Shown here: positions 1 to 64,000 of the stretch, piece by piece
How the letters are laid out: the number at the start of each line of letters is the position of its first letter
Position numbering within the stretch: position 1 is the stretch's first letter
Origin: Actinopolyspora alba
GTDB taxonomy: Bacteria > Actinomycetota > Actinomycetes > Mycobacteriales > Pseudonocardiaceae
Direction of reading: 5' to 3'
DNA length: 64,000 bases
Assembly (NCBI RefSeq): GCF_900112765.1
Contig: NZ_FOMZ01000003.1
Location: 62,001-126,000 of the forward strand
Made by a program: the position numbers and the translations under genes
Notes under the pieces: generated by a model
Databases searched by the model: none
Told to the model about the DNA's origin: nothing
The model's input: the letters and a program-made list of their open reading frames with translations, nothing else

Positions 1-260
1 CCCCAGCGGGTTCTCCGGCGGTTCCCGCCACGGGCGGGTTCGTCGAACGTGCCGAAGCCGCGGTAGACGGACTCCCCGGGGATCCCCGAGCGGTTGGAAT
101 CGGACTGCCAGCCGTACGGACTGGAACTGGAATCCGTCGACCACCTGCCGGAGTAACCACCGGAGTGGGGCGGCCACTGTGGATACTGCTGTCCGCCTCG
201 CGGACCGAATCCTGATTGGCCGGACGTGTTGTCGTACGGCCCACCGGGTGGTTGCGTCAC
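1..260 (-). CDS. Pro/Gly/Gln-rich N-terminal segment of an unidentified protein, cut by the window edge
   Basis: An open frame on the minus strand runs off the left edge. From GTG at 260 it reads V-T-Q-P-P-G-G-P-Y-D-N, then a Gly/Pro/Gln/Ser-rich stretch with many Tyr and Trp residues and no stop up to base 1. Such N-termini are common in actinobacterial membrane or secreted proteins, where a disordered cytoplasmic segment precedes a transmembrane helix; that continuation lies outside the window. In-frame GTG codons at 281 and 302 are alternative starts, and none has a clear Shine-Dalgarno sequence. It lies 62 bases after the YjbQ-type gene on the same strand and may be cotranscribed. Function cannot be inferred. 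Confidence 0.55.
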   Translation of the reverse strand, partial: MTQPPGGPYDNTSGQSGFGPRGGQQYPQWPPHSGGYSGRWSTDSSSSPYGWQSDSNRSGIPGESVYRGFGTFDEPARGGNRRRTRW

Positions 261-322
261 ACCGGGAAGATTACCGTTCACGGGTCCGGGACGGTCCGCC
301 ACCGCAGACGGGACCGTTCCGT

Positions 323-733
323 TCAGCCTCGGAGGAAACTCATCCGGATCCGACGCGTCGGGTTGTCGGTGTTGGTGTCCACCAGGCACACCGACTGCCA
401 CGTTCCCAGCGCCATGCGCCCCCCGAGCACCGGTACCGAGACGAAGGGCGCCACGAAAGCGGGAAGCACGTGGTCACGTCCGTGGCCGTACGAGCCGTGC
501 CGATGTCGCCAACGGTCGTCAGCCGGGAGCAGTTCGCGCAGCGCGGTGAGCAGGTCCTCGTCGCTGCCGGCCCCGGTTTCGATGACCGCGATTCCCGCCG
601 TGGCGTGGGGGACCCAGAGGTGCAGCAGACCCTCGTCCCCTCCGGCTCCGCGCAGGAACTTCTCGCACTCGGTGCTGAGATCGCGCACCACTTCGCGACC
701 CCCGGTGCGTATCTCGACCTCTTCGCTGTGCAT
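323..733 (-). CDS. YjbQ / UPF0047 family protein (secondary thiamine-phosphate synthase type)
   Basis: 136 residues, the usual length of the UPF0047/YjbQ family. The family signature is visible: 'LHLWVPHATAGIAVIETG' near residue 40, then 'HGSYGHGRDHVLPAFVAPF' with clustered His residues, and a C-terminal 'GTWQSVCLVDTNTDNPTRR'. Some E. coli-type members have weak thiamine-phosphate synthase activity, but the physiological role is unsettled. The ATG at 733 is preceded by TAGACT at 741-746 (read on the minus strand) with a 7-base gap and no Shine-Dalgarno, which suggests a leaderless transcript. It is followed on the same strand by the Pro/Gly-rich frame. Confidence 0.88.
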   Translation of the reverse strand: MHSEEVEIRTGGREVVRDLSTECEKFLRGAGGDEGLLHLWVPHATAGIAVIETGAGSDEDLLTALRELLPADDRWRHRHGSYGHGRDHVLPAFVAPFVSVPVLGGRMALGTWQSVCLVDTNTDNPTRRIRMSFLRG

Positions 734-869
734 ACCGGGCAGTCTAGGACCTCCCCGGCGATTCGGTCGGATGGCGCGGGGGCGGTGGCCCGCTGTCGTA
801 CCGGGGTCGGCAAAGCCGGGCGGTTCTCGATGCGATCACCACCCCTCCTCGTCGCGGTATCGTTCCGCC

Positions 870-1916
870 ATGCGCGAGTCGTTCGGTGCGAGCTTCGAGG
901 TCCCGACCGGTTATCTCAACACCGCGAGCATCGGGGTTCCGCCCGCTTTCGCGGCCGACGCCGTGTCCGCGGTGATCGACAGGTGGCGAGCTGGTCGACT
1001 CGCAGCCAACGAGTTCGACGAGTTCGTGGCTTCGGCACGGCGGGACTTCGCTCGACTGGTGGGCGTTTCCTCCGAACGGGTGGCCACCGGCGGTTCGGTG
1101 GGACAACTGGTGGGTTCGGTGGCGGCGGGGCTGCCCGACAACAGCAGCGTGCTGGTGGTCCGACGGGAGTTCACGAGCGTGGTGTTTCCGTTCGCCGCAC
1201 AACACGACCGTGGCGTGCGGGTGACCGAGGTCGACCCGGACCGGTTGTTCGACTCCCTGCCGGATCACGACGTGGTCGCCGTCAGCGTGGTGCAGTCCGC
1301 CGACGGCGCGGTGATGGACACCGACCGACTACGCGCGCTCGCCGAGCGACACGGTGTTCGGGTGCTGCTCGACGTGACTCAGGCGGCGGGCTGGATGCCG
1401 TTGGAGCTGGACTGGGCGGACTGGGTCGTGGGATGCGGCTACAAATGGCTGCTCACGCCGCGCGGTGCGGCCTGGCTGGCAGTCGGCACGGGAACACCGT
1501 GGCCACGTCCGCACGGCGCGAACTGGTACGCGGGGGAGGACCCGTGGCAGAGCATCTACGGTCTGCCGCTGCGGCTGGCGAGTGACGCGCGTTCGCTGGA
1601 CTCCTCGCCGGACTGGTTCGCACAGCTGGGAGCGGCGGCCTCGCTGCGCTGGCTGGTCGGACTGGACAGGGCCGCGATCCGCGAGCACTGCCTCGGGCTG
1701 GCCGGGTCGTTGTGCTCGGAGCTGGGGCTGGCCGAACCCGATTCGCCCATAGTCTCCTTCGAGGCGCCCGAAGCCGTGTCACGGCTGCGTGAGGCCGGTG
1801 TTCGGTTCTCCGAGCGGGACGACAGGATCCGGGTGGCTTTCCACCTCTACAACACGGCGGAGGACGTTCGGGCGCTCCTGGACGTGCTCCGATCCGGCTC
1901 CGCTTTTCCGTCGTAG
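870..1916 (+). CDS. PLP-dependent aminotransferase class V family protein
   Basis: 348 residues. The fold-type I aminotransferase class V/kynureninase-like pattern is visible: an N-terminal 'LNTASIGVPP', then 'VLLDVTQAAGWMPLEL' carrying the Asp that contacts the PLP pyridine nitrogen, and 'VVGCGYKWLLTPRGAAWLAV' with the Schiff-base Lys (GYKW). It is shorter than a cysteine desulfurase and lacks the catalytic Cys loop of IscS, so a desulfurase role is unlikely; the substrate cannot be told. The frame is open upstream of 870, but ATG 870 is supported by TATCGT at 858-863, six bases before it, the leaderless arrangement seen repeatedly here, and by the protein starting directly at the conserved domain. 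Confidence 0.85.
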   Translation: MRESFGASFEVPTGYLNTASIGVPPAFAADAVSAVIDRWRAGRLAANEFDEFVASARRDFARLVGVSSERVATGGSVGQLVGSVAAGLPDNSSVLVVRREFTSVVFPFAAQHDRGVRVTEVDPDRLFDSLPDHDVVAVSVVQSADGAVMDTDRLRALAERHGVRVLLDVTQAAGWMPLELDWADWVVGCGYKWLLTPRGAAWLAVGTGTPWPRPHGANWYAGEDPWQSIYGLPLRLASDARSLDSSPDWFAQLGAAASLRWLVGLDRAAIREHCLGLAGSLCSELGLAEPDSPIVSFEAPEAVSRLREAGVRFSERDDRIRVAFHLYNTAEDVRALLDVLRSGSAFPS

Positions 1917-1964
1917 TTGATGTGCTGTTCTCTGCCCGATCGTTACCCGCTACGGTAGGTGCCC

Positions 1965-2990
1965 GTGTCGGATCACCACGGTGCACCCGAACAGATGACG
2001 GGGTCGCAGCAAAACTTCGAGCGCGGGGACACCGCGCCACTCAATGCTGTCCGCGGCGGCCACGGGGGGTCACCCGAACGAGCAACACCGGCGTGGCATG
2101 GACAGGATCGTTCGGAAGGATCCGGCGAGGAACGCACCCGACCGACGTTTCCCCCACCCGAGCGGGGCGATCACGGGCAGCCCCAGCACCCCCGGTCCCA
2201 GCCTTCGCACCCGCAGCACTCCCAGGGGGCCCAGCCTCCGGGCCCGGCGCCGTCCGGGCCGGTACCGGGAGCCGGCCAGGTTTCCCCACCGTCCGATCCG
2301 TCACGGGGAAATCCCGGGTACGCGGGCTTCGGCGCGGACGTGCCGAACAGCCCTGTCGGAGGCGGTTCATCCGGCTCCGGAGGTGGCGGTGGCGGCATCA
2401 CTCCGCTGGGGTGGGCCAAACGTGCGTTGCTGCTCTGCGCGATTTCGGTGGTGTCCGGACTGCTGTGGGTGATGATCAAACCGAGCGCGCCCCCCGGCAC
2501 CTCCGAGGACTCCACCCAGGACGCCGGGAAACCGCAGACCGCCTACGACTTCGAACGTCGACTCAACGACGAGCCCGACAACTGTGCGGAGCATTCGACG
2601 GGCAAGATCGCGGAATTCTTCGCCGACAACCCCTGCGAGCACCTCACCCGTGCGCTGTACACCACACAGCTGGACAACGGGGAGCGGGTGCTGACCTCGG
2701 TGGTCACCGTGCTCATGCCCGAGGTCGACAACGCCGAGCGGCTGGAGCGGATGGCGACCCGCAACGCCACCGGCAACATCGAGGACCTCGTCACGGCGGG
2801 GCGCGACATGCCGGAGAAGTACCCGAGCCTGTCACACGACTACGGGTACGACTCGATGCAGCGGCAGCGCCTGGTCGTCATCGGCGAGTCGTCCTACTTC
2901 GGGCGCAGCGACAGTGATGACGGCAGGCTCAAGAGCGTCACCACCGAAGCCCTGAAACTCGGCGGATACCAGGACAAAAACCCCGGTTGA
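1965..2990 (+). CDS. Membrane-anchored protein of unknown function
   Basis: 341 residues. A disordered, Pro/Gly/Gln-rich N-terminal 140 residues is followed by a single transmembrane segment ('ALLLCAISVVSGLLWVMI') and an extracytoplasmic domain of about 170 residues with two Cys ('NCAEHS' and 'NPCEHL') that could form a disulfide. The layout (cytoplasmic low-complexity tail, one helix, folded outer domain) is common in actinomycetes and gives no function. GTG 1965 is chosen because TACGGT lies at 1951-1956, eight bases upstream; GTG 1959 in the same frame is too close to that -10 hexamer if the promoter is real. It is convergent with the ferritin-like gene downstream. Confidence 0.8.
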   Translation: MSDHHGAPEQMTGSQQNFERGDTAPLNAVRGGHGGSPERATPAWHGQDRSEGSGEERTRPTFPPPERGDHGQPQHPRSQPSHPQHSQGAQPPGPAPSGPVPGAGQVSPPSDPSRGNPGYAGFGADVPNSPVGGGSSGSGGGGGGITPLGWAKRALLLCAISVVSGLLWVMIKPSAPPGTSEDSTQDAGKPQTAYDFERRLNDEPDNCAEHSTGKIAEFFADNPCEHLTRALYTTQLDNGERVLTSVVTVLMPEVDNAERLERMATRNATGNIEDLVTAGRDMPEKYPSLSHDYGYDSMQRQRLVVIGESSYFGRSDSDDGRLKSVTTEALKLGGYQDKNPG

Positions 2991-3172
2991 CCAGTTCGTC
3001 GCCCAGCTGCGGACCAGCAGACGCGGGGTCGGGGAGCGGTGCCGGTTTCGCGGGTGACTTCCGGAGCGGGTGTGACACCGAGCGCGTGCCACGGGCCCGC
3101 GTTCGGTTCGCCGGAGGACCGTTGTTCGTCCCGGAGCCGGTCCGGAGATTCCCGAGCACCCGCTCCGTTCGG

Positions 3173-3625
3173 CTATTCCCGTCCGGGAAACGCGGGAGCG
3201 CTCGGTTCGATTCCCAGCCGCGACCGCCACCGCGTCGCCCGGGTGGCGGCATCGGTCAGGCAGGTCAGCGCCAGCTCACTCAGCTGCCGGGTCGTCGAGC
3301 GCTCCAGCACCGCCAACCAACCGACGGAACAGTCCTGCTCGGCCGCGAGCAACGCGCGCAGCGCCGAGCTCTGGTCCGTGACGGTTTTCGGCGGACGGTA
3401 CGCCGGTTCGGCCGAGGGCGGCGCGACACCCGCGGCGCGCAGCAACCGTCGGGTGCGATCGCGATGCTCGCGGTGTGCAGCCGCGCCCTCGTCGATCCCC
3501 GATCTCACCTTCGGATCCTCCGTGAAGGCCGTTGCCAGCCCGTAGAGCCACACCGCCGCGTGCTCTGCCTCCAGCGCTTTCCGCGCTGCCTGTTCGCTCG
3601 TTCCGGAGAGTTCCGTCGAACTCAT
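3173..3625 (-). CDS. DUF4439 ferritin-like domain protein
   Basis: 150 residues, almost entirely alpha-helical. 'ALEAEHAAVWLYGLATAF', 'AAAHREHRDRTRRLLRAAG' and 'LLAAEQDCSVGWLAVLER' give the spaced Glu/His pattern (E..H, H..H, E) of the ferritin-like four-helix bundle, matching the actinobacterial DUF4439 family. Whether it binds metal is unknown; the E-x-x-H ligands are present. The start at 3625 is set by the ATGA overlap with the upstream lipoprotein gene's stop at 3622-3624, so translation of the two is probably coupled. A longer frame to 3652 is open but lies inside the upstream gene. Confidence 0.8.
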   Translation of the reverse strand: MSSTELSGTSEQAARKALEAEHAAVWLYGLATAFTEDPKVRSGIDEGAAAHREHRDRTRRLLRAAGVAPPSAEPAYRPPKTVTDQSSALRALLAAEQDCSVGWLAVLERSTTRQLSELALTCLTDAATRATRWRSRLGIEPSAPAFPGRE

Positions 3626-4131
3626 GCCACGACCTCCCGCAGACCCGCGCATCCGGCCGAGACGGACCCCGCGAGCCCCGCCCGGTAGCCGGACAGTTCG
3701 GGAACGGTCCGGGCCGCCTGCCGCTGTGCCTCGCGCAGCGCGGCCCGCAGACGTTCCGCGGCCTGCTCGGACCCCGCCGCGGTGCCCTGCCGCTCGGCGG
3801 GGGCGGTGCTCGTCGTCGTGGAACCACCACCCGTCAGGCGATCGATCTCGCGTCTCAGCTCCCCGGCGTGTTCCTCGCGTGCGTTCGCGACGAGCCGCGC
3901 GCTCTCGGCGAGGTCGGGGTGGCTCTCGGCCGTGGCTCGTGCCAGCTCCGCGTCGGCCCGTGCCGTCTCGGCGAGCTCGACCAGCGGGTCAGGGTCCGGT
4001 TCCGCGGAACCGGAACAGCTCAGCAACACCGGTGACAACGTGGCCAGTGCCGAAAGGCGCAGCAGAGTGCGTCGGTCCACGTTTCCGGCGGGGGCGTCGC
4101 GGCCGATGCGGGGAGGAAAATCCACGGTCAC
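3622..4131 (-). CDS. Tat-type helical lipoprotein, partner of DUF4439 protein
   Basis: 169 residues. The N-terminus reads 'VDRRTLLRLSALATLSPVLL' followed by S-C-S: twin Arg, a hydrophobic stretch and a lipobox ending in Cys near residue 39, so export by Tat and lipid anchoring are predicted. The mature part is Ala/Glu/Arg-rich helix ('ARATAESHPDLAESARLVAN', then 'REEHAGELRREIDRL') with E and E-x-x-H residues that could themselves form a ferritin-like half bundle. A Gly/Ser/Thr linker splits it in two. Its stop overlaps the start of the DUF4439 gene by four bases. The pair may act together at the outer membrane face; that is inference. Confidence 0.75.
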   Translation of the reverse strand: MTVDFPPRIGRDAPAGNVDRRTLLRLSALATLSPVLLSCSGSAEPDPDPLVELAETARADAELARATAESHPDLAESARLVANAREEHAGELRREIDRLTGGGSTTTSTAPAERQGTAAGSEQAAERLRAALREAQRQAARTVPELSGYRAGLAGSVSAGCAGLREVVA

Positions 4132-4261
4132 ATATATTGCCAGCCGCCGGCGGTGACCGGTCGCCCGTGGTCCCGTGATCGTGTCGTTATCGGTTCGCCG
4201 TACGCCGCGCTCGTCAGTGGTCGGACGCGATACCCTGGAATACCACGGTCACCGTCGGTGC

Positions 4262-4294
4262 GTCACGACCGTGGGGCTTCGCAGCCCCGCGAAG
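4262..4294 (+). promoter_or_regulatory. Leader of the rimP-nusA operon with two mutually exclusive hairpins
   Basis: The 200 bases before rimP contain a possible -10 element (GATACCCT near 4229-4236) and a structured segment. GGGGCT (4273-4278) can pair with AGCCCC (4283-4288) around a TCGC loop. The overlapping CTTCGC (4277-4282) can instead pair with GCGAAG (4289-4294) around AGCCCC. The two stems share bases and cannot form together. Control of the operon at this leader is inference. Confidence 0.4.
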
Positions 4295-4379
4295 CGGGTT
4301 ACGTCGGTTCGTAGGAAAATCATCCGGCGTTGCCCGCACCGGACAATTTCAGCCGCCGCGAACTTTTTGGAGTGCAAAC

Positions 4380-4937
4380 GTGTCCAGCCCGCCGCGGGAC
4401 GAGATAGTCGCGCGCCTGACGCCCACCGTTTCGCAGGCCGTAGCGGAGGTGGGATACGACCTCGAGGAACTCGACGTGCAGCGAGCCGGTCGCCGGCGGC
4501 TGGTCAAAGTGATCATAGATGCCGACGAGGGGGTGGCGCTCGATGACATCGCCGATGTCAGCAGAGCCCTGTCCAAGGTTCTCGACGAGCACGAACACGT
4601 GCTCGCGGGGCCATACGACCTCGAGGTCACCTCGCCCGGTGTCGATCGTCCGCTGACCAAACAGCGGCACTGGCACCGTGCTCGCAACAGGCTTGCCAGG
4701 ATCAGAACGGTCGGCGGTGAGGAGCTGCTCGGTAGGGTCGGCCCCGCGGCCGAGGACGGTGTGCTGGTTCTGGCCGGTGGTCGTGTTCGTCGGTTGATTT
4801 ACGGTGACATCGAGCGCGCGGTGGTCGAGGTTGAGTTCCAGCAGCCACCGGCGGAGGAATTGGTCAAGCTCGATCGGGCCGCGGACGTTGCCGCGGACGA
4901 CGGCGGCGACGGAAATGACACGGAGGAGTCGAGGTGA
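4380..4937 (+). CDS. rimP: Ribosome maturation factor RimP
   Basis: 185 residues. RimP helps assemble the 30S head. The family pattern is clear: '[20 protein letters not shown]' and '[20 protein letters not shown]' in the N-terminal domain, then '[17 protein letters not shown]', the family signature, then an SH3-like C-terminal domain. GTG 4380 has GGAG at 4369-4372, seven bases away. The acidic tail (Asp/Glu-rich from about residue 170) is usual for actinobacteria. The TGA overlaps the GTG of nusA, so the two are translationally coupled. Confidence 0.95.
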
Positions 4938-6013
4938 ACGTCGACATCGCCGCGCTGCGGGCGATCGAACGCGACAAGGACATCCCATTCGAGACGGTCC
5001 TTCAGGCCATCGAGTCGGCCCTGCTGACGGCCTATCGCCACACCGAGGGGCACCAACCGCACGCCAGGGTCGAAGTGGACCGCAAGACCGGCGTGGTGCG
5101 TGTGATTGCTCACAGTCTCACGCCGGAGGGAGAGGTCGCCGAGGAATGGGACGACACGCCGGAAGGGTTCGGCAGGATCGCTGCCACCACGGCGCGCCAG
5201 GTGATCGTGCAACGGCTGCGGGACGCCGAGCACGAGAAGACCTTCGGTGAGTTCTCCACCAAGGAGGGCGAGGTCCTGGGCGGCGTCATCCAGCGCGACG
5301 CCAGGGCCAACTCCCGAGGCATGATCGTGGTGGAGGTCGGTGACAGCGAGGGCGTCATCCCGGCGGCGGAGCAGGTTCCGGGGGAACGCTACGAGCACGG
5401 CAGCCGGATCAAGTCCTACGTGGTAGGCGTTTCCCGCACGGTGCACGGTACGCAGATCACCCTCTCGCGCACCCACCCGAACCTGGTCCGCAGGCTGTTC
5501 GCCCTGGAGGTCCCCGAGATCGCCGACGGGACCGTGGAGATCCCCTCGGTGGCCAGGGAGGCCGGGCATCGCTCCAAGATCGCCGTGCGGTCGACGGTCG
5601 AGGGGGTCAACGCCAAGGGGGCCTGCATCGGTCCGATGGGCGCCCGGGTGCGCAACGTGATGAACGAGCTCGGCCAGGAGAAGATCGACATCATCGACTA
5701 CTCCGACGATCCGGCGACTTTCGTGGGTAACTCGCTTTCACCGGCTAAGGTAGTATCGGTGGAGGTCGTCGACGAACGAGCGAAGACGGCACGGGTAATC
5801 GTGCCGGATTTCCAGCTGTCGTTGGCGATCGGCAAGGAGGGCCAGAACGCCAGGTTGGCGGCTCGGCTGACGGGATGGCGCATCGACATTCGCAGCGATG
5901 CCGATCCGAGTTCGCCCGCCACGACCGCGGGGCATCCGGATGCCGAACCCCCGGGTGTGGAGGGTTTCGTCTCCCAGGTGAATGATCTGCCGACCGTGGG
6001 TTCGGCGGAGTGA
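4934..6013 (+). CDS. nusA: Transcription termination/antitermination factor NusA
   Basis: 359 residues, the short actinobacterial form without the C-terminal acidic repeats of E. coli NusA. Domains in order: the N-terminal RNA polymerase-binding domain ('[20 protein letters not shown]'), an S1 domain ('[20 protein letters not shown]' onward, about residues 110-180), then KH1 and KH2 ('[19 protein letters not shown]' and '[20 protein letters not shown]'). It binds RNA polymerase and nascent RNA at pauses. The GTG overlaps the rimP stop (GTGA). The order rimP-nusA-ylxR-infB is conserved across bacteria. Confidence 0.96.
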
Positions 6014-6035
6014 GAACTACGGGTTAGAATCACAG

Positions 6036-6425
6036 GTGGCTCAGCGCGAGGGGGCGAGAATTCGTACACGATCGACCGGTAGCCGTGGTGGAACTCACGA
6101 ACCGATCCGAACGTGTATCGGTTGTCGCACCCGAACGTGGGCTTCCGATCTGCTGCGAGTGGTGGCCGAGGACGGTCGTGAGGCCGTCCCCGATCCCGGG
6201 CGCAGGATTTCGGGACGGGGTGCTTGGTTGCACCCCGATCCCGCGTGTCTACGTTCGGCCGAACGGCGTCGGGCCTTTCCACGCGCACTGCGCGTGCGAG
6301 GACAACTCGACAGCACAACAGTGCAGGCCTATGTGGAGCAGGTTGCTCACGAGCAAGCCAACACGGGTTTTTCCCGTACCAGGCAGTTAAAGGAAGCAGG
6401 TCGACCCGTCATGAATCAGCCGTGA
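6036..6425 (+). CDS. ylxR: YlxR family RNA-binding protein (DUF448)
   Basis: 129 residues. The DUF448/YlxR core is evident: '[20 protein letters not shown]', then '[20 protein letters not shown]' with the conserved R-G-A-W-L-H-P, then '[13 protein letters not shown]'. YlxR binds RNA and in some bacteria acts as a regulator or RNase P modulator. The frame is open back into nusA; GTG 6036, 22 bases after the nusA stop, is the first plausible start and leaves a 20-residue basic extension before the conserved core. The Shine-Dalgarno is weak. It is cotranscribed with nusA and infB by position. Confidence 0.88.
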
Positions 6426-6505
6426 AGCTGAAGCCATGAACGCGCACCGGCAGTAGGACGAGGTCGAGCGGGTCTGCCGCCCGACCTCACCAGATGAGGA
6501 GAGCA

Positions 6506-9500
6506 GTGGCAGGTAAGGCCCGCGTGCACGAGCTCGCCAAGGAGCTCGGCGTTACAAGCAAGGACGTACTCAACAAACTCGCCGACCAGGGTGAGTATGT
6601 GAAGTCCGCGTCGTCGACGGTGGAAGCACCTGTGGCACGCAGGTTGCGCGACGCGTTCACCAAGGCGGACAAGTCCGCCGCGGCAGCAGCGGACAACGGT
6701 AGTACCGCTACGCAGTCGAAGTCGGAGAACAAGACGAACGGGCAGGACACCAAGGCCCAGTCCGAACAGAGCACGTCGCGCTCCGGTTCCGACAAGACGG
6801 ACTCGCGAATTCCCAAGCCCGGTCCGCGGCCCAAGCCCGGCCCGAAGCCGGGGCCTCCGGAGGCGAAGCCCGCGGCCGAGGCGGACTCGGAGCGGTCCGG
6901 CGACGGTGCCGACTCGCAACGGTCGCGGCCGCCCGCTGCCGAGTTCCGGGACGAGACCGGTTCCCGGGAGGAGCAGGCCAAGGGCGCCGACTCGAGCGGT
7001 CAGGGGAACGGGGCGCAGCAGGCTCCGGCTGACAAGTCGAACAAGCAGGCCCAGGCCGGTTCCGGCCAGGACGGGTCGGCGAAGAGCGAACGTCAGGCTC
7101 CCAAGCCCGGACCGCGCAATGTCCCCAAGCCCGGTCCGCGTCCTTCGGACAAACAACAACAGCAGCAGGCCGGCGGTGAAAGCAGTGACGGCAGCGTAGT
7201 GCCGCCCAAGCCGCAGGCTCCCAAGCCGGGACCGCGCTCGCCGCGGGTCGGCAACAACCCGTTCGGCGTCGGCAGCGGTTCCCCGGGACAACGCGGCGGC
7301 TCCGGCGGAAAGCAGGGCGGCCAGGGCGGTTCCGGCGGCCAGCGTCAGTCCGGCCGAGGCGGTCAGGGACAGGGCGGCCAGCGTCCGGAGAAGCAGGGCG
7401 GCGGTCAGCGTCCCGACAAGCAGGGTGGCGGCCAGCGCCCGGAGAAGCAGGGCGGTCAGCAGCAGGGCTCGGGACAGGGCCAGCAGCAGACCCCCGCGGC
7501 CAAGAGCAACCAGCGCGGTGAAGATGCTGCCAAGCCGAATCCCGGCATGATGCCGCCGCGTCCGAATCCGGGCATGATGCCCTCGCGGGCACCCAAACCC
7601 GGTGGTGGCGCCGGAAGTGGTTCCGGTGGCGGCGGTCGTGGTGGCCCCGGTGGTGGCCGTGGTCGCGGCCGTGGTGGCAACGCTCCGGCCGGTGGTGGCC
7701 CCGGTGGCCCCGGTGGTGGCCGTGGTGGTCCGCCGAGCGGTGGCGGTCCCGGCGGCGGTCCCGGCGGTGGCCGTAGCGGCAGCGGCGGTGGCTTCCGGGG
7801 ACGGCCCGGTGGCGGTCCGGGCGGCGGTCGTGGTGGCACGGCCGGCGCCTTCGGCAAGCCGGGCGGTCCGTCCCGTCGCGGGCGCAAGTCCAAGCGCCAG
7901 AAGCGCCAGGAGTACATGGACAACATGCAGGCGCCCTCGGTCGGCGGTGTGCGCCTGCCGCGTGGTAACGGCGAGCCGCTGCGGCTGCGCCGGGGCGCCT
8001 CGTTGACCGACTTCGCCGAGAAGATCAACGCCAACCCGGCTTCGCTGGTGCAGGCGATGTTCCATCTCGGCGAGATGGTCACCGCCACGCAGTCCGTCTC
8101 CGACGAGGTGCTCGAACTGCTCGGCCAGGAGATGAACTACAAGATCGAGATGGTCAGCCCCGAGGACGAGGATCGGGAGCTGCTCGAATCCTTCGATCTC
8201 AGTTTCGGTGACCCCGGCAGCAGCAGCGACGAGTTGGTGTCGCGTCCGCCGGTCGTGACCGTTATGGGACACGTCGATCACGGTAAGACGAGGTTGCTGG
8301 ACACCATCCGCAAGTCGAACGTCCAGGAGGGCGAGGCAGGCGGAATCACCCAGCACATCGGTGCTTATCAGGTGCAGACCGAGCTGGCGGGCCAGGACCG
8401 TCCGGTCACCTTCATCGACACTCCCGGTCACGAGGCGTTCACCGCCATGCGTGCTCGGGGTGCGAAGTCCACCGACATCGCCGTGCTGGTTGTGGCGGCC
8501 GACGACGGCGTGATGCCGCAGACCGTCGAGGCGATCAACCACGCCCAGGCGGCGAGCGTGCCGATCGTGGTGGCTATCAACAAGATCGACGTTCCGGGTG
8601 CCGATCCGGACCGCATCAAGCAGCAGCTCACCGAGTACAGCCTGGTCGCCGAGGAGTACGGCGGCGAGACCATGTTCGTGGAGATCTCCGCCAAGCAGGG
8701 GCAGAACATCGAGGGACTGCTCGAGTCGATCCTGCTCACGGCGGACGCCACCCTCGACCTGCGGGCCAATCCGAACATGCAGGCCCAGGGTGTGGCGATC
8801 GAGGCGCATCTCGACCGCGGTCGTGGCCCGGTGGCGTCCGTGCTGGTGCAGCGCGGCACGCTGCGGATCGGGGACTCGATCGTGGCCGGTGGGGCGCACG
8901 GCCGGGTACGTCGGATGATCAACGAGCATGATCAGGACGTCACCGAGGCCAAGCCGTCGCAACCGGTCCAGGTCGTAGGATTCACCTCGGTTCCCGGTGC
9001 CGGTGACACCTTCCTCATGGTCAACGAGGACCGGGTGGCTAGGCAGATCGCGGATCGCCGTGCCGCCAGGATTCGCGAGGCGCAGAACGCCGCCAAGCGC
9101 AAGCGCGTGAGCCTCGAGGACCTGGACAAGGTCCTGCAGGAGACCAACCAGCTCAACCTGATCATCAAGGGTGACAACTCCGGTACCGTCGAGGCGCTGG
9201 AGGAGTCCCTGAACAAGATCGAGGTCGGTGACGAGGTCGAGCTGCGGGTGATTCACCGCGGCGTGGGTGGCATCAACGAGAGCGACATCAACCTCGCCAC
9301 GGCGGAGAACACCATCGTTCTCGGGTTCAACGTCCGAGCGGAGGGCAAGGCGGCCGAGGTCGCCAACCGCGAGGGTGTGGAGATCCGGTACTACTCGGTC
9401 ATCTACCGCGCCATCGAGGACATCGAGCAGGCCCTCAAGGGCATGCTCAAGCCCGAGTACGAAGAGGTGCAGCTCGGCAGGGCCGAGGTGCGCGAGGTGT

Positions 9501-9760
9501 TCAAGTCCTCCAAGGTCGGCACCATCGCCGGTTCCATGGTGCTCAACGGCATCGTGCGGCGTAACTCCAAGGCCCGGTTGTTGCGGGACAGCGTGGTCGT
9601 GGCGGAGAACCTCACGATCAGCTCGCTCAAACGGTTCAAGGATGACTCCACCGAGGTCCGCGAGGGCTTCGAGTGCGGTATGACCCTGGGGTCGTACTCG
9701 GACATCAAGGAGAGCGACATCATCGAGGCCTACGAGATGCAGGAGAAGCCGCGCATCTGA
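6506..9760 (+). CDS. infB: Translation initiation factor IF-2
   Basis: 1084 residues. The N-terminal '[20 protein letters not shown]' is the IF2-N motif. GTG 6506 is preferred over the in-frame ATG 6494 because GAGGAGAG (6496-6503) is correctly spaced for it. Residues about 60-460 are low complexity: repeated 'PKPGPR' modules, then Gly/Arg/Gln-rich repeats, typical of actinobacterial IF-2. The conserved second IF2-N and GTPase parts follow, with 'GHVDHGKT' near residue 588, 'DTPGHEAF', '[11 protein letters not shown]', then the beta-barrel and C2 fMet-tRNA-binding domains. It is a GTPase that positions initiator tRNA on the 30S subunit. Confidence 0.97.
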
Positions 9761-9773
9761 GACCTCGCCGGCG

Positions 9774-9801
9774 GGTGGGGACCGAGTTTTCGGTCCCCAC
9801 C
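9774..9801 (+). terminator. 12-bp hairpin after infB
   Basis: 9774-9785 pairs perfectly with 9790-9801 (GGTGGGGACCGA against TCGGTCCCCACC) around a GTTT loop, 14 bases after the infB stop. There is no T tract, as is usual for actinobacterial terminators. Because the DUF503 gene starts 33 bases later, it may attenuate rather than end the transcript. Confidence 0.65.
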
Positions 9802-9834
9802 GTGCCGTGGGGCTCGTGCCGGTGTGGAAAGCCG

Positions 9835-10128
9835 ATGTACGTAGGTGCGCTCGAACTGGATGTGCTGCTCGGTGACGTTCAGTCGTTGAAGCAGAAACGT
9901 GCGGTGGTCCGGCCGCTGGTCTCGGAACTGCGGCGGCGCTTCGACGTCGCGGTCGCCGAGGTGGGTGGCAACGATCTCTACCGCCGCGCGGTCATAGGGG
10001 TCTCAGCCGTCTCCGGAGAGGCGGGGCAGGTTCGTGAGGTTCTGGAAGCGTGCGAGCGCGCGGTCGCGGAACATCCCGAACTGGAACTGCTTTCGACTCG
10101 GCAGCGCATGCTCGGCCCGCAGGATTGA
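9835..10128 (+). CDS. DUF503 / YlxP family protein
   Basis: 97 residues, the normal size. The protein opens 'MYVGALELDVLLGDVQSLKQ', continues 'KRAVVRPLVSELRRRFDVAV' and 'EVGGNDLYRRAVIGVSAVSG', the full DUF503 pattern. Bacillus YlxP sits in the same nusA-infB operon; a role as a ribosome-binding factor has been proposed there. ATG 9835 has GGAAAG at 9825-9830 upstream. It lies between infB and rbfA, the usual order. The frame is open upstream to 9673, inside infB, but that part is not conserved-looking. Confidence 0.88.
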   Translation: MYVGALELDVLLGDVQSLKQKRAVVRPLVSELRRRFDVAVAEVGGNDLYRRAVIGVSAVSGEAGQVREVLEACERAVAEHPELELLSTRQRMLGPQD

Positions 10129-10160
10129 GTTTGTTCCCGCGAGCCGACATGTGCTCTGCT

Positions 10161-10193
10161 ACCCGTCAGGGGTGACGGGTTCCCCCTCGGGGG
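10161..10193 (+). terminator. Tandem hairpins between DUF503 and rbfA
   Basis: ACCCGTCA (10161-10168) pairs with TGACGGGT (10173-10180) around GGGG, and is followed at once by CCCCC-TC-GGGGG. The pair lies 33 bases after the DUF503 stop and about 85 bases before rbfA. It is a likely terminator or attenuator. Confidence 0.5.
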
Positions 10194-10276
10194 CACGGTG
10201 AGTGTCCTCGCGAGTTGTCGGAGGAACATGACTATGGGGTCGTCCCGTGGGGATCGACCGACAGAGGAGGTGCGCC

Positions 10277-10771
10277 GTGGCTGATTCGGCGCGCGCCCGC
10301 AGACTGGCCAAACGTATCGCGCAGATCGTGGCTTCCGGGCTGGAGCACGAGGTCAAGGACCCGAGGCTGGCCATGGTGACCATCACCGACGCGCGGCTCA
10401 CCGCCGATCTGCGGGACGCGACTGTTTACTACACGGTTTTCGGTGACGACACCGACGAGAGTGCCACCGCGGCGGCGTTGCACAGCGCCACCGGCGTGCT
10501 GCGTTCCCGTGTCGGGCAGCAGACCGGGGTCCGGTTCACACCGACGCTGACCTTCGTCGCGGATTCGATCCCCGGTGACGCGCGTAGGTTGGACGAAGTC
10601 CTCGCGCAGGCCAAGGAGGCCGATGCCGAGGTGGCACGACTGGCCTCTGCCGCCAGCCCGGCAGGTGACGTGGATCCTTACCGCTCGTCCGAAGCGGAGA
10701 TCGTCGACGACGCGGGCGCGGTTGCCGCGACACGGGAGGACGAGCAGGACTCCGGTGGTAGACAGGACTGA
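10277..10771 (+). CDS. rbfA: 30S ribosome-binding factor A
   Basis: 164 residues. The KH-like RbfA core is seen: 'ADSARARRLAKRIAQIVASG', 'VKDPRLAMVTITDARLTADL', 'ATVYYTVFGDD', and 'TGVRFTPTLTFVADSIP'. It aids 16S rRNA 5'-end maturation and cold adaptation. GTG 10277 has GAGGAGG at 10264-10270. A disordered acidic C-terminal tail of about 40 residues is typical of actinobacteria. In related genomes the next gene is nrnA (DHH phosphoesterase) and then dinF; here nrnA is missing and a CGNR-gene relic carrying an insertion element occupies the space. Confidence 0.95.
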   Translation: MADSARARRLAKRIAQIVASGLEHEVKDPRLAMVTITDARLTADLRDATVYYTVFGDDTDESATAAALHSATGVLRSRVGQQTGVRFTPTLTFVADSIPGDARRLDEVLAQAKEADAEVARLASAASPAGDVDPYRSSEAEIVDDAGAVAATREDEQDSGGRQD

Positions 10772-10856
10772 ACCGGAGATCTCGTACGGGGCGCTTCTCG
10801 TGGGCCCGGAGGATTTTTCGGGTGGAGCCTCCGTGCTTCTTGTCGAGAGCGTCGAC

Positions 10857-10958
10857 TCACCGTTGCGGGAGCCCGGCGAGGAGTGCCCCGGAGGGGACGC
10901 TTCTCGACTCGGGCAACCCGTCTTCGCGGTTACGAGCGCGGAAAGCCGCCACGTTCAC
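10857..10958 (-). pseudogene. C-terminal end of a CGNR zinc-finger gene, separated by the TnpB element
   Basis: On the minus strand this segment encodes V-N-V-A-A-F-R-A-R-N-R and about 22 further residues to a TGA at 10857-10859. That is the basic tail that follows C-G/A-N-R in CGNR (ABATE-type) proteins. It carries straight on from the fragment at 12363-12524 if bases 10959-12362 are removed: the codons join GCG AAT CGG | GTG AAC GTG without a frame change. It has no start of its own. Confidence 0.75.
10954..10958 (+). other. TTCAC target/TAM motif at the left end of the element
   Basis: The pentanucleotide TTCAC directly abuts the inferred left end. IS200/IS605-family elements insert 3' of a short AT-containing target without duplicating it, and TnpB uses the same motif as its TAM. 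TTCAC fits that pattern (family knowledge); the position follows from the restored reading frame of the interrupted gene. Confidence 0.65.
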
Positions 10959-11066
10959 CAGGCTCCAATTGCTGGAAGCTCCGGTCTTCGGGCTGGAGAG
11001 GAAGGCGGTCTCGAGTGCTGTTGGGTGACCACGTACCCACGTTCTTACTCGTGATCGCTAGTTGTG

Positions 11067-11072
11067 TAAAAT
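11067..11072 (+). promoter_or_regulatory. -10 element of tnpB
   Basis: TAAAAT lies seven bases before ATG 11080. With a start point at or next to the ATG this would give a leaderless tnpB mRNA, as for several host genes in the window. No convincing -35 was seen. Confidence 0.45.
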
Positions 11073-11079
11073 GATCGGT

Positions 11080-12234
11080 ATGCGGACGGCGTACAAGTGC
11101 CGGGCCTACCCGGACTCCGAACAAGCGGCCCAACTGGGGCGCACGTTCGGCTGTGTGCGTCTCGTGTGGAACAAAACTCTCGATCAGCGGCACCGCGTCT
11201 ACCACACCGAAGGCAAAAAGACCTCGTACACCGAAACCGACGCGGCCCTGTCCGAATGGAAACGCACCAGCGAGCTGGCGTTCCTGTCGGAAGTCTCCAG
11301 CGTTCCGCTGCAACAAACCCTGCGGCACCAGCACACCGCGTACCAGAACTTCTTCGCCGGACGCGCCAAATACCCGCGCTTCAAGTCCCGCACTGGGCGG
11401 CAGTCGGCGCACTACACCCGCTCCGCGTTCAAACTGCGCGACAGGTCTCTGACGCTGGCGAAGCAGACCACGCCGCTGAACTTCGTGTGGAGTTGGGACG
11501 CCGAAACCCTGCGTGACCTGAACCCCACGATGGTGGTGGTCTCCCGCGAACCGGACGGGCGTTGGTACGTGACCTTCGCCGTCGACACCGACGATCCCGA
11601 ACCCTCCGCGTCGACCGGCGAGTCCATTGGCATCGATCTCGGGGTGAAAGACTTCGCCGTGCTGTCCACCGGGGAAACCATCGCCAACCCGCAGCATATG
11701 GACCGCAAGGCCCGCAACCTTGCCCGGTATCAGCGGATGATGGCCCGCAAACAGCGCGGCTCGAACAACCGTCGTAAGGCCAAGCGCAAGGTGGCGCGCG
11801 CGCACCGCAAGGTCCGCCACGCGCGGCAGGACTTTCTGCACCGCACCACCACGAACCTCGTGCGCCGTGCCGATGTCATCGCGATCGAAGACCTCAACGT
11901 CGCGGGCATGACCAGTTCGGCGCGGGGCACTGTCGAATCTACGGGCCGCAACGTGGGCGCCAAAGCCGGACTCAACCGGGCAGTGCTGGACGCCGCGTTG
12001 GGCGAGTTCCGCAGGCAGTTGGAGTACAAAACCACCCGCGCGGGCAAGACACTGGTTGTGGTGGACCGGTGGTACCCGTCCAGCAAAACGTGCTCCGCAT
12101 GCGGGCACCTGCTGAGCAACCTGAAGCTTTCCGTTCGGGCATGGTCGTGCCCCGACTGCGGCACCCGGCACCACCGGGACCACAACGCCGCGAAGAACAT
12201 CCGTGCCGCTGGTCAAGCGGTAGCCGGGCCATAA
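11080..12234 (+). CDS. tnpB: RNA-guided endonuclease TnpB
   Basis: 384 residues. TnpB is the compact RuvC nuclease ancestral to Cas12. All catalytic positions are present: Asp in 'SIGIDLGVKDFAVL' (RuvC-I), Glu in 'VIAIEDLNVAGM' (RuvC-II), the C4 zinc ribbon 'CSACGH' and 'CPDCG', and Asp in 'HHRDHNAAKNI' (RuvC-III). The N-terminal 'MRTAYKCRAYPDSEQAAQLG' is the usual start, which with TAAAAT upstream favours ATG 11080 over TTG 11062 or ATG 11071. It stops at TAA 12232-12234 right after the last catalytic motif. The same frame then stays open to the element end with a TnpB-like tail, so the stop looks premature relative to longer relatives but should leave the nuclease intact. Confidence 0.92.
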   Translation: MRTAYKCRAYPDSEQAAQLGRTFGCVRLVWNKTLDQRHRVYHTEGKKTSYTETDAALSEWKRTSELAFLSEVSSVPLQQTLRHQHTAYQNFFAGRAKYPRFKSRTGRQSAHYTRSAFKLRDRSLTLAKQTTPLNFVWSWDAETLRDLNPTMVVVSREPDGRWYVTFAVDTDDPEPSASTGESIGIDLGVKDFAVLSTGETIANPQHMDRKARNLARYQRMMARKQRGSNNRRKAKRKVARAHRKVRHARQDFLHRTTTNLVRRADVIAIEDLNVAGMTSSARGTVESTGRNVGAKAGLNRAVLDAALGEFRRQLEYKTTRAGKTLVVVDRWYPSSKTCSACGHLLSNLKLSVRAWSCPDCGTRHHRDHNAAKNIRAAGQAVAGP

Positions 12235-12362
12235 CCCGGCGAAGCCTGTGGAGCCGGTATCAGTCCGCAAGGGTCCTCCCTTCGGCAATCGGCGACGAAG
12301 CAGGAACCATCGGGCGCGAGCCCGATGGGAATCCCCGCCCTTCAGGGCGGGGAGGGAGTCAA
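12200..12362 (+). ncRNA. Predicted omega RNA (reRNA) overlapping the 3' end of tnpB
   Basis: TnpB guide RNAs are made from the right end of the element and run past it. This segment has three hairpins: AAGGG-TCCT-CCCTT (12269-12282), CCATCGGGC-GCGA-GCCCGATGG (12307-12328, GNRA tetraloop) and CCCCGCCC-TTCA-GGGCGGGG (12333-12352), then the terminal GGAGTCAA. The guide would be the flank from 12363 (CCGATTCGCACAGCGG), which next to TTCAC is exactly the empty insertion site. The 5' boundary is a guess. Confidence 0.6.
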
Positions 12363-12524
12363 CCGATTCGCACAGCGGGCCGAACAGAACTGTTCGGTTC
12401 GGTTCGCCGTGGTGTCCGGGAAGTAGTTAGCACAGTCCGGGGCCGTGCACCTGCCCCATCGGTCGCTGCCGTGTAGCACCACTCCTTGCGCGAGTCCCCA
12501 CGCGGCGACCGCTGCCGTTTCCAC
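12363..12524 (-). pseudogene. CGNR zinc-finger domain fragment interrupted by the TnpB element
   Basis: The minus strand encodes 'ETAAVAAWGLAQGVVLHG' then 'RWGRCTAPDCANYFPD' and 'RTEQFCSARCANR', the CGNR zinc-finger signature (C-x4-C ... C-x3-C-A-N-R). This is the C-terminal domain of ABATE/CGNR transcription-factor-like proteins, which normally carry about 120 further N-terminal residues. Those are missing: upstream the sequence runs into the start of dinF on the other strand. GTG 12524 could start a short protein but has no ribosome-binding site. The 3' part is at 10857-10958, beyond the element. Confidence 0.75.
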
Positions 12525-12538
12525 CGCCTGGAGGTGTG

Positions 12539-13882
12539 GTGTCCGAGACCGCTGAACGGGTTCCGGTGCGACGGCTGCTCGCACTGGCTGTCCCGGCGCT
12601 GGGCGTGCTTGCCGCCGAACCGCTGTACGTGCTCGTCGACACGGCCGTGGTAGGTCATCTGGGCGCGGTTCCACTGGCGGGGCTGGCGTTGGGCGGAACA
12701 CTGTTCACGGTCGTCTCCAGCCAGCTGACCTTTCTCTCCTACGGGACCACGGCTCGTGCCGCGCGACTGCACGGAGCGGGACGACGTGCCGATGCCGTCG
12801 CGGAGGGTGTGCAGGCGAGCTGGGTCGGCTTCGGCGTAGGTCTGGGCATCCTGCTGCTGGCGCAGCTGTTCGCCGGTCCGGTCGTGCGGTTGATGACCGG
12901 GGGCGGGGCCATCGCGGAGGCCGCTACCGGTTGGCTGCGCATCGCGTTGCTCGGAGCTCCGATGGTGCTGCTCAGTCTTGCCGGGCACGGGTGGATGCGT
13001 GGGGTGCAGGACACGGTTCGGCCGTTGCGTTACGTGTTGGCGGGTAACGGTGTCTCGCTCGTACTCTGCCCCGTACTGGTCTACCCGGTTGGCTGGGGAC
13101 TGGAGGGGTCCGCGGTGGCCAACGTGGTCGGCCAGACCATCGCGGCGAGCCTGTTCGTCCGCGCGCTGCTGACGGAACGGGTCACCGCTCTCCGCCCGGA
13201 CACCGCGATGATGCGCGCCCAGCTCTCATTGGGGCGGGATCTGATTCTGCGCACTCTGGCCTTCCAGGCGTGCTTCCTGTCCGCCACTTCGGTGGCGGCA
13301 CGGACCGGTGCGGACACCGCGGCGGCCCACCAGGTCGTCTGGCAGCTCTGGAGCTTTCTGGCGCTGGTGCTCGACTCGTTGGCGATCGCCGCGCAGTCAT
13401 TGGTGGGAGCGGCGCTGGGACGAGAGGCGGCTCGTGCGGCCAGGAGCATCGGCAGGCAGGTGAGCTGGTACGGATTCGGCTTCGGCGTACTGCTCGGCGT
13501 GTTGTTCGCCGTGTTGTTCCCGGTGCTGCCGTCCGCCTTCACCAGTGATTCCTCGGTACTGGCCGAGATGCCCTACGCCTGGTGGTTCTTCGTGGCCCTG
13601 CAGCCGGTCGCGGGTGTCGTCTTCGCGTTGGACGGGGTGCTGCTCGGCGCCGGCGACGCCGCCTACCTCCGAACGGCGACGATGCTCAGCGCAGCGATCG
13701 GCTATCTCCCGCTGATCTGGCTCGCGTTGGTCTTCGACTGGGGACTGGCGGGCATCTGGACCGGACTGAGTCTGTTCATGTTCGGCAGGCTGCTGACCCT
13801 GCTGGCGCGGGCGCGCTCGGGTCGGTGGGCCGTCGTGGGAGCGACGCGGGTTCCCGGCGAGTCGGCGGCCCAGCAACAGTAG
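12539..13882 (+). CDS. dinF: MATE-family efflux transporter DinF
   Basis: 447 residues with about 12 hydrophobic segments, as expected for MATE cation-coupled antiporters. 'LAAEPLYVLVDTAVVGHLG' near residue 25 is the DinF-subfamily N-terminal motif, and 'AAHQVVWQLWSFLALVLDSL' in the second half is the repeat counterpart. DinF lies downstream of rbfA-nrnA in many actinobacteria; nrnA is absent here. Two adjacent GTG codons (12536, 12539) follow GGAGG at 12530-12534; the second has the less cramped spacing (four bases). Substrate unknown. It converges on def. Confidence 0.9.
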   Translation: MSETAERVPVRRLLALAVPALGVLAAEPLYVLVDTAVVGHLGAVPLAGLALGGTLFTVVSSQLTFLSYGTTARAARLHGAGRRADAVAEGVQASWVGFGVGLGILLLAQLFAGPVVRLMTGGGAIAEAATGWLRIALLGAPMVLLSLAGHGWMRGVQDTVRPLRYVLAGNGVSLVLCPVLVYPVGWGLEGSAVANVVGQTIAASLFVRALLTERVTALRPDTAMMRAQLSLGRDLILRTLAFQACFLSATSVAARTGADTAAAHQVVWQLWSFLALVLDSLAIAAQSLVGAALGREAARAARSIGRQVSWYGFGFGVLLGVLFAVLFPVLPSAFTSDSSVLAEMPYAWWFFVALQPVAGVVFALDGVLLGAGDAAYLRTATMLSAAIGYLPLIWLALVFDWGLAGIWTGLSLFMFGRLLTLLARARSGRWAVVGATRVPGESAAQQQ

Positions 13883-13910
13883 GCGTGTCGACGACCGTTC
13901 CGGGAACGGC

Positions 13911-14411
13911 TCAGTTGCCGTTCCAGAACCAGTCCGTGCCGCGCACGTCCTTCATGGCCGAGCGGCGCTTCTCGGGTTCCAGTCGCTGCAGGTAGACGAT
14001 CCCGTCCAGATGGTCCGTCTCGTGCTGCAGACAGCGCGCCATCAGGTCGTCCCCCGCGACGGTGACCGGTTCGTTGCGCAGGTTCACCCCACGAACCACC
14101 GCGTGGGATGCCCGGTGCGTCGGGTAACTCAGGCCGGGGACTGACAGGCAGCCCTCCTCGCCGTCCTGTTCCCCCGAGGTCTCCACGAGCTCCGGGTTGA
14201 GGACGTAGCCCTTCTCGCCGTCGACGTTGTAGCTGAACGCCCGCAGGCTCACCCCGATCTGCGGTGCGGCAACACCGGCGCGTCCCGGCTCGGTCACGGT
14301 GTCCAGCAAGTCCGTCACCAGCGAAGTTATTCTGTCGTCGAAGACAGTGACCGGCTCCGCCACCGTGCGCAGCACCGGGTCGCCGAACCGTCGGATCGGC
14401 TTGATCGTCAA
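13911..14411 (-). CDS. def: Peptide deformylase
   Basis: 166 residues. The three deformylase motifs are present: 'GRAGVAAPQIG' (motif 1, G-x-G-x-A-A-P-Q type with Ala for Gly), 'EEGCLSVPG' (motif 2, metal Cys) and 'QHETDHLDG' (motif 3, HExxH). It removes the N-formyl group from new proteins. TTG 14411 is preferred over GTG 14444: GGAGGGGG lies five bases upstream (14417-14424), the protein then begins 'MTIKPIRRFGDPVLRT' like its relatives, and a -10 hexamer TAACGT (14443-14448, minus strand) would overlap the longer version. It is divergent from truB. Confidence 0.93.
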   Translation of the reverse strand: MTIKPIRRFGDPVLRTVAEPVTVFDDRITSLVTDLLDTVTEPGRAGVAAPQIGVSLRAFSYNVDGEKGYVLNPELVETSGEQDGEEGCLSVPGLSYPTHRASHAVVRGVNLRNEPVTVAGDDLMARCLQHETDHLDGIVYLQRLEPEKRRSAMKDVRGTDWFWNGN

Positions 14412-14544
14412 CGTCGCCCCCTCCAGCTCTTCCGCGCGCACCACGTTAGCGAGCCGCGTTCCAGGGGTGCTCCCGGGGGCGTGTGTCCGTTGACAGGGTG
14501 ACCCGCTTCGGTCCGGTCGTCGATGTCAGGCAGGATGGGGCGTC

Positions 14545-15456
14545 GTGCCGCGTCAGACCCGTACCTCCTCGCAGCAGACAGTTCCAGCCGGTTTGTTGGT
14601 CGTGGACAAACCGGCGGGGATGACCTCGCATGACGTCGTATCCCGCGTTCGCCGCATCATGGGGACCCGCAAGGTCGGGCACGCCGGAACGCTCGATCCG
14701 ATGGCCACCGGTGTGCTGGTGCTCGGTTTGGAGCGCGCCACCAAGCTGCTCGGCCACCTCGCGCTCGACACCAAGGCCTATCTGGCCACTGTCCGACTCG
14801 GTTCGGCGACCGATACCGACGACGCGGACGGGGAACAGATCTCCGCCGCCGATGCTTCCGGGATCACCGAGTCCGCCGTCGCGGCAGTGATGGCCGAGTT
14901 GACCGGTGACATCGAACAGGTTCCCAGCAAGGTCAGTGCGGTGAAGATCAACGGGCGCCGTGCCTACGAGCTCGCCCGCAGCGGTGAGGAGGTCGAGCTG
15001 AGCGCCAGACCGGTCACCGTGTCGCGGTTCGACCTGCTCGCCACCCACTCCGCCGGGGAGACGCTCGATCTCGACGTGATGGTGGAGTGCTCCTCCGGTA
15101 CCTACGTTCGCGCGTTGGCACGTGACCTGGGGGAGCGGTTGGGAGTCGGGGGTCATCTGGCCAGGCTTCGTCGTACGCGGGTCGGTCCGTTCGGGCTGGC
15201 GACGGTCCGCGGTCTCGAGTACCTGGAACAACACCCCGAGCTGTCCATGGACCTCGATCAGGCTGTCGCCGCCGCTTTCCCGCGACACCAGGTCGACGCG
15301 GCCACCGCACGGGCGCTCTCGCACGGCAAATCGGTCACCGGGGCGGACCTCGACGGCACCTACGCGGCGTTCGATCCCGATGGTCACGCCATCGCACTGC
15401 TGCGGAACCAGGGGGCGACGGCCAAGCCGGTTTTGGTGCTGCGTCCGGCCGGTTGA
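14545..15456 (+). CDS. truB: tRNA pseudouridine(55) synthase TruB
   Basis: 303 residues. 'GLLVVDKPAGMTSHDVVSRV' and 'KVGHAGTLDPMATGVLVLGL' contain the family core with the catalytic Asp in 'TLDPMATG'; 'SGTYVRALARDLG' is the downstream TruB motif. The C-terminal region has a PUA-like actinobacterial domain ('HGKSVTGADLDGTYAAFDPD'). It makes pseudouridine 55 in the T loop of tRNAs. GTG 14545 is the start used; the Shine-Dalgarno is poor. It precedes ribF as in most actinobacteria. Confidence 0.95.
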   Translation: MPRQTRTSSQQTVPAGLLVVDKPAGMTSHDVVSRVRRIMGTRKVGHAGTLDPMATGVLVLGLERATKLLGHLALDTKAYLATVRLGSATDTDDADGEQISAADASGITESAVAAVMAELTGDIEQVPSKVSAVKINGRRAYELARSGEEVELSARPVTVSRFDLLATHSAGETLDLDVMVECSSGTYVRALARDLGERLGVGGHLARLRRTRVGPFGLATVRGLEYLEQHPELSMDLDQAVAAAFPRHQVDAATARALSHGKSVTGADLDGTYAAFDPDGHAIALLRNQGATAKPVLVLRPAG

Positions 15457-15647
15457 CCACCCGTGACGTGTCGCCGTCCCGGTTCCGGATCGTGCCGGGA
15501 GGGACTCGTCCTTGCCCGGTGGTCTCCTCTCGCTCCGTTGGACGCCGCTGCGGTGATGTCCCCGAGCGGGGCCACCACGAGGCTCTTCGTTGCGACACGC
15601 CCAGGTCCCGGCCGCGCGGCACGCATGGCTAGATAGGGTGGAAAGCC

Positions 15648-16628
15648 GTGCAGCGTTGGCGTGGCTTGGAGCAGCTTCCCAGTGGGTGGGGCCGGTGTGT
15701 GGTCACCATCGGAGTTTTCGACGGGATGCACCGGGGGCATCAGCAACTGATCGGGCAGGCCGTGCGGCGGGCGCGACAGCGCGCTCTGCCGTGCGTGCTG
15801 GTCACCTTCGACCCGCATCCGGCGGAGGTGGTCCGCCCGGGCAGTCATCCCGCGCAGCTGACCACACTGCAGCGCAGAGCCGAACTGGCGGAGCAGCAGG
15901 GGGTCGACGTTTTCTGCGTATTGCCGTTCACCGCGGAAATGTCGCGAATGCCCGCCGACGAATTCGTTCACGAGATCATCGTGGAGCGGCTGCACGCCGC
16001 CGTGGTCGTGGTGGGGGAGAACTTCACGTTCGGCCACAAGGCCGCGGGGGACATAAACCTGCTGCACGCGCTCGGGCAGCGGTTCGGTTTCGAGGCGGAG
16101 TCCGCCGAACTGCTGGGCGGCCACACCGACGGCGCGGAACAGCACGAACCGCCGGTCACGTTCTCCTCGACCTTCGTGCGTTCCTGCGTGGACGCGGGTG
16201 ACGTGGCCGCCGCTGCCGCCGCGCTGGGGCGCTATCACCGGCTGGAGGGAATCGTCGTTCGCGGTACCGGCCGAGGGGGCAGGGAACTCGGATACCCGAC
16301 GGCCAATCTGTCCACCCCCGAGTTCGCGGCGATACCGGCGGACGGGGTCTACGCCTGTTGGTTCACACATCGACAGCGTGGCGCGGCGGAACCGGAACAA
16401 ACCCTGCCGGCAGCGGTCTCGGTCGGCAGCAATCCCACCTTCTCCGGCACCGAACGCACCGTGGAGGCGTTCGTACTGGACGTCGATCGCGATTTCTACG
16501 GCGAGTACGCCGAGCTGGATTTCGTGGACCGATTGCGCGGAATGGTCCGCTTCGATTCGGCCGACGAACTGGTCGCTCGGATGGCGCAGGACGTGGCCGA
16601 GACACGTGCCCTCCTCATGTCGCGGTGA
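15648..16628 (+). CDS. ribF: Bifunctional riboflavin kinase / FAD synthetase
   Basis: 326 residues. The N-terminal nucleotidyltransferase part has 'TIGVFDGMHRGHQQLIGQA' (the H-x-G-H-type motif) and 'VVVGENFTFGHKAAGD'. The C-terminal kinase part has 'GRGGRELGYPTANLSTPEF' and 'NPTFSGTERTVEAFVLD'. It phosphorylates riboflavin to FMN and adenylates FMN to FAD. GTG 15648 lies eight bases after TAGGGT (15634-15639), with GGAAAG between them, so either a very short leader or a leaderless mRNA is possible. Confidence 0.95.
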   Translation: MQRWRGLEQLPSGWGRCVVTIGVFDGMHRGHQQLIGQAVRRARQRALPCVLVTFDPHPAEVVRPGSHPAQLTTLQRRAELAEQQGVDVFCVLPFTAEMSRMPADEFVHEIIVERLHAAVVVVGENFTFGHKAAGDINLLHALGQRFGFEAESAELLGGHTDGAEQHEPPVTFSSTFVRSCVDAGDVAAAAAALGRYHRLEGIVVRGTGRGGRELGYPTANLSTPEFAAIPADGVYACWFTHRQRGAAEPEQTLPAAVSVGSNPTFSGTERTVEAFVLDVDRDFYGEYAELDFVDRLRGMVRFDSADELVARMAQDVAETRALLMSR

Positions 16629-16765
16629 CCCGTTCCGCCGTGCGGCTGATTGCCCAGGCGTTATGAAAGATTTTTCGGATTCCGGACCCGTGCGTGTCGC
16701 CGGCCTGGCAGTATTCGGAACTCGAGAGGGTTCATCGATCCGAACGGCAGCCGGGGGGAGCCAAC

Positions 16766-17275
16766 GTGCAGGAACGCGAGGTCGTCCAGCGGAATCTGGC
16801 GTTGCAACGCCAGTGGTACGGCGAACCGCTGGGCGATCGGGTACGGCGACTGGTGGTCGCCTACCGCACTTCACAGGCTCAGCTGGCGGAAGTACTGGGG
16901 ATCAGCGCACCGATGCTCAGCCAGGTGATGAGCGGCAGGCGTGCCAAGATCGGTAACCCCTCCGTGCTGGCCAGGCTCGTCATGCTGGAACGCAAGGTGT
17001 TCACCTCGGGCGTGGCAGCCGGGGAGTCCGAAGCGGTGCAACAGGCGCTCGAGGACGTCAGGGACTCCCGACCCGCGCTCGGAAGGGACAGCATGCCCGT
17101 TCGGCAGGTGGGCAACAGCGAGGAAGTGGTGCGACCCGCGCTGCGGCAGGTCGCCCAGCCGCACGAGTTGGAATGGGCTGCCGACCTGCTGGACAGTTAT
17201 CATCCCGCCCTGGCCGGACTGCTGCGAAGAGCCGCTTCCGGCGAGACCAGGGCCGAGGGCAGCAGATCGGCGTGA
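16766..17275 (+). CDS. Helix-turn-helix DNA-binding protein
   Basis: 169 residues. 'RVRRLVVAYRTSQAQLAEVL' followed by 'GISAPMLSQVMSGRRAKIGN' is an XRE/lambda-repressor-like helix-turn-helix in the first half. The second half has no domain I recognise and ends in a helical 'ELEWAADLLDSYHPALAGLL'. GTG 16766 is chosen over an earlier in-frame ATG because of GGGGGGAG at 16753-16760. Homologues of this size between ribF and rpsO occur in actinomycetes, but the target genes are unknown. Confidence 0.8.
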   Translation: MQEREVVQRNLALQRQWYGEPLGDRVRRLVVAYRTSQAQLAEVLGISAPMLSQVMSGRRAKIGNPSVLARLVMLERKVFTSGVAAGESEAVQQALEDVRDSRPALGRDSMPVRQVGNSEEVVRPALRQVAQPHELEWAADLLDSYHPALAGLLRRAASGETRAEGSRSA

Positions 17276-17303
17276 GCGGTGACCACGGGTGGGACGCTGC
17301 TCC

Positions 17304-17314
17304 GGGGGGGGGGG
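17304..17314 (+). repeat. G11 homopolymer between the HTH gene and thpR
   Basis: Eleven consecutive G residues lie in the 136-base gap 29 bases after the HTH stop. Such tracts are slippage-prone. Here it is outside any convincing reading frame, so phase variation of a protein is not supported. Confidence 0.7.
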
Positions 17315-17411
17315 CGGTCCGAGTTTCGGCGTGGGCGCGCCGTGACGGCGAACGTACGACTCGTCCCGGTACGGACGACGTCCCCGTCGGCGGTTTTCGG
17401 GAGGATTCCTG

Positions 17412-17990
17412 ATGCGTTTGTTCACCGCGCTCTGGCCCTCCGAAGCCGCCGTCGCCGACCTCGCCGCCGCGTTGGGTGGCGACCGGCGTGGCAAGTGGGC
17501 GGGCGGAGCGGAGCGGCCGCGCGGTTTCCGTCCGATTCCGTCCCGACGGTGGCATGTGACCCTGTGCTTTCACGGTGACTACGCCGATCCCGACACCGTC
17601 GCCGCCCGATTGCGCGCCGGAGTGGCCGAACTCCACGAGACCGAACCGGGCTTCGCCCTGCCACCGCTGTGCCTGGCGGGGGCCGGCACGTTTCGCGGTG
17701 CGCTCTGGGTGGGGGTCGCGCCGGAGAACGACGTCGGCAGCGGCGGGGTTTCACCGGTGCTGCGCAGGGTGGCCCTGCTGGCAGGAGCGGACGTTCGGCG
17801 TTTCCGCCCACACGTTACGGTCGCTCGTTGGTCGGGCGGTAGGGTGGAGCCCGATCGGCTCACCGATCGGTTGAGCAGCTATGTGGGACCGGCCTGGTCG
17901 GCGGAATCGCTCGACGTGGTTGCCAGTGAGCGGCACTCGGGGACGCTGGCCTATCGGACGGTGTACCGGGTTCCGCTGAACCCTCGGTGA
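17412..17990 (+). CDS. thpR: RNA 2',3'-cyclic phosphodiesterase (2H family)
   Basis: 192 residues. Starts 'MRLFTALWPSEAAVADLAAA' and has the two HxT/S motifs of the 2H phosphoesterase superfamily: 'WHVTLCFHG' near residue 47 and 'RPHVTVARW' near residue 135. These enzymes open 2',3'-cyclic phosphates on RNA ends in vitro (formerly called 2'-5' RNA ligase); the cellular role is unclear. ATG 17412 follows GGGAGGA. It lies between the HTH gene and rpsO. Confidence 0.9.
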   Translation: MRLFTALWPSEAAVADLAAALGGDRRGKWAGGAERPRGFRPIPSRRWHVTLCFHGDYADPDTVAARLRAGVAELHETEPGFALPPLCLAGAGTFRGALWVGVAPENDVGSGGVSPVLRRVALLAGADVRRFRPHVTVARWSGGRVEPDRLTDRLSSYVGPAWSAESLDVVASERHSGTLAYRTVYRVPLNPR

Positions 17991-18033
17991 CACGCCTCGC
18001 AGCGGGTATGCCGCTTTTCACCGGTCCCCCTGT

Positions 18034-18203
18034 TATGCTCGGTGGCAGCCTCCGGCTGCGGTCCGTGGCGGCCGGAGATCAGCCAGACGGGTGATTGCCA
18101 GCTTGAGTTTTTGGCCTCAACCGAACGGTGACGATACGTAATCCGATGTCGTGCCCAGCACGGTGTCGGCGGCACGGGACACGAAAAACAAGGAGACTCA
18201 CTC
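18034..18203 (+). promoter_or_regulatory. Promoter and structured leader of rpsO
   Basis: A possible -10 element TATGCT starts near 18033. The leader holds TTGAG (18103-18107) able to pair with CTCAA (18116-18120), and a later GTCGTGCC / GGCACGGGAC pairing close to the ribosome-binding site (AAGGAGA). S15 represses its own mRNA in other bacteria by binding leader structure; whether it does so here is inference. Confidence 0.4.
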
Positions 18204-18473
18204 GTGGCGCTGTCCACTACCGATAAGCGGCAGATCCTTTCCGAGTACGGCCTGCACGAATCCGACACCGGATCGGCCGAGGCGCAGGTCGCCCTGCTGA
18301 CCCACCGGATCTCGGGGCTGACCGAACACCTCAAGGAACACAAGCACGACCACCACTCGCGTCGTGGCTTGCTGCTGATGGTCGGCCGTCGCCGTCGGAT
18401 GCTCAACTATCTGACGCGGGTCGACGTCACGCGTTACCGTTCGCTGATTCAGCGACTGGGACTGCGCCGCTGA
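18204..18473 (+). CDS. rpsO: 30S ribosomal protein S15
   Basis: 89 residues, standard length. The entire S15 pattern is present: '[19 protein letters not shown]', '[19 protein letters not shown]' and '[19 protein letters not shown]'. It binds the central domain of 16S rRNA early in assembly. GTG 18204 follows AAGGAGA. pnp follows after a terminator, the usual neighbour pair. Confidence 0.98.
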
Positions 18474-18484
18474 CAGTTCGCTCG

Positions 18485-18510
18485 GGGGAGTGGCCGCGCT
18501 GCCACTCCCC
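18485..18510 (+). terminator. Terminator of rpsO
   Basis: GGGGAGTGGC (18485-18494) pairs perfectly with GCCACTCCCC (18501-18510) around CGCGCT, 12 bases after the rpsO stop. It is followed by TTGG, not a long T run. Confidence 0.8.
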
Positions 18511-18757
18511 TTGGTGTATGGAGTGGAACCCCACGAGCGACGTCCGGATCACAACCGGTAAGCGAAACAGGGTTGCCAACACAGAGTCCACACCGCTGCC
18601 AAGCAGGTGCCTTCGCCGGTCCTCGGTAGTGGCCACAGGGGGTGTCGGAGCGAACATCCCCTGGGCTTCGATCGATGACCGGCCCCGTCGGACCATGCTG
18701 CGTGCGGTCGTTGTGGTCTCTGCGTTCGGAGGAGCCCGCGATTTCTAGGAGCATGAG

Positions 18758-22102
<3,345 letters not shown>

Positions 22103-22103
<1 letters not shown>

Positions 22104-22585
22104 TGTCCGAGAGCGCGAAACGCCGTTCGTGGTCGCCGGGTGCGCGCGGAGCCGCGCTGCTGCTCGCGCTCGTGCTCGCGGTGTACCTGGTGCTGCTGGG
22201 GCAGCGGGCTGTGACGATGCTGCTCAGCGGTGTTCCGGCGTTCGCGGTGCTCGGCGTGGCCGTGTTCGTCCTTCCGGTGCTCGGTGCGGTTCTGGTGCTC
22301 GACCAGATCCGGTTCGGGATGCGTACGCAGCATCTCGCGGAGCGGATGAGTGACGAGGGAACGCTGCCGGACGTGTCGCAGCTGCCGCTTCGTCCCTCGG
22401 GCCGGGTGCGGCGCGATGCCGCCGACGAGTGGTTCGAGACCAAGCGCGCGGAACTGGAGCGGACCCCGAACGACTGGCGGGCGTGGTACGCCCTGGCGCA
22501 GGCCTATGATCTGGCGGGTGACCGGAACCGCGGCCGTCGCTCGATGCGCAGGGCCATCGAGCTGGAGCGGCGGGATTCCGAGTGA
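22103..22585 (+). CDS. Two-helix membrane protein with a C-terminal TPR-like segment
   Basis: 160 residues. Two hydrophobic segments ('ALLLALVLAVYLVLLGQRAV' and 'FAVLGVAVFVLPVLGAVLVL') are followed by a cytoplasmic part ending 'DWRAWYALAQAYDLAGDRNR' 'GRRSMRRAIELE', which looks like a single tetratricopeptide-type helix pair. The same gene follows dapB in mycobacteria (Rv2772c by position, from memory). Its ATG overlaps the dapB stop, so it is translated with it. Function unknown. Confidence 0.82.
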
Positions 22586-22602
22586 ACCGCTGTGCGGTCG
22601 CA

Positions 22603-23160
22603 TCACTCGAAACGCAGCTCCAGAGATCCGGTGACGCGGAGTTCACGCAGTGGCCTGCCCCCGGCGTCCAGGGTTCGGACCGTTCCGTCCGGTTCCCAAC
22701 CGACACCGCGGTAGAAGGCCATGGAAGCTTCGTCTGCCTCCGGTATCCAGGCGATGCCTCTGATGTTGCCCGCTTCTCGCAGCCGTTGGGCCAGCGTGCC
22801 GAGCAACCTGCCACCGTGCCCCCTGCGTCCCCAACGCGGCTCCACGAGCAGAGTGCTCACGAGCCCGGTGTGGTTCGCGTCCTCCGGTACGGAGCCGTCC
22901 GCCGCGGCCGTCTCCCCCGCTGGAGCCGTACCGCCCACGCAGAAGCCGACCGTCCAGCTTCCCTCCGTGGCCAGCAGCACCGTCGTCGCGCTCTCCGCTA
23001 CGGCCTCCGACCACTGCCGCTCGGTGGTGTCCTGGGCGAGCTCCTCCAGCACACCGGGCGGCAGTAGCTCCGAGTAGGCACTGCGCCAGGTATCGAGCTG
23101 AATCCGGGCGATCTCTGCCGCGTCCGCGACTGTGGCGGTCCGTACCTCGGCGTCGGCCAT
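22603..23160 (-). CDS. GNAT-family N-acetyltransferase
   Basis: 185 residues. The GNAT fold is recognisable: 'VRTATVADAAEIARIQLDTW' at the start, 'GLVSTLLVEPRWGRRGHGGR' with the R/Q-x-x-G-x-G/A acetyl-CoA loop near residue 115, and 'EASMAFYRGVGWEPDGTVRT' at the end. The substrate cannot be told. ATG 23160 is preceded at six bases by TAGGTT (23167-23172, minus strand) and no Shine-Dalgarno, consistent with a leaderless mRNA. Its 3' end converges on the dapB operon. Confidence 0.88.
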   Translation of the reverse strand: MADAEVRTATVADAAEIARIQLDTWRSAYSELLPPGVLEELAQDTTERQWSEAVAESATTVLLATEGSWTVGFCVGGTAPAGETAAADGSVPEDANHTGLVSTLLVEPRWGRRGHGGRLLGTLAQRLREAGNIRGIAWIPEADEASMAFYRGVGWEPDGTVRTLDAGGRPLRELRVTGSLELRFE

Positions 23161-23267
23161 GACGAAAACCTAACGTGTCCATCCCGACGGGGTCGGTGGT
23201 GGTGGCCGAAACCGGATCGTCGTACGGATACACGGTGTGTCGGTGTCCGCTGGCATGATTGCCCGGT

Positions 23268-24473
23268 ATGCGCACGATCGGTATCGCGGCGGCTCGACGG
23301 ATCGCGCTGGCCGCCCAGGGATTCTCCGACCCTCCGGTGACCGGCACCTCGGACCGAGGGCGGCTGCGTCGTGTGCTGCGACGCACGAACCTGCTGCAGC
23401 TCGACTCGGTCAACGTGGCGGTACGTGCCCACTACATGCCCCTGTTCAGCAGGATCGGCGGTTATGACAGGTCGTCGCTCGACGACGCCGCCTGGAATCC
23501 CGGCTCCCGCCGTCTGCTGGTGGAGTACTGGGCACACGAGGCCTCGTTGATCCCGTTGACCGATTGGCCGTTACTGCGATGGCGGATGCGGGAACACGCC
23601 GACACCTCACGGCGCCGCTACCGTCAACTGTTGGAGCGCGCGCCCGGACTGACCGACGAGGTGCGTACCGCTGTGAAGGAGAGCGGCCCGGTCAGTGCGG
23701 CGGAGTTGGAACGCGAGATCGGCGGGTCCAAGACGGGAACCGGCACCTGGTGGAACCGTTCGGACACCAAACACGCCTGCGAACTCCTGTTCGCCGCCGG
23801 GGAGCTGACCACGGCCACCAGGCGCGGTTTCCAACGCCACTACGATCTCGTCGAGCGCGTGCTGCCCCCGGAGATCCTGGCCCAGGATCCACCCGTGGAC
23901 GAGGCCGTGCGGACCCTGGTCTCCCGTGCCGCCCGCGCGTTCGGCATCGCCACCGAACCGGATCTGCGGGATTACTACCGGCTGTCTTCGGAGCGCTCCC
24001 GCGCGGCGGTGAACGAACTCGTCGAGCAGGGCGAGCTTCGTCCCGTCGCCGTCGAGGGCTGGTCGGATCGGGCCTACGTGCATCGCGGTGCTCGTACGCC
24101 CCGTTCGGTCGCAGCTCGGGCACTGCTCTGCCCGTTCGACCCGCTGATCTGGTTCCGCCCCAGAGCCGAGCGACTGTTCGGCTTCCGGTACCGCATCGAG
24201 ATCTACGTGCCCCGGGAGCAGCGGGAGTACGGGTACTACGTGTTCCCGTTCCTGCTGGACGATCGGATCGTGGCGCGCGTGGATCTCAAGGCCGATCGTC
24301 AGGAGGGCGTGTTGCGCGTTCCGGGGGTGTTCGCCGAGCCGGACGTCGAGCACGACCGGGTTGCCTCCGAGCTGGGCGCCGCACTGCGCGAAATGGCCGA
24401 CTGGCTCGGGCTGGGCGACGTGGTCGTCGGAGAGCGCGGTGAGCTCGCCACCAGGTTGCGCCTCGTGGCGTGA
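23268..24473 (+). CDS. YcaQ-like winged-helix protein (crosslink-repair glycosylase family)
   Basis: 401 residues. The family pattern of DUF1006/YcaQ is present: 'ARRIALAAQGFSDPP', 'TNLLQLDSVNVAVRAHYMPL' 'FSRIGGYD', 'LVEYWAHEASLIPLTDWPLL', and C-terminal 'LLCPFDPLIWFRPRAERLFG' 'FRYRIEIYVP'. E. coli YcaQ unhooks interstrand DNA crosslinks, and the Streptomyces relative AlkZ protects against azinomycin. The 'QLDSVNV' stretch holds the position of the catalytic Q-x-D motif. ATG 23268 is the only start next to the conserved beginning. Confidence 0.88.
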   Translation: MRTIGIAAARRIALAAQGFSDPPVTGTSDRGRLRRVLRRTNLLQLDSVNVAVRAHYMPLFSRIGGYDRSSLDDAAWNPGSRRLLVEYWAHEASLIPLTDWPLLRWRMREHADTSRRRYRQLLERAPGLTDEVRTAVKESGPVSAAELEREIGGSKTGTGTWWNRSDTKHACELLFAAGELTTATRRGFQRHYDLVERVLPPEILAQDPPVDEAVRTLVSRAARAFGIATEPDLRDYYRLSSERSRAAVNELVEQGELRPVAVEGWSDRAYVHRGARTPRSVAARALLCPFDPLIWFRPRAERLFGFRYRIEIYVPREQREYGYYVFPFLLDDRIVARVDLKADRQEGVLRVPGVFAEPDVEHDRVASELGAALREMADWLGLGDVVVGERGELATRLRLVA

Positions 24474-24489
24474 TCCTCCCGGGAGGATC
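24472..24489. terminator. Perfect 18-bp palindrome at the end of the YcaQ-like gene
   Basis: GATCCTCCCGGGAGGATC is fully palindromic and overlaps the stop codon (TGA 24471-24473). As RNA it can fold into a stem with a small central loop. It may terminate transcription, or act as a protein-binding site; no gene is visible in 24490-24655. Confidence 0.55.
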
Positions 24490-24655
24490 GCACGAAACGA
24501 GCACGACGGAGCTCGGTCGAGGAAGCCTCGCTGGCCGTCCCGCATCCGGGGTTGGTGACATGGTGCGGGGTGGCCGAGGCCGATCGTCGATCGCCGAGTG
24601 CGCGTGGTGGTTGTCGTGGTTGTTTCCCGAAGTAGCCACTGAGCGCCTTCTGCCC

Positions 24656-25177
24656 TCACCGCTCCGGGCTCGCGTGCGGGTGGAGCAGCGCCTGGACACC
24701 GACACCATCGCTCTCGTGGGTGAGGGCGAATCCCAGCCGTCGTAGAACGCGGAGCGCGCTGACGTTGCCGGCGGTGGTGCTCGCACGAATCTCGCGGAAA
24801 TTCTGTCCGGATGCCTGCCGCAGCAGCGCTGCCATCGCCGCTGTCCCGAGACCTTGTCCTCGAGCGCTCCGCGTCAACCAGACGCCCACCTCGGCCACGT
24901 CTTCGTCGATGCGTCTGAGGCGCACCGAGCCGATGAGACCCAGGTCTGTGACCACCCCCCAGGTTGCCTCGCCCGCGAGGCCGCTCAGTCCCGTACGGCG
25001 TTCACGATGGAAACACCGCAACCAACGGACCCTGGTAGCTGTCCAGCCCGCGCCGACGGTCAGTGGTGGGGTCACGTCGTCGGCGGCGGCATCTGTGATC
25101 GCTGCCCGTACCAGCTGTTCGAGTACCGATTCATCGACGTCGAGGAGTACGACCGAGGAACGCTCCCACTCGCTCAT
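24656..25177 (-). CDS. GNAT-family N-acetyltransferase
   Basis: 173 residues. Central 'AEVGVWLTRSARGQGLGTAA' is the acetyl-CoA-binding R-G-x-G-L-G loop near residue 108, and 'IRASTTAGNVSALRVLRRLG' with 'FALTHESDGV' is the RimJ/RimL-type C-terminal motif. It most resembles ribosomal-protein or small-molecule alanine acetyltransferases; the substrate is not determinable. ATG 25177 is the start, without a strong Shine-Dalgarno. It is convergent with the YcaQ-like gene. Confidence 0.88.
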   Translation of the reverse strand: MSEWERSSVVLLDVDESVLEQLVRAAITDAAADDVTPPLTVGAGWTATRVRWLRCFHRERRTGLSGLAGEATWGVVTDLGLIGSVRLRRIDEDVAEVGVWLTRSARGQGLGTAAMAALLRQASGQNFREIRASTTAGNVSALRVLRRLGFALTHESDGVGVQALLHPHASPER

Positions 25178-25328
25178 TGCTCCACCTCCGGACGAGTAGC
25201 TCCCACGTGTTCGGTGGTCGGCGGTGGGGTTGAGGTGGTGGCGCTCGGTCCATCCGTCCTGTGGCCGCCGGCTCGTCGAATCTCGACTTCCAGCGCCGTG
25301 ACGAGGGTGTTCGGATCTCGTCCGTGGG

Positions 25329-26282
25329 TCAGACAGCCGAGGTCAACAGTGCCTGCCCGCTGCCGGTGCGGCCGAACAGCTTCAGCGCGGACTCCGTGCC
25401 GGGCGGTTCCGTGGAAACCTCCAGCTCGCTGGATATGCTGCCGGTCGAGGATGTCAGGTCCACCTCCGCGGTGACGCCGCGTCCCACGGCGAACTGCAGT
25501 TCTCCTGAGCCGGTGATCAGTTCCACCTGCCCCGCCGTTCCCTCGGCGACGGTGATGTCACCGCTGCCGGAACGCACCAGCAGGTCGTCGGCGATCCTGC
25601 CCAGCCACACACTGCCGCTGCCGGTCACCACCGAGGAAGCGGCCTCGATCGCGGCGATCTCGATTCTTCCGCTACCGCTGCGTGCCTGTAACCCGGCCCG
25701 CATGGTTCCGAGCCGGACCTGTCCGGACCCGGTTCGCACGGTCGCGGTGCCGGTTGCCTCATCGGTGAGTACCGAGCCGGAACCGCTCTGCAGGCTGAGC
25801 CGCCCCGAGCTGCCGCCGATCCGGATGGAGCCCGGTCCGGTTCGTGCGTTGACCCGGGAACCCGTCGGGGCGTGTACCCGAACCGCCAGTGGTACCGAGC
25901 GCAGCGGCACCGTGGTGGGCGGATGCACGGCCACTCGGCTGTTGGTCATGTCCACCCGTGTCTGCTGTACCGCCTCCGCCGCCGCGTTCAGCGAGCGCTC
26001 TCCCTCGCGGGTGCCGCCGTTGCCGCGTCCGTTCCCGGGCTTGATGCCGGTTTCGTTGAACTGCTCGCTGACCCAGTTCAACAGTCCGCTGAGCCCGCCT
26101 CGCCAGTCCGGATAGCCGTGCTCCGGCTCGTGCCGCACCTCCACCCGAACCGTCTCGGACTCCGCCAGCTCGACCTCGATCGGGCCGAGGCCGTTACTCA
26201 GGTCGAGTTCCACCGGCCCCGAGGCCCGGAACTCATGGTCACGCACGAGTTCCCGAGGCGGCGGCTCCGAATGTTCGCTCAT
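25329..26282 (-). CDS. DUF4097-family repeat protein
   Basis: 317 residues. The second half repeats a short beta-strand unit with 'GSGS' turns ('LQSGSGSVLTDE', 'VRTGSGQVRLGT', 'VVTGSGSVWLGR', 'VRSGSGDITVAE', 'LITGSGELQFA'), the right-handed beta-helix pattern of DUF4097 (adhesin-like) proteins. There is no signal peptide or transmembrane segment, so it is probably cytoplasmic. The N-terminal part ('GPVELDLSNGLGPIEVELAE') is a conserved cap seen in actinobacterial members. ATG 26282 follows AAGGAGC. It lies 185 bases after a ribbon-helix-helix gene on the same strand, a pairing common in actinobacteria. Function unknown. Confidence 0.82.
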   Translation of the reverse strand: MSEHSEPPPRELVRDHEFRASGPVELDLSNGLGPIEVELAESETVRVEVRHEPEHGYPDWRGGLSGLLNWVSEQFNETGIKPGNGRGNGGTREGERSLNAAAEAVQQTRVDMTNSRVAVHPPTTVPLRSVPLAVRVHAPTGSRVNARTGPGSIRIGGSSGRLSLQSGSGSVLTDEATGTATVRTGSGQVRLGTMRAGLQARSGSGRIEIAAIEAASSVVTGSGSVWLGRIADDLLVRSGSGDITVAEGTAGQVELITGSGELQFAVGRGVTAEVDLTSSTGSISSELEVSTEPPGTESALKLFGRTGSGQALLTSAV

Positions 26283-26467
26283 CCTGCTCTGCTCCTTGGG
26301 AAGTCCTGAGTGGGCCGCTGCGAGGTGTGCCCGAGAGCTGCCGGATCGGGGCTGGTGCGGGTGAGCCCTCCACCCGCCCGTGAGGTCGCACCTCGGCCGG
26401 TGATCCCGCTACCTCGGGAAGTCTCGCGGGACACGTCGAGCGTCGATCCGCGTCGGCTGCCCCGCCG

Positions 26468-27013
26468 CTAGCCGGTGACCCATCCCCACAGCCGGGAGGA
26501 GTCGGGAACGTCCTGGCCGGAGTCCCCGGAGCGGCCCGGCTGCTCCGGTCCGCCACCGCTCCAGGCGCCGTGCGGCCGGTTGCCGTGCAGCGCCCCCTGC
26601 ACAGCCCTGGCGACCCAGGTGTTCAACGAGACGCCCTGCGTGGAGGCGGCCTGTTCCGCCTGTCCCTTGATCTCGTCCAACAGTCGCAGCGTGATTCTGC
26701 TGATGTCGCCGCTGTCACCGATGGGAGGCGGTTGTGGGGGCTCCTCCTCGGCGTTCTCCCGGCGGTGTTCGCTCGGCCCGCTCACCACCGCGCGCACGTC
26801 CCTGCCCTCGAGGCGCACGTCGACCACGCGGCCGTCCAGCTGTGTGGTCACCTCCGCCGCCAGATCGGACAGCGCGTTCATCAGGGTCAGCCGAACAGCC
26901 GGCTCCAGCGCCCCAGCCAACAGGGTCGCGGCGTGTCGGGTGTCCTCGTCCCCCATCGATGCCGCCGCCGTCAGGTCCTCACGGAGTTGGCTGATGTGCG
27001 AGCTCAAATCCAT
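26468..27013 (-). CDS. Ribbon-helix-helix (HicB/Arc-like) protein
   Basis: 181 residues. The C-terminal part 'SRITLRLLDEIKGQAEQAAS' 'TQGVSLNTWVARAVQGAL' is a ribbon-helix-helix of the HicB-antitoxin kind: a strand, a helix, the G-V-S-L-N-T turn, a second helix. The N-terminal 100 residues are helical with a Pro/Glu-rich linker. No toxin gene is adjacent, so it is more likely a regulator paired with the DUF4097 gene downstream. Two TGACGTCA palindromes overlap and precede its start codon. Confidence 0.8.
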   Translation of the reverse strand: MDLSSHISQLREDLTAAASMGDEDTRHAATLLAGALEPAVRLTLMNALSDLAAEVTTQLDGRVVDVRLEGRDVRAVVSGPSEHRRENAEEEPPQPPPIGDSGDISRITLRLLDEIKGQAEQAASTQGVSLNTWVARAVQGALHGNRPHGAWSGGGPEQPGRSGDSGQDVPDSSRLWGWVTG

Positions 27014-27031
27014 GACGTCACCATGACGTCA
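27013..27031. promoter_or_regulatory. Tandem TGACGTCA palindromes, candidate RHH operator
   Basis: TGACGTCA occurs at 27013-27020 and 27024-27031, centres 11 bp apart (one helical turn), embedded in a repeated ATGACGTCA context. The first copy overlaps the start codon of the ribbon-helix-helix gene. Arc/MetJ/CopG-type dimers bind tandem short palindromes in this way, so autorepression is a natural reading. Confidence 0.6.
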
Positions 27032-27048
27032 TTCTGGTGTCACCGCAA

Positions 27049-27057
27049 GGGGGGGGG
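27049..27057 (+). repeat. G9 homopolymer upstream of the RHH gene
   Basis: Nine G residues lie 18 bases upstream of the RHH operator, in the divergent gap between the RHH gene and thyX. It could alter promoter spacing by slippage, but no promoter could be placed around it. Confidence 0.55.
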
Positions 27058-27291
27058 AGTGGTGTCGCGAGTCCTGTCCGGTCGCCGGGAGAGCGGCCTC
27101 GTGCGTGGTCCCGGTGCGGTGAGGCATCGGGTTCGGCAGCCGCGTACCGCGCGTCGGGCCGGCGAACTCGGGGTCGTTAGGGTGTTCGACGAGGGAAGTG
27201 GCCACGCCGATCGCCGGTGCGGGCCTCCCGGGGGAGTCATCGCCGGTGGCATCGCGCCGGCCGTAGTACGCAGGAAAGGGGTTCGCCCGCC

Positions 27292-28044
27292 GTGACCGAG
27301 ATCGTTCCGCCGAAGGTACGGCTGATCGGCAAGACCGAGTTCTTCCCGCCCGAAGACGTGGACTGGTCGACCGATGCCGACGGGGGGCAGGCGTTGGCGG
27401 AGTTCGCGGGTCGTGCCTGTTACCAGTCCTGGAGCAAACCGAATCCCGCCACCGCGACCAACGCCGGGTACCTGGACCACATCATGGAGGTCGGGCATCT
27501 CTCCGTGCTCGAACACGGAACCGTGACCTTCTACATCAGCGGCGTCTCCCGTTCGTTGACCCACGAGCTGATCCGCCACCGGCACTTCTCCTACTCCCAG
27601 CTGTCGCAGCGTTACGTCCCCGAACGGGACGCGGGCATGGTCGAGCCCGACATCATCGCCGAGGACCCCGAGCTGCACGAGAAGTTCCTGGCCGCGACGA
27701 AGGCGGGCCTGGAGGCCTACGCGGATCTGCAGCAGGCGCTGCAGGACAAGTTCGCCGACGAACCCAAGGCGACGCTGCGCCGCAAGCAGGCCAGACAGGC
27801 CGCCCGCGCCGTACTGCCCAACGCCACCGAGACGCGCATCGTCGTCACCGGTAACTACCGCGCCTGGCGGCACTTCGTCGCGATGCGCGCCAGTGAGCAC
27901 GCCGACGTGGAGATCCGCGGGCTGGCCGTGGAATGCCTCAGGCAGTTGCGGGGAGTGGCCCCCAACGTCTTCGGTGACTTCGAGATCACCGAACTACGGG
28001 ACGGCACCGAGGTGGCTTCGAGTCCGTACGTGACCGAGGGCTGA
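27292..28044 (+). CDS. thyX: FAD-dependent thymidylate synthase ThyX
   Basis: 250 residues. The ThyX signature R-H-R-x7-8-S-x-R is present as '[19 protein letters not shown]'. '[20 protein letters not shown]' upstream and '[17 protein letters not shown]' near the C-terminus are also family features. It methylates dUMP using methylenetetrahydrofolate and reduced FAD. GTG 27292 has AGGAAAGGGG around 27272-27281. The gene lies before dapA as in M. tuberculosis. Confidence 0.96.
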
Positions 28045-28133
28045 TCCGCCTCGTGACCCTCGACGATCCGCTGCGGGCCGTGGATCACCTCCTCGCGCGG
28101 ACCTCGCCCGGATGTTCCGGCTAGAGTGCGGGC

Positions 28134-28760
28134 ATGGGTGTGGCTAACGACGAACGTCAGCAGTTGTGTGATCTGTTCGAGCGGTTGGGGCCGGAGGCGC
28201 CGACGCTGTGCCACGGTTGGTCGACGCGTGAGCTGGCCGTTCACCTGGTGGTGCGGGAACACCGCCCGGACGCGGCGGGTGGGAAGCTGCTGAAGGCACT
28301 GGCCGATCGCGGGGAACGTGTTCGGGGCGAACTGGCTCAACTTCAGTGGGAGGAGCTGGTCGACCGGGTACGTCAGGGGCCGCCGAAGTGGAACCCGCTC
28401 GGTATCGGGGCGGTCAACGAGGGTGTGAACAGCGCCGAGTACTACGTGCATCACGAGGACGTCCGCCGGGCACAGCCGGGTTGGCAGCCGCGACCGGAGG
28501 ATCCCGAGCGTTCGGAGGCCCTCTGGAAGGCGTTGTCCCGCACCGCCAGGTACTTCTACGGCCGCAGCCCGGTGGGCGTGGTGCTTCGTCGTCCGGACGG
28601 CCACGAGATCTCCGCGAAGAACGGGCCGCGCACGGTGCGCATCCTCGGTTCCTCGGAGGAGCTCCTGCTGCACGCCTTCGGCAGGAAGCCCGCACAGGTC
28701 AGCTTCGAGGGGAACGAGGCCGACGTGCTGGCGGTGGAGGATCTTCGCCGTAGCGTCTGA
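28134..28760 (+). CDS. TIGR03085-family protein (DinB/mycothiol maleylpyruvate isomerase-like fold)
   Basis: 208 residues. 'LCDLFERLGPEAPTLCHGWS' 'TRELAVHLVVREHRP' carries the His positions typical of metal-binding DinB-fold proteins, and 'NSAEYYVHHEDVRRAQPGWQ' is the TIGR03085 core. The function is unknown. ATG 28134 follows TAGAGT (28122-28127) by six bases with no Shine-Dalgarno, a likely leaderless start. A hairpin separates it from dapA. Confidence 0.85.
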   Translation: MGVANDERQQLCDLFERLGPEAPTLCHGWSTRELAVHLVVREHRPDAAGGKLLKALADRGERVRGELAQLQWEELVDRVRQGPPKWNPLGIGAVNEGVNSAEYYVHHEDVRRAQPGWQPRPEDPERSEALWKALSRTARYFYGRSPVGVVLRRPDGHEISAKNGPRTVRILGSSEELLLHAFGRKPAQVSFEGNEADVLAVEDLRRSV

Positions 28761-28793
28761 GCGAGCGGCTCCGGTCGGTGGGGCAGTCGGGTC

Positions 28794-28814
28794 CGCGGTG
28801 CCCCGGGCACCGCG
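28794..28814 (+). terminator. Hairpin between the TIGR03085 gene and dapA
   Basis: CGCGGTGCC (28794-28802) pairs with GGCACCGCG (28806-28814) around CCG, 33 bases after the stop. This is a likely factor-independent terminator without a T tract. Confidence 0.65.
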
Positions 28815-28996
28815 AGAAGTGATGTGTCTCACTGCTCGGAGTCGTGGAAGAATCCGGGTGTTGTTCCCGTCGGGCGCGGAACAATGCCTCGCCGCGGTTC
28901 GAATCGTCGTGATGTTTCCGTCGCCCGGACGTTCCCGGGACACAGTTCCGAGACGGGCACGTCCGATGATCTCCTCGGAGGGTAGCGTCAGCAGTT

Positions 28997-29941
28997 ATGA
29001 CCGTCAGTCCCACAGCTACCGAAGGTCGTCCTTTCGGGCGCGTTCTCACCGCCATGGTTACCCCGTTCGACACGGACGGGAATCTCGACACGGCTCTCGC
29101 GCAGCAGCTGGCCTGTTATCTGGTGGACCGGCTGGGTAACGACGGCCTGGTCGTCAACGGCACCACCGGTGAGAGCCCCACCACCACCACCGAGGAGAAG
29201 GAGCGGCTGCTGCGTGCCGTCTCCGAGGCCGTCGGGGATCGTGCCACCGTGGTCGCGGGGGCGGGAACGAACGACACCGCGCACTCCGTGGAACTGGCGC
29301 GCGGGGCCGAGAAGGCCGGGGCCCACGGGCTGCTCGTGGTCACCCCTTACTACTCCAAGCCGCCGCAGGAAGGGCTGTACTCGCACTTCACCACGGTCGC
29401 CGATGCCACGGAACTTCCCGTGATGCTCTACGACATCCCGCCGCGCTCGGTGGTTCCGATCCAGACCGAGACGCTCAAGCGGCTCGCCGAGCACCCCCGC
29501 ATCAAGGCGGTCAAGGACTCCAAGCACGATCTGCTCGCGGGCAGCGACGTGATCGCCAATTCCGACCTCGTGTACTACTCCGGCGAGGACCCGCTGAACC
29601 TGCCGTGGCTGTCCACCGGGGCGGTCGGTTTCGTCAGCGTGGTGGGCCACGTGGTCGGTGACCGGCTGCGCCAGATGCTGGACGCGCACGAGTCCGGTGA
29701 CGTAGCCACCGCCCGTGAGATTCACTACGGGCTGCTCCCGGTCTACCGGTCGATGAACTTCGTCGGTGGTGTGATCTTCTCCAAGACGGCACTGCGCCTG
29801 TGTGGTTACGAGACGGGGCAACCCCGGCTCCCGTTGCCGTCGGCCACGGACGAACAGGTGCGCATCATCGCCAGCGATCTGTGGGATGCTGGTCTGGTCC
29901 TGGTCAATCCCGATGCGGCAACCGAGGTGACATCGCGTTGA
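28997..29941 (+). CDS. dapA: 4-hydroxy-tetrahydrodipicolinate synthase
   Basis: 314 residues. The DHDPS features are present: 'GLVVNGTTGESPTTTTEEKE' (pyruvate/aldehyde site), 'LLVVTPYYSKPPQEGLYSHF', 'PVMLYDIPPRSVVPIQ' (catalytic Tyr), and Schiff-base Lys in 'RIKAVKDSKHDLLAGS'. It condenses pyruvate with aspartate semialdehyde, the first step of the diaminopimelate branch. ATG 28997 follows TAGCGT (28983-28988) by eight bases; a GGAGGG lies just before that hexamer and is too far to be the ribosome-binding site. The stop overlaps the TTG of the RNase J gene. Confidence 0.96.
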   Translation: MTVSPTATEGRPFGRVLTAMVTPFDTDGNLDTALAQQLACYLVDRLGNDGLVVNGTTGESPTTTTEEKERLLRAVSEAVGDRATVVAGAGTNDTAHSVELARGAEKAGAHGLLVVTPYYSKPPQEGLYSHFTTVADATELPVMLYDIPPRSVVPIQTETLKRLAEHPRIKAVKDSKHDLLAGSDVIANSDLVYYSGEDPLNLPWLSTGAVGFVSVVGHVVGDRLRQMLDAHESGDVATAREIHYGLLPVYRSMNFVGGVIFSKTALRLCGYETGQPRLPLPSATDEQVRIIASDLWDAGLVLVNPDAATEVTSR

Positions 29942-31665
29942 CAGCACGCGCAACGTCGACCGAGAAACATCCCCTGACACCGACGTCGGCGACTCCGGCC
30001 CCGCCTCCGTTGGAGGAGGGGGCGCTACGGGTGGTCGCCCTCGGCGGTATCGGTGAGGTCGGCAGGAACATGACCGTGTTCGAGTACGACGGTCGGTTGC
30101 TGGTGGTCGACTGCGGTGTGCTGTTCCCGGAGGACGATTCCCCCGGGGTGGATCTGATACTGCCCGACTTCGGCCCGATCGAGAACCGCCTCGACGAGAT
30201 CGAGGCGATCGTGCTCACGCACGGGCACGAGGACCACATCGGCGCTCTGCCCTTCCTGCTGCGGCAGCGTCCGGAACTGCCGGTGATCGGTTCCGGCTTC
30301 ACGCTCGCGCTGCTGTCCGCCAAGTGCCAGGAACACCGGTTGACGCCGCGGCTCGTCGAGGTGGAGGAGGGGCAGCGCAGCAGTCACGGCGAGTTCGACC
30401 TAGAGTTCTTCGCGGTCAACCACTCGATTCCGGACGCGCTGGCGGTGGCGATCCGTACCCCCGCGGGGACGGTGCTGCACACCGGTGACATCAAGCTGGA
30501 CCAGCTGCCGCTGGACGGTCGGTTGACCGACCTCGCGGGATTCGCGCGGATGGGCAGTGAGGGAGTCGATCTGTTCCTGGTCGACTCCACCAACGCCGAG
30601 GTGCCCGGCTTCGTCACACCGGAACGCGAGATCGGCCCCGTGCTGGACTCGGTGATAGGACGAGCCACGCAGCGTGTGATCGTGGCCTGCTTCGCCAGCC
30701 ACGTGCACCGGGTGCAGCAGGTGCTCGACGTGGCGACCTCCTACGGACGCAAGGTCTGCCTGGTCGGGCGCTCCATGGTGCGCAACATGGGGATCGCCGC
30801 CGAGCACGGCATCCTGCGGGTTCCGGAGGGAGCCCTGGTCGACCTGGACGATGCGCTGCAGATGTCGTCCGACTCCGTGGTGTTCGTCTCCACCGGGTCG
30901 CAGGGGGAGCCGCTGTCGGCGCTGTCGCGGATGGCCCGTGGCGAGCACAAGCAGATCAGCATCGAGCACGGCGACACGGTCATCCTGGCGAGCTCGATGA
31001 TTCCCGGCAACGAGACCGCGGTCTTCGGCGTCGTCAACGGCTTGGTCCGGTTGGGGGCCGAGGTGGTCCACCAGGGGAGCGCCAAGGTGCACGTCTCCGG
31101 GCACGCCTCGGCGGGCGAACTGCTCTACCTGTACAACGCGGTGCGCCCGGCCAACGTGATGCCGGTGCACGGGGAGTGGCGGCACCTGCGGGCCAATGCC
31201 GAACTGGCGACCCTCACCGGGGTGCAACCCGACCGGGTGGTCATCGCCGAGGACGGCGTCGTGGTGGACCTGATCGACGGTATCGCCAGCATCGCGGGCC
31301 GGGTCGAGGTCGGACACGTCTACGTGGACGGACTCTCGGTCGGTGACGTCGGCGAGTCCACGTTGTCCGATCGACTGGTGCTCGGTGAGGGCGGCTTCAT
31401 CTCCATCACGGTGGCGGTGGAGGCCGGTACGGGACGCGCGGTATCACCCCCGACGGTCTCCGGTAGGGGCTTCTCGGACGACCCCAAGGCGCTCGACGAG
31501 GTAGTTCCGCTGGTGGAGATGGAACTCTCGCGGACCGAGGCCGAGGGCATCAGCGATACGCACCGCATCGCGCAGACGGTGCGGCGTACGGTCGGCAAGT
31601 GGGTCGCCGACACCTACCGGCGTCGTCCGATGATCGTGCCAAACGTGCTTCCGGTGAGCTCCTGA
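29938..31665 (+). CDS. rnj: Ribonuclease J
   Basis: 575 residues. Metallo-beta-lactamase/beta-CASP nuclease: 'VLTHGHEDHIGALPFLL' near residue 95 is the H-x-H-x-D-H zinc motif, 'LHTGDIKLDQLPLDG' and 'LVDSTNAEVPGF' are downstream metal-site motifs, and 'VSGHASAGELLYLYNAVRPA' is the beta-CASP part. It has endo- and 5'-3' exonuclease activity on RNA. TTG 29938 overlaps the dapA stop (TTGA), the same pair order as M. tuberculosis Rv2753c-Rv2752c. The first 22 residues are a variable Thr/Pro-rich stretch. Confidence 0.95.
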   Translation: MTARATSTEKHPLTPTSATPAPPPLEEGALRVVALGGIGEVGRNMTVFEYDGRLLVVDCGVLFPEDDSPGVDLILPDFGPIENRLDEIEAIVLTHGHEDHIGALPFLLRQRPELPVIGSGFTLALLSAKCQEHRLTPRLVEVEEGQRSSHGEFDLEFFAVNHSIPDALAVAIRTPAGTVLHTGDIKLDQLPLDGRLTDLAGFARMGSEGVDLFLVDSTNAEVPGFVTPEREIGPVLDSVIGRATQRVIVACFASHVHRVQQVLDVATSYGRKVCLVGRSMVRNMGIAAEHGILRVPEGALVDLDDALQMSSDSVVFVSTGSQGEPLSALSRMARGEHKQISIEHGDTVILASSMIPGNETAVFGVVNGLVRLGAEVVHQGSAKVHVSGHASAGELLYLYNAVRPANVMPVHGEWRHLRANAELATLTGVQPDRVVIAEDGVVVDLIDGIASIAGRVEVGHVYVDGLSVGDVGESTLSDRLVLGEGGFISITVAVEAGTGRAVSPPTVSGRGFSDDPKALDEVVPLVEMELSRTEAEGISDTHRIAQTVRRTVGKWVADTYRRRPMIVPNVLPVSS

Positions 31666-31814
31666 ACCGGGTTTTTCGTTCCGGCTGACGGAGCGCCGGC
31701 ACAGCGCGACCGCACACCGGCTCGTGGTGGAAGCGGGTACGTCGGTGGGAACGTCCTCGGCGGTTCGTGAACTCCGTGTTCCGTGCCGCCCCGCGATCGT
31801 GAGCTCGGGGCCGT

Positions 31815-32000
31815 TTGAAAGACACTTTCGAGTGGATAATCCCGGGTGCGGTTCCGGCTACCGTGGACACATTTTGTTTGCAACAGCACTTTCGTGTGGT
31901 GATGTTGCCTCGATGGTGTGACTGCGCGCGCTGGTTCCCGGCTGTGATGCCAATGTGGAAAACAGCCGGTCGGCGGAAAGCTTGCGGGGAAACTTTCGTG
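31815..32000 (+). promoter_or_regulatory. Upstream region of the chaplin-like gene with three ACTTTCG repeats
   Basis: The 392-base gap 31666-32057 has no gene. It contains ACTTTCGAGT (31824), ACTTTCGTGT (31888) and ACTTTCGTGT (31992), three near-identical decamers in the same orientation. TTGAAA (31815-31820) and GATAAT (31835-31840) resemble a sigma-70 promoter, but the spacer (14) is short. The repeats are candidate binding sites for a regulator of the gene at 32058. Confidence 0.4.
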
Positions 32001-32057
32001 TTTCCGCTGAGCCGGTTCGCTCGGCAGTAGCAGTAGATCGCAGATTGGGGTCCGATC

Positions 32058-32309
32058 GTGCGTAAGTCGCTTCGCCTTCTGACGGTATCGGCAGCCGCCG
32101 CCGGTCTCATGGCCGTCGGATCACCCGCCATGGCCGACAGCTATGACAACGACGGCATCAACATCCTCAACGACAACAACATCAGCGTCCTGCCGATCCA
32201 GCTCTGCGGGAACAACGTCGGTGTGCTCGCCATCGTCGGCAACATCGGCTCCTCGCAGAACAGCCACTGCGTCAACGCGCCCATCGTCGACCACGCCAAG
32301 ATTCGCTGA
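32058..32309 (+). CDS. Small secreted chaplin-like protein
   Basis: 83 residues. A signal peptide ('RKSLRLLTVSAAAAGLMAVG' ending S-P-A-M-A) is followed by a mature chain of about 58 residues. Its core 'NNISVLPIQLCGNNVGVLAI' then 'VGNIGSSQNSHCVNAPIVDH' has the two Cys, the G-N-N-V and the final C-V-N of chaplins, the hydrophobic proteins that coat aerial hyphae and spores in streptomycetes. It lacks the acidic-to-hydrophobic consensus in full, so 'chaplin-like' is used. GTG 32058 has GGGG at 32047-32050. It stands alone with its own terminator. Confidence 0.75.
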   Translation: MRKSLRLLTVSAAAAGLMAVGSPAMADSYDNDGINILNDNNISVLPIQLCGNNVGVLAIVGNIGSSQNSHCVNAPIVDHAKIR

Positions 32310-32316
32310 TCGGGCG

Positions 32317-32347
32317 ACCGGTCCCCGCCGCGGTGGCGGGGACCGGT
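32317..32347 (+). terminator. Terminator of the chaplin-like gene
   Basis: ACCGGTCCCCGCC (32317-32329) pairs perfectly with GGCGGGGACCGGT (32335-32347) around GCGGT, seven bases after the stop. Confidence 0.8.
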
Positions 32348-32551
32348 ACGTGCCGCGAAGACGTGTGACGGAGTTCTCGTGATCGGCGATCCGGTGTTCG
32401 GGTGCCCGAGTGAAGTGGGAGCCGTCGGGCACACCGAACCGAACGGGTAGAACCGGTGACGTTTCCCAATGGGCGCTGTCGGGGTGGGCGCGCTCGGGGA
32501 GCGGTCGAACGGGAAGCCGGTACGGGCCGAAGTCACACCAGGGGAGGGGGA

Positions 32552-32593
32552 GCGCTCGGCGTCGCACATCGTGTGCGGCGCCGAGCGTTTTTT
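32552..32593 (+). terminator. Classical hairpin plus T6 terminator with no obvious gene before it
   Basis: CGCTCGGCG (32553-32561) pairs with CGCCGAGCG (32579-32587), with an inner GCACA/TGTGC stem, followed by six T residues (32588-32593). It is a plus-strand terminator. No supported plus-strand gene lies in 32348-32551; it may be a second terminator of the chaplin-like mRNA or end a small RNA. The rest of 32310-32700 shows nothing else. Confidence 0.7.
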
Positions 32594-32700
32594 CGGTGTG
32601 GAGGCTCGTCTTCCCGGACATTCCGGGAGGCCGAGTGGTCCCGCGGTGTCCAGTGCGCTCCCGCTGGACGTCGAGTGATTCCGTGGCGTCGAGTGGAACC

Positions 32701-34299
32701 TCAACGTCGAGCGGACCGCAGCGCCGTGCGCAACACCGTCGGCTGCGTGGTTCGTGGTTCCGACCGCCGCTTCGCCCCGGAATTCGGTTCGGAGCCGGGG
32801 TCGGGAGCGGGAAGCGGTGCGCAGACCACGTCGGCACGATCGCCCCTCTTCCGCTCGGGCAGCTCGCCGTCGGCCAGATACGCCGCTATCCGATCGTCCA
32901 CACACGCGTTGCCCGACAGCGAGCCGGAATGCGTCACTCCCGAGCGCACTCCGATCAGGGCGGATTCCGGGAACCGCCGCCTGACCTCCAGCGCGCCACT
33001 GTAGGGAGTGGCCGCGTCGAACTCCTGGTTGATCAGCAGTGCCCCGCTCACATCGTCACCGCTCACCCGGAGCCGATCGCCCGCCGGTGCGGACCAGGTA
33101 CGGCAGGGCGCGTTGTACCAGGCGTTGCCCCACGTCTCGAACGGTGCACGCGCGTAGACGCGCCAGTGGTCGGTCCGCCAGGTACTCCACCGCTTCGGCC
33201 ACTCCGCGTCGGTGCACTCGATCGCCAGGTACACGGCGTAGCTGTTGTCCCCCTGACTGTGCGCGGCTTCGTAGAGCCGCTTCGCCGGTTCGGGATCGTG
33301 CTCGTGCACCAGGGCGGCGAACGCCTCGGCGATCCTCTCCCAGCCTCGCGTACCGTATCCGGCCCGGAGGAAGATGTCGGTCCACTCCGCGGAACCGATC
33401 ACACCGCCCGCGGGTGCACGGTCCAGTTCGGTGAGCCGCTGATAGTAGCGTCGCCGGACCTCCTCGCCGGTCCGACCGAGATGATAAGCGGAATGGTGCT
33501 CGGCGATCCAGTCGGTGTAGCGCGCGAACACGCGATCGAAGGCGAGATCCTGTTCCAGGTTCGATCGGTACCACACCTTCCTGGGATCCACCACGCCGTC
33601 CAGTACGAGGCGGCGCACCCGCCGGGGGTATCTCGTGGCGTAGACCTGCCCGAGATAGGTGCCGTAGGAGAAGCCGTAGTAATTGATCCGCTCACGGCCC
33701 AACGCCTTGCGCAGGCTCTCCATGTCCTCGACCGTCTCGGTGGTGCTGAGGTGCTCCAGCAGTTCGGGGGCCGCGCGTGCGCAGGCCGTCGCGTAGTCCG
33801 CACCGCGTCGCAGCCGCTTCCGCTCCACGCCCTCCCCGTCGGGGACATAGGCGGGACGGTCGGTGGAGAAGTGGTCGGGTTCGCAGGAAAGCGCCGGTCT
33901 GCTGGCGCCGACCCCGCGTGGGTCGAACCCGATCCAGTCGTAGGTGCTTCCCGCCGCCCCAGGTACGGCGCCCCCGAGCAGTGACAGCTTTCTTCCCGAG
34001 CCCCCGGGGCCACCGGGATTGACCAGCATGAGTCCCTGGTACTCCGCCTCGGGAGAGGTGTGTTCGATCCGTGACACCGCCAGCGAGATCTTCCTGCCGT
34101 TCGGCCTCGCGTAGTCCAACGGCACCCGGAGGAAACCGCATTCGGCTCCTGCCCGCCGCAGCTTCCCGTCCCCGCACTGTCCCCATCGGATCGGTGCCGG
34201 TTCGAACTCCGGGGCGACGCCCGTCGCCCCGGTAGCGGGTGGCACCGGACCGCCGGCGAGTACTCCGACGATCAGTGTCACGGCGAGATTCTTCCGCAC
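32701..34299 (-). CDS. Secreted tripeptidyl aminopeptidase-type alpha/beta hydrolase (S33)
   Basis: 532 residues. A signal peptide ('VRKNLAVTLIVGVLAGG') precedes an S33 hydrolase: 'GLMLVNPGGPGGSGRKLSLL' (oxyanion region), 'NYYGFSYGTYLGQVYATRYP' with the nucleophile in G-x-S-x-G-type G-F-S-Y-G, and a C-terminal TAP domain with Asp in 'LLINQEFDAATPY' and His in 'IGVRSGVTHSGSLSGNACVD'. Streptomyces Tap cleaves tripeptides from secreted proteins. GTG 34299 is chosen because it begins the signal peptide; the frame is open far upstream, antisense to ftsK. It is transcribed divergently from ftsK. Confidence 0.88.
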   Translation of the reverse strand: MRKNLAVTLIVGVLAGGPVPPATGATGVAPEFEPAPIRWGQCGDGKLRRAGAECGFLRVPLDYARPNGRKISLAVSRIEHTSPEAEYQGLMLVNPGGPGGSGRKLSLLGGAVPGAAGSTYDWIGFDPRGVGASRPALSCEPDHFSTDRPAYVPDGEGVERKRLRRGADYATACARAAPELLEHLSTTETVEDMESLRKALGRERINYYGFSYGTYLGQVYATRYPRRVRRLVLDGVVDPRKVWYRSNLEQDLAFDRVFARYTDWIAEHHSAYHLGRTGEEVRRRYYQRLTELDRAPAGGVIGSAEWTDIFLRAGYGTRGWERIAEAFAALVHEHDPEPAKRLYEAAHSQGDNSYAVYLAIECTDAEWPKRWSTWRTDHWRVYARAPFETWGNAWYNAPCRTWSAPAGDRLRVSGDDVSGALLINQEFDAATPYSGALEVRRRFPESALIGVRSGVTHSGSLSGNACVDDRIAAYLADGELPERKRGDRADVVCAPLPAPDPGSEPNSGAKRRSEPRTTQPTVLRTALRSARR

Positions 34300-34729
34300 T
34301 CGTTTCCGTTCGCTCGCTCTCCCGGACTCGTGGTGTTGCCGCTGCTCGCCGACGGTCCACCGAAGTTTCGTGTTCCTCCCGGCGAAGGACGTCCAGGTCC
34401 GTCCTTCCGTCCGAAGACTCCCGACCAGTGTTATCGGCATGTCCGTCCCGGTACTTGTCACGTCACCGCAGCACCACACCCACCCGGGTGGGTGAAATGT
34501 GTGCGGCGAAGCCGTCGACGGCGACGTCCGAGCGGTCCTGCCGGGAACGGGTGTCACGACTCCACGACCTCGACGCGTGCCCGTCCTCCGCCGCTCCTGG
34601 TCGCCCGCTCGACGGCGTGTCGCCTCGTGGCCGGAACCCTGTGGCTGTGAACATGACGAGCGGCTCCTCCGAGAACAGCGATGGACGGCTTTTCGGCTGG
34701 TGTTACGAGAGAGACGGAGCACCGATACC

Positions 34730-37357
34730 GTGTTCGGTATGGCCAGCGGCACGACGGGCAAGGGGCGGACGAACGCGCGTGGCGGTGGGGAGCGTCGTGG
34801 TTCCTCCGGGGCGAGCACCAAGAAGTCCACCTCGAACGGATCCGGTTCCAAGAACACCAGCAGCGGGGGAACGCGATCCGGTCGGTCCTCCACCGGCAAT
34901 GCCGCCACGACCAAGCGCACCGCGAAGAACGGCTCGCGGCGTTCCACCGCCAACCGGGGGAACGCCGCCAAAGGCGGTGGCTCCCGCAACTCCCGGGGTG
35001 GGTCCGGAGGATCCGAGCTGGGCCGCAGCCTTGCCCGGACGACCGGAACCCTGCTGCGTGCGTTGGGGCGCACCAGGGAGCTCGAACCCGCGCACCGGCG
35101 GGACGGGGTGGCCCTGATCCTGCTGGCCGTGGCGGTGATCACCGCGGCAGGCGTGTGGTGGCAGGCGGGCGGTCCGGTCGGGCACTGGCTCGACTGGCTG
35201 CTGCGTTCGGTGGTGGGGTCGGCGGCACTCGTGCTTCCCCCGGTGCTGTTCGCGGTGGCGGTGCTGCTGATGCGTACCGAGACCAACCCCGACGCGCGTC
35301 CGCGAATGGTGGTCGGAACGGCGCTGCTGCTGTTCGCGGGACTCGGTGTGCTGCACATCGTGACCGGTGCCCCTCGTCGCGCCGAGGAGTGGTCGGAGGC
35401 GGGTGGGCTGCTCGGATACGCCGCGGGCGGACCGTTGGCCAACGGGATGACCGGCGTCGTCGCGGTGCCGGTTCTCGTGTTGGTCTCGCTGTTCGCCGTG
35501 CTGTTGCTGACCGGAACCGCGGTACGCGACGTTCCGGAACGACTGCGTCAGCTCGCCCATCCCGAACACGCCGCGTCCGAACCGGCCGCCGAGGAGCTGC
35601 GTCCGTCCGATCAGGGCAGTGCCGAGCTCCGTCGACCGGCCAGGCGCAGGCAGGCCGCCATGACCGGGTCGCCGTCCCGGGAGGAGTCCGAGGACGCTGT
35701 CGAGCGGTCGGGTACGACCCAAGCCGCCGCGACGCCGGAGCCGCCGCGGGCCGAATCGCGCACCGAGACGTCCTCGAAGGCGGCCGAGAGCGGCGGTGCC
35801 GCGTCGGTCCAGGCGACCGGGGCCGCCCCGGAGGAGCCGCAGCAACTCACCATCAGCCGTACCGTGGAGGGTGACTACCACCTTCCGCCGCTCGACGTGC
35901 TGCAGGAGGGCGATCCCGCGAAGCGGCACAGCACCGCCAACGACGCGATGATCGAGGCGATCAACGGGGTGCTGCGTCAGTTCAAGATCGACGCGGAGGT
36001 GACCGGATTCGTCCGCGGTCCCACGGTCACCCGCTACGAGGTCGAGTTGGGCCCCGGCGTCAAGGTCGAGAAGATCACGGCGCTGACCAGGAACATCGCC
36101 TACGCGGTGGCCAACGACAACGTACGGCTGTTGGCTCCCATACCCGGCAAGTCCGCGGTCGGGATCGAGGTCCCCAACAGCGACCGCGAGATGGTGCGGC
36201 TCGGTGACGTGCTGCGTTCGCCGACGGCGGCCAACGACACGCATCCACTGGTGATAGGGCTGGGCAAGGACATCGAGGGGCAGATGGTCACCGCGAATCT
36301 GTCCAAGATGCCCCACCTGCTCTGCGCCGGTTCGACCGGTTCCGGCAAGTCGAGCTTCGTCAACTCGATGCTGGTCTCGCTGTTGGCGAGGTCCACCCCG
36401 GACGAGGTCCGGATGATCCTGATCGATCCGAAGATGGTGGAACTGACGCCCTACGAGGGGATTCCACACCTGATCACCCCCATCATCACCGAGCCCAAGA
36501 AGGCGGCGTCCGCCCTCGGGTGGCTCGTCGAGGAGATGGAACAGCGGTATCAGGACATGCAGGCCAGCAGGGTCCGCCACATCGACGACTTCAACGCCAA
36601 GGTGCGCTCCGGCGAGATCACCACTCCGCCGGGAAGTGAACGCGAGTACCGTCCCTATCCGTACATCCTGGCGATCGTCGACGAGCTGGCCGACCTGATG
36701 ATGACCGCGCCCCGCGACGTCGAGGACGCGGTGGTGCGGATCACGCAGAAGGCGCGCGCGGCGGGGATCCATCTGGTGCTGGCCACCCAGCGTCCCTCGG
36801 TCGACGTGGTCACCGGTCTGATCAAGACCAATGTTCCGTCCCGGTTGGCCTTCGCCACCTCATCGCTCACCGATTCGCGAGTGATCCTCGACCAACCGGG
36901 GGCGGAAAAGCTGATCGGCATGGGCGACGGTCTCTATCTGCCGATGGGAGGCGCACGCCCGGGCCGGGTGCAGGGCTCCTTCGTCAGTGACGAGGAGATA
37001 CACCGAGTCGTGGGCTACACCAAGGAACAGGCGGAACCCGACTACGCGGACGGGGTCACGGTTGCCAAGGCAGGGCAGCAGAAGGAGGTGGACTCCGATA
37101 TCGGCGACGACCTGGACGTGTTGCTGCAGGCAGCGGAACTGGTCGTCACCAGTCAGTTCGGTTCGACCTCGATGCTGCAACGGAAGCTGCGGGTCGGTTT
37201 CGCCAAGGCGGGCAGGCTGATGGATCTGCTGGAGTCCAGAAGCGTCGTCGCGCCCTCGGAGGGTTCCAAGGCGCGTGAGGTGCTGGTCAAACCGGAGGAC
37301 CTGGACAGTGCGCTGAGTGCTATCCGGGGTGGTCCGCCCCCGGAGGAAGCGGAGTGA
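34730..37357 (+). CDS. ftsK: DNA translocase FtsK/SpoIIIE
   Basis: 875 residues. A Ser/Gly/Lys-rich N-terminal tail (about 100 residues) is followed by four transmembrane segments ('[19 protein letters not shown]' first), a linker, and the motor: Walker A '[16 protein letters not shown]' near residue 535, Walker B '[13 protein letters not shown]', '[17 protein letters not shown]'. The C-terminal gamma winged helix ('[20 protein letters not shown]', about 791-855) reads KOPS-like sequences. It moves chromosome ends through the septum. GTG 34730 is preferred over ATG 34739 because GGAG lies at 34716-34719. Confidence 0.95.
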
Positions 37358-37360
37358 TTC

Positions 37361-37423
37361 CGCCGCGGTGCTCCGACGCACCGCGGCGTAATCGGGTCCG
37401 TACGGCCGGGGCCTTCCCGGCCG
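37361..37423. terminator. Two hairpins between ftsK and the phospholipase gene
   Basis: CGCCGCGGTGC (37361-37371) pairs with GCACCGCGGCG (37378-37388), and CGGCCGGG (37403-37410) with CCCGGCCG (37416-37423). They sit between convergent genes and can serve both strands. Confidence 0.75.
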
Positions 37424-37475
37424 GGAGTCCTTCCGACGCCACTCGAGCGGCTCCCGAACTCCGTCTTCGGAACGG

Positions 37476-37976
37476 TTACCGCGTCGCGAGCTGTGCCTTC
37501 CGAAGTGCCTCCGCGGTGCTGGCGCTACTGGCGCCGAACTGCCGCACGGCGTAGTAGTACACATCGGCCGCGCGTTCGCACAGCGCGTCACCCGCGCAGC
37601 TGGAGTACATGTCCGCGCGGAAGTTGTCGTCGATGATCGCCCTGTTCTGTTCGGTGAACCGGTTCTGGAGCTTGTAGTTGCGGTACCCGAAGTCGTGCCG
37701 TTGGCAGCTCGGCGTGAAGTCGTAGCCGAGTGGAGCGTCCGGTGAGTACGAGCAGGAGTCCGAGGACCAGTCGAGTTGGTCGGGATACGGGCGTTCGGCG
37801 CGAATTTGCCCGAACTCGCCCAGTGTGACTTCGAAGAGGTAGTGGTCGGTGGTCCGGCGAAGTTGCGAGTCGCCGATCGCCGCGTACGCGCTGGTGCCGG
37901 TCAGCAGTGTCGCGAAACAGGCTGCCAGCAGCATCACCAGTACTCGCGGCCCGTTTCGAGTATTCCGTCCGAACAC
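37476..37976 (-). CDS. Secreted prokaryotic phospholipase A2
   Basis: 166 residues. The signal peptide ('PRVLVMLLAACFATLLTGTS' then A-Y-A) precedes a domain with 'YDFTPSCQRHDFGYRNYKLQ', the C-x-x-H-D-F-G-Y-R-N catalytic motif of bacterial/fungal PLA2 (PF09056) in which His-Asp do catalysis and Ca2+ binding. Four Cys residues (in 'SCSYSP', 'SCQRHD', 'SSCAGD', 'LCERA') could form the two family disulfides, as in Streptomyces violaceoruber PLA2. About 30 residues between signal peptide and core may be a pro-segment. GTG 37976 has AGGGG upstream. It is convergent with ftsK. Confidence 0.9.
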   Translation of the reverse strand: MFGRNTRNGPRVLVMLLAACFATLLTGTSAYAAIGDSQLRRTTDHYLFEVTLGEFGQIRAERPYPDQLDWSSDSCSYSPDAPLGYDFTPSCQRHDFGYRNYKLQNRFTEQNRAIIDDNFRADMYSSCAGDALCERAADVYYYAVRQFGASSASTAEALRKAQLATR

Positions 37977-38098
37977 GGATCGTCCCCTAGCGACGGATGA
38001 TCTGTAGTCGAATCAGTTCTATCGCTTCGGGCGGGCGAACGCTTCGTGCGATCGGGCGTTATCGGATGAGCCGCTCGGTCCCTTTCGCCGCGTCGTGG

Positions 38099-38635
38099 TC
38101 AGGTCCGCTCGTCCAGTCGCAGCAACATGCGCGTGTTGCCCAGCGTGTTCGGCTTGACGTAGGGCAGATCCAGGAACTCGGCGACTCCCTTGTCCGCGGA
38201 GCGACGCATCTCCGCGTAGACGGCGGGACTGACCGGTGTTCCGGTGATCGGTTCGAATCCGTGTTTGGCGAAGAACTCGGTCTCGAAGGTGAGTACGAAC
38301 AGCTTCGGCAGCCCCAGTTCCGCCGCGAGTTCGACGAGACCGTTCACCAGTCGGTGCCCCACTCCCCGGCCGCGGACACGCGGGTCCACCGCCACGGTGC
38401 GCACCTCGCCGAGATCCTCCCAGAGCACGTGTAGCGCGCCACAGGCGACGATGTCCTTCGGCTCCCGATCCGTGCGTTCGGCCACCCAGAACTCCTGCAC
38501 GTTCTCGTAGAGGGTGACCAGATCCTTTTCGAGCAGTACCCGACCGGCATATGTGTCCACGAGCCGTTTGATCTCCCGCACGTCGCCGATACGAGCACGA
38601 CGAATCGTTATCCTGTTTTCCGCATAATCATGCAT
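38099..38635 (-). CDS. argA: Amino-acid N-acetyltransferase (ArgA-type GNAT)
   Basis: 178 residues, the stand-alone GNAT form of N-acetylglutamate synthase (M. tuberculosis Rv2747 type). 'ITIRRARIGDVREIKRLVDT' opens the domain, 'VRTVAVDPRVRGRGVGHRLV' is the acetyl-CoA loop, and 'LTFETEFFAKHGFEPI' is the ArgA-like C-terminal motif. It makes N-acetylglutamate for arginine synthesis. ATG 38635 follows TAGAAT (38642-38647, minus strand) by six bases, a leaderless pattern. The position between ftsK and pgsA matches M. tuberculosis. Confidence 0.9.
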   Translation of the reverse strand: MHDYAENRITIRRARIGDVREIKRLVDTYAGRVLLEKDLVTLYENVQEFWVAERTDREPKDIVACGALHVLWEDLGEVRTVAVDPRVRGRGVGHRLVNGLVELAAELGLPKLFVLTFETEFFAKHGFEPITGTPVSPAVYAEMRRSADKGVAEFLDLPYVKPNTLGNTRMLLRLDERT

Positions 38636-38761
38636 AAAGGTATTCTACTGCGATTTTCCGGTCCGGTGGAAAGCCGGGGTTGAGCCCGTCGTGATCTCGA
38701 CCGGTTGCCGTACTCTCCCGAACCGGTGGGTTTCCCCGGTCGTCGCCTCGTGACCGGACGC

Positions 38762-38767
38762 TATGCT
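38762..38767 (+). promoter_or_regulatory. Possible -10 of the pgsA-cinA transcript
   Basis: TATGCT occurs in the 320-base gap 38636-38955 between the divergent argA-type gene and pgsA. No good -35 is visible. If used, the leader would be about 180 bases. Nothing else was recognised in this gap. Confidence 0.35.
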
Positions 38768-38955
38768 TGGCCCGCCAGTGGTGGTCGGTTCGTCCGCCGC
38801 CCTGAAGTCGCGGCCGTCGCGCCGCACCGCCGTTGTCGGTGCGAGTTCGTCCGGTCGACCGCCCCTGCGGTGGACGGTGCGACCGTCGTCGCAGATCCTG
38901 GGGGTGGAACGGCGCATGAGGTTCGTAGCGGACAGGATCGGTTCGAGGAGTTGCC

Positions 38956-39594
38956 ATGACAGCGGACAGTGCGGCGTCGGACCGGCCTGCGTCCGGCCAG
39001 GGCGACGCCGATACCGAGCGGAAGGTCCCGTTGGTCAACATCGCCAACGCGCTGACCACTTCACGTTTGCTGCTCGTTCCCGTCTTCCTGATCGTGCTGT
39101 TCTGGGCGGGCGGACACGACTCGCTGTGGCGCTGGGTGGCCACCGCGGTCTTCGTCGTCGCCTCGGTCACCGATCGTATCGACGGTGACCTGGCTCGTCG
39201 TCGCGGTCTCATCACCGACTTCGGCAAGATCGCCGATCCGCTCGCGGACAAGGCGCTGACCGGGGCCGCGTTGGTCGGGCTGAGCGCGCTCGGTGATCTC
39301 GGCTGGTGGGTGACCGGTGTCATCATTTTCAGGGAGGCTTCGGTCACCCTGCTGCGATTCTGGGTCATCCGGCACGGCGTCATTCCGGCCAGCCCGGGCG
39401 GCAAGCTCAAGACGATGTTGCAGGCCGTGGCGATCGGCCTCTACCTGCTGCCGCTCGGTGACGCCGCCGATCCGCTGAAATGGGTGGTCATGGGGGCGGC
39501 CGTGCTGGCCACCGTGGTCACGGGTGTCGACTACGCAGTGCGCGCGCTCCGGCTGCGCTCGTCGAGTCCGCGTTCGCGTGGAGTGCGCGCATGA
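38956..39594 (+). CDS. pgsA: CDP-diacylglycerol-glycerol-3-phosphate 3-phosphatidyltransferase
   Basis: 212 residues with several membrane helices. The CDP-alcohol phosphotransferase signature D-G-x2-A-R-x8-G-x3-D-x3-D is seen in 'DRIDGDLARRRG' followed by 'LITDFGKIADPLAD'. The usual first T-D is V-T-D-R-I-D here. It makes phosphatidylglycerophosphate, precursor of phosphatidylglycerol and cardiolipin; the M. tuberculosis gene at this place is pgsA3. ATG 38956 follows GAGGAG. The stop overlaps the ATG of the CinA-type gene. Confidence 0.92.
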   Translation: MTADSAASDRPASGQGDADTERKVPLVNIANALTTSRLLLVPVFLIVLFWAGGHDSLWRWVATAVFVVASVTDRIDGDLARRRGLITDFGKIADPLADKALTGAALVGLSALGDLGWWVTGVIIFREASVTLLRFWVIRHGVIPASPGGKLKTMLQAVAIGLYLLPLGDAADPLKWVVMGAAVLATVVTGVDYAVRALRLRSSSPRSRGVRA

Positions 39595-40088
39595 GCTTCC
39601 GCCCGGAGCGGCAGGGGGAGCACGAGGAGCTGGTCGGTGGCATCCTGGAATCGCTGCGGCTCCGTGATCTCACGATCGCCACCGCCGAGTCCCTGACGGC
39701 CGGGATGCTGAGCATGCTGCTGACCGATGTCAGCGGTGCCAGTTCGGTGGTGCGTGGCGGCCTTGTGGTGTATGCCACCGATCTGAAGAGTTCGCTCGCG
39801 GGAGTGAGCTCCGAGCTGTTGGCCGAGGGAGGCGCGGTGCAGCCAGAGGTGGCCGAACAGCTCGCCAGGGGAGCTCGGCGACACTGCGTGGCGGACTGGG
39901 GTGTCGGTCTCACCGGCGTTGCCGGGCCCGACTGGCAGGACGGGGTTCCACCGGGAACGGTTCACCTGGGATTCGCCGGGCCGCGCGGGTCCGTGATCCG
40001 GACGGAGCGGTTGAGCGGGGACCGTGGTTCGATCCGGTGCGGCGCCGCTTTTCGAGCCCTGGAACACTTGGAGGGGCTGTTGCGTTGA
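39591..40088 (+). CDS. CinA C-terminal-domain protein (nicotinamide-nucleotide amidase)
   Basis: 165 residues, only the amidase (PncC) domain and not the molybdopterin-like half of full CinA. 'IATAESLTAGMLSMLLTDVS' 'GASSVVRGGLVVYATDLKSS' contains the catalytic Ser and the conserved V-x-Y. 'DWGVGLTGVAGPDWQDGVPP' 'GTVHLGFAGP' is the second motif. It would convert nicotinamide mononucleotide to the acid. ATG 39591 overlaps the pgsA stop (ATGA), a strong coupling that also fixes the start. Confidence 0.92.
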   Translation: MSFRPERQGEHEELVGGILESLRLRDLTIATAESLTAGMLSMLLTDVSGASSVVRGGLVVYATDLKSSLAGVSSELLAEGGAVQPEVAEQLARGARRHCVADWGVGLTGVAGPDWQDGVPPGTVHLGFAGPRGSVIRTERLSGDRGSIRCGAAFRALEHLEGLLR

Positions 40089-40184
40089 ATCGGAAGAGAA
40101 CTCGACGTTACCGCCGGCAGTCACGCGCGTTGTCTCGCTTCATGGGACATTGGGGTCGTTGGCTCCGTCTCGTGGGTGAGACTC

Positions 40185-40198
40185 GTTCGCCCTCGGCG
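40185..40198 (+). promoter_or_regulatory. Candidate ClgR box upstream of clgR
   Basis: GTTCGC-CCTCG-GCG at 40185-40198 matches the GTTCGC-N5-GCG motif described for ClgR in actinobacteria (from memory). It lies about 100 bases before clgR in the 206-base gap after the CinA-type gene, where autoregulation would be expected. Confidence 0.55.
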
Positions 40199-40294
40199 GA
40201 CTCGTGGTAAGCGAGCCGTGCGTTGGCGTCGCGTTGAGTAGTGTGGGGCGTTGACGCGTCGCGCAGGATGTAGGCGACGGAATGGAGGCGCGCG

Positions 40295-40801
40295 ATGACC
40301 GTGTTGTTGCGGGAGGCGGTCGGAGAGCGACTGCGCCGCGCGCGGGCTGCTCAGTCCCGCACCCTGCGGGAGGTTTCGCGCGCAGCCCGGGTGAGTCTTG
40401 GTTATTTGTCCGAGGTGGAACGCGGTCGCAAGGAAGCGTCGAGTGAGCTGCTCGGCTCTATCTGCGACGCACTCGATCTACCATTGCCCGAGTTGCTCGT
40501 GACCGTGGCGGGCGACTTGGACTCCTCGGAGACCGTGGTAGCGCCTTCGGTCGTGGAGCAGGCCACGCCTGCCCAGATCGAGGGGGATCGGTTGGTCTCC
40601 AGCCTGATCGACTCCGAACTGGCCGAAGCGGAGATGGCCGACGGGGAAGCCGAGCCCGTGCCGGCCGGAGCCGAAAGTGTTTCGGATTCGTTCGACGTGG
40701 ACGAGGACTCCGAGTCGCAGGACTGGCGGCTGCAGCCGGTGCTCAGCCAGCGCATCAGCCCGCCGGGACGAACTTCCAACGGGGTGGTAGTGGCCGCTTG
40801 A
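40295..40801 (+). CDS. clgR: Transcriptional regulator ClgR
   Basis: 168 residues. N-terminal XRE helix-turn-helix: '[20 protein letters not shown]' '[19 protein letters not shown]', the ClgR/PopR sequence with [13 protein letters not shown]. An acidic linker and a C-terminus ending V-V-V-A-A follow; small hydrophobic C-terminal residues make ClgR a target of the Clp proteases it induces in Streptomyces. ClgR activates clp genes and, in mycobacteria, the psp operon. ATG 40295 has GGAGG at 40284-40288. pspA follows. Confidence 0.93.
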
Positions 40802-40823
40802 GAATCCGTGACCGACCGAAACG

Positions 40824-40860
40824 CCCGTGGGTCTCCGAATTTTTGCCGGAGATCCACGGG
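40824..40860 (+). terminator. 14-bp hairpin between clgR and pspA
   Basis: CCCGTGGGTCTCCG (40824-40837) pairs with CGGAGATCCACGGG (40847-40860), one G-T pair, around AATTTTTGC, 23 bases after the clgR stop and followed by TCTT. It can end the clgR mRNA or partially attenuate read-through into pspA. Confidence 0.7.
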
Positions 40861-41052
40861 TCTTGGTGGAAGCCGTTCGACCGAGCTGACACTATGGGGG
40901 TAGACGCTGAGGTCGGTAAGCGTTTCCGGTCTGTTGTGCGCGGGGTTCCACGGTTCGGTGAAGCGGCTCCGCGGAGCAACCGGCAGCGGCGTCCCATCGG
41001 CGTGAATGCCCGATCAGGGCGCAACCGGTAGGACAGAAAGCAGGCGGAGGAG

Positions 41053-41880
41053 ATGGCCAACCCTTTCGTGAAGTTCTGGAAGTACCTCATGGCGTCGTTC
41101 TCGTCCAAGGTCGACGAGCACGCCGATCCCAAGGTGCAGATCCAGCAGGCCATCGAGGAAGCTCAGCGGCAGCACCAGGCGTTGTCGCAGCAGGCCGCCT
41201 CGGTCATCGGCAACCAGCGGCAGCTGGAGATGAAGCTCAATCGGCAGCTGAACGAGGTCGAGAAGCTGCAGGGGTCGGCGCGCCAGGCCGTGACCATGGC
41301 CGATCAGGCTCGCGCCGAGGGTGACGAGACCAAGGCGCAGCAGTACGAGGAAACCGCCCAGCAGTTGGCCGGCCAACTCGTCACGGCCGAACAAGGGGTG
41401 GAGGACCTCAAGAACCTGCACGATCAGTCCCTGCAGGCCGCCGACCAGGCCAAGCAGGCCGTCGAGCGCAACGCACAGGTACTGCAGCAGAAGATAGCCG
41501 AGCGGACCAAGCTGCTCAGCCAGCTCGAGCAGGCCAAGATGCAGGAGCAGGTGGCGGGTTCGTTGCGGCAGATGAACGACATGGCCGCACCCGGTAACAC
41601 TCCCTCGCTCGACGAAGTGCGGGACAAGATCGAGCAGCGTTACACCACCGCGCTCGGTGAGGCCGACCTGGCGCAGAACAGTGTGCAGGGGCGGATGATG
41701 GAGGTCCAGCAGGCGGCCACGGACGCGGCGGGCGTCAATCGACTCGCCCAGATCAGGGCGTCCATGGGGACCGGCGACCAGCAGCAGGTCACCGATGGGA
41801 CGACTCGGAGCGAGTCGGCCCCCGCCCCGCAACAGCAGCCGCAGTCGCAGCAGCAGAACCCGCAGTCCGGCCAAGCGTGA
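41053..41880 (+). CDS. pspA: Phage-shock protein A (PspA/IM30)
   Basis: 275 residues, mostly heptad-rich coiled coil. '[20 protein letters not shown]' is the amphipathic N-terminal helix that binds stressed membrane, and '[20 protein letters not shown]' starts the PspA domain. The last 35 residues are Gln/Pro/Ser-rich. It forms ESCRT-III-like oligomers that stabilise membranes and in mycobacteria binds ClgR. The 250 bases before it hold the hairpin and no other gene. Together with clgR and pspM it forms the actinobacterial Psp set (Rv2745c-Rv2743c). Confidence 0.96.
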
Positions 41881-41886
41881 CCCACC

Positions 41887-42771
41887 GTGCGCGGGAGGGG
41901 CGACGGATTCGGCGAGTGGAGCGACTACGCGCTCCAGCAGTTGCGTGGACCGGTGCTCACCGGTGTTCGCCGCAGGATCGCGGCTTGGCGTGATCCGCGC
42001 GCCCGCTTGATCCGGAGGCGGAACAGGGCGAAACGAACCGCTGTCGGCAGCGGAATGACGACCGGAGTCTTCGGAGGTGGGGCCTACCTGGCCTACGCGC
42101 CGGAAACCATCGGGCTTCCGGCTGACTCCGCTGGGGACGTGCTGCTCGACCTGGCTTCACTCGGACTCGGTGGCATGGCGTTGGCCGCGGGGGTGGGGAC
42201 CGTCGGGGCGATACGTCGCTACCGCAGGCTCAACCGGACGCCGCTTCCGGAGCCGCCGCCGGAACCGGTCAGCCTGCCTACGCGCGAATCCGCCGCTCAC
42301 GAGCCCATGCGGCGACTACGCGATGCGGAGCAGAGCCTGTACATCTCGTTGAGTCGACTCGCCGAGAACGTCGGTCAGCTCGACGAGCCGGTGGCCGAGG
42401 CGCGTGGTACCGCCGCCGAGGTGGCAACGACGTTGCGTTCGGTGGCCGACCGTCTCGTGGCGGTGGAAGCCACGGTCGAACACGCTCCGGAAGCGGAACG
42501 CGCCCAGCTGCGCGCGGACGTTCGTCGGATGCGCGCCGAGCTCGACGACGGTGTCGAACGGTACGGCGCCCTCGTGGCCGCGGCTGGACGTGCCGTGGCC
42601 GCCAGCGGGGGTGAACAGCACGGGCACCAGTTGCGTGACGCCACGGACAGACTCGCGGGGCTGGCCTCGGCACTGCGTGAACTCTCCGGTTACGAATCCC
42701 AGGAAACCGAGGACCTCGGCCCGCCGGAGCAGCCTCCCGGCCGACGGCCTCGGAACGACTCCTCGGAGTGA
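41887..42771 (+). CDS. pspM: Phage-shock envelope-stress protein PspM
   Basis: 294 residues. A basic N-terminus ('GVRRRIAAWRDPRARLIRRR') is followed by two membrane segments (near 'GSGMTTGVFGGGAYLAYAPE' and 'LLDLASLGLGGMALAAGVGT') and a long helical, coiled-coil region with an acidic Pro-rich end. This matches Rv2743c (PspM), the membrane partner of PspA in mycobacteria, by layout and position. GTG 41887 is six bases after the pspA stop, so it is part of the same operon. Confidence 0.82.
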   Translation: MRGRGDGFGEWSDYALQQLRGPVLTGVRRRIAAWRDPRARLIRRRNRAKRTAVGSGMTTGVFGGGAYLAYAPETIGLPADSAGDVLLDLASLGLGGMALAAGVGTVGAIRRYRRLNRTPLPEPPPEPVSLPTRESAAHEPMRRLRDAEQSLYISLSRLAENVGQLDEPVAEARGTAAEVATTLRSVADRLVAVEATVEHAPEAERAQLRADVRRMRAELDDGVERYGALVAAAGRAVAASGGEQHGHQLRDATDRLAGLASALRELSGYESQETEDLGPPEQPPGRRPRNDSSE

Positions 42772-42946
42772 AGTCCCAGCTGCCCGCGCGGGTGACGGCT
42801 GCCCCGATCCCGTTGCCGATTCCAGCCGCCCGTCCGGGCTTCCGGAAAGCGGGCACGCCGCGCGAGCACTCCCCGCGAAGTCGGCCGGACCTGAGTTTCC
42901 GTTCAGAAAGTGTGTAGAAACGTGCACTCTCTGAGCCGTCGTATTA

Positions 42947-43087
42947 CTACGCGGCCTTGACCGCACCCGTGGGTGCGGTCTTCCCGTGGCGATACCCTGC
43001 GCCAGCGGAGCTGGTCTTACCGAGGTTTCCAGCGGGCTTGTTTACCGTCCCGGCGCAACTCTCCGTGGACGCCGCCGTAGCGGACGA
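42947..43087 (-). pseudogene. Possible relic of a second tnpB 3' end
   Basis: In the 605-base gap between pspM and the permease, the minus strand has a 46-codon open stretch after a TGA, reading 'STESCAGTVNKPAGN', then 'GYRHGKTAPTGAVKAA' and TAG. The style resembles the variable tails after the catalytic part of actinobacterial TnpB proteins. No catalytic motif remains, so the assignment is weak. The rest of the gap (42772-43376) shows one hairpin and the permease leader. Confidence 0.25.
42959..42980 (+). terminator. Hairpin after pspM
   Basis: GACCGCACC (42959-42967) pairs with GGTGCGGTC (42972-42980), loop CGTG, followed by TT. It lies 188 bases after pspM and is the first good terminator candidate for the psp operon. 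Confidence 0.6.
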
Positions 43088-43376
43088 TCAGGACCTCGGG
43101 GCGGCTTGGCGTTCGCTACCCCGAACTCCTTCACCACGGACAGTATCACAATGTTTGGCACACAGTTACACAGGAGCGGGAACAGCTAACAACCCCCAAG
43201 TTGGTTTCCTCAACTGTTGTGAAATAGTAATCTTCGCGGTTGTCGGTTGAGGTGATCTCGTGCGCCGCGGCGTGCTGTCGGCGATCCGTCCACGGGTCAG
43301 CCGGCCGGGAGAACACCGCGTTGGAACAACACGGCTCGGGATACGTTTCCCACGATTCCTACGACAGGAGGAAGAT

Positions 43377-44684
43377 GTGGCTTTGTGGGCCGTGCACGGC
43401 AACGGTCGACAACCGCCGGACGGCGAGGACGTGGCAACCGAGGAGCGGCTCAGCTGGCCACTGACGATGGGACTCGGGCTGCAGCACTTGTTCGCCATGT
43501 TCGGCGCGACGGTGCTGGTGCCCAGGTTGACCGGACTGCCGGTGGCGACGACGTTACTGGCCTCCGGGGTGGGAACCCTGCTTTTTCCGCTGCTGACGCG
43601 TAACCGCGTGCCCGCCTATCTGGGGGCCTCGGCCACCTTCGTGGTGCCGCTGGGGGTGGCTGCCGAGCGTTCCGGCGCGGGACCGGGCGGCCTGGTGGGT
43701 GCCGTTCTGGTCGTGGGGCTGCTGGTGACCGCTGTCGGAATCTCCGTCAAAGCGTTGGGGGTGCGACTGCTGGAGACGGTCATGCCCTCCGTCGTCACCG
43801 GGGGAGTCGTCGTGCTCGTAGGACTCGGCATGGCCACCCACTCGGTCACGTTGTTCCGGGAAGCCGCGCGAAGCGTCCCGTCCTTCCGGCCGGTTCCGGT
43901 GGCTGCCGTGATGACCGCGTTGGTCATCGTGCTGCTGGCGGTCTTCGGCCGTGGCCTGCTGAACCGTGGCTGTGTGCTGTTCGGGATCGCCACCGGATGG
44001 TTCTACGCGTTCGCCGTCGGAGGGATCTACCAGGCTCGGCTCGAGTCACTGCGCAGTGCTCCGTGGTTCGGGCTTCCCGAACTGATCACGCCGCGGTTGC
44101 ACATCTCGGTGATCCCGGTCGTGCTGCCCCTGGTGGTCGTCCTGGCCGCGCAGCAGGTGGGCGTGGTCAAGGCGGTGGCGGCCTCGACCGATCGCGATCT
44201 CGACGGAAACGTGGGCGATGCGCTGATCGGTGGCGGCCTGGCCACGACGCTCTCCGGGGCCGTGGGAGGGAGCGGGCTGATCGGCTACGCCGAGAACACC
44301 GGAGTGATGGTCGCCAGCAGGGTGTTTTCCACGGCGGCCTGCGTGACCGCGGCTGTGGCTGCCGTGATGCTGGCCTTTTCGCCGAAGTTCGTGGCGCTGC
44401 TGGACACTGTTCCGATCGGTGTCGTGGGCGCGGCGACGATGGTGTTGTTGGGGATGGTCACACTGGTAGGTGGACGGATCTGGCTGCGGGCCCGCATTCG
44501 GTTCGCCGATCCGGCCAACCTGGCGGTCGTGGTCGCCACGCTGCTCATCGGTGCGAGCAATCCCACGCTCTCGCTCGGCGGCTTCCGGCTGAGTGGCGTG
44601 GTCTGGGGCTCACTCCTGCTCGTGCTGGTTTACCCCTTGCTGCGCGCCCTGGTCGACGCGGTACGGGGTCGTCCGCGCGACTGA
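43377..44684 (+). CDS. Nucleobase:cation symporter (uracil/xanthine permease, NCS2)
   Basis: 435 residues with about 12-14 hydrophobic segments. 'LGLQHLFAMFGATVLVPRLT' is the NCS2 QH motif in TM1; 'VPAYLGASATFVVPLGVAAE' and 'GLIGYAENTGVMVASRVFST' (the N-T-G motif) follow. UraA-type carriers take up uracil; xanthine/urate carriers share the motifs, so the exact base is not assured. GTG 43377 has AGGAGGAAG just upstream; the frame is open to 43260 but that part looks non-conserved. Confidence 0.9.
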   Translation: MALWAVHGNGRQPPDGEDVATEERLSWPLTMGLGLQHLFAMFGATVLVPRLTGLPVATTLLASGVGTLLFPLLTRNRVPAYLGASATFVVPLGVAAERSGAGPGGLVGAVLVVGLLVTAVGISVKALGVRLLETVMPSVVTGGVVVLVGLGMATHSVTLFREAARSVPSFRPVPVAAVMTALVIVLLAVFGRGLLNRGCVLFGIATGWFYAFAVGGIYQARLESLRSAPWFGLPELITPRLHISVIPVVLPLVVVLAAQQVGVVKAVAASTDRDLDGNVGDALIGGGLATTLSGAVGGSGLIGYAENTGVMVASRVFSTAACVTAAVAAVMLAFSPKFVALLDTVPIGVVGAATMVLLGMVTLVGGRIWLRARIRFADPANLAVVVATLLIGASNPTLSLGGFRLSGVVWGSLLLVLVYPLLRALVDAVRGRPRD

Positions 44685-44810
44685 CTCCGCAGCTCGAGGT
44701 GCTCAGCGAGCACGGGTTGCCCGTACCGCTCGGAGGGCGGGTTCCCGGCACTGACCGTCGGCGGGAATTCGCCGATCCCACGGGGGTGCGGCAGTGGCGG
44801 ACAGGTGCCC

Positions 44811-45659
44811 TCAGCCCTCCGCCGCGTCGATCTCGTCGTCCTCCCCCTCCTCCGGTTCCGGATCGCGTTGCGGTCTACCCGCACGCAGGGTGCGCGCCAG
44901 CAGCAGGTTGAACGCCAGAGCCACCTCCCTGGCACCCGGTGTTCCCCACTGGTGCACGGGTACACAGGCGCCCTGGGCCTGCTGTACCGCCAGTCTGTCC
45001 GGTAGGGCTACCGGCATCACCAGGGGGCCGAATATGTCACGTAACTCGTCGATTCTGAACTGGTGCTCGTGCGAGCGAGCACGAACCCGATTCACCACCA
45101 CCCCGAGTGGTTGCAGGTCGGGATTGTTGGCCGTTCGTTCCGTCTGAACCGCTTCGAACGCCCGCTGTACGCCGGAAACAGCGAATATGGTCGGTTCGGT
45201 GACCAGCAGTGCCCGGTCCGCGGCTATCAACGCCGAACGCGTCAACCGTCCGAGCGAGGGTGGACAGTCCAACAGGATCAGTCGGTACGGCAGCTCCCCG
45301 TCGGCCGCCGCTTTGGTCAGCTCCGAGAGCGCTTCGGTCAGCCTGGTGAGGCGTTGTTCGCTACCGTCCCAACCGTTGTGGATCTCGGCGTCCTCGGAAC
45401 CGACGAGTACGTCGACCTCCTCGCCCCAAGCGCTCGGTGCCACCGCGCGAGCCACCGTCTCGGGACTCGGGTCGGCCAGCACGTCGCTCAACCCGCGCTC
45501 GGTCCGTCCCGGCTCCAGCGAAGCCGTCGCGTTGCACTGTGGATCGAGATCCACCACGAGGGTGCGCGCGCCCTTGCGCATGGCCGCCGAAGCCAGCCCC
45601 AGCACCACTGTCGTCTTACCCACGCCGCCCTTGAGGCTCAGTACCGCCACCGTGTGCAC
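44811..45659 (-). CDS. ParA-family ATPase
   Basis: 282 residues. The deviant Walker A 'AVLSLKGGVGKTTVVLGLAS' and 'TLVVDLDPQCNATASLE' (D-L-D-P-Q-x-N-A-T), then 'LILLDCPPSLGRLTRSALIA', are ParA/Soj features. It is an orphan: no ParB or parS-like site is next to it, so it is unlikely to be the chromosome-segregation ParA of the oriC region. GTG 45659 is six bases after TAGGCT (45666-45671, minus strand), so the mRNA may be leaderless. It is divergent from the methyltransferase gene. Confidence 0.9.
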   Translation of the reverse strand: MHTVAVLSLKGGVGKTTVVLGLASAAMRKGARTLVVDLDPQCNATASLEPGRTERGLSDVLADPSPETVARAVAPSAWGEEVDVLVGSEDAEIHNGWDGSEQRLTRLTEALSELTKAAADGELPYRLILLDCPPSLGRLTRSALIAADRALLVTEPTIFAVSGVQRAFEAVQTERTANNPDLQPLGVVVNRVRARSHEHQFRIDELRDIFGPLVMPVALPDRLAVQQAQGACVPVHQWGTPGAREVALAFNLLLARTLRAGRPQRDPEPEEGEDDEIDAAEG

Positions 45660-45757
45660 GCCCGTAGCCTACGTATCACGCAAGTCGTCCGGGTGAACTG
45701 ATCCGTCGCGGACCGGTCCGGTGCAGTAGTTTCGAACGGCGAGATTACGCTTCCCCT

Positions 45758-46504
45758 ATGAAGTCCGACGCCGTGTACCGGGTGCTGGAAACCGAGTTGA
45801 TCGACGCACGTCGCCGTCGTGGCGGTGTGCCCGAGGTGCTGGATATCGGGGGCGGCAGCGGTGTCTGGGCGGTGCCACTGGCGGTGTCGGGATGTTCGGT
45901 CACCGTGGTGGATCCCAGCCCCGACGCGCTCGCGACGTTGCGCCGCAGGGCGGGCGAGGCGGGTGTGAGCGAGCGTGTGGCCGCGGTCCAGGGTGACACC
46001 GATGCGCTGCGCGGAGCCGTCCCCGAGGGAGGGGCCGATCTGGTCCTGGGGCACGGCCTGCTGGAGTACGTCGACGACGTCAGCGAGTCGTTGCGTGCGC
46101 TCGCCGCCGCCGTTTCCCCCGGCGCGGCCGTCTCCGTGCTGGCGGCCAACAGGTACGCGGCCGTGCTCGCGCGAGCCCTTACCGGGCGGGTTCCCGAGGC
46201 GCTGCGGTTGTTCAACGACCCGAACGGTCGTCTCGACCATCCGGTGAGTGAGACAGTGCGGCGTCGTTTCGACACGGATTCGCTACGGGCCGTGCTCGTT
46301 TCCGTCGGTCTCGAGGTCGAGCTGATGCAGGGGCAGAGCGTGATTTCCGACCTCGTCCCCGGTTCACTGCTGGAGGGATCCCATTCGAACGGCGATGCGC
46401 TGCGAGAACTGGAGATGGCAGCCGCGGCGCAACCGCCGCTGCGGGACATAGCCACCAGGCTGCACGCCTTGGCCCGCGTCCCGGGCGGTCACGCGGCGCA
46501 GTGA
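45758..46504 (+). CDS. SAM-dependent class I methyltransferase
   Basis: 248 residues. 'EVLDIGGGSGVWAVPLAVSG' is motif I of Rossmann methyltransferases, 'VTVVDPSPDALATLRRRAGE' supplies the acidic motif II, and 'DLVLGHGLLEYVDDVSESLR' is motif IV. It is a CmoA/UbiE-like small-molecule or tRNA type; substrate unknown. ATG 45758 follows TACGCT (45746-45751) by six bases, another leaderless-type start. It shares a 98-base promoter region with the divergent ParA-like gene. Confidence 0.88.
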   Translation: MKSDAVYRVLETELIDARRRRGGVPEVLDIGGGSGVWAVPLAVSGCSVTVVDPSPDALATLRRRAGEAGVSERVAAVQGDTDALRGAVPEGGADLVLGHGLLEYVDDVSESLRALAAAVSPGAAVSVLAANRYAAVLARALTGRVPEALRLFNDPNGRLDHPVSETVRRRFDTDSLRAVLVSVGLEVELMQGQSVISDLVPGSLLEGSHSNGDALRELEMAAAAQPPLRDIATRLHALARVPGGHAAQ

Positions 46505-46616
46505 GGAATACCCCTACAGGATGATGTTGGGTGATTATTATGGCCTCGGGGGCGGGACCGGGTAGTCGTCTCGTCGCTGGGGCCGTATCCTCGGGTGTGA
46601 CGCCCCCAAAAAGCGT

Positions 46617-46658
46617 TCACCGGAGCTTCGTGAAACGAAGTGAGTGGGGCTCCGGTGA
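46617..46658 (+). promoter_or_regulatory. Nested hairpin in the leader of the DUF3040 gene
   Basis: TCACCGGAGC (46617-46626) pairs with GCTCCGGTGA (46649-46658), enclosing a smaller CTTCG-TGAAA-CGAAG hairpin (46626-46640, sharing one base). It ends 16 bases before the GGAGGAGGAG ribosome-binding site. It could be a terminator of the methyltransferase gene or a control element of the DUF3040 gene. Confidence 0.55.
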
Positions 46659-46686
46659 CACGAACTAGTGTGCCGGAGGAGGAGCC

Positions 46687-47097
46687 ATGCCACTCTCCGA
46701 GCACGAGCAGCGAATGCTCGATCAGATCGAGCGCGCGCTCTACGCCGAGGATCCCAAGTTCGCCTCCAACGTGCGTGGAGGGCGGTTGCATCGACCCTCC
46801 AGGCGGCGTCGCCTGCAAGGCGCCGCCGTGTTCGTGCTGGGGTTGATCCTACTGGTGCTCGGCGTGGTTATTCCGGTCACGGCAGCCGGGATACCCATTG
46901 TGAGCGTGGTCGGCTTCCTCGTGATGTTCGGCGGAGCAGTGATCATTCTGTTCGCCATGCGCGGTAGTGCGGAGGACCCGGAGTCGCAGTCGGGTGACGG
47001 CGGTGATGGTTCTTCCGGTGCGAAACGCAAGGCGGGGGAACGGAACTCCCTGACGCAGCGAATGGAGGACCGTTTCCGGAAGCGCTTCGAGAGGTAG
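46687..47097 (+). CDS. DUF3040 membrane protein
   Basis: 136 residues. 'MPLSEHEQRMLDQIERALYA' 'EDPKFASNVRG' is the highly conserved DUF3040 N-terminus; two transmembrane segments ('AAVFVLGLILLVLGVVIPVT' and 'VGFLVMFGGAVIILFAMRG') and a basic tail follow. The family is restricted to actinobacteria and lies next to the mra/fts cluster (M. tuberculosis Rv2169c by memory). The GGAGGAGGAG at 46675-46684 is an unusually strong ribosome-binding site. Function unknown. Confidence 0.92.
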   Translation: MPLSEHEQRMLDQIERALYAEDPKFASNVRGGRLHRPSRRRRLQGAAVFVLGLILLVLGVVIPVTAAGIPIVSVVGFLVMFGGAVIILFAMRGSAEDPESQSGDGGDGSSGAKRKAGERNSLTQRMEDRFRKRFER

Positions 47098-47149
47098 TGC
47101 TCATGTGAGACTCGGGGACGGCGCTCGCCGCACCCGAGCGGAGCTGGGT

Positions 47150-47178
47150 ACGCCCGGGTCACGACGTGATCCGGGCGT
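47150..47178. terminator. Bidirectional terminator between DUF3040 and the transglutaminase gene
   Basis: ACGCCCGGGTCAC (47150-47162) pairs with GTGATCCGGGCGT (47166-47178), one G-T pair, around GAC, between convergent genes. Confidence 0.8.
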
Positions 47179-47208
47179 TTCCGTGTTCGGTCTCCGTTCG
47201 AACGGCTC

Positions 47209-49446
47209 TCAGCGACGTGCCGTGGGCCTTCGACGCGCGGGCAGCCGCAGTACCGACTTCGGCAGCAGTCGCTCCCGGAACCCGAGGGGTCTGGCCGTCC
47301 GCAGGCCCGCCCTGGCCCGGTGCAGGATCTCGAGCGGTGACGCGGTCTCGCGCCGCCCCGGCGGGCCGTACCTTTCCCGCTCCACGGCGCTCGCCAGTTC
47401 GTGCCAGGCTCCCCGCTGTTCCGGGGGCATCTCGTACTTCCCGCTGATCCGGTCGGCGGTACGACGCGGGGTTTCGCCCGGTGGGGTGAGTTCGCCCCGG
47501 TCCGTGGCTTCGTCGAGCAGTTCCCGCCACGCGTTCTCGGCCGCTCCGAGGCCACTCGCGGCTATCATGCTCGATCGTCTTCCGCGCCGCAGTGACCGCA
47601 GTACCGCGGGCGTGCCGGTACCCGCCACCAGTATCGCCAGTGTCGTGCCGCCGAGCAGCAGTATACCGAGCGGTATGTCGGATCCTGTCGAATCACCCGA
47701 ACCCGCTCGCGGATCCCCCTGGTGTTGTGTCCCGTCGTTCCGCTGGGTCGGAGTCGTGGTCCGCTCACTCGTGGCGGTGGCCTCCCCTTCGTCCTCCTGC
47801 TGGGCAGCGGTGGGATCGAGGTACGAAGGTGTGGAACCGCGGCCGTCCGCCAGCGGGGTCGGATCGAAGGTCACCCAGCCGTGGCCGGGAAAGTGCGCTT
47901 CCACCCATGCGTGCGCGTCCTCGGTGGTGATCACGCGTTCGTCGCCCCGGGGCCGTCCCGAGGTGAACCCGACGGCGACGCGGGAAGGAATGCCGACCTC
48001 CCGCAGCAGTACCGCCATGGCGGAGGCGAACTGCTCGCAATAACCCCGTTTGCCCCGGAACAGGAAGTCCTCCAGCGCACTGTGCGAGGAAGCAGGCGCT
48101 GTCCGCAGTTCGTAGCTGAAACCGTTCGCCGGATCGGTGAAATAGTTGTTCAACGCGAGGGCCTTGTCGAACCGGTTGTCCGCGTTCGCCGTTATGCGCC
48201 GAGCCAGCTCGCGTACCCGCTTCCCGGCACCACTGGTGGCGAGATAGGCCCGATCGACCGAGGAGTTTCCCGAGGAGGCCCGCAGTTCCGCCTTGCTCGG
48301 GTCGGGGAGGACGGCCAGTTCGGTGTAGCTTTCGGTGTCGTCGGTTTCCCGGGTGAAGACCATTCCGGAATCGGGGTCGTAACGCCAGTCGTCACCTATG
48401 CCGGAGACCTGGCGAGGTACCCCGAACACCGGTAACCAGGCATCGCGGTAGCCCACCGGCTCGATCTCGATCCGCTTCGGGGGTGTCGTCGACCGCTCCG
48501 TTCCGGGGGGTGTGGGAAGCCGGCCCTGTGCGGGAACGCCTTCGGAGAGCCTGCCGAGTCGCCAGCCCTGCTCCGGTTCGAAGCGACTCAGCGTCATCGC
48601 ACGCAGGTAGGTTTCCCTGGGCAACCCCTCCACCCGGAACAGCTCCACTTCCTCGTCGCGTGTCAGTTGACCGCGCAACGAGGTGAACGGGCGCAGTCCG
48701 ATCTCGCCGGTGTCCGGTGCTGTCGGGTTTCGGTCGGCCCCCGGAATCCTGCCTTGCGTCCCCACCCCGGTGAAGACCGCGCCCGCCAGCAAACCGACCA
48801 CGGAGGCCATGGCCGGGACGGTGACGACCTCGGAGATCCGCCGAGCGGAAACCCCATCTCCCCGCCTCGATCGCGGGAGTCCCACCCCGAGCGGCAGCAG
48901 GGCGGCGAATCCCAGGGCACTGCCCACGAAAACCCACCACGGCAACATCCGATCGGCCAGTGACGCGGGGATCGCGAACATGCACAGCAGCACCAGCCCC
49001 GCCACGGCCGGCGCACGGCAGGTGACGGCGATCCGATCAACCAGGATCGTGACCGTTCCGATCCCCGAACAGATCAGAGCCACTATGGCGGTCTCCGCCG
49101 GGACGGGCGGTATCCCGGTACGGATCACTTCGACCGCTTCGCCGAGCAGGTGCGAGAACTCATCGAAGGTCGTGGGAGTGGGAACCAGCCCGAGAACACC
49201 GTGGTCGCCGAACAGTGCCGTGAGCATCACGACCAGCGTGGCGAGCTGCACCGGCAGACCCCACCACGAGTCACGCCTCATGCGGAGCGCGATTCCGGTT
49301 CCGGCCACGGCCGTGGCCGTCAGCACGGCGGGCGGGAACCACCTCCAGTCGGCGAGCACAACCGAAAAGGAGGTGGAGGTCAGCAGTACGGCCAGCAGGG
49401 CGAGTACACCGGTGGTGGAGCGACGGTCGGTTTCGGTCCGGTTCAT
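47209..49446 (-). CDS. Transglutaminase-like membrane protein (TgpA/DUF3488 type)
   Basis: 745 residues. About six N-terminal membrane helices are followed by a DUF3488 linker and an extracytoplasmic transglutaminase core: catalytic Cys in 'RGYCEQFASAMAVLLREVG' near residue 469, His in 'TTEDAHAWVEAHFPGHG', Asp in 'WVTFDPTPLADG'. One more membrane helix ('LGILLLGGTTLAILVAGTGT') and a cytoplasmic DUF4129-like tail close it. ATG 49446 overlaps the stop of the DUF58 gene (ATGA). The MoxR-DUF58-transglutaminase trio is widespread; its substrate is unknown. Confidence 0.9.
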   Translation of the reverse strand: MNRTETDRRSTTGVLALLAVLLTSTSFSVVLADWRWFPPAVLTATAVAGTGIALRMRRDSWWGLPVQLATLVVMLTALFGDHGVLGLVPTPTTFDEFSHLLGEAVEVIRTGIPPVPAETAIVALICSGIGTVTILVDRIAVTCRAPAVAGLVLLCMFAIPASLADRMLPWWVFVGSALGFAALLPLGVGLPRSRRGDGVSARRISEVVTVPAMASVVGLLAGAVFTGVGTQGRIPGADRNPTAPDTGEIGLRPFTSLRGQLTRDEEVELFRVEGLPRETYLRAMTLSRFEPEQGWRLGRLSEGVPAQGRLPTPPGTERSTTPPKRIEIEPVGYRDAWLPVFGVPRQVSGIGDDWRYDPDSGMVFTRETDDTESYTELAVLPDPSKAELRASSGNSSVDRAYLATSGAGKRVRELARRITANADNRFDKALALNNYFTDPANGFSYELRTAPASSHSALEDFLFRGKRGYCEQFASAMAVLLREVGIPSRVAVGFTSGRPRGDERVITTEDAHAWVEAHFPGHGWVTFDPTPLADGRGSTPSYLDPTAAQQEDEGEATATSERTTTPTQRNDGTQHQGDPRAGSGDSTGSDIPLGILLLGGTTLAILVAGTGTPAVLRSLRRGRRSSMIAASGLGAAENAWRELLDEATDRGELTPPGETPRRTADRISGKYEMPPEQRGAWHELASAVERERYGPPGRRETASPLEILHRARAGLRTARPLGFRERLLPKSVLRLPARRRPTARR

Positions 49447-50705
49447 CGGTCCGTCCGCGCGATGTCCGGGGAAACGGTCTGTTCGCAAAGGTTCTCCCAC
49501 ACGCGTGGTATCGGAGTCGTCGATCCGTCGACCGTGGTGACTGTCCATCCCGCGCCGCGCAGTCGTCGTGCCACAGCCGACTGGCCACCCTCCTTGCCGT
49601 CGGTGTTCCACCCCGCCACGTTCAGCAGCAGCGCCAGACTGCGCGCACCCGCGGGACGGAGTGAGGCCAGTTCGTCGGCGCCCGCGAGAGTCGTGCGCCC
49701 CAGTACCGCCACCAGGTCCTGCCCACGGGCCGGATCCTCACCCCCGGCGAGATCACGCCTACCGGAGGGTTGCAGCGCCGCCAGCGCCTCCAGCAGGAGC
49801 GCCTCGTTCACCTCGACGTCGAGCCGACTGCTCCGGTGATCGTCGCCCGGTATCGGATCCCCTCCCGCGCCCACCAGTCGTAGCCGCCGATCGCTGTCGT
49901 GCAGGTGGGCGCATATGCTCGCCGCCGCGGAAACCGCCCATTCCAAACTGGAGTGTTTGCCCACCCCGCGATGCGCGGCGGCCCGTTGGTCGAGCAGTAC
50001 GGTCGTCCCGCCGCGTTCCGCGCGTTCCTCGGTACGGACCATCAGCTCGTCGCGTCGTGCTGTCGTCTTCCAGTGCACCCTGCGGATGTCGTCACCCTGC
50101 CGGTACTCCCGCACTGTGCTGTCATCGGTCCCCTCACCGGCGCGGGCCCTGCCGGAACCGGGCTCCCCCGTTCCGGTGCCGAATCCGGCGGGCAGCCCGG
50201 TCAACTCGAATACGCGCGGTACGACGGTCAACCGGGTCGTGGTCAGGAGTTCCCTGTCGAAGGCCGAGAGCCCGAACGGATCTCCCGAGCGGCAGCGCAA
50301 CGGCCCGATCCGGTGCACGCCCCGGAGCTCGGCGTGGATCGTGTACTCCACGGTCGTTCCGCCGCGTCCCGGAGACCGGTCGAGTGCTCGGTACGCATCA
50401 CCGCCCAGGGTGCTCGGAACGCTGTCGGTCAGCTCCGTCGCACCGACCGGCGTGCCGGAGCGGGAGCTCAACCACAGCCGCACGGTGGTGGGGGTGTCGA
50501 CCTCGGTCCGCCACGGTTCCAGCTCACGCCGTGCCGCGAGTCCCCTTCCGCCGCGTGCCGCGAAGGCGGTGGCGAGCAACGGCAGTGCGGCGAGGAACAC
50601 CGCCACTCGGAGCAGGTCGCGCTCGTCGAGAACCAACGAGCAGATCGCCGATGCGACGGCCGCGGCCAGCAGGCACCGGCCACGGATGGTCAAGCCGGAC
50701 AACAC
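49443..50705 (-). CDS. DUF58 domain protein
   Basis: 420 residues. Two N-terminal membrane segments ('RCLLAAAVASAICSLVL' and 'VAVFLAALPLLATAFAARGG') and the DUF58 signature 'VREYRQGDDIRRVHWKTTAR' 'RDELMVRTEE' in the middle identify the family. The C-terminal half is a degenerate von Willebrand A-like fold. GTG 50705 lies four bases after the MoxR stop. It sits between its usual partners, and may be the substrate or adaptor of the MoxR ATPase (inference). Confidence 0.9.
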   Translation of the reverse strand: MLSGLTIRGRCLLAAAVASAICSLVLDERDLLRVAVFLAALPLLATAFAARGGRGLAARRELEPWRTEVDTPTTVRLWLSSRSGTPVGATELTDSVPSTLGGDAYRALDRSPGRGGTTVEYTIHAELRGVHRIGPLRCRSGDPFGLSAFDRELLTTTRLTVVPRVFELTGLPAGFGTGTGEPGSGRARAGEGTDDSTVREYRQGDDIRRVHWKTTARRDELMVRTEERAERGGTTVLLDQRAAAHRGVGKHSSLEWAVSAAASICAHLHDSDRRLRLVGAGGDPIPGDDHRSSRLDVEVNEALLLEALAALQPSGRRDLAGGEDPARGQDLVAVLGRTTLAGADELASLRPAGARSLALLLNVAGWNTDGKEGGQSAVARRLRGAGWTVTTVDGSTTPIPRVWENLCEQTVSPDIARTDR

Positions 50706-50709
50706 GGGA

Positions 50710-51780
50710 TCACCGTCGCCGAAGTCGCTCGGTACCCCGCGGTACCGGTACTCGATCCAGCAGTCGGCCGATCAGATCGGCTCCGCTCTGCCGCGCCGCG
50801 CGGGCCTCGCCGCTGAGCACCAGTCGGTGTGCGAGTACCGGCACGGCCACGGCCTGGATGTCGTCGGGAACGACGAACTCCCGTCCCTCGATGGCGGCCT
50901 GTGCCCGGGCCGCGTGGATCAGCTGCAGGGTGGCTCGTGGGGACGCTCCCAGCCGCAGCTCGGCCAGATCGCGAGTGGCCGCCACCAGGTCGATCGCGTA
51001 GCGGCGCACCTCGACCGCGACGTGGATCCCGCCCACCGCCGCCAGCAGCTCGGCCACTTCGGCGGCGTCGGTGACGGGTTCCAGCTTGTCCAGCGGATCG
51101 GAGGCGGCGCGTTCGTCGACCATCGCCAACTCCGCGGTGGGGTCCGGATAACCGATGGAGATCTTGCAGGTGAACCGGTCGCGCTGCGCTTCGGGAAGGG
51201 TGTAGGTGCCCTCCAGCTCGACCGGGTTCTGGGTGGCTATGACCATGAACGGGATCGCCAGCTCGTAACTGTGGCCGTCCACGGTTACCTGGTTCTCCTC
51301 CATGCATTCCAGCAGTGCCGACTGGGTTTTCGGCGAGGCCCGGTTGATCTCGTCACCGACCACGATGTTCGCGAACACCGGTCCTTCCCGGAACTCGAAT
51401 TTCTCGGTGCCCCGGTTGTAGATCGACACCCCGGTGACGTCGCTCGGCAGCAGGTCCGGGGTGAACTGGATCCTGCTGGCGGTGCAGTCCACGGAACGTG
51501 CGAGTGCCTTGGCCAACGAGGTCTTGCCCACGCCGGGCACGTCCTCCACGAGCAGATGTCCGCGCGCCAGCAGCGTCACCATGGCGAGCCGGACCACTTC
51601 GGGCTTCCCGACCAGCACGCTTTCCACGTTGGTGGTGATGCGTCGCAACGTGTCGTGCATCCACTCGATGGGGACGTCGTGCGGGATGTCAGGTGTGTTC
51701 TCGCCCGCCGGGTTCCGCGCCGTCTCGCTGTCGGCCGTGGTGGGCGCTGCGCCGTTCGTTGTGTTCCTCTCCGGCCTCAA
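50710..51780 (-). CDS. MoxR-family AAA+ ATPase
   Basis: 356 residues. Walker A 'LLVEDVPGVGKTSLAKALAR', Walker B 'ANIVVGDEINRASPKTQSAL', and 'FMVIATQNPVELEGTYTLPE' 'AQRDRF' (sensor 1 and the family signature) are all intact. It is a chaperone-like ATPase that acts with DUF58/VWA proteins. Two TTG codons (51783 and 51780) follow GGAGG at 51785-51789; the second gives the more usable spacing, though only four bases. First gene of the three-gene minus-strand operon. Confidence 0.92.
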   Translation of the reverse strand: MRPERNTTNGAAPTTADSETARNPAGENTPDIPHDVPIEWMHDTLRRITTNVESVLVGKPEVVRLAMVTLLARGHLLVEDVPGVGKTSLAKALARSVDCTASRIQFTPDLLPSDVTGVSIYNRGTEKFEFREGPVFANIVVGDEINRASPKTQSALLECMEENQVTVDGHSYELAIPFMVIATQNPVELEGTYTLPEAQRDRFTCKISIGYPDPTAELAMVDERAASDPLDKLEPVTDAAEVAELLAAVGGIHVAVEVRRYAIDLVAATRDLAELRLGASPRATLQLIHAARAQAAIEGREFVVPDDIQAVAVPVLAHRLVLSGEARAARQSGADLIGRLLDRVPVPRGTERLRRR

Positions 51781-52077
51781 CAAACCTCCAGATACCGTTC
51801 CGCCCGGATCGTCACAGCCGGACGTGCTGCCACGAGTGGACCCGTACTACCGCGGTCGGGGCGTCCACGGCCGTTCGCGGTGTTGCCACGCACCTCGCCG
51901 GAAGTCTCTCAGACCCGGTGTAAGTGGTGAGTGTGCGTACAACTCACCACGAGCTCCCCGCCGCGACCCAACGCCCGTGTGAGGGTGGAGGTCTCTCGTC
52001 GGCGCTCCACGCGGCAGCCGCGACCGCGAACTCCGATCCGCGTCCCTCCGGAGCGCCGTGTGGCCCGGCGTTTCCGG

Positions 52078-52120
52078 TTGACGGCGAAAAGGGGTGGGGT
52101 AATGTGGCCTCCGAGTGGGG
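52078..52120 (+). promoter_or_regulatory. mra-type promoter with MraZ-box-like repeats, but no mraZ
   Basis: TTGACG (52078-52083) and TAATGT (52100-52105), spacer 16, form a credible promoter. GTGGGG occurs at 52094-52099 and 52115-52120, with GTGGCC at 52104-52109, giving 10-11 base spacing like MraZ boxes (T-G-G-G-N repeats). No mraZ frame follows; rsmH starts 395 bases later. The rest of the 734-base gap (51781-52514) shows nothing recognisable. Confidence 0.55.
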
Positions 52121-52514
52121 ATTTTCGATTTCGCCGTTCCGGCGGAATCGAACCGGCGGGGCGATCGAGACGTGCGGGATTCGCGCCGGTGGTCCCGTGA
52201 GGGGTGGCTTCCGGGAGTCCCGGCCGAATTGGCCCGGTTTCCGGTCCGCGGGGGGTGGTTTCCGATGAGTCTCGCCGGTCGTGGTCACGGGTTCGAAGAC
52301 GTCGGAGACCGGAACTCGGCCGTGCTGCCGCACCGCGTTCCGCTCCGTGAGTTCGTCGCCCCGGCCGGCCTCCGATGCGTTGTCCCGGCGGTCGGCTCGG
52401 ACAGCTCGGGGGCGGCCGGGAGGAGCCGATCGCTTCGCCCGGGATCGTGAACATTTCTCGTGAATCGCCGCCCCGCCCGGCACGACCCGATCGGAACAGG
52501 AAGGAAAGGCCAGC

Positions 52515-53537
52515 GTGCCAGACAACCCCGAACCCGCTGCCGAACACGAGCGGGAATTCACCGAGGGGAAGCCCGATCCGGAAGCGGCACAGCAGCGGCA
52601 TCTTCCCGTCCTGTTGGAACGAACCGTGGAGTTGTTCGAACCCGTGTTGCGGGACCGCCCAACCACGGTGCTGGATGCCACACTCGGCATGGGGGGACAC
52701 ACCGAGGCGTTGTTGCGTGCGTTTCCCGACGTGACCGTGATCGGCGTGGATCGTGACCCGGAGGCCCTCCGGTTGGCTCGGCGGCGCCTCGCGGAATACG
52801 GACAACGTGTGCGGCTGGTGCACGGGGTGGATGATCAACTGGACGAGATCCTGGCCGAACAGGGGATATCCGAACTCGACGGTGTGCTGTTCGATCTCGG
52901 CGTCTCCTCGCTGCAGCTCGACGAGTCCGAACGCGGTTTCTCCTACGCCAGGGACGCGCCACTGGACATGCGCATGGACACCACCACCGGCCGGACAGCC
53001 GCCGACGTGCTCAACACCGCTTCGCGCACCGAACTGATCCGGATACTTCGGGAGTACGGCGAGGAGAAGTTCGCCGCCCGAATCGCGTCGGAAGTCGTGC
53101 GGGCTCGTGAGGTCGAGCCGTTCGACAACAGCGCGCGGCTGGTGCGGTTGATCTACGACAGCGTTCCCGCCGCGGCCAGGCGGACCGGCGGCCATCCGGC
53201 CAAACGGACCTTCCAAGCACTTCGCATCGAGGTCAACGGCGAGCTCGAGGTGCTGCGACGGGCTCTTCCAGCGGCCGTCGACGCGCTCAGCGGCGGTGGT
53301 CGCATCGTGGTGCTGTCCTACCACTCGCTCGAGGACCGGGCCGTCAAGCGGGTCTTCGCCGAACGGGCCAAATCGCGTACCCCGGTCGACCTGCCGGTCG
53401 AACTTCCCGGTCACGGACCACAGCTGCGGCTGCTCACGCGTGGTGCCGAGTTCGCCGACGAGACGGAGGCGGCCGCCAACCCCAGAGCGAGCTCGGTGCG
53501 ACTGCGCGCGGCCGAGCGGATCGAGGAGACGCCATGA
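52515..53537 (+). CDS. rsmH: 16S rRNA (cytosine(1402)-N4)-methyltransferase
   Basis: 340 residues. '[17 protein letters not shown]', '[20 protein letters not shown]' (SAM motif I), '[18 protein letters not shown]' and '[20 protein letters not shown]' are RsmH/MraW signatures; '[20 protein letters not shown]' and '[20 protein letters not shown]' follow. It modifies C1402 in the ribosomal P site. GTG 52515 follows AGGAAGGAAAGG. In relatives mraZ lies just before it; here it is absent. The stop overlaps the ftsL-like ATG. Confidence 0.95.
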
Positions 53538-54328
53538 CGGCAGCCGCACGGGGCGGTGACCAGTCCGGCGGCAACGACCGCGGGAGGCGGCAGCGTACCG
53601 AGAACCGCAACGATTCCAAGGGAAGCGCTCGCGCGAACCGGCGGACGCACGTCCGATCCTCCTCGGGCGAACGCGCCTACGAACGCAAGCAGGAACGTGG
53701 CCGCCGTTCCTCGGAACGAGCCCCTTCCACCGGGAAGCAGCGACGATCGGCGGCGAGCGGTGGTGCCACCGGATCGCACGAGCCCTCCGCACGAGAGGTG
53801 CTGCTGGGGTCCGGGTTGCTGCGTTCCGGCAGGAACGCCCTGTCGTCGCTGAGCGAGCGGATCGCCACCTCCCGGGTTCCGTTCGTGGGCACGGTGGTGG
53901 TCGTGCTCGTCACGGGAATCGTGGCAACGCTGTGGCTCTCCATCGCCGCGGTGGGCAACTCGTACCACATGCAGGAGTCCAAGCAGCGTGTCCAGGCTCT
54001 GTCAGAACGCAAGGAGGATCTGTTGCGTTCGGTGAGCAGGATGAGCTCGATCTCCGAGATCAGACGCCGGGCCGAGCTGATGAACATGGTCCCGGTGTCC
54101 GAGGTCGCGCATCTGGTGCGGCAGCCCGACGGGTCGGTCAGGGTGGTCGGTGAGCCGCGACCGGCCGAGGAACCCGAGTCCGCGCCACAGGGGGAGAACA
54201 GCGCCCCGGAGGGGGACGAGGAACAAACAGGTGACGGTGATTCGTCCGGTCAGAGCCCACCGCAGCGGCGGGAAGAGTCTCCGGACGCCTCCGAGCAATC
54301 GTCGTCGAACGAAGCGTCGGTGGGGTGA
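53534..54328 (+). CDS. ftsL: FtsL-like cell-division protein
   Basis: 264 residues. A long basic disordered N-terminus (about 115 residues) precedes one transmembrane helix ('[20 protein letters not shown]') and a coiled coil ('[20 protein letters not shown]') ending '[20 protein letters not shown]', then an acidic Ser/Glu-rich tail. The bitopic layout, size and place between rsmH and ftsI identify it as the actinobacterial FtsL. It would bridge FtsQ/FtsB-type proteins and FtsW-FtsI at the septum. ATG overlaps the rsmH stop. Confidence 0.85.
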
Positions 54329-56286
54329 CAGACATGGCTTCTCGTGACCGGCAGGGCGCCAAGCCCCGCCAGGCCGATCGTTCGAAGCGGACGCCGCGGC
54401 GTGGGACGGCCGCGAGCGGCGGCGCCAAGCTCGCTCGTGGCGGCGGTTCCACGCCTCGGCGACGTGGTCCGCGCAAATCTCGCTTCGGAGTGGCCTCCAA
54501 CAGACGGCGGTTCGGTATCGGCCGGATGCTGCTGGTGCTGGCGCTGGTGTCCGCCGGGGTGAAACTGGTCGTGATCCAGGGATTCGAGGCGAGCGCGCTG
54601 TCCGAACGGGCCGACGACCAGTTGCTCACCAAGACCACGATTCCCGCGCAGCGTGGTTCCATCCTGGACTCCGAGGGCAGGGTGCTCGCCTTCAGCAGCG
54701 AGTCCCGCAAGCTCTACGCCAATCCGAAACTGCTGGATCAGCAGCAGCGCAAGGCCCGCGTGGACAATTCCGAAGCGCCGACCGGGCCGGAGAAGAAGCG
54801 GAAGATCGCCGCCTACATCGACAAGGTGACCAACGGCAGGGTGAGTGAACGGGAAACCCTGCGGGCGTTGTTCTCGGACGAGCAGTTCCTCTACTTCGGC
54901 TCGTTGATCGATCCCGCGGTCGCCCGCGAGATCCACGACAAGTACCCGCAGATCGGTACCGAGTACAGAGCGATCCGGCAGTACCCGGCCGGATCGGTGG
55001 GCGCCGGTATCGTCGGTTCCGCTTCCTGGCGCAAGGGCAAGAACAAGATCCTGGGGAACGTGGGCCTGGAGAGTTCGCTGGACGGCACGCTCTCCGGTGA
55101 GGACGGTCTTCGGATCTCCCACACCGCTCACGGAAGCACCGGACTCGTCATCCCCGGCACCAAGCGCACCATCCGGCCGGCGGAGCCGGGCTCGGACGTC
55201 CGGCTGACCATCGACTCGGACCTGCAGTTCGTACTCGATCGGAAACTCGACTCCTACGTCCGGGAGGTCGGCGCGGAGGGCGGAAGCGCGGTCGTGCTGG
55301 ACTCGCGGACCGGCGAGGTGCGTGCCCTGGCCAACTCCGACCCCTCGGCCGATCCCTCGCAGGGTAGTCGTGCCTCCCGCCACCTGAGCAATCCGGCGGT
55401 CACCACTCCCTACGAACCCGGTTCGGTGAACAAGATCATCACGGCCGCCGGGGCCATCGAACACGGGATCATGCGGCCCGACAGTGTGCTGCGCGTGCCG
55501 CCGAAGATCGAGATGGGTGGTGCCACGGTCAGGGACGCCTGGCAACACGGCACCCTCCCGCTCACGTTCACCGGAGTGCTCGCCAAGTCGTCCAACGTGG
55601 GGACCCTGATGACGGCGAAGCGACTGGGCAAGGAGCGCTTCGGCGAGTTGGTGAAGAAGTTCGGGCTGGGCAGTGAGACCGGCATCGCCCTTCCCGGTGA
55701 GAGTTCCGGGGTCGTACCGCCGACCAAGCAGTGGTCGGACACCCGGTTCGCCAATCTGCCGATCGGCCAGGGGCTGTCCATGACAGTGCTGCAGATGGCC
55801 GGGATGTACCAGGCCATCGCCAACGACGGTGTGCGGATCCCACCGCGGGTGGTCGACTCGACCGTCGGACCGGAAGGCCGGGAGCACCAGCGGTCCGCCC
55901 CGCAAGGGGTTCGCGTCGTCAGCGAGCGAACCGCCGACACGGTCAAGAACATGCTGCGCGCGGTCGTGCAGGACGAGCGGGGACAACGCGGCACCGCGCC
56001 GCAGGCCGCGCTGGCCGGTTACCAGGTCTCCGGCAAGACGGGGACGGCGCAGCAGCCCGATCCCGAGTGCGACTGTTACAGCAACTCGCAGCACTGGGCG
56101 ACCTTCGCGGGGATACTGCCTGCCGACAACCCGAGGTACGTGATCGGAATCATGATCGACGATCCCGACGGGGGGCATCTCACCGCCGCTCCGCTCTTCC
56201 ACGACGTCGCGGCTGATCTGACACGTCGGTACGACATCCCGCTGTCCGGCGAACCGGCTCCGGAGATGACGCTGCGGGTGAGATAG
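54325..56286 (+). CDS. ftsI: Peptidoglycan transpeptidase FtsI (PBP3)
   Basis: 653 residues. A basic N-terminus and one membrane helix ('FGIGRMLLVLALVSAGVKLV') are followed by the PBP dimerisation domain ('PAQRGSILDSEGRVLAFS') and the transpeptidase with S-x-x-K 'EPGSVNKIITAAGAIEH', S-x-N 'LAKSSNVGTLMTAKRLG' and K-T-G 'YQVSGKTGTAQQPDPECDCY'. There are no PASTA domains. It crosslinks septal peptidoglycan with FtsW. GTG 54325 overlaps the ftsL stop (GTGA); ATG 54334 is an alternative start. Confidence 0.95.
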   Translation: MTDMASRDRQGAKPRQADRSKRTPRRGTAASGGAKLARGGGSTPRRRGPRKSRFGVASNRRRFGIGRMLLVLALVSAGVKLVVIQGFEASALSERADDQLLTKTTIPAQRGSILDSEGRVLAFSSESRKLYANPKLLDQQQRKARVDNSEAPTGPEKKRKIAAYIDKVTNGRVSERETLRALFSDEQFLYFGSLIDPAVAREIHDKYPQIGTEYRAIRQYPAGSVGAGIVGSASWRKGKNKILGNVGLESSLDGTLSGEDGLRISHTAHGSTGLVIPGTKRTIRPAEPGSDVRLTIDSDLQFVLDRKLDSYVREVGAEGGSAVVLDSRTGEVRALANSDPSADPSQGSRASRHLSNPAVTTPYEPGSVNKIITAAGAIEHGIMRPDSVLRVPPKIEMGGATVRDAWQHGTLPLTFTGVLAKSSNVGTLMTAKRLGKERFGELVKKFGLGSETGIALPGESSGVVPPTKQWSDTRFANLPIGQGLSMTVLQMAGMYQAIANDGVRIPPRVVDSTVGPEGREHQRSAPQGVRVVSERTADTVKNMLRAVVQDERGQRGTAPQAALAGYQVSGKTGTAQQPDPECDCYSNSQHWATFAGILPADNPRYVIGIMIDDPDGGHLTAAPLFHDVAADLTRRYDIPLSGEPAPEMTLRVR

Positions 56287-56443
56287 CCACCACGATGTCC
56301 CGGAGAGCTCGGCCCGCCTGCGCGCGAGCCGGGCGGCGAGCTGCCGGTGGTCATTCGTGGGGGAGGAACAGCGCTTCACTCGAACGAGTGGAAACCGTTC
56401 GAGCAGGCGAGACCACCTCGCGACGCACCTGCCTACCGTAAAG

Positions 56444-56471
56444 CCGCTCCGTGGAGCGGTACCGGTAACCT
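56444..56471 (+). promoter_or_regulatory. Internal dcw promoter of murE with inverted repeat
   Basis: TAACCT (56466-56471) is seven bases before the murE GTG and can serve as a -10 for a leaderless mRNA. CCGCTCC-GT-GGAGCGG (56444-56459) is an inverted repeat where the -35 would lie, either an operator or a weak terminator of the ftsI mRNA. Confidence 0.45.
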
Positions 56472-56478
56472 TTTTCCC

Positions 56479-58122
56479 GTGCCTTCCCCGGTTGCGAGTT
56501 CTCCGCCACGTCCCTCGCGTGTCGAGCCGGTACGTGTCGAGGAGTTAGCCGACTCGATCGGTGCCCGTGTCGTTCGTCCCGCCGAAACCCCGGAGTCAGC
56601 CGCCGCCGCGTCCGTCGAGGTGACCGGAGTGACGCTGCGTGCCCAACACGTGCGGCCGGGTGATGTCTTCGCCGCGTTGCGAGGCGCCAGTACGCACGGT
56701 GCGGAGCACGCGGCCACCGCGCTGGACGCGGGTGCCCGAGCGGTCCTCACCGATGATGAGGGGGCCGCGCACCCCGAACTGCTGCGGCACCCGGCCGTGT
56801 CGCGCGGTGAGGTCGTGCTGCTGGTTCATCAGGATCCGCGCGGTGTGCTCGGTGAGCTCGCCGCCGAGGTATACGGTCGTCCCGCCGACAGGTTGTCGGT
56901 ACTCGGTGTGACAGGGACCTCGGGCAAGACGACCACGAGCTATCTGATCGAGTCGGCGCTGCGCTCGGCGGGGCTGGTCACCGGCCTGATCGGGACCGTC
57001 GAGACCCGGCTGGCCGGTTCCCGGCTGGAAAGCGCGTTCACCACCCCGGAGGCCCCCGACCTGCAGGCACTGCTGGCGGTGATGCTCGAAGGGGGAGTCA
57101 CCCACGTGGTCATGGAGGTGTCCAGTCACGCCCTCGTGCTGGGCAGGGTTGCCGGGCTGCGGTTCGCCGTGGGCGGTTTCACCAACCTCTCCAGTGAGCA
57201 CCTGGACTTCCACCGCGACATGGCGGACTACTTCGCGGCCAAGGCGATGCTGTTCGATGGTCGCTGCGCTCGGGAGGTGGTGTGCACCGACACCGAGTGG
57301 GGCACCAGGCTGGTCGGGCCGGGAACCGTCACCGTGGCCACGCAGGGCACCGCGGACTGGACGGCCACCGATGTGGTCACCAGCACCACAGGTGCGCAGC
57401 GGTTCAACGTCAACGCTCCCGACGGCGCCCGCACCGAGGTCGAGCTGCGGCTGCCGGGCTCGTTCAACATCGCCAACGCACTGTTGGCCACCGCGATGGC
57501 ACGAGCCGTCGGCGTCGAGTACGCCGATATCGCGAACGGGCTCGGTGAGGTGGATGTTCCGGGACGCATGGAGCGTGTCGCGCTGGGACAGGACTTCACG
57601 GCGGTGGTCGACTACTCCCACAAGCCGGGAGCCGTCGGCGCTGTGCTGGAGGCCGCACGTTCCCAGGCGGTGGGGAAGGTGATCGTCGTGCTCGGTTGTG
57701 GTGGTGACAGGGACACGGCCAAGCGTCCCGTCATGGGAGCCACGGCAGCCCAGCGGGCCGACGTTCTGATAGTGACCGATGACAACCCCCGTAGTGAGGA
57801 TCCCGCGCGGATCCGTACCGCCGTGCTCGAGGGAACCACTCGGGTCGCGAAGTCCGAGCGGGCCGAATCCCACGAGATCGGTGATCGGCGTGCGGCCATC
57901 GCGGAAGCGGTACGGCGCGCAGCCGGCGGTGACGTCGTCGTGGTTGCCGGTAAGGGGCACGAGACCGGCCAGGAAGTGGCGGGTGTGGTTCACCCGTTCT
58001 CCGACCGCGACGAACTCGCCGCGGCACTGCGTGAACGACTCGGGAGTCCGCAAGGGACGGAAACCGTCCCCGCTGGTCGGATCTCCGACAACCAGCGGGG
58101 AAGTGACGAGGAGGCAAGGTGA
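56479..58122 (+). CDS. murE: UDP-N-acetylmuramoyl-tripeptide synthase (meso-diaminopimelate adding)
   Basis: 547 residues. ATP-grasp-independent Mur ligase: 'VLGVTGTSGKTTTSYLIESA' (ATP site), 'THVVMEVSSHALVLGRVAGL', and 'LIVTDDNPRSEDPARIRTAV', where D-N-P-R marks addition of meso-diaminopimelate rather than lysine. It adds the third residue to the peptidoglycan stem; dapA and dapB elsewhere in the window feed it. GTG 56479 begins a Pro/Ser-rich 15-residue extension and has no Shine-Dalgarno but a -10 seven bases before. The murF start overlaps its stop. Confidence 0.95.
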   Translation: MPSPVASSPPRPSRVEPVRVEELADSIGARVVRPAETPESAAAASVEVTGVTLRAQHVRPGDVFAALRGASTHGAEHAATALDAGARAVLTDDEGAAHPELLRHPAVSRGEVVLLVHQDPRGVLGELAAEVYGRPADRLSVLGVTGTSGKTTTSYLIESALRSAGLVTGLIGTVETRLAGSRLESAFTTPEAPDLQALLAVMLEGGVTHVVMEVSSHALVLGRVAGLRFAVGGFTNLSSEHLDFHRDMADYFAAKAMLFDGRCAREVVCTDTEWGTRLVGPGTVTVATQGTADWTATDVVTSTTGAQRFNVNAPDGARTEVELRLPGSFNIANALLATAMARAVGVEYADIANGLGEVDVPGRMERVALGQDFTAVVDYSHKPGAVGAVLEAARSQAVGKVIVVLGCGGDRDTAKRPVMGATAAQRADVLIVTDDNPRSEDPARIRTAVLEGTTRVAKSERAESHEIGDRRAAIAEAVRRAAGGDVVVVAGKGHETGQEVAGVVHPFSDRDELAAALRERLGSPQGTETVPAGRISDNQRGSDEEAR

Positions 58123-59627
58123 TCCGGCTCAGCCTCGACGAGGTAGCTGGGGCGGTCGGTGGCAGGCTGCACCGCGCCGATGGCAGCGAGGTCGTCACCG
58201 CGGCCGTCGAATTCGATTCCAGGAAGATTCGGCCCGGTGGGCTGTTCGTGGCGATGCCGGGCGAGCAGGTCGATGGTCACCGGTTCGCGGAGCAGGCGGT
58301 CTCCGACGGTGCCGTCGCGGTGCTGGCCGCCAGGGAGGTCGCGGCTCCCGCGGTGATCGTCCCAGCCGTCGGTTCGGCGGAGCGGTCACGTGCGATGGCG
58401 CTCGCGGCCGACGAGGACGGCTCCGGAGCAGCGGTTCTGGTGGCCATGGCCCGGCTCGCCCGTTTGGTCGTGGACAAACTCGCGAAACAACTCACGGTCG
58501 TGGGAGTGACCGGTTCGTCCGGCAAGACCTCGACCAAGGACATGATCGCGCAACTGCTCGAGCGGATGGGACCCACCGTGGCTCCCCCCGGTTCGTTCAA
58601 CAACGAGCTCGGTCATCCGTGGACGGTGCTGCGCGCCGACGAACGAACCGAATACCTGGCGCTGGAGCTCTCCGCCCGCGGCATGGGGCACATCGCGGAG
58701 CTCTGCGAGTCCGCTCCGCCCCGGATCGGGGCGGTGCTCAACGTGGGCAGCGCCCATCTCGGCGAGTTCGGCTCCAGGGAGGCGGTGGCACAGGCCAAGG
58801 GCGAGCTCGTCGAGGCCCTGCCGAGCGCGGCCGAAGGCGGAGTGGCGGTGCTCAACGCCGACGACCCGGCCGTTTCTGCCATGGCCGAGCGCACCCGGGC
58901 GCGGGTGCTTCGTTTCGGGCAGCACCCCCACGCCTCGGTGCGAGCCGACGACGTCGAGGTGGACGAGCTCGCGCGGCCGCGTTTCACCCTGATCACTCCC
59001 GACGGCCACGCCCGGGTGCGGTTGCCGCTGCACGGTGAGCACCACGTCGGCAACGCACTGGCCGCGGCTGCCGTGGCGTTCGAGCTCGGAGCCGCGACCG
59101 AGGACATCGCCGAGTGGCTGAACGGGATCGAACAACTGTCCGGAAAACGGATGGAGGTCGCCACCACCCCGGAAGGGGTGACCGTGATCAACGACGCCTA
59201 CAACGCCAATCCCGAGTCCGTGCGGGCCGCGTTGAAAGCATTGGCGGCCATGACGCACGACCGTCCCGGCAGGGGATGGGCGGTACTCGGTGCGCTCGGT
59301 GAACTCGGCGATGCCGGTCCCGAGGAGCACGACGAGATAGGACGCCTGGCCGTGCGGCTGAACATCGATCGCCTCGTGGTGGTGGGTGACCAGGCACGTG
59401 CCATGCATCAGGGAGCCGCGATGGAGGGCTCCTGGGGAGAGGAATCGGTTCTGGTGCCCGATGTGGACGCTGCTCTCGCGTTGTTGCGCGAGCAGCTGCG
59501 GCCCGACGACGTCGTGCTGGTCAAGGCCTCGAACGCCGCGGCGCTGTGGCGGGTCGCCGAGGAGCTGGTTCCCGCGACTCCCGGTTCGGCGGAGGGCTCC
59601 ACCGGGCGGGACGGTGGTACGACGTGA
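58119..59627 (+). CDS. murF: UDP-N-acetylmuramoyl-tripeptide-D-alanyl-D-alanine ligase
   Basis: 502 residues. '[20 protein letters not shown]' is the ATP site; '[20 protein letters not shown]' and '[20 protein letters not shown]' are MurF-specific. It adds D-Ala-D-Ala to complete the pentapeptide. GTG 58119 overlaps the murE stop and its own TGA overlaps the GTG of mraY, so three genes are chained by four-base overlaps. Confidence 0.95.
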
Positions 59628-60700
59628 AGCACATTCTGATCGCGGCCGCCGTCGGGCTGGTCGTCTCGATTCTGTTCACCCCGTACCTCATCAGGGTCTT
59701 TTCCAAGCAGGGATTCGGCCAGGAGATCCGTGAGGAGGTGCAGAAGTCCCACTCGGCCAAGCGGGGAACACCGACCATGGGTGGTATGGCGATCCTCGTC
59801 GCCATGTGGGCGGGCTATCTGGCCACACATCTCACCGTCTCCGAAGCGCTTCCCAGCGTCACGGCCCTGCTGGTGCTCGGCCTGACCACCGTGCTGGGCT
59901 TCGTCGGTTTCCTGGACGACTTCATCAAGATCCGCAAGCGTCGCAACCTCGGGCTCAACAAGACGGCCAAGCTCGTGGGGCAGATGGTCGCCTCGGTGCT
60001 GTTCGCGATTCTGGCCCTGCAGTTCAAGGACCAGAACGGCATCACGCCCGCCTCCGCTCACCTGTCGTTCATCCGCGACATCAGCGTGGTCTCGTTCGGT
60101 GTCATCGGCTTCGTGATCTTCGCCTACGTCGCGATCAGCGGTTGGTCCAACGCGGTGAACTTCACCGACGGCATGGACGGACTCGCGGGTGGTACCGCGG
60201 CGATGGTGCTGGCCAGCTACGTGCTGATCGGGTTCTGGCAGTTCCGCAACTCCTGTGCGCTGTTGGACGACCCCGGGCCGGCCTGCTACCAGGTGCGTGA
60301 TCCGCTCGACGTCGCGGTGGTGGCCGCCGCCGCGATGGGAGCCTGTGTGGGTTTCCTCTGGTGGAACGCCGCTCCTGCCAAGATCTTCATGGGCGACACC
60401 GGTTCGCTCGCGATCGGTGGACTCGTGGCGGGCCTCTCCATGACGACCCGAACGGAACTGCTGATGATCGTCATCGGCGGTCTGTTCGTGGTGGAGGCGC
60501 TCTCCGTCGTGCTGCAGATCGTGGTCTTCCGCACCTCGCGGCGCAGACTGTTCCGGATGGCCCCGTTCCACCACCACTTCGAACTCGCCGGGTGGGCGGA
60601 GACCACGGTTATCATCCGGTTCTGGATACTGGCAGCGATCAGCTGCCTGTTCGGTGTCGGGCTGTTCTACGCCGACTGGTTGGCACTGGTACCCAGCTGA
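59624..60700 (+). CDS. mraY: Phospho-N-acetylmuramoyl-pentapeptide transferase
   Basis: 358 residues with about ten membrane helices. '[20 protein letters not shown]' (catalytic D-D), '[20 protein letters not shown]', '[20 protein letters not shown]' and '[16 protein letters not shown]' are the MraY hallmarks. It links the pentapeptide precursor to undecaprenyl phosphate (lipid I), at the inner membrane face. GTG 59624 overlaps the murF stop. Confidence 0.96.
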
Positions 60701-60775
60701 TGCCCGGTGTTGCCGCCGGGACGTGTTCCTCCGGAGCCGGTAGCCGCCGTGCTCCGGGCACGCCCCGGCGGCCCG

Positions 60776-62245
60776 ATGAACGACACGGCAGTCACGAGGA
60801 TCTTTGGTGAGGTCATGAGCAAGGTGGGTACGCGGACCCTGGTCGCCGGAGCGGGGGTTTCCGGCAGATCGGCCGCCGAGGCGCTGCTGGCCGAGGGGGC
60901 GACCGTCACCGTCACGGACGCCTCCGAGGAGCGGCTGGCCGAACTGGCCGGACCACGGATGCGGGGGGCCGAACTCGTCGTAGGTCTCACCGAGCCCCCG
61001 AGTGGTACCGATCTCGTGGTCACCAGCCCCGGCTGGCGCCCCGACTCACCACTGCTGATGGCCGCCGCTGCCGCTGGGGTCGAGGTGATCAGCGAGATCG
61101 AGCTCGCCTGGCGTCTCGACCGGGCTTCCGCACGGCCCGCCCGCTGGCTGGCCGTTACGGGGACCAACGGTAAGACCACCACCGTCGGAATGCTGGAGTC
61201 AGTGCTGCGTGCGGCTGGCATGGACGCGGTGGCCTGCGGCAACGTGGGACTTCCCGCCGTGGACGCCGTCCGCGCGGGCCATCGTGTGCTCGCCGTGGAA
61301 CTGTCGAGTTTTCAACTGCACTGGTCGAACACCTTCTCACCCGACACCGGGGTCATCCTCAATCTCGCCGAGGACCACCTGGACTGGCACGGCTCGCTGC
61401 GTGCCTACGGCGCTGCCAAGGGCAAGGTGTACGGCGGGAACTCGGTTTCGGTCTACAATGCGGACGACGCCGCCTCCCGCGAGCTCGTCACCGAGCACTC
61501 CGCCGCGAGACGGGTCGGGATCACGCTGGGTGAGCCCGAATCCGGTCAGCTGGGAGTGCGGGACGATGAGCTGCTCGACCGCGCGTTCGGTCCGGACGGG
61601 GTTTCCACCTCGGCCGAAGCCGCACCGGTGTCGCTGGCGACGGTGGCCGATGTCCGGCAGGTGGGTGAGCACAATCTCGCCAACGCACTCGCCGCCTGCG
61701 CGCTGGCCCGGTCGTGCGGGGTGTCCGCGACCGCCTGTGCCGAAGGGCTCCGCGAGTTCGCTCCCGGAAAGCATCGTTCCGTCGTGGTCGCCCGGTCGGG
61801 GGGAATCGTCTACGTCGACGATTCCAAGGCGACGAACCCACACGCCGCCTCGGCCGCGCTCGGTGCGCATCGGGACGTGGTATGGATCGCGGGTGGACTC
61901 CTGAAGGGGGCCGAGGTCGACGAGCTGGTCCGGCAGCACGCACACCGGTTGCGTGCGGCGGTGCTGATCGGTACTGATCAGGAGTCGATAGCCGAGGCGC
62001 TGCGCAGGTACGCCCCGGACGTGCCGGTGGTCGGTATCCCCCCGCGACGGGAAGCCGCCATGTCGGAGGCCGTGCGGTCGGCCAACGACTACGCGATCTC
62101 GGGGACCGCCGTCGTGCTGGCACCGGCCGCGGCGTCCATGGACATGTACACCGACTACGCCCATCGTGGGCGGGAATTCGCGGCAGCGGTACGTGCCGTG
62201 CGGGCGGAACCGGGGACGGAACCGGCCGAATATCCCAGGGGGTGA
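60776..62245 (+). CDS. murD: UDP-N-acetylmuramoylalanine-D-glutamate ligase
   Basis: 489 residues. 'RTLVAGAGVSGRSAAEALLA' is the N-terminal UDP-binding Rossmann part, 'WLAVTGTNGKTTTVGMLESV' the ATP site, 'VELSSFQLHWSNTFSPDTGV' 'ILNLAEDHLDWHG' the metal-binding region, and 'IVYVDDSKATNPHAASAALG' the C-terminal motif. It adds D-glutamate to UDP-MurNAc-Ala. The start is uncertain: ATG 60776 gives 13 extra residues before ATG 60815 (M-S-K-V-G-T), which has a nearby GAGG but tight spacing. Confidence 0.93.
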   Translation: MNDTAVTRIFGEVMSKVGTRTLVAGAGVSGRSAAEALLAEGATVTVTDASEERLAELAGPRMRGAELVVGLTEPPSGTDLVVTSPGWRPDSPLLMAAAAAGVEVISEIELAWRLDRASARPARWLAVTGTNGKTTTVGMLESVLRAAGMDAVACGNVGLPAVDAVRAGHRVLAVELSSFQLHWSNTFSPDTGVILNLAEDHLDWHGSLRAYGAAKGKVYGGNSVSVYNADDAASRELVTEHSAARRVGITLGEPESGQLGVRDDELLDRAFGPDGVSTSAEAAPVSLATVADVRQVGEHNLANALAACALARSCGVSATACAEGLREFAPGKHRSVVVARSGGIVYVDDSKATNPHAASAALGAHRDVVWIAGGLLKGAEVDELVRQHAHRLRAAVLIGTDQESIAEALRRYAPDVPVVGIPPRREAAMSEAVRSANDYAISGTAVVLAPAAASMDMYTDYAHRGREFAAAVRAVRAEPGTEPAEYPRG

Positions 62246-62252
62246 GGCAGCT

Positions 62253-63665
62253 GTGGCAGCCCGGAACACGAGCGGGACTCGTGGACGAGGCACACAGGGG
62301 GTCGCGGACGGTCTGCGCGGGATCAGTTCCGCGCTGACTTCCTGGCTGACCAGACCGCTGGCCTCGTTCCACCTGTTACTCGCGGTGTTCGGGCTGCTGA
62401 CGGCTTTCGGGATGGTGATGGTGCTGTCGGCCTCCAGCGTGGAGTCCTTCAGCCAGCAGGGATCCTCCTACAGCGTCTTCCTGAAGCACCTGCTGCACTG
62501 CCTCGCTGGGGCGCTCTGCTGTTACGTGGCCATGCGAATGCCGGTGTGGATGCTGCGCCGGTTCAGCCACGTGTTCCTGTTGGTGTGCCTGGTGCTGCTG
62601 TCCCTGGTGCTGACCAGGTTGGGCTACGAGAACAACGGTGCGCAGAGCTGGTTCCGGATGGGGCCGGTCTCGTTCCAACCGGTGGAGCCCGCCAAGATCG
62701 CGCTCGCGCTCTGGGGGGCTCACGTGCTCGTCACCAAACGGGCCCTGCTCGGCCAGTACCGCCATCTGCTGGTGCCGGTTCTCCCGGCGGCGCTGTTGAT
62801 GTTCGCCCTGGTGATGATGCAGCCCGATTTCGGCTCCACGGTGACGCTCGGCATCGTGCTGCTGGCGCTGCTGTGGTTCGCGGGTGCACCGTTGCGGCTG
62901 TTCAGCGCGCTGGTGCTCGGTGCCGTCACCGGCATGCTCGCCCTGGTTTTCCTCTTCCGCTACCAGATAACCCGGGTGACCTCGTTCTTCGGCTCCGGCA
63001 GCGGCAACGACGACAAGAGCTTTCAGGCGACCCAGGCGCTGTTGGCGCTTGCCGACGGCGGCATGTTCGGTGAGGGAATCGGACGCGGGTGGTCCAAGTG
63101 GCAGTACCTGCCCGAGGCGGACAACGACTTCATCTTCGCCGTGCTGGGTGAGGAACTGGGGTTCGTGGGATGCGCCTCCGTGCTGCTGTTGTTCGGTACC
63201 GTCGCCTACGTGGGGATGCGGATCGCCGCTCGCAACACCGATCCGTGGATCAAGCTGGTCTCCGCCACGCTCACCATGTGGTTGGTGGGGCAGGCCGCGA
63301 TCAACATCGGTTACGTGGTGGGACTGCTGCCGGTCACCGGACTGCCGCTGCCGTTGATCTCCTCGGGGGGAAGCTCGGTGGTGACCACCATGGTCGTTTT
63401 CGGGTTGCTGGCCAACTTCGCCAGGCACGAGCCCGAGGCCATCTCGGCGCTGCGCTCGCTCGGCCCGGGCAAGATCGGCAAGCTGCTCAGGTTGCCCACT
63501 CCCTCGCCCTATCGACCTCCCGCCTCGCGACGTCCCGCCGGGGCGGCCAATCCGCGCAGACCCCAGCCCGCCAAGCCGTCCGGTAAGAAGAACCGTTCCG
63601 AGGGGCCGAATCCCGGAAAACGGCGGGCACCGAGCGGACAACGACGTTCCGGATCCCCACGATGA
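62253..63665 (+). CDS. ftsW: Peptidoglycan glycosyltransferase FtsW
   Basis: 470 residues, SEDS family with about ten membrane helices. 'LVMMQPDFGSTVTLGIVLLA' (catalytic Asp), 'FIFAVLGEELGFVGCASVLL' and 'GLPLPLISSGGSSVVTTMVV' are SEDS signatures. The C-terminal 75 residues are a Pro/Arg/Lys-rich cytoplasmic tail, as in actinobacteria. It polymerises glycan strands at the septum with FtsI. GTG 62253 follows GGTGAGGC, eight bases after the murD stop. Confidence 0.95.
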   Translation: MAARNTSGTRGRGTQGVADGLRGISSALTSWLTRPLASFHLLLAVFGLLTAFGMVMVLSASSVESFSQQGSSYSVFLKHLLHCLAGALCCYVAMRMPVWMLRRFSHVFLLVCLVLLSLVLTRLGYENNGAQSWFRMGPVSFQPVEPAKIALALWGAHVLVTKRALLGQYRHLLVPVLPAALLMFALVMMQPDFGSTVTLGIVLLALLWFAGAPLRLFSALVLGAVTGMLALVFLFRYQITRVTSFFGSGSGNDDKSFQATQALLALADGGMFGEGIGRGWSKWQYLPEADNDFIFAVLGEELGFVGCASVLLLFGTVAYVGMRIAARNTDPWIKLVSATLTMWLVGQAAINIGYVVGLLPVTGLPLPLISSGGSSVVTTMVVFGLLANFARHEPEAISALRSLGPGKIGKLLRLPTPSPYRPPASRRPAGAANPRRPQPAKPSGKKNRSEGPNPGKRRAPSGQRRSGSPR

Positions 63666-63842
63666 GCCGGAAACCGCCGGAACGAGCGGTTTCCACCGAC
63701 GGGCGCCGGGATCCCTTCGACGGACATGACAAGCTCGCGTGAAACGGATCCGGTGCCGTGAGTCACCGGACCGCCGCCACTGATCACCCCGAATCGCCAC
63801 CCGGCCCAGCGGTGCGCGATCCAGAAACCAAGGAGGACTTCG

Positions 63843-64000
63843 TTGAACACGCAGCAACCGGGTGACCCCAGCGGTCGAGGTGGAGCACCGTCTCCCGCGG
63901 GGGAGACCGGCGCCGGTTCGCCGCGACGTCGGGGCCCCACGGTCGTCGTGGCGGGTGGTGGTACGGCAGGCCACATCGAGCCCGCGATGGCGTTGGCCGA
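63843..64000 (+). CDS. murG: MurG N-acetylglucosaminyltransferase, 5' part only
   Basis: 52 residues are visible before the window ends. After a Gly/Pro-rich extension of 30 residues the chain reads 'TVVVAGGGTAGHIEPAMALA', the G-G-G-T-A-G-H-I-x-P-A motif of MurG that binds the lipid I diphosphate. It adds GlcNAc to lipid I to give lipid II. TTG 63843 has AGGAGG at 63831-63836. The 177 bases between ftsW and murG hold no gene. Confidence 0.92.
   Translation, partial: MNTQQPGDPSGRGGAPSPAGETGAGSPRRRGPTVVVAGGGTAGHIEPAMALA

Follow-up and report, generated by a model that had tools for sequence, protein, structure and literature searches.

The stretch 10959..12362 (plus strand) of the window, which is the whole 64,000-nucleotide stretch of DNA that was analysed, is a TnpB-only (IS1341-type) insertion sequence of the IS200/IS605 family, 1404 bp in length, in an Actinopolyspora genome of 5.24 Mb and 42 contigs (G000). 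It lies between a gene matching RBFA and a gene matching MatE. The element belongs to an already known kind, of which this copy is a new member, and the evidence for its ends is unusually good for so ordinary a kind of element. It is probably a non-autonomous element, which would be helped in trans by a Y1 TnpA, insert 3' of TCAC and be copied back through the action of TnpB. The only domain-bearing gene between its ends is tnpB and there is no tnpA, in agreement with the element type claimed in an earlier note on this DNA. When the flanks are joined without 10959-12362 they read GTTCAC|CCGATT, and the antisense frame across the join reads ...EQFCSARCANR|VNVAAFRARNR.... All same-genus genomes aligned over the site (G009, G005, G004, G003 and G008) are empty, with a gap of zero at the join in each of the five; TTCAC adjoins CCGATT or CCGGTT and no base is gained or lost. 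The sequence CCGATTCGCACAG is identical in G009, G005 and G004, and differs at three positions in G003 and G008. Thus, the junction that the earlier note predicted for relatives is seen in all five siblings, its claim that target duplication is absent is borne out by the same alignments, and its placement of both ends at 10959 and 12362 is upheld by these empty sites together with the ends of other copies. The base C at 10959 is the same as that at 12363, so the flanks alone permit either 10959-12362 or 10960-12363, a 1-bp ambiguity; the other copies, in which TCAC is followed by C and TCAA by one base or another, favour 10959-12362. Sibling comparisons were made at five sites, of which four are simple (the window, L009, L003 and L047) and the fifth, L002, is complex. 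At the four simple sites, empty sites reveal precise insertion 3' of a short motif without target duplication. The L009 site is empty in G000, G005 and G004, the L003 site in G009, G004, G005 and G003 (that of G004 reads TTAC), and the L047 site in G000 and G004.

The gene interrupted by the element encodes a CGNR protein on the minus strand. Its 3' part (10924..10958; bases 475-509 of the sibling frame) is identical to G009 at 34 of 35 bases and its middle part (12363..12528; bases 309-474) at 149 of 166, while the first 308 nt are missing. On the sibling's gene of 170 codons (G009 frame) the two fragments meet between bases 474 and 475, so that they join without loss or doubling. At this place 9/9 same-genus siblings have an open antisense frame that contains the CGNR motif and measures 173-177 codons from stop to stop; counted from the ATG, the frame amounts to 170 aa in the three that were checked (G009, G005 and G004). 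The G009 protein matches Pfam zf-CGNR with 55.5 bits, and barely matches ABATE (25.4 bits vs a cut-off of 24.4). In comparison with G009, 364 bp are absent at 12527/12528, corresponding to the 308 nt of the CGNR 5' end and spacer toward the MatE gene; the native stop is also gone in the window copy, where the frame continues to 10857. Owing to the loss of the 364 bp and the stop codon, the CGNR gene of the window is a remnant, and the lower identity of the 166-base fragment to G009 (90%, vs 98% for the rbfA stretch and 96% for the MatE stretch) fits a decaying gene. The 364-bp deletion was considered as a product of the element, but as it is bounded by neither TCAC nor TCAA it is not ascribed to the element. 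It also removed most of the upstream spacer of the MatE gene (window 12527-12536) and perhaps took the promoter of that gene too. Accordingly, the restored CGNR gene of the earlier note stands as far as the continuous frame at the join is concerned, although the gene additionally lacks the 364 bp and its native stop. The claim that the ends, target and ancestral sequence can all be read from one genome holds for the join and the frame, but went slightly too far, given the 1-bp ambiguity and the further damage to the remnant.

The sites used for counting end motifs belong to six genomes of Actinopolyspora and to two from elsewhere in the family (G014 and G021, of other genera). Left ends were counted with one row per insertion site (n = 15), leaving out partial matches without a readable end and dropping duplicates, viz., L001, L008, L039 (window), L048 (L002), L040 (L010), L052 (L042), L058 (L051) and L064 (the L056 site in G005). 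The 16 readable right ends include L056 and L057, which are one site in two species; the remote partial right ends L043, L059 and L060 are outside the count, and two of them (L043 and L059) read TCGA. The left cleavage site of the window copy is TTCAC (10954..10958, plus strand), which is presumed to serve also as the target-adjacent motif (TAM) of the nuclease. Its core is TCAC, found at 13/15 unique sites, with TTCGC and TTCCC at the other two, and the preceding T is present at 10/15. This T precedes 8/13 TCAC sites vs 97/581 TCAC occurrences elsewhere in the window (binomial P 3.5e-4), and precedes the target at 10 of the 15 insertion sites with P 2.2e-5; the preference may reflect either TnpA or TnpB and does not tell these apart. 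Hence TTCAC, proposed as the target in the earlier note, is indeed the motif at the left flank, but it is preferred rather than required. The right cleavage site TCAA forms the last bases of the element (12359..12362, plus strand) and is in place in 15/16 readable right ends, followed by a variable base. As for the longer end words given in the earlier note, CAGGCTCC (left) and GGGAGTCAA (right), they describe the subgroup of this copy, but other copies differ, with for example CTTTTCTCC at the left and mostly GAAGTCAA at the right; a strict right-end pattern searched across the own genome matched no copy besides that of the window.

Each cleavage site has a candidate guide word at the foot of a terminal hairpin. 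The left guide GAAG (10975..10978, plus strand) is part of GGAAG in 15/15 readable left ends, and the right guide GAAT (12329..12332, plus strand) is found in 13 of 16 readable right ends and lacking in three. For IS608, PMC5934647 gives TTAC/AAAG as left site and guide, making AAAG the counterpart of the left guide, and TCAA/GAAT as right site and guide, so that the right guide of the window copy equals the IS608 GR. On our reading of these IS608 words, a guide would consist of the complement of base 2, the complement of base 1, A, and the complement of base 4 of the cleavage site. By this rule TCAC calls for GAAG and TCAA for GAAT, and both are present, so the guide words at the hairpin feet fit the cleavage sites. 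In other elements, whose ends were placed by eye and without empty sites, the words vary. Copies of Actinomadura latina lie after TCAT and have the guide GAGA; TnpA-bearing elements of the genus lie after TGAC with TAAG or CGAG (family 1) or after TCAC with GATG (family 2); and Nocardia copies, also after TCAC, have AAAG or GAGG and agree less well with the rule. By way of caution, a Sulfolobus islandicus element with a right end ending in TTCAC has TTTAA as its TAM (PMC11043419).

The right hairpin CCCCGCCCTTCAGGGCGGGG (12333..12352, plus strand) is well supported by the DNA fold of 12300-12362 (z -5.62, 0/200 shuffles as good). The left imperfect palindrome CTCCGGTCTTCGGGCTGGAG (10979..10998, plus strand) corresponds to a homologous stretch that forms a hairpin of 8-9 bp in the copy L002 (z -1.89) and in the TnpA element L081 (z -3.44). 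In the window copy itself DNA folding does not predict the left hairpin, with z 0.51 for 10959-11024 (141/200 shuffles as good) and z -0.79 for 10975-11000 (42/200 shuffles as good). Given this weakened left hairpin, the window copy may be a poor substrate and perhaps less mobile than others.

The tnpB gene (11080..12234, plus strand) encodes 384 aa from the ATG at 11080, with further in-frame starts upstream at 11071 and 11062, and its product contains the OrfB_IS605, TNB and HTH_OrfB domains. The guided_TnpB model matches with 349.8 bits (cut-off 100). In an alignment with ISDra2 TnpB, of which D191 is a catalytic residue (PMC8612924), the RuvC residues D, E and D are kept (GIDLG/GVDVG, IAIEDL/IGTEHL and RDHNAA/RDENAA). 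TnpB also occurs in IS607 elements, and the NCBIfam IS607_TnpB model gives 197.9 bits, but it is extremely improbable that the element is of the IS607 type, with a serine recombinase as its mover, since IS200_TnpB scores higher at 331.1 (both models being under their own cut-offs, that of IS200_TnpB being 425) and fixed TCAC/TCAA sites with guides at the hairpin feet are the layout of IS605. Downstream of tnpB, the scaffold of a predicted right-end RNA (reRNA or omega RNA) occupies 12241..12362 (plus strand) and may start further upstream. The stretch 12200-12362 folds with z -5.85, and in the 122 bases before the right end 31 consensus pairs are found over 25 sequences, 15 of them with a compensated double change (uncorrected for kinship) and some broken in up to 6 sequences. 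This alignment used 25 of 27 references, L003 being a duplicate and L119 having no end by the pattern. By analogy to ISDra2 (PMC8612924), the guide segment of the reRNA would start at 12363, in the flank, and presumably covers 12363..12382 (plus strand).

The sole Rfam match above its gathering score is Sernc389, an antisense sRNA of Saccharopolyspora, which matches window 11267-11861 on the minus strand, antisense to tnpB, scoring 273 bits where 74 is the gathering score; the match perhaps reflects just the coding similarity of tnpB. HgcC, annotated in Rfam as a plain gene RNA, matches the right-end RNA at 12251-12369 below its gathering score (29.6 bits vs 50), and may itself be part of a TnpB element; no paper naming both HgcC and TnpB was found in the open-access literature searched. 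Matches to sot0042 (21.2, gathering 88) and CRISPR-DR9 (19.2, gathering 45) were set aside as lying below the gathering scores.

A search of the own genome with PF01797 found one Y1 TnpA, divergent to a TnpB that is 35% identical to the window TnpB, with the frame apparently shifted near the 3' end; the left flank of the element bearing it is TGAC, not TCAC. The left ends of TnpA-bearing elements align with that of the window at and around the hairpin, and several of these elements have right ends with GAATCCC...GTCAA in common. This homology of ends between the window copy and TnpA-bearing elements of its genus makes it likely that a Y1 transposase helps in trans. Y1 TnpA is present in 10 of 25 genomes searched (G000-G015 and G025-G033) and, in some cases only as fragments, in 7 of 14 others (a second search that includes G016, G021 and G022), and was not found by these searches in the other 15 and 7, the Actinomadura latina draft among them; G017-G020, G023, G024 and G034-G040 are outside these searches. 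The genome scan gave at least 590 stretches and at least 541 relatives, of which the best 80 were used, some loci ending at contig ends. For the 28 closest of these (44-87% TnpB identity), tblastn with nine TnpA sequences found TnpA in none of the fetched loci, and for the next 52 it found TnpA within the locus in nine. The 28 include three loci of Halosaccharopolyspora lacisalsi (G014) and one of Actinopolyspora righensis (G005).

The homologous left ends of TnpA-bearing elements in the same genus, and the weak left hairpin of the window copy, would also suit an ordinary IS605 element that is now dead after a recent loss of tnpA. We consider this unlikely, as TnpA was found in 0 of the 28 closest loci, which are drawn from the best 80 of at least 541 relatives, come from several actinobacterial genera and are in a few cases cut by contig ends; moreover, there are several copies per genome, TnpB is open in the window, and it is just 35-40% identical to most TnpBs of family 1. 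PMC9956272 treats as undecided the question of autonomy or decay in IS1341 elements, and makes a case for their independent evolution; the present group fits an old TnpB-only state. In the open-access literature searched, no paper was found on Actinopolyspora and TnpB.

Three full TnpB-only copies, 98-100% alike and at different sites after TCAT, are present in Actinomadura latina (L114-L116 in G049), in whose draft genome PF01797 found no Y1 TnpA. Such copies could be taken to suggest spread mainly through TnpB-guided homing and repair, without a transposase. This is very unlikely to be the main route, since homing requires a new site to match the old guide, yet the right flanks of the listed copies differ and insertion is exact at unrelated sites, while in A. 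latina a helper may be missing from the draft assembly or may have been lost.

For the non-autonomous element helped in trans, we envisage the following cycle. The element would have reached its place 3' of TTCAC in the CGNR gene in single-stranded form ('peel and paste'), through a Y1 (HUH) TnpA provided by an IS605-type element whose ends are homologous. GAAG, at the foot of the left hairpin, would pick the target TCAC, and GAAT, at the foot of the right one, would fit the right cleavage site TCAA. In the absence of duplication, precise excision restores the site. TnpB, with the RNA from the right end and about 16-20 nt of flank, would then be expected to cut the restored site TTCAC|CCGATTCGCACAG, and the element would be copied back from the sister chromosome.

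The least expected result is a pair of flanking deletions bounded by the cleavage motifs. The flanks of the own-genome copy L002 (G000:C27:79111-80530) are 452 bp apart in G009 and G005 (siblings L208 and L209), and in both the missing stretch begins directly behind one TTCAC and includes a second TTCAC as its last bases. This stretch holds a PadR-like gene (74.9 bits), which has therefore been lost along with the 452 bp. The second case is the L047 site, which in G005 (L235, G005:C9:27770-28050) is empty and lacks CGAGTCAA, the 8 bases that follow the TCAA of the element in G009 and themselves end in TCAA; the empty sites of G000 and G004 read CGAGCCAA in place of CGAGTCAA. The junction of G005 thus lies exactly after the second TCAA and is a possible footprint of excision. 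We tentatively raise the possibility, which we hold to be rather doubtful, that the cycle of excision and insertion goes astray at nearby copies of the element's own cleavage motifs and deletes the host DNA between them. Cleavage at an incorrect site with the right motif would account for the L047 case and, together with re-insertion, for the L002 case as well; the ordinary alternatives are recombination between two copies at L002 and a chance 8-base deletion at L047. The right flank of L047 (G009:C1:3333163-3335375) contains a dispersed repeat of ~150-260 bp, for which most Actinopolyspora genomes have dozens of matches. G000 has TTCAA at its empty L009 site (L211, G000:C28:158650-159350) vs TTCAC in G005 and G004, with TCAC in G008 and G002 and CTAC in G007; an excision scar was considered for G000, but a plain C-to-A change explains it equally well.

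Taken with its copies, the element represents an actinobacterial TnpB family for which exact ends, a candidate TAM (TTCAC or TCAC), empty sites and helper candidates are available in one genus. If the motif-bounded deletions do come from the cycle, TnpB-only elements would also be agents of deletion. Like other IS1341-type elements, that of the window has a single tnpB between left and right ends and no tnpA, and its 1404 bp are close to the 1252-1393 bp given for shorter IS1341 elements in PMC9956272; it differs in its TCAC target and GAAG guide, which are the set of this actinobacterial group. It shares with IS608 of Helicobacter pylori an identical right site and right guide, whereas the left site and guide differ in step with each other, and IS608 carries its own tnpA. 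As TnpA-bearing relatives with homologous ends lie after TGAC, a change in the transposase's DNA guide, and presumably also in the nuclease's TAM, has taken place in nature between these and the present element. The TnpB of ISDra2 from Deinococcus radiodurans is homologous to that of the window over residues 4-383, with the catalytic residues aligned and the RNA (predicted for the window) derived from the right end in both; however, the TAM of ISDra2 is TTGAT (PMC8612924), whereas that of the present element is presumed to be the TTCAC or TCAC of its target.
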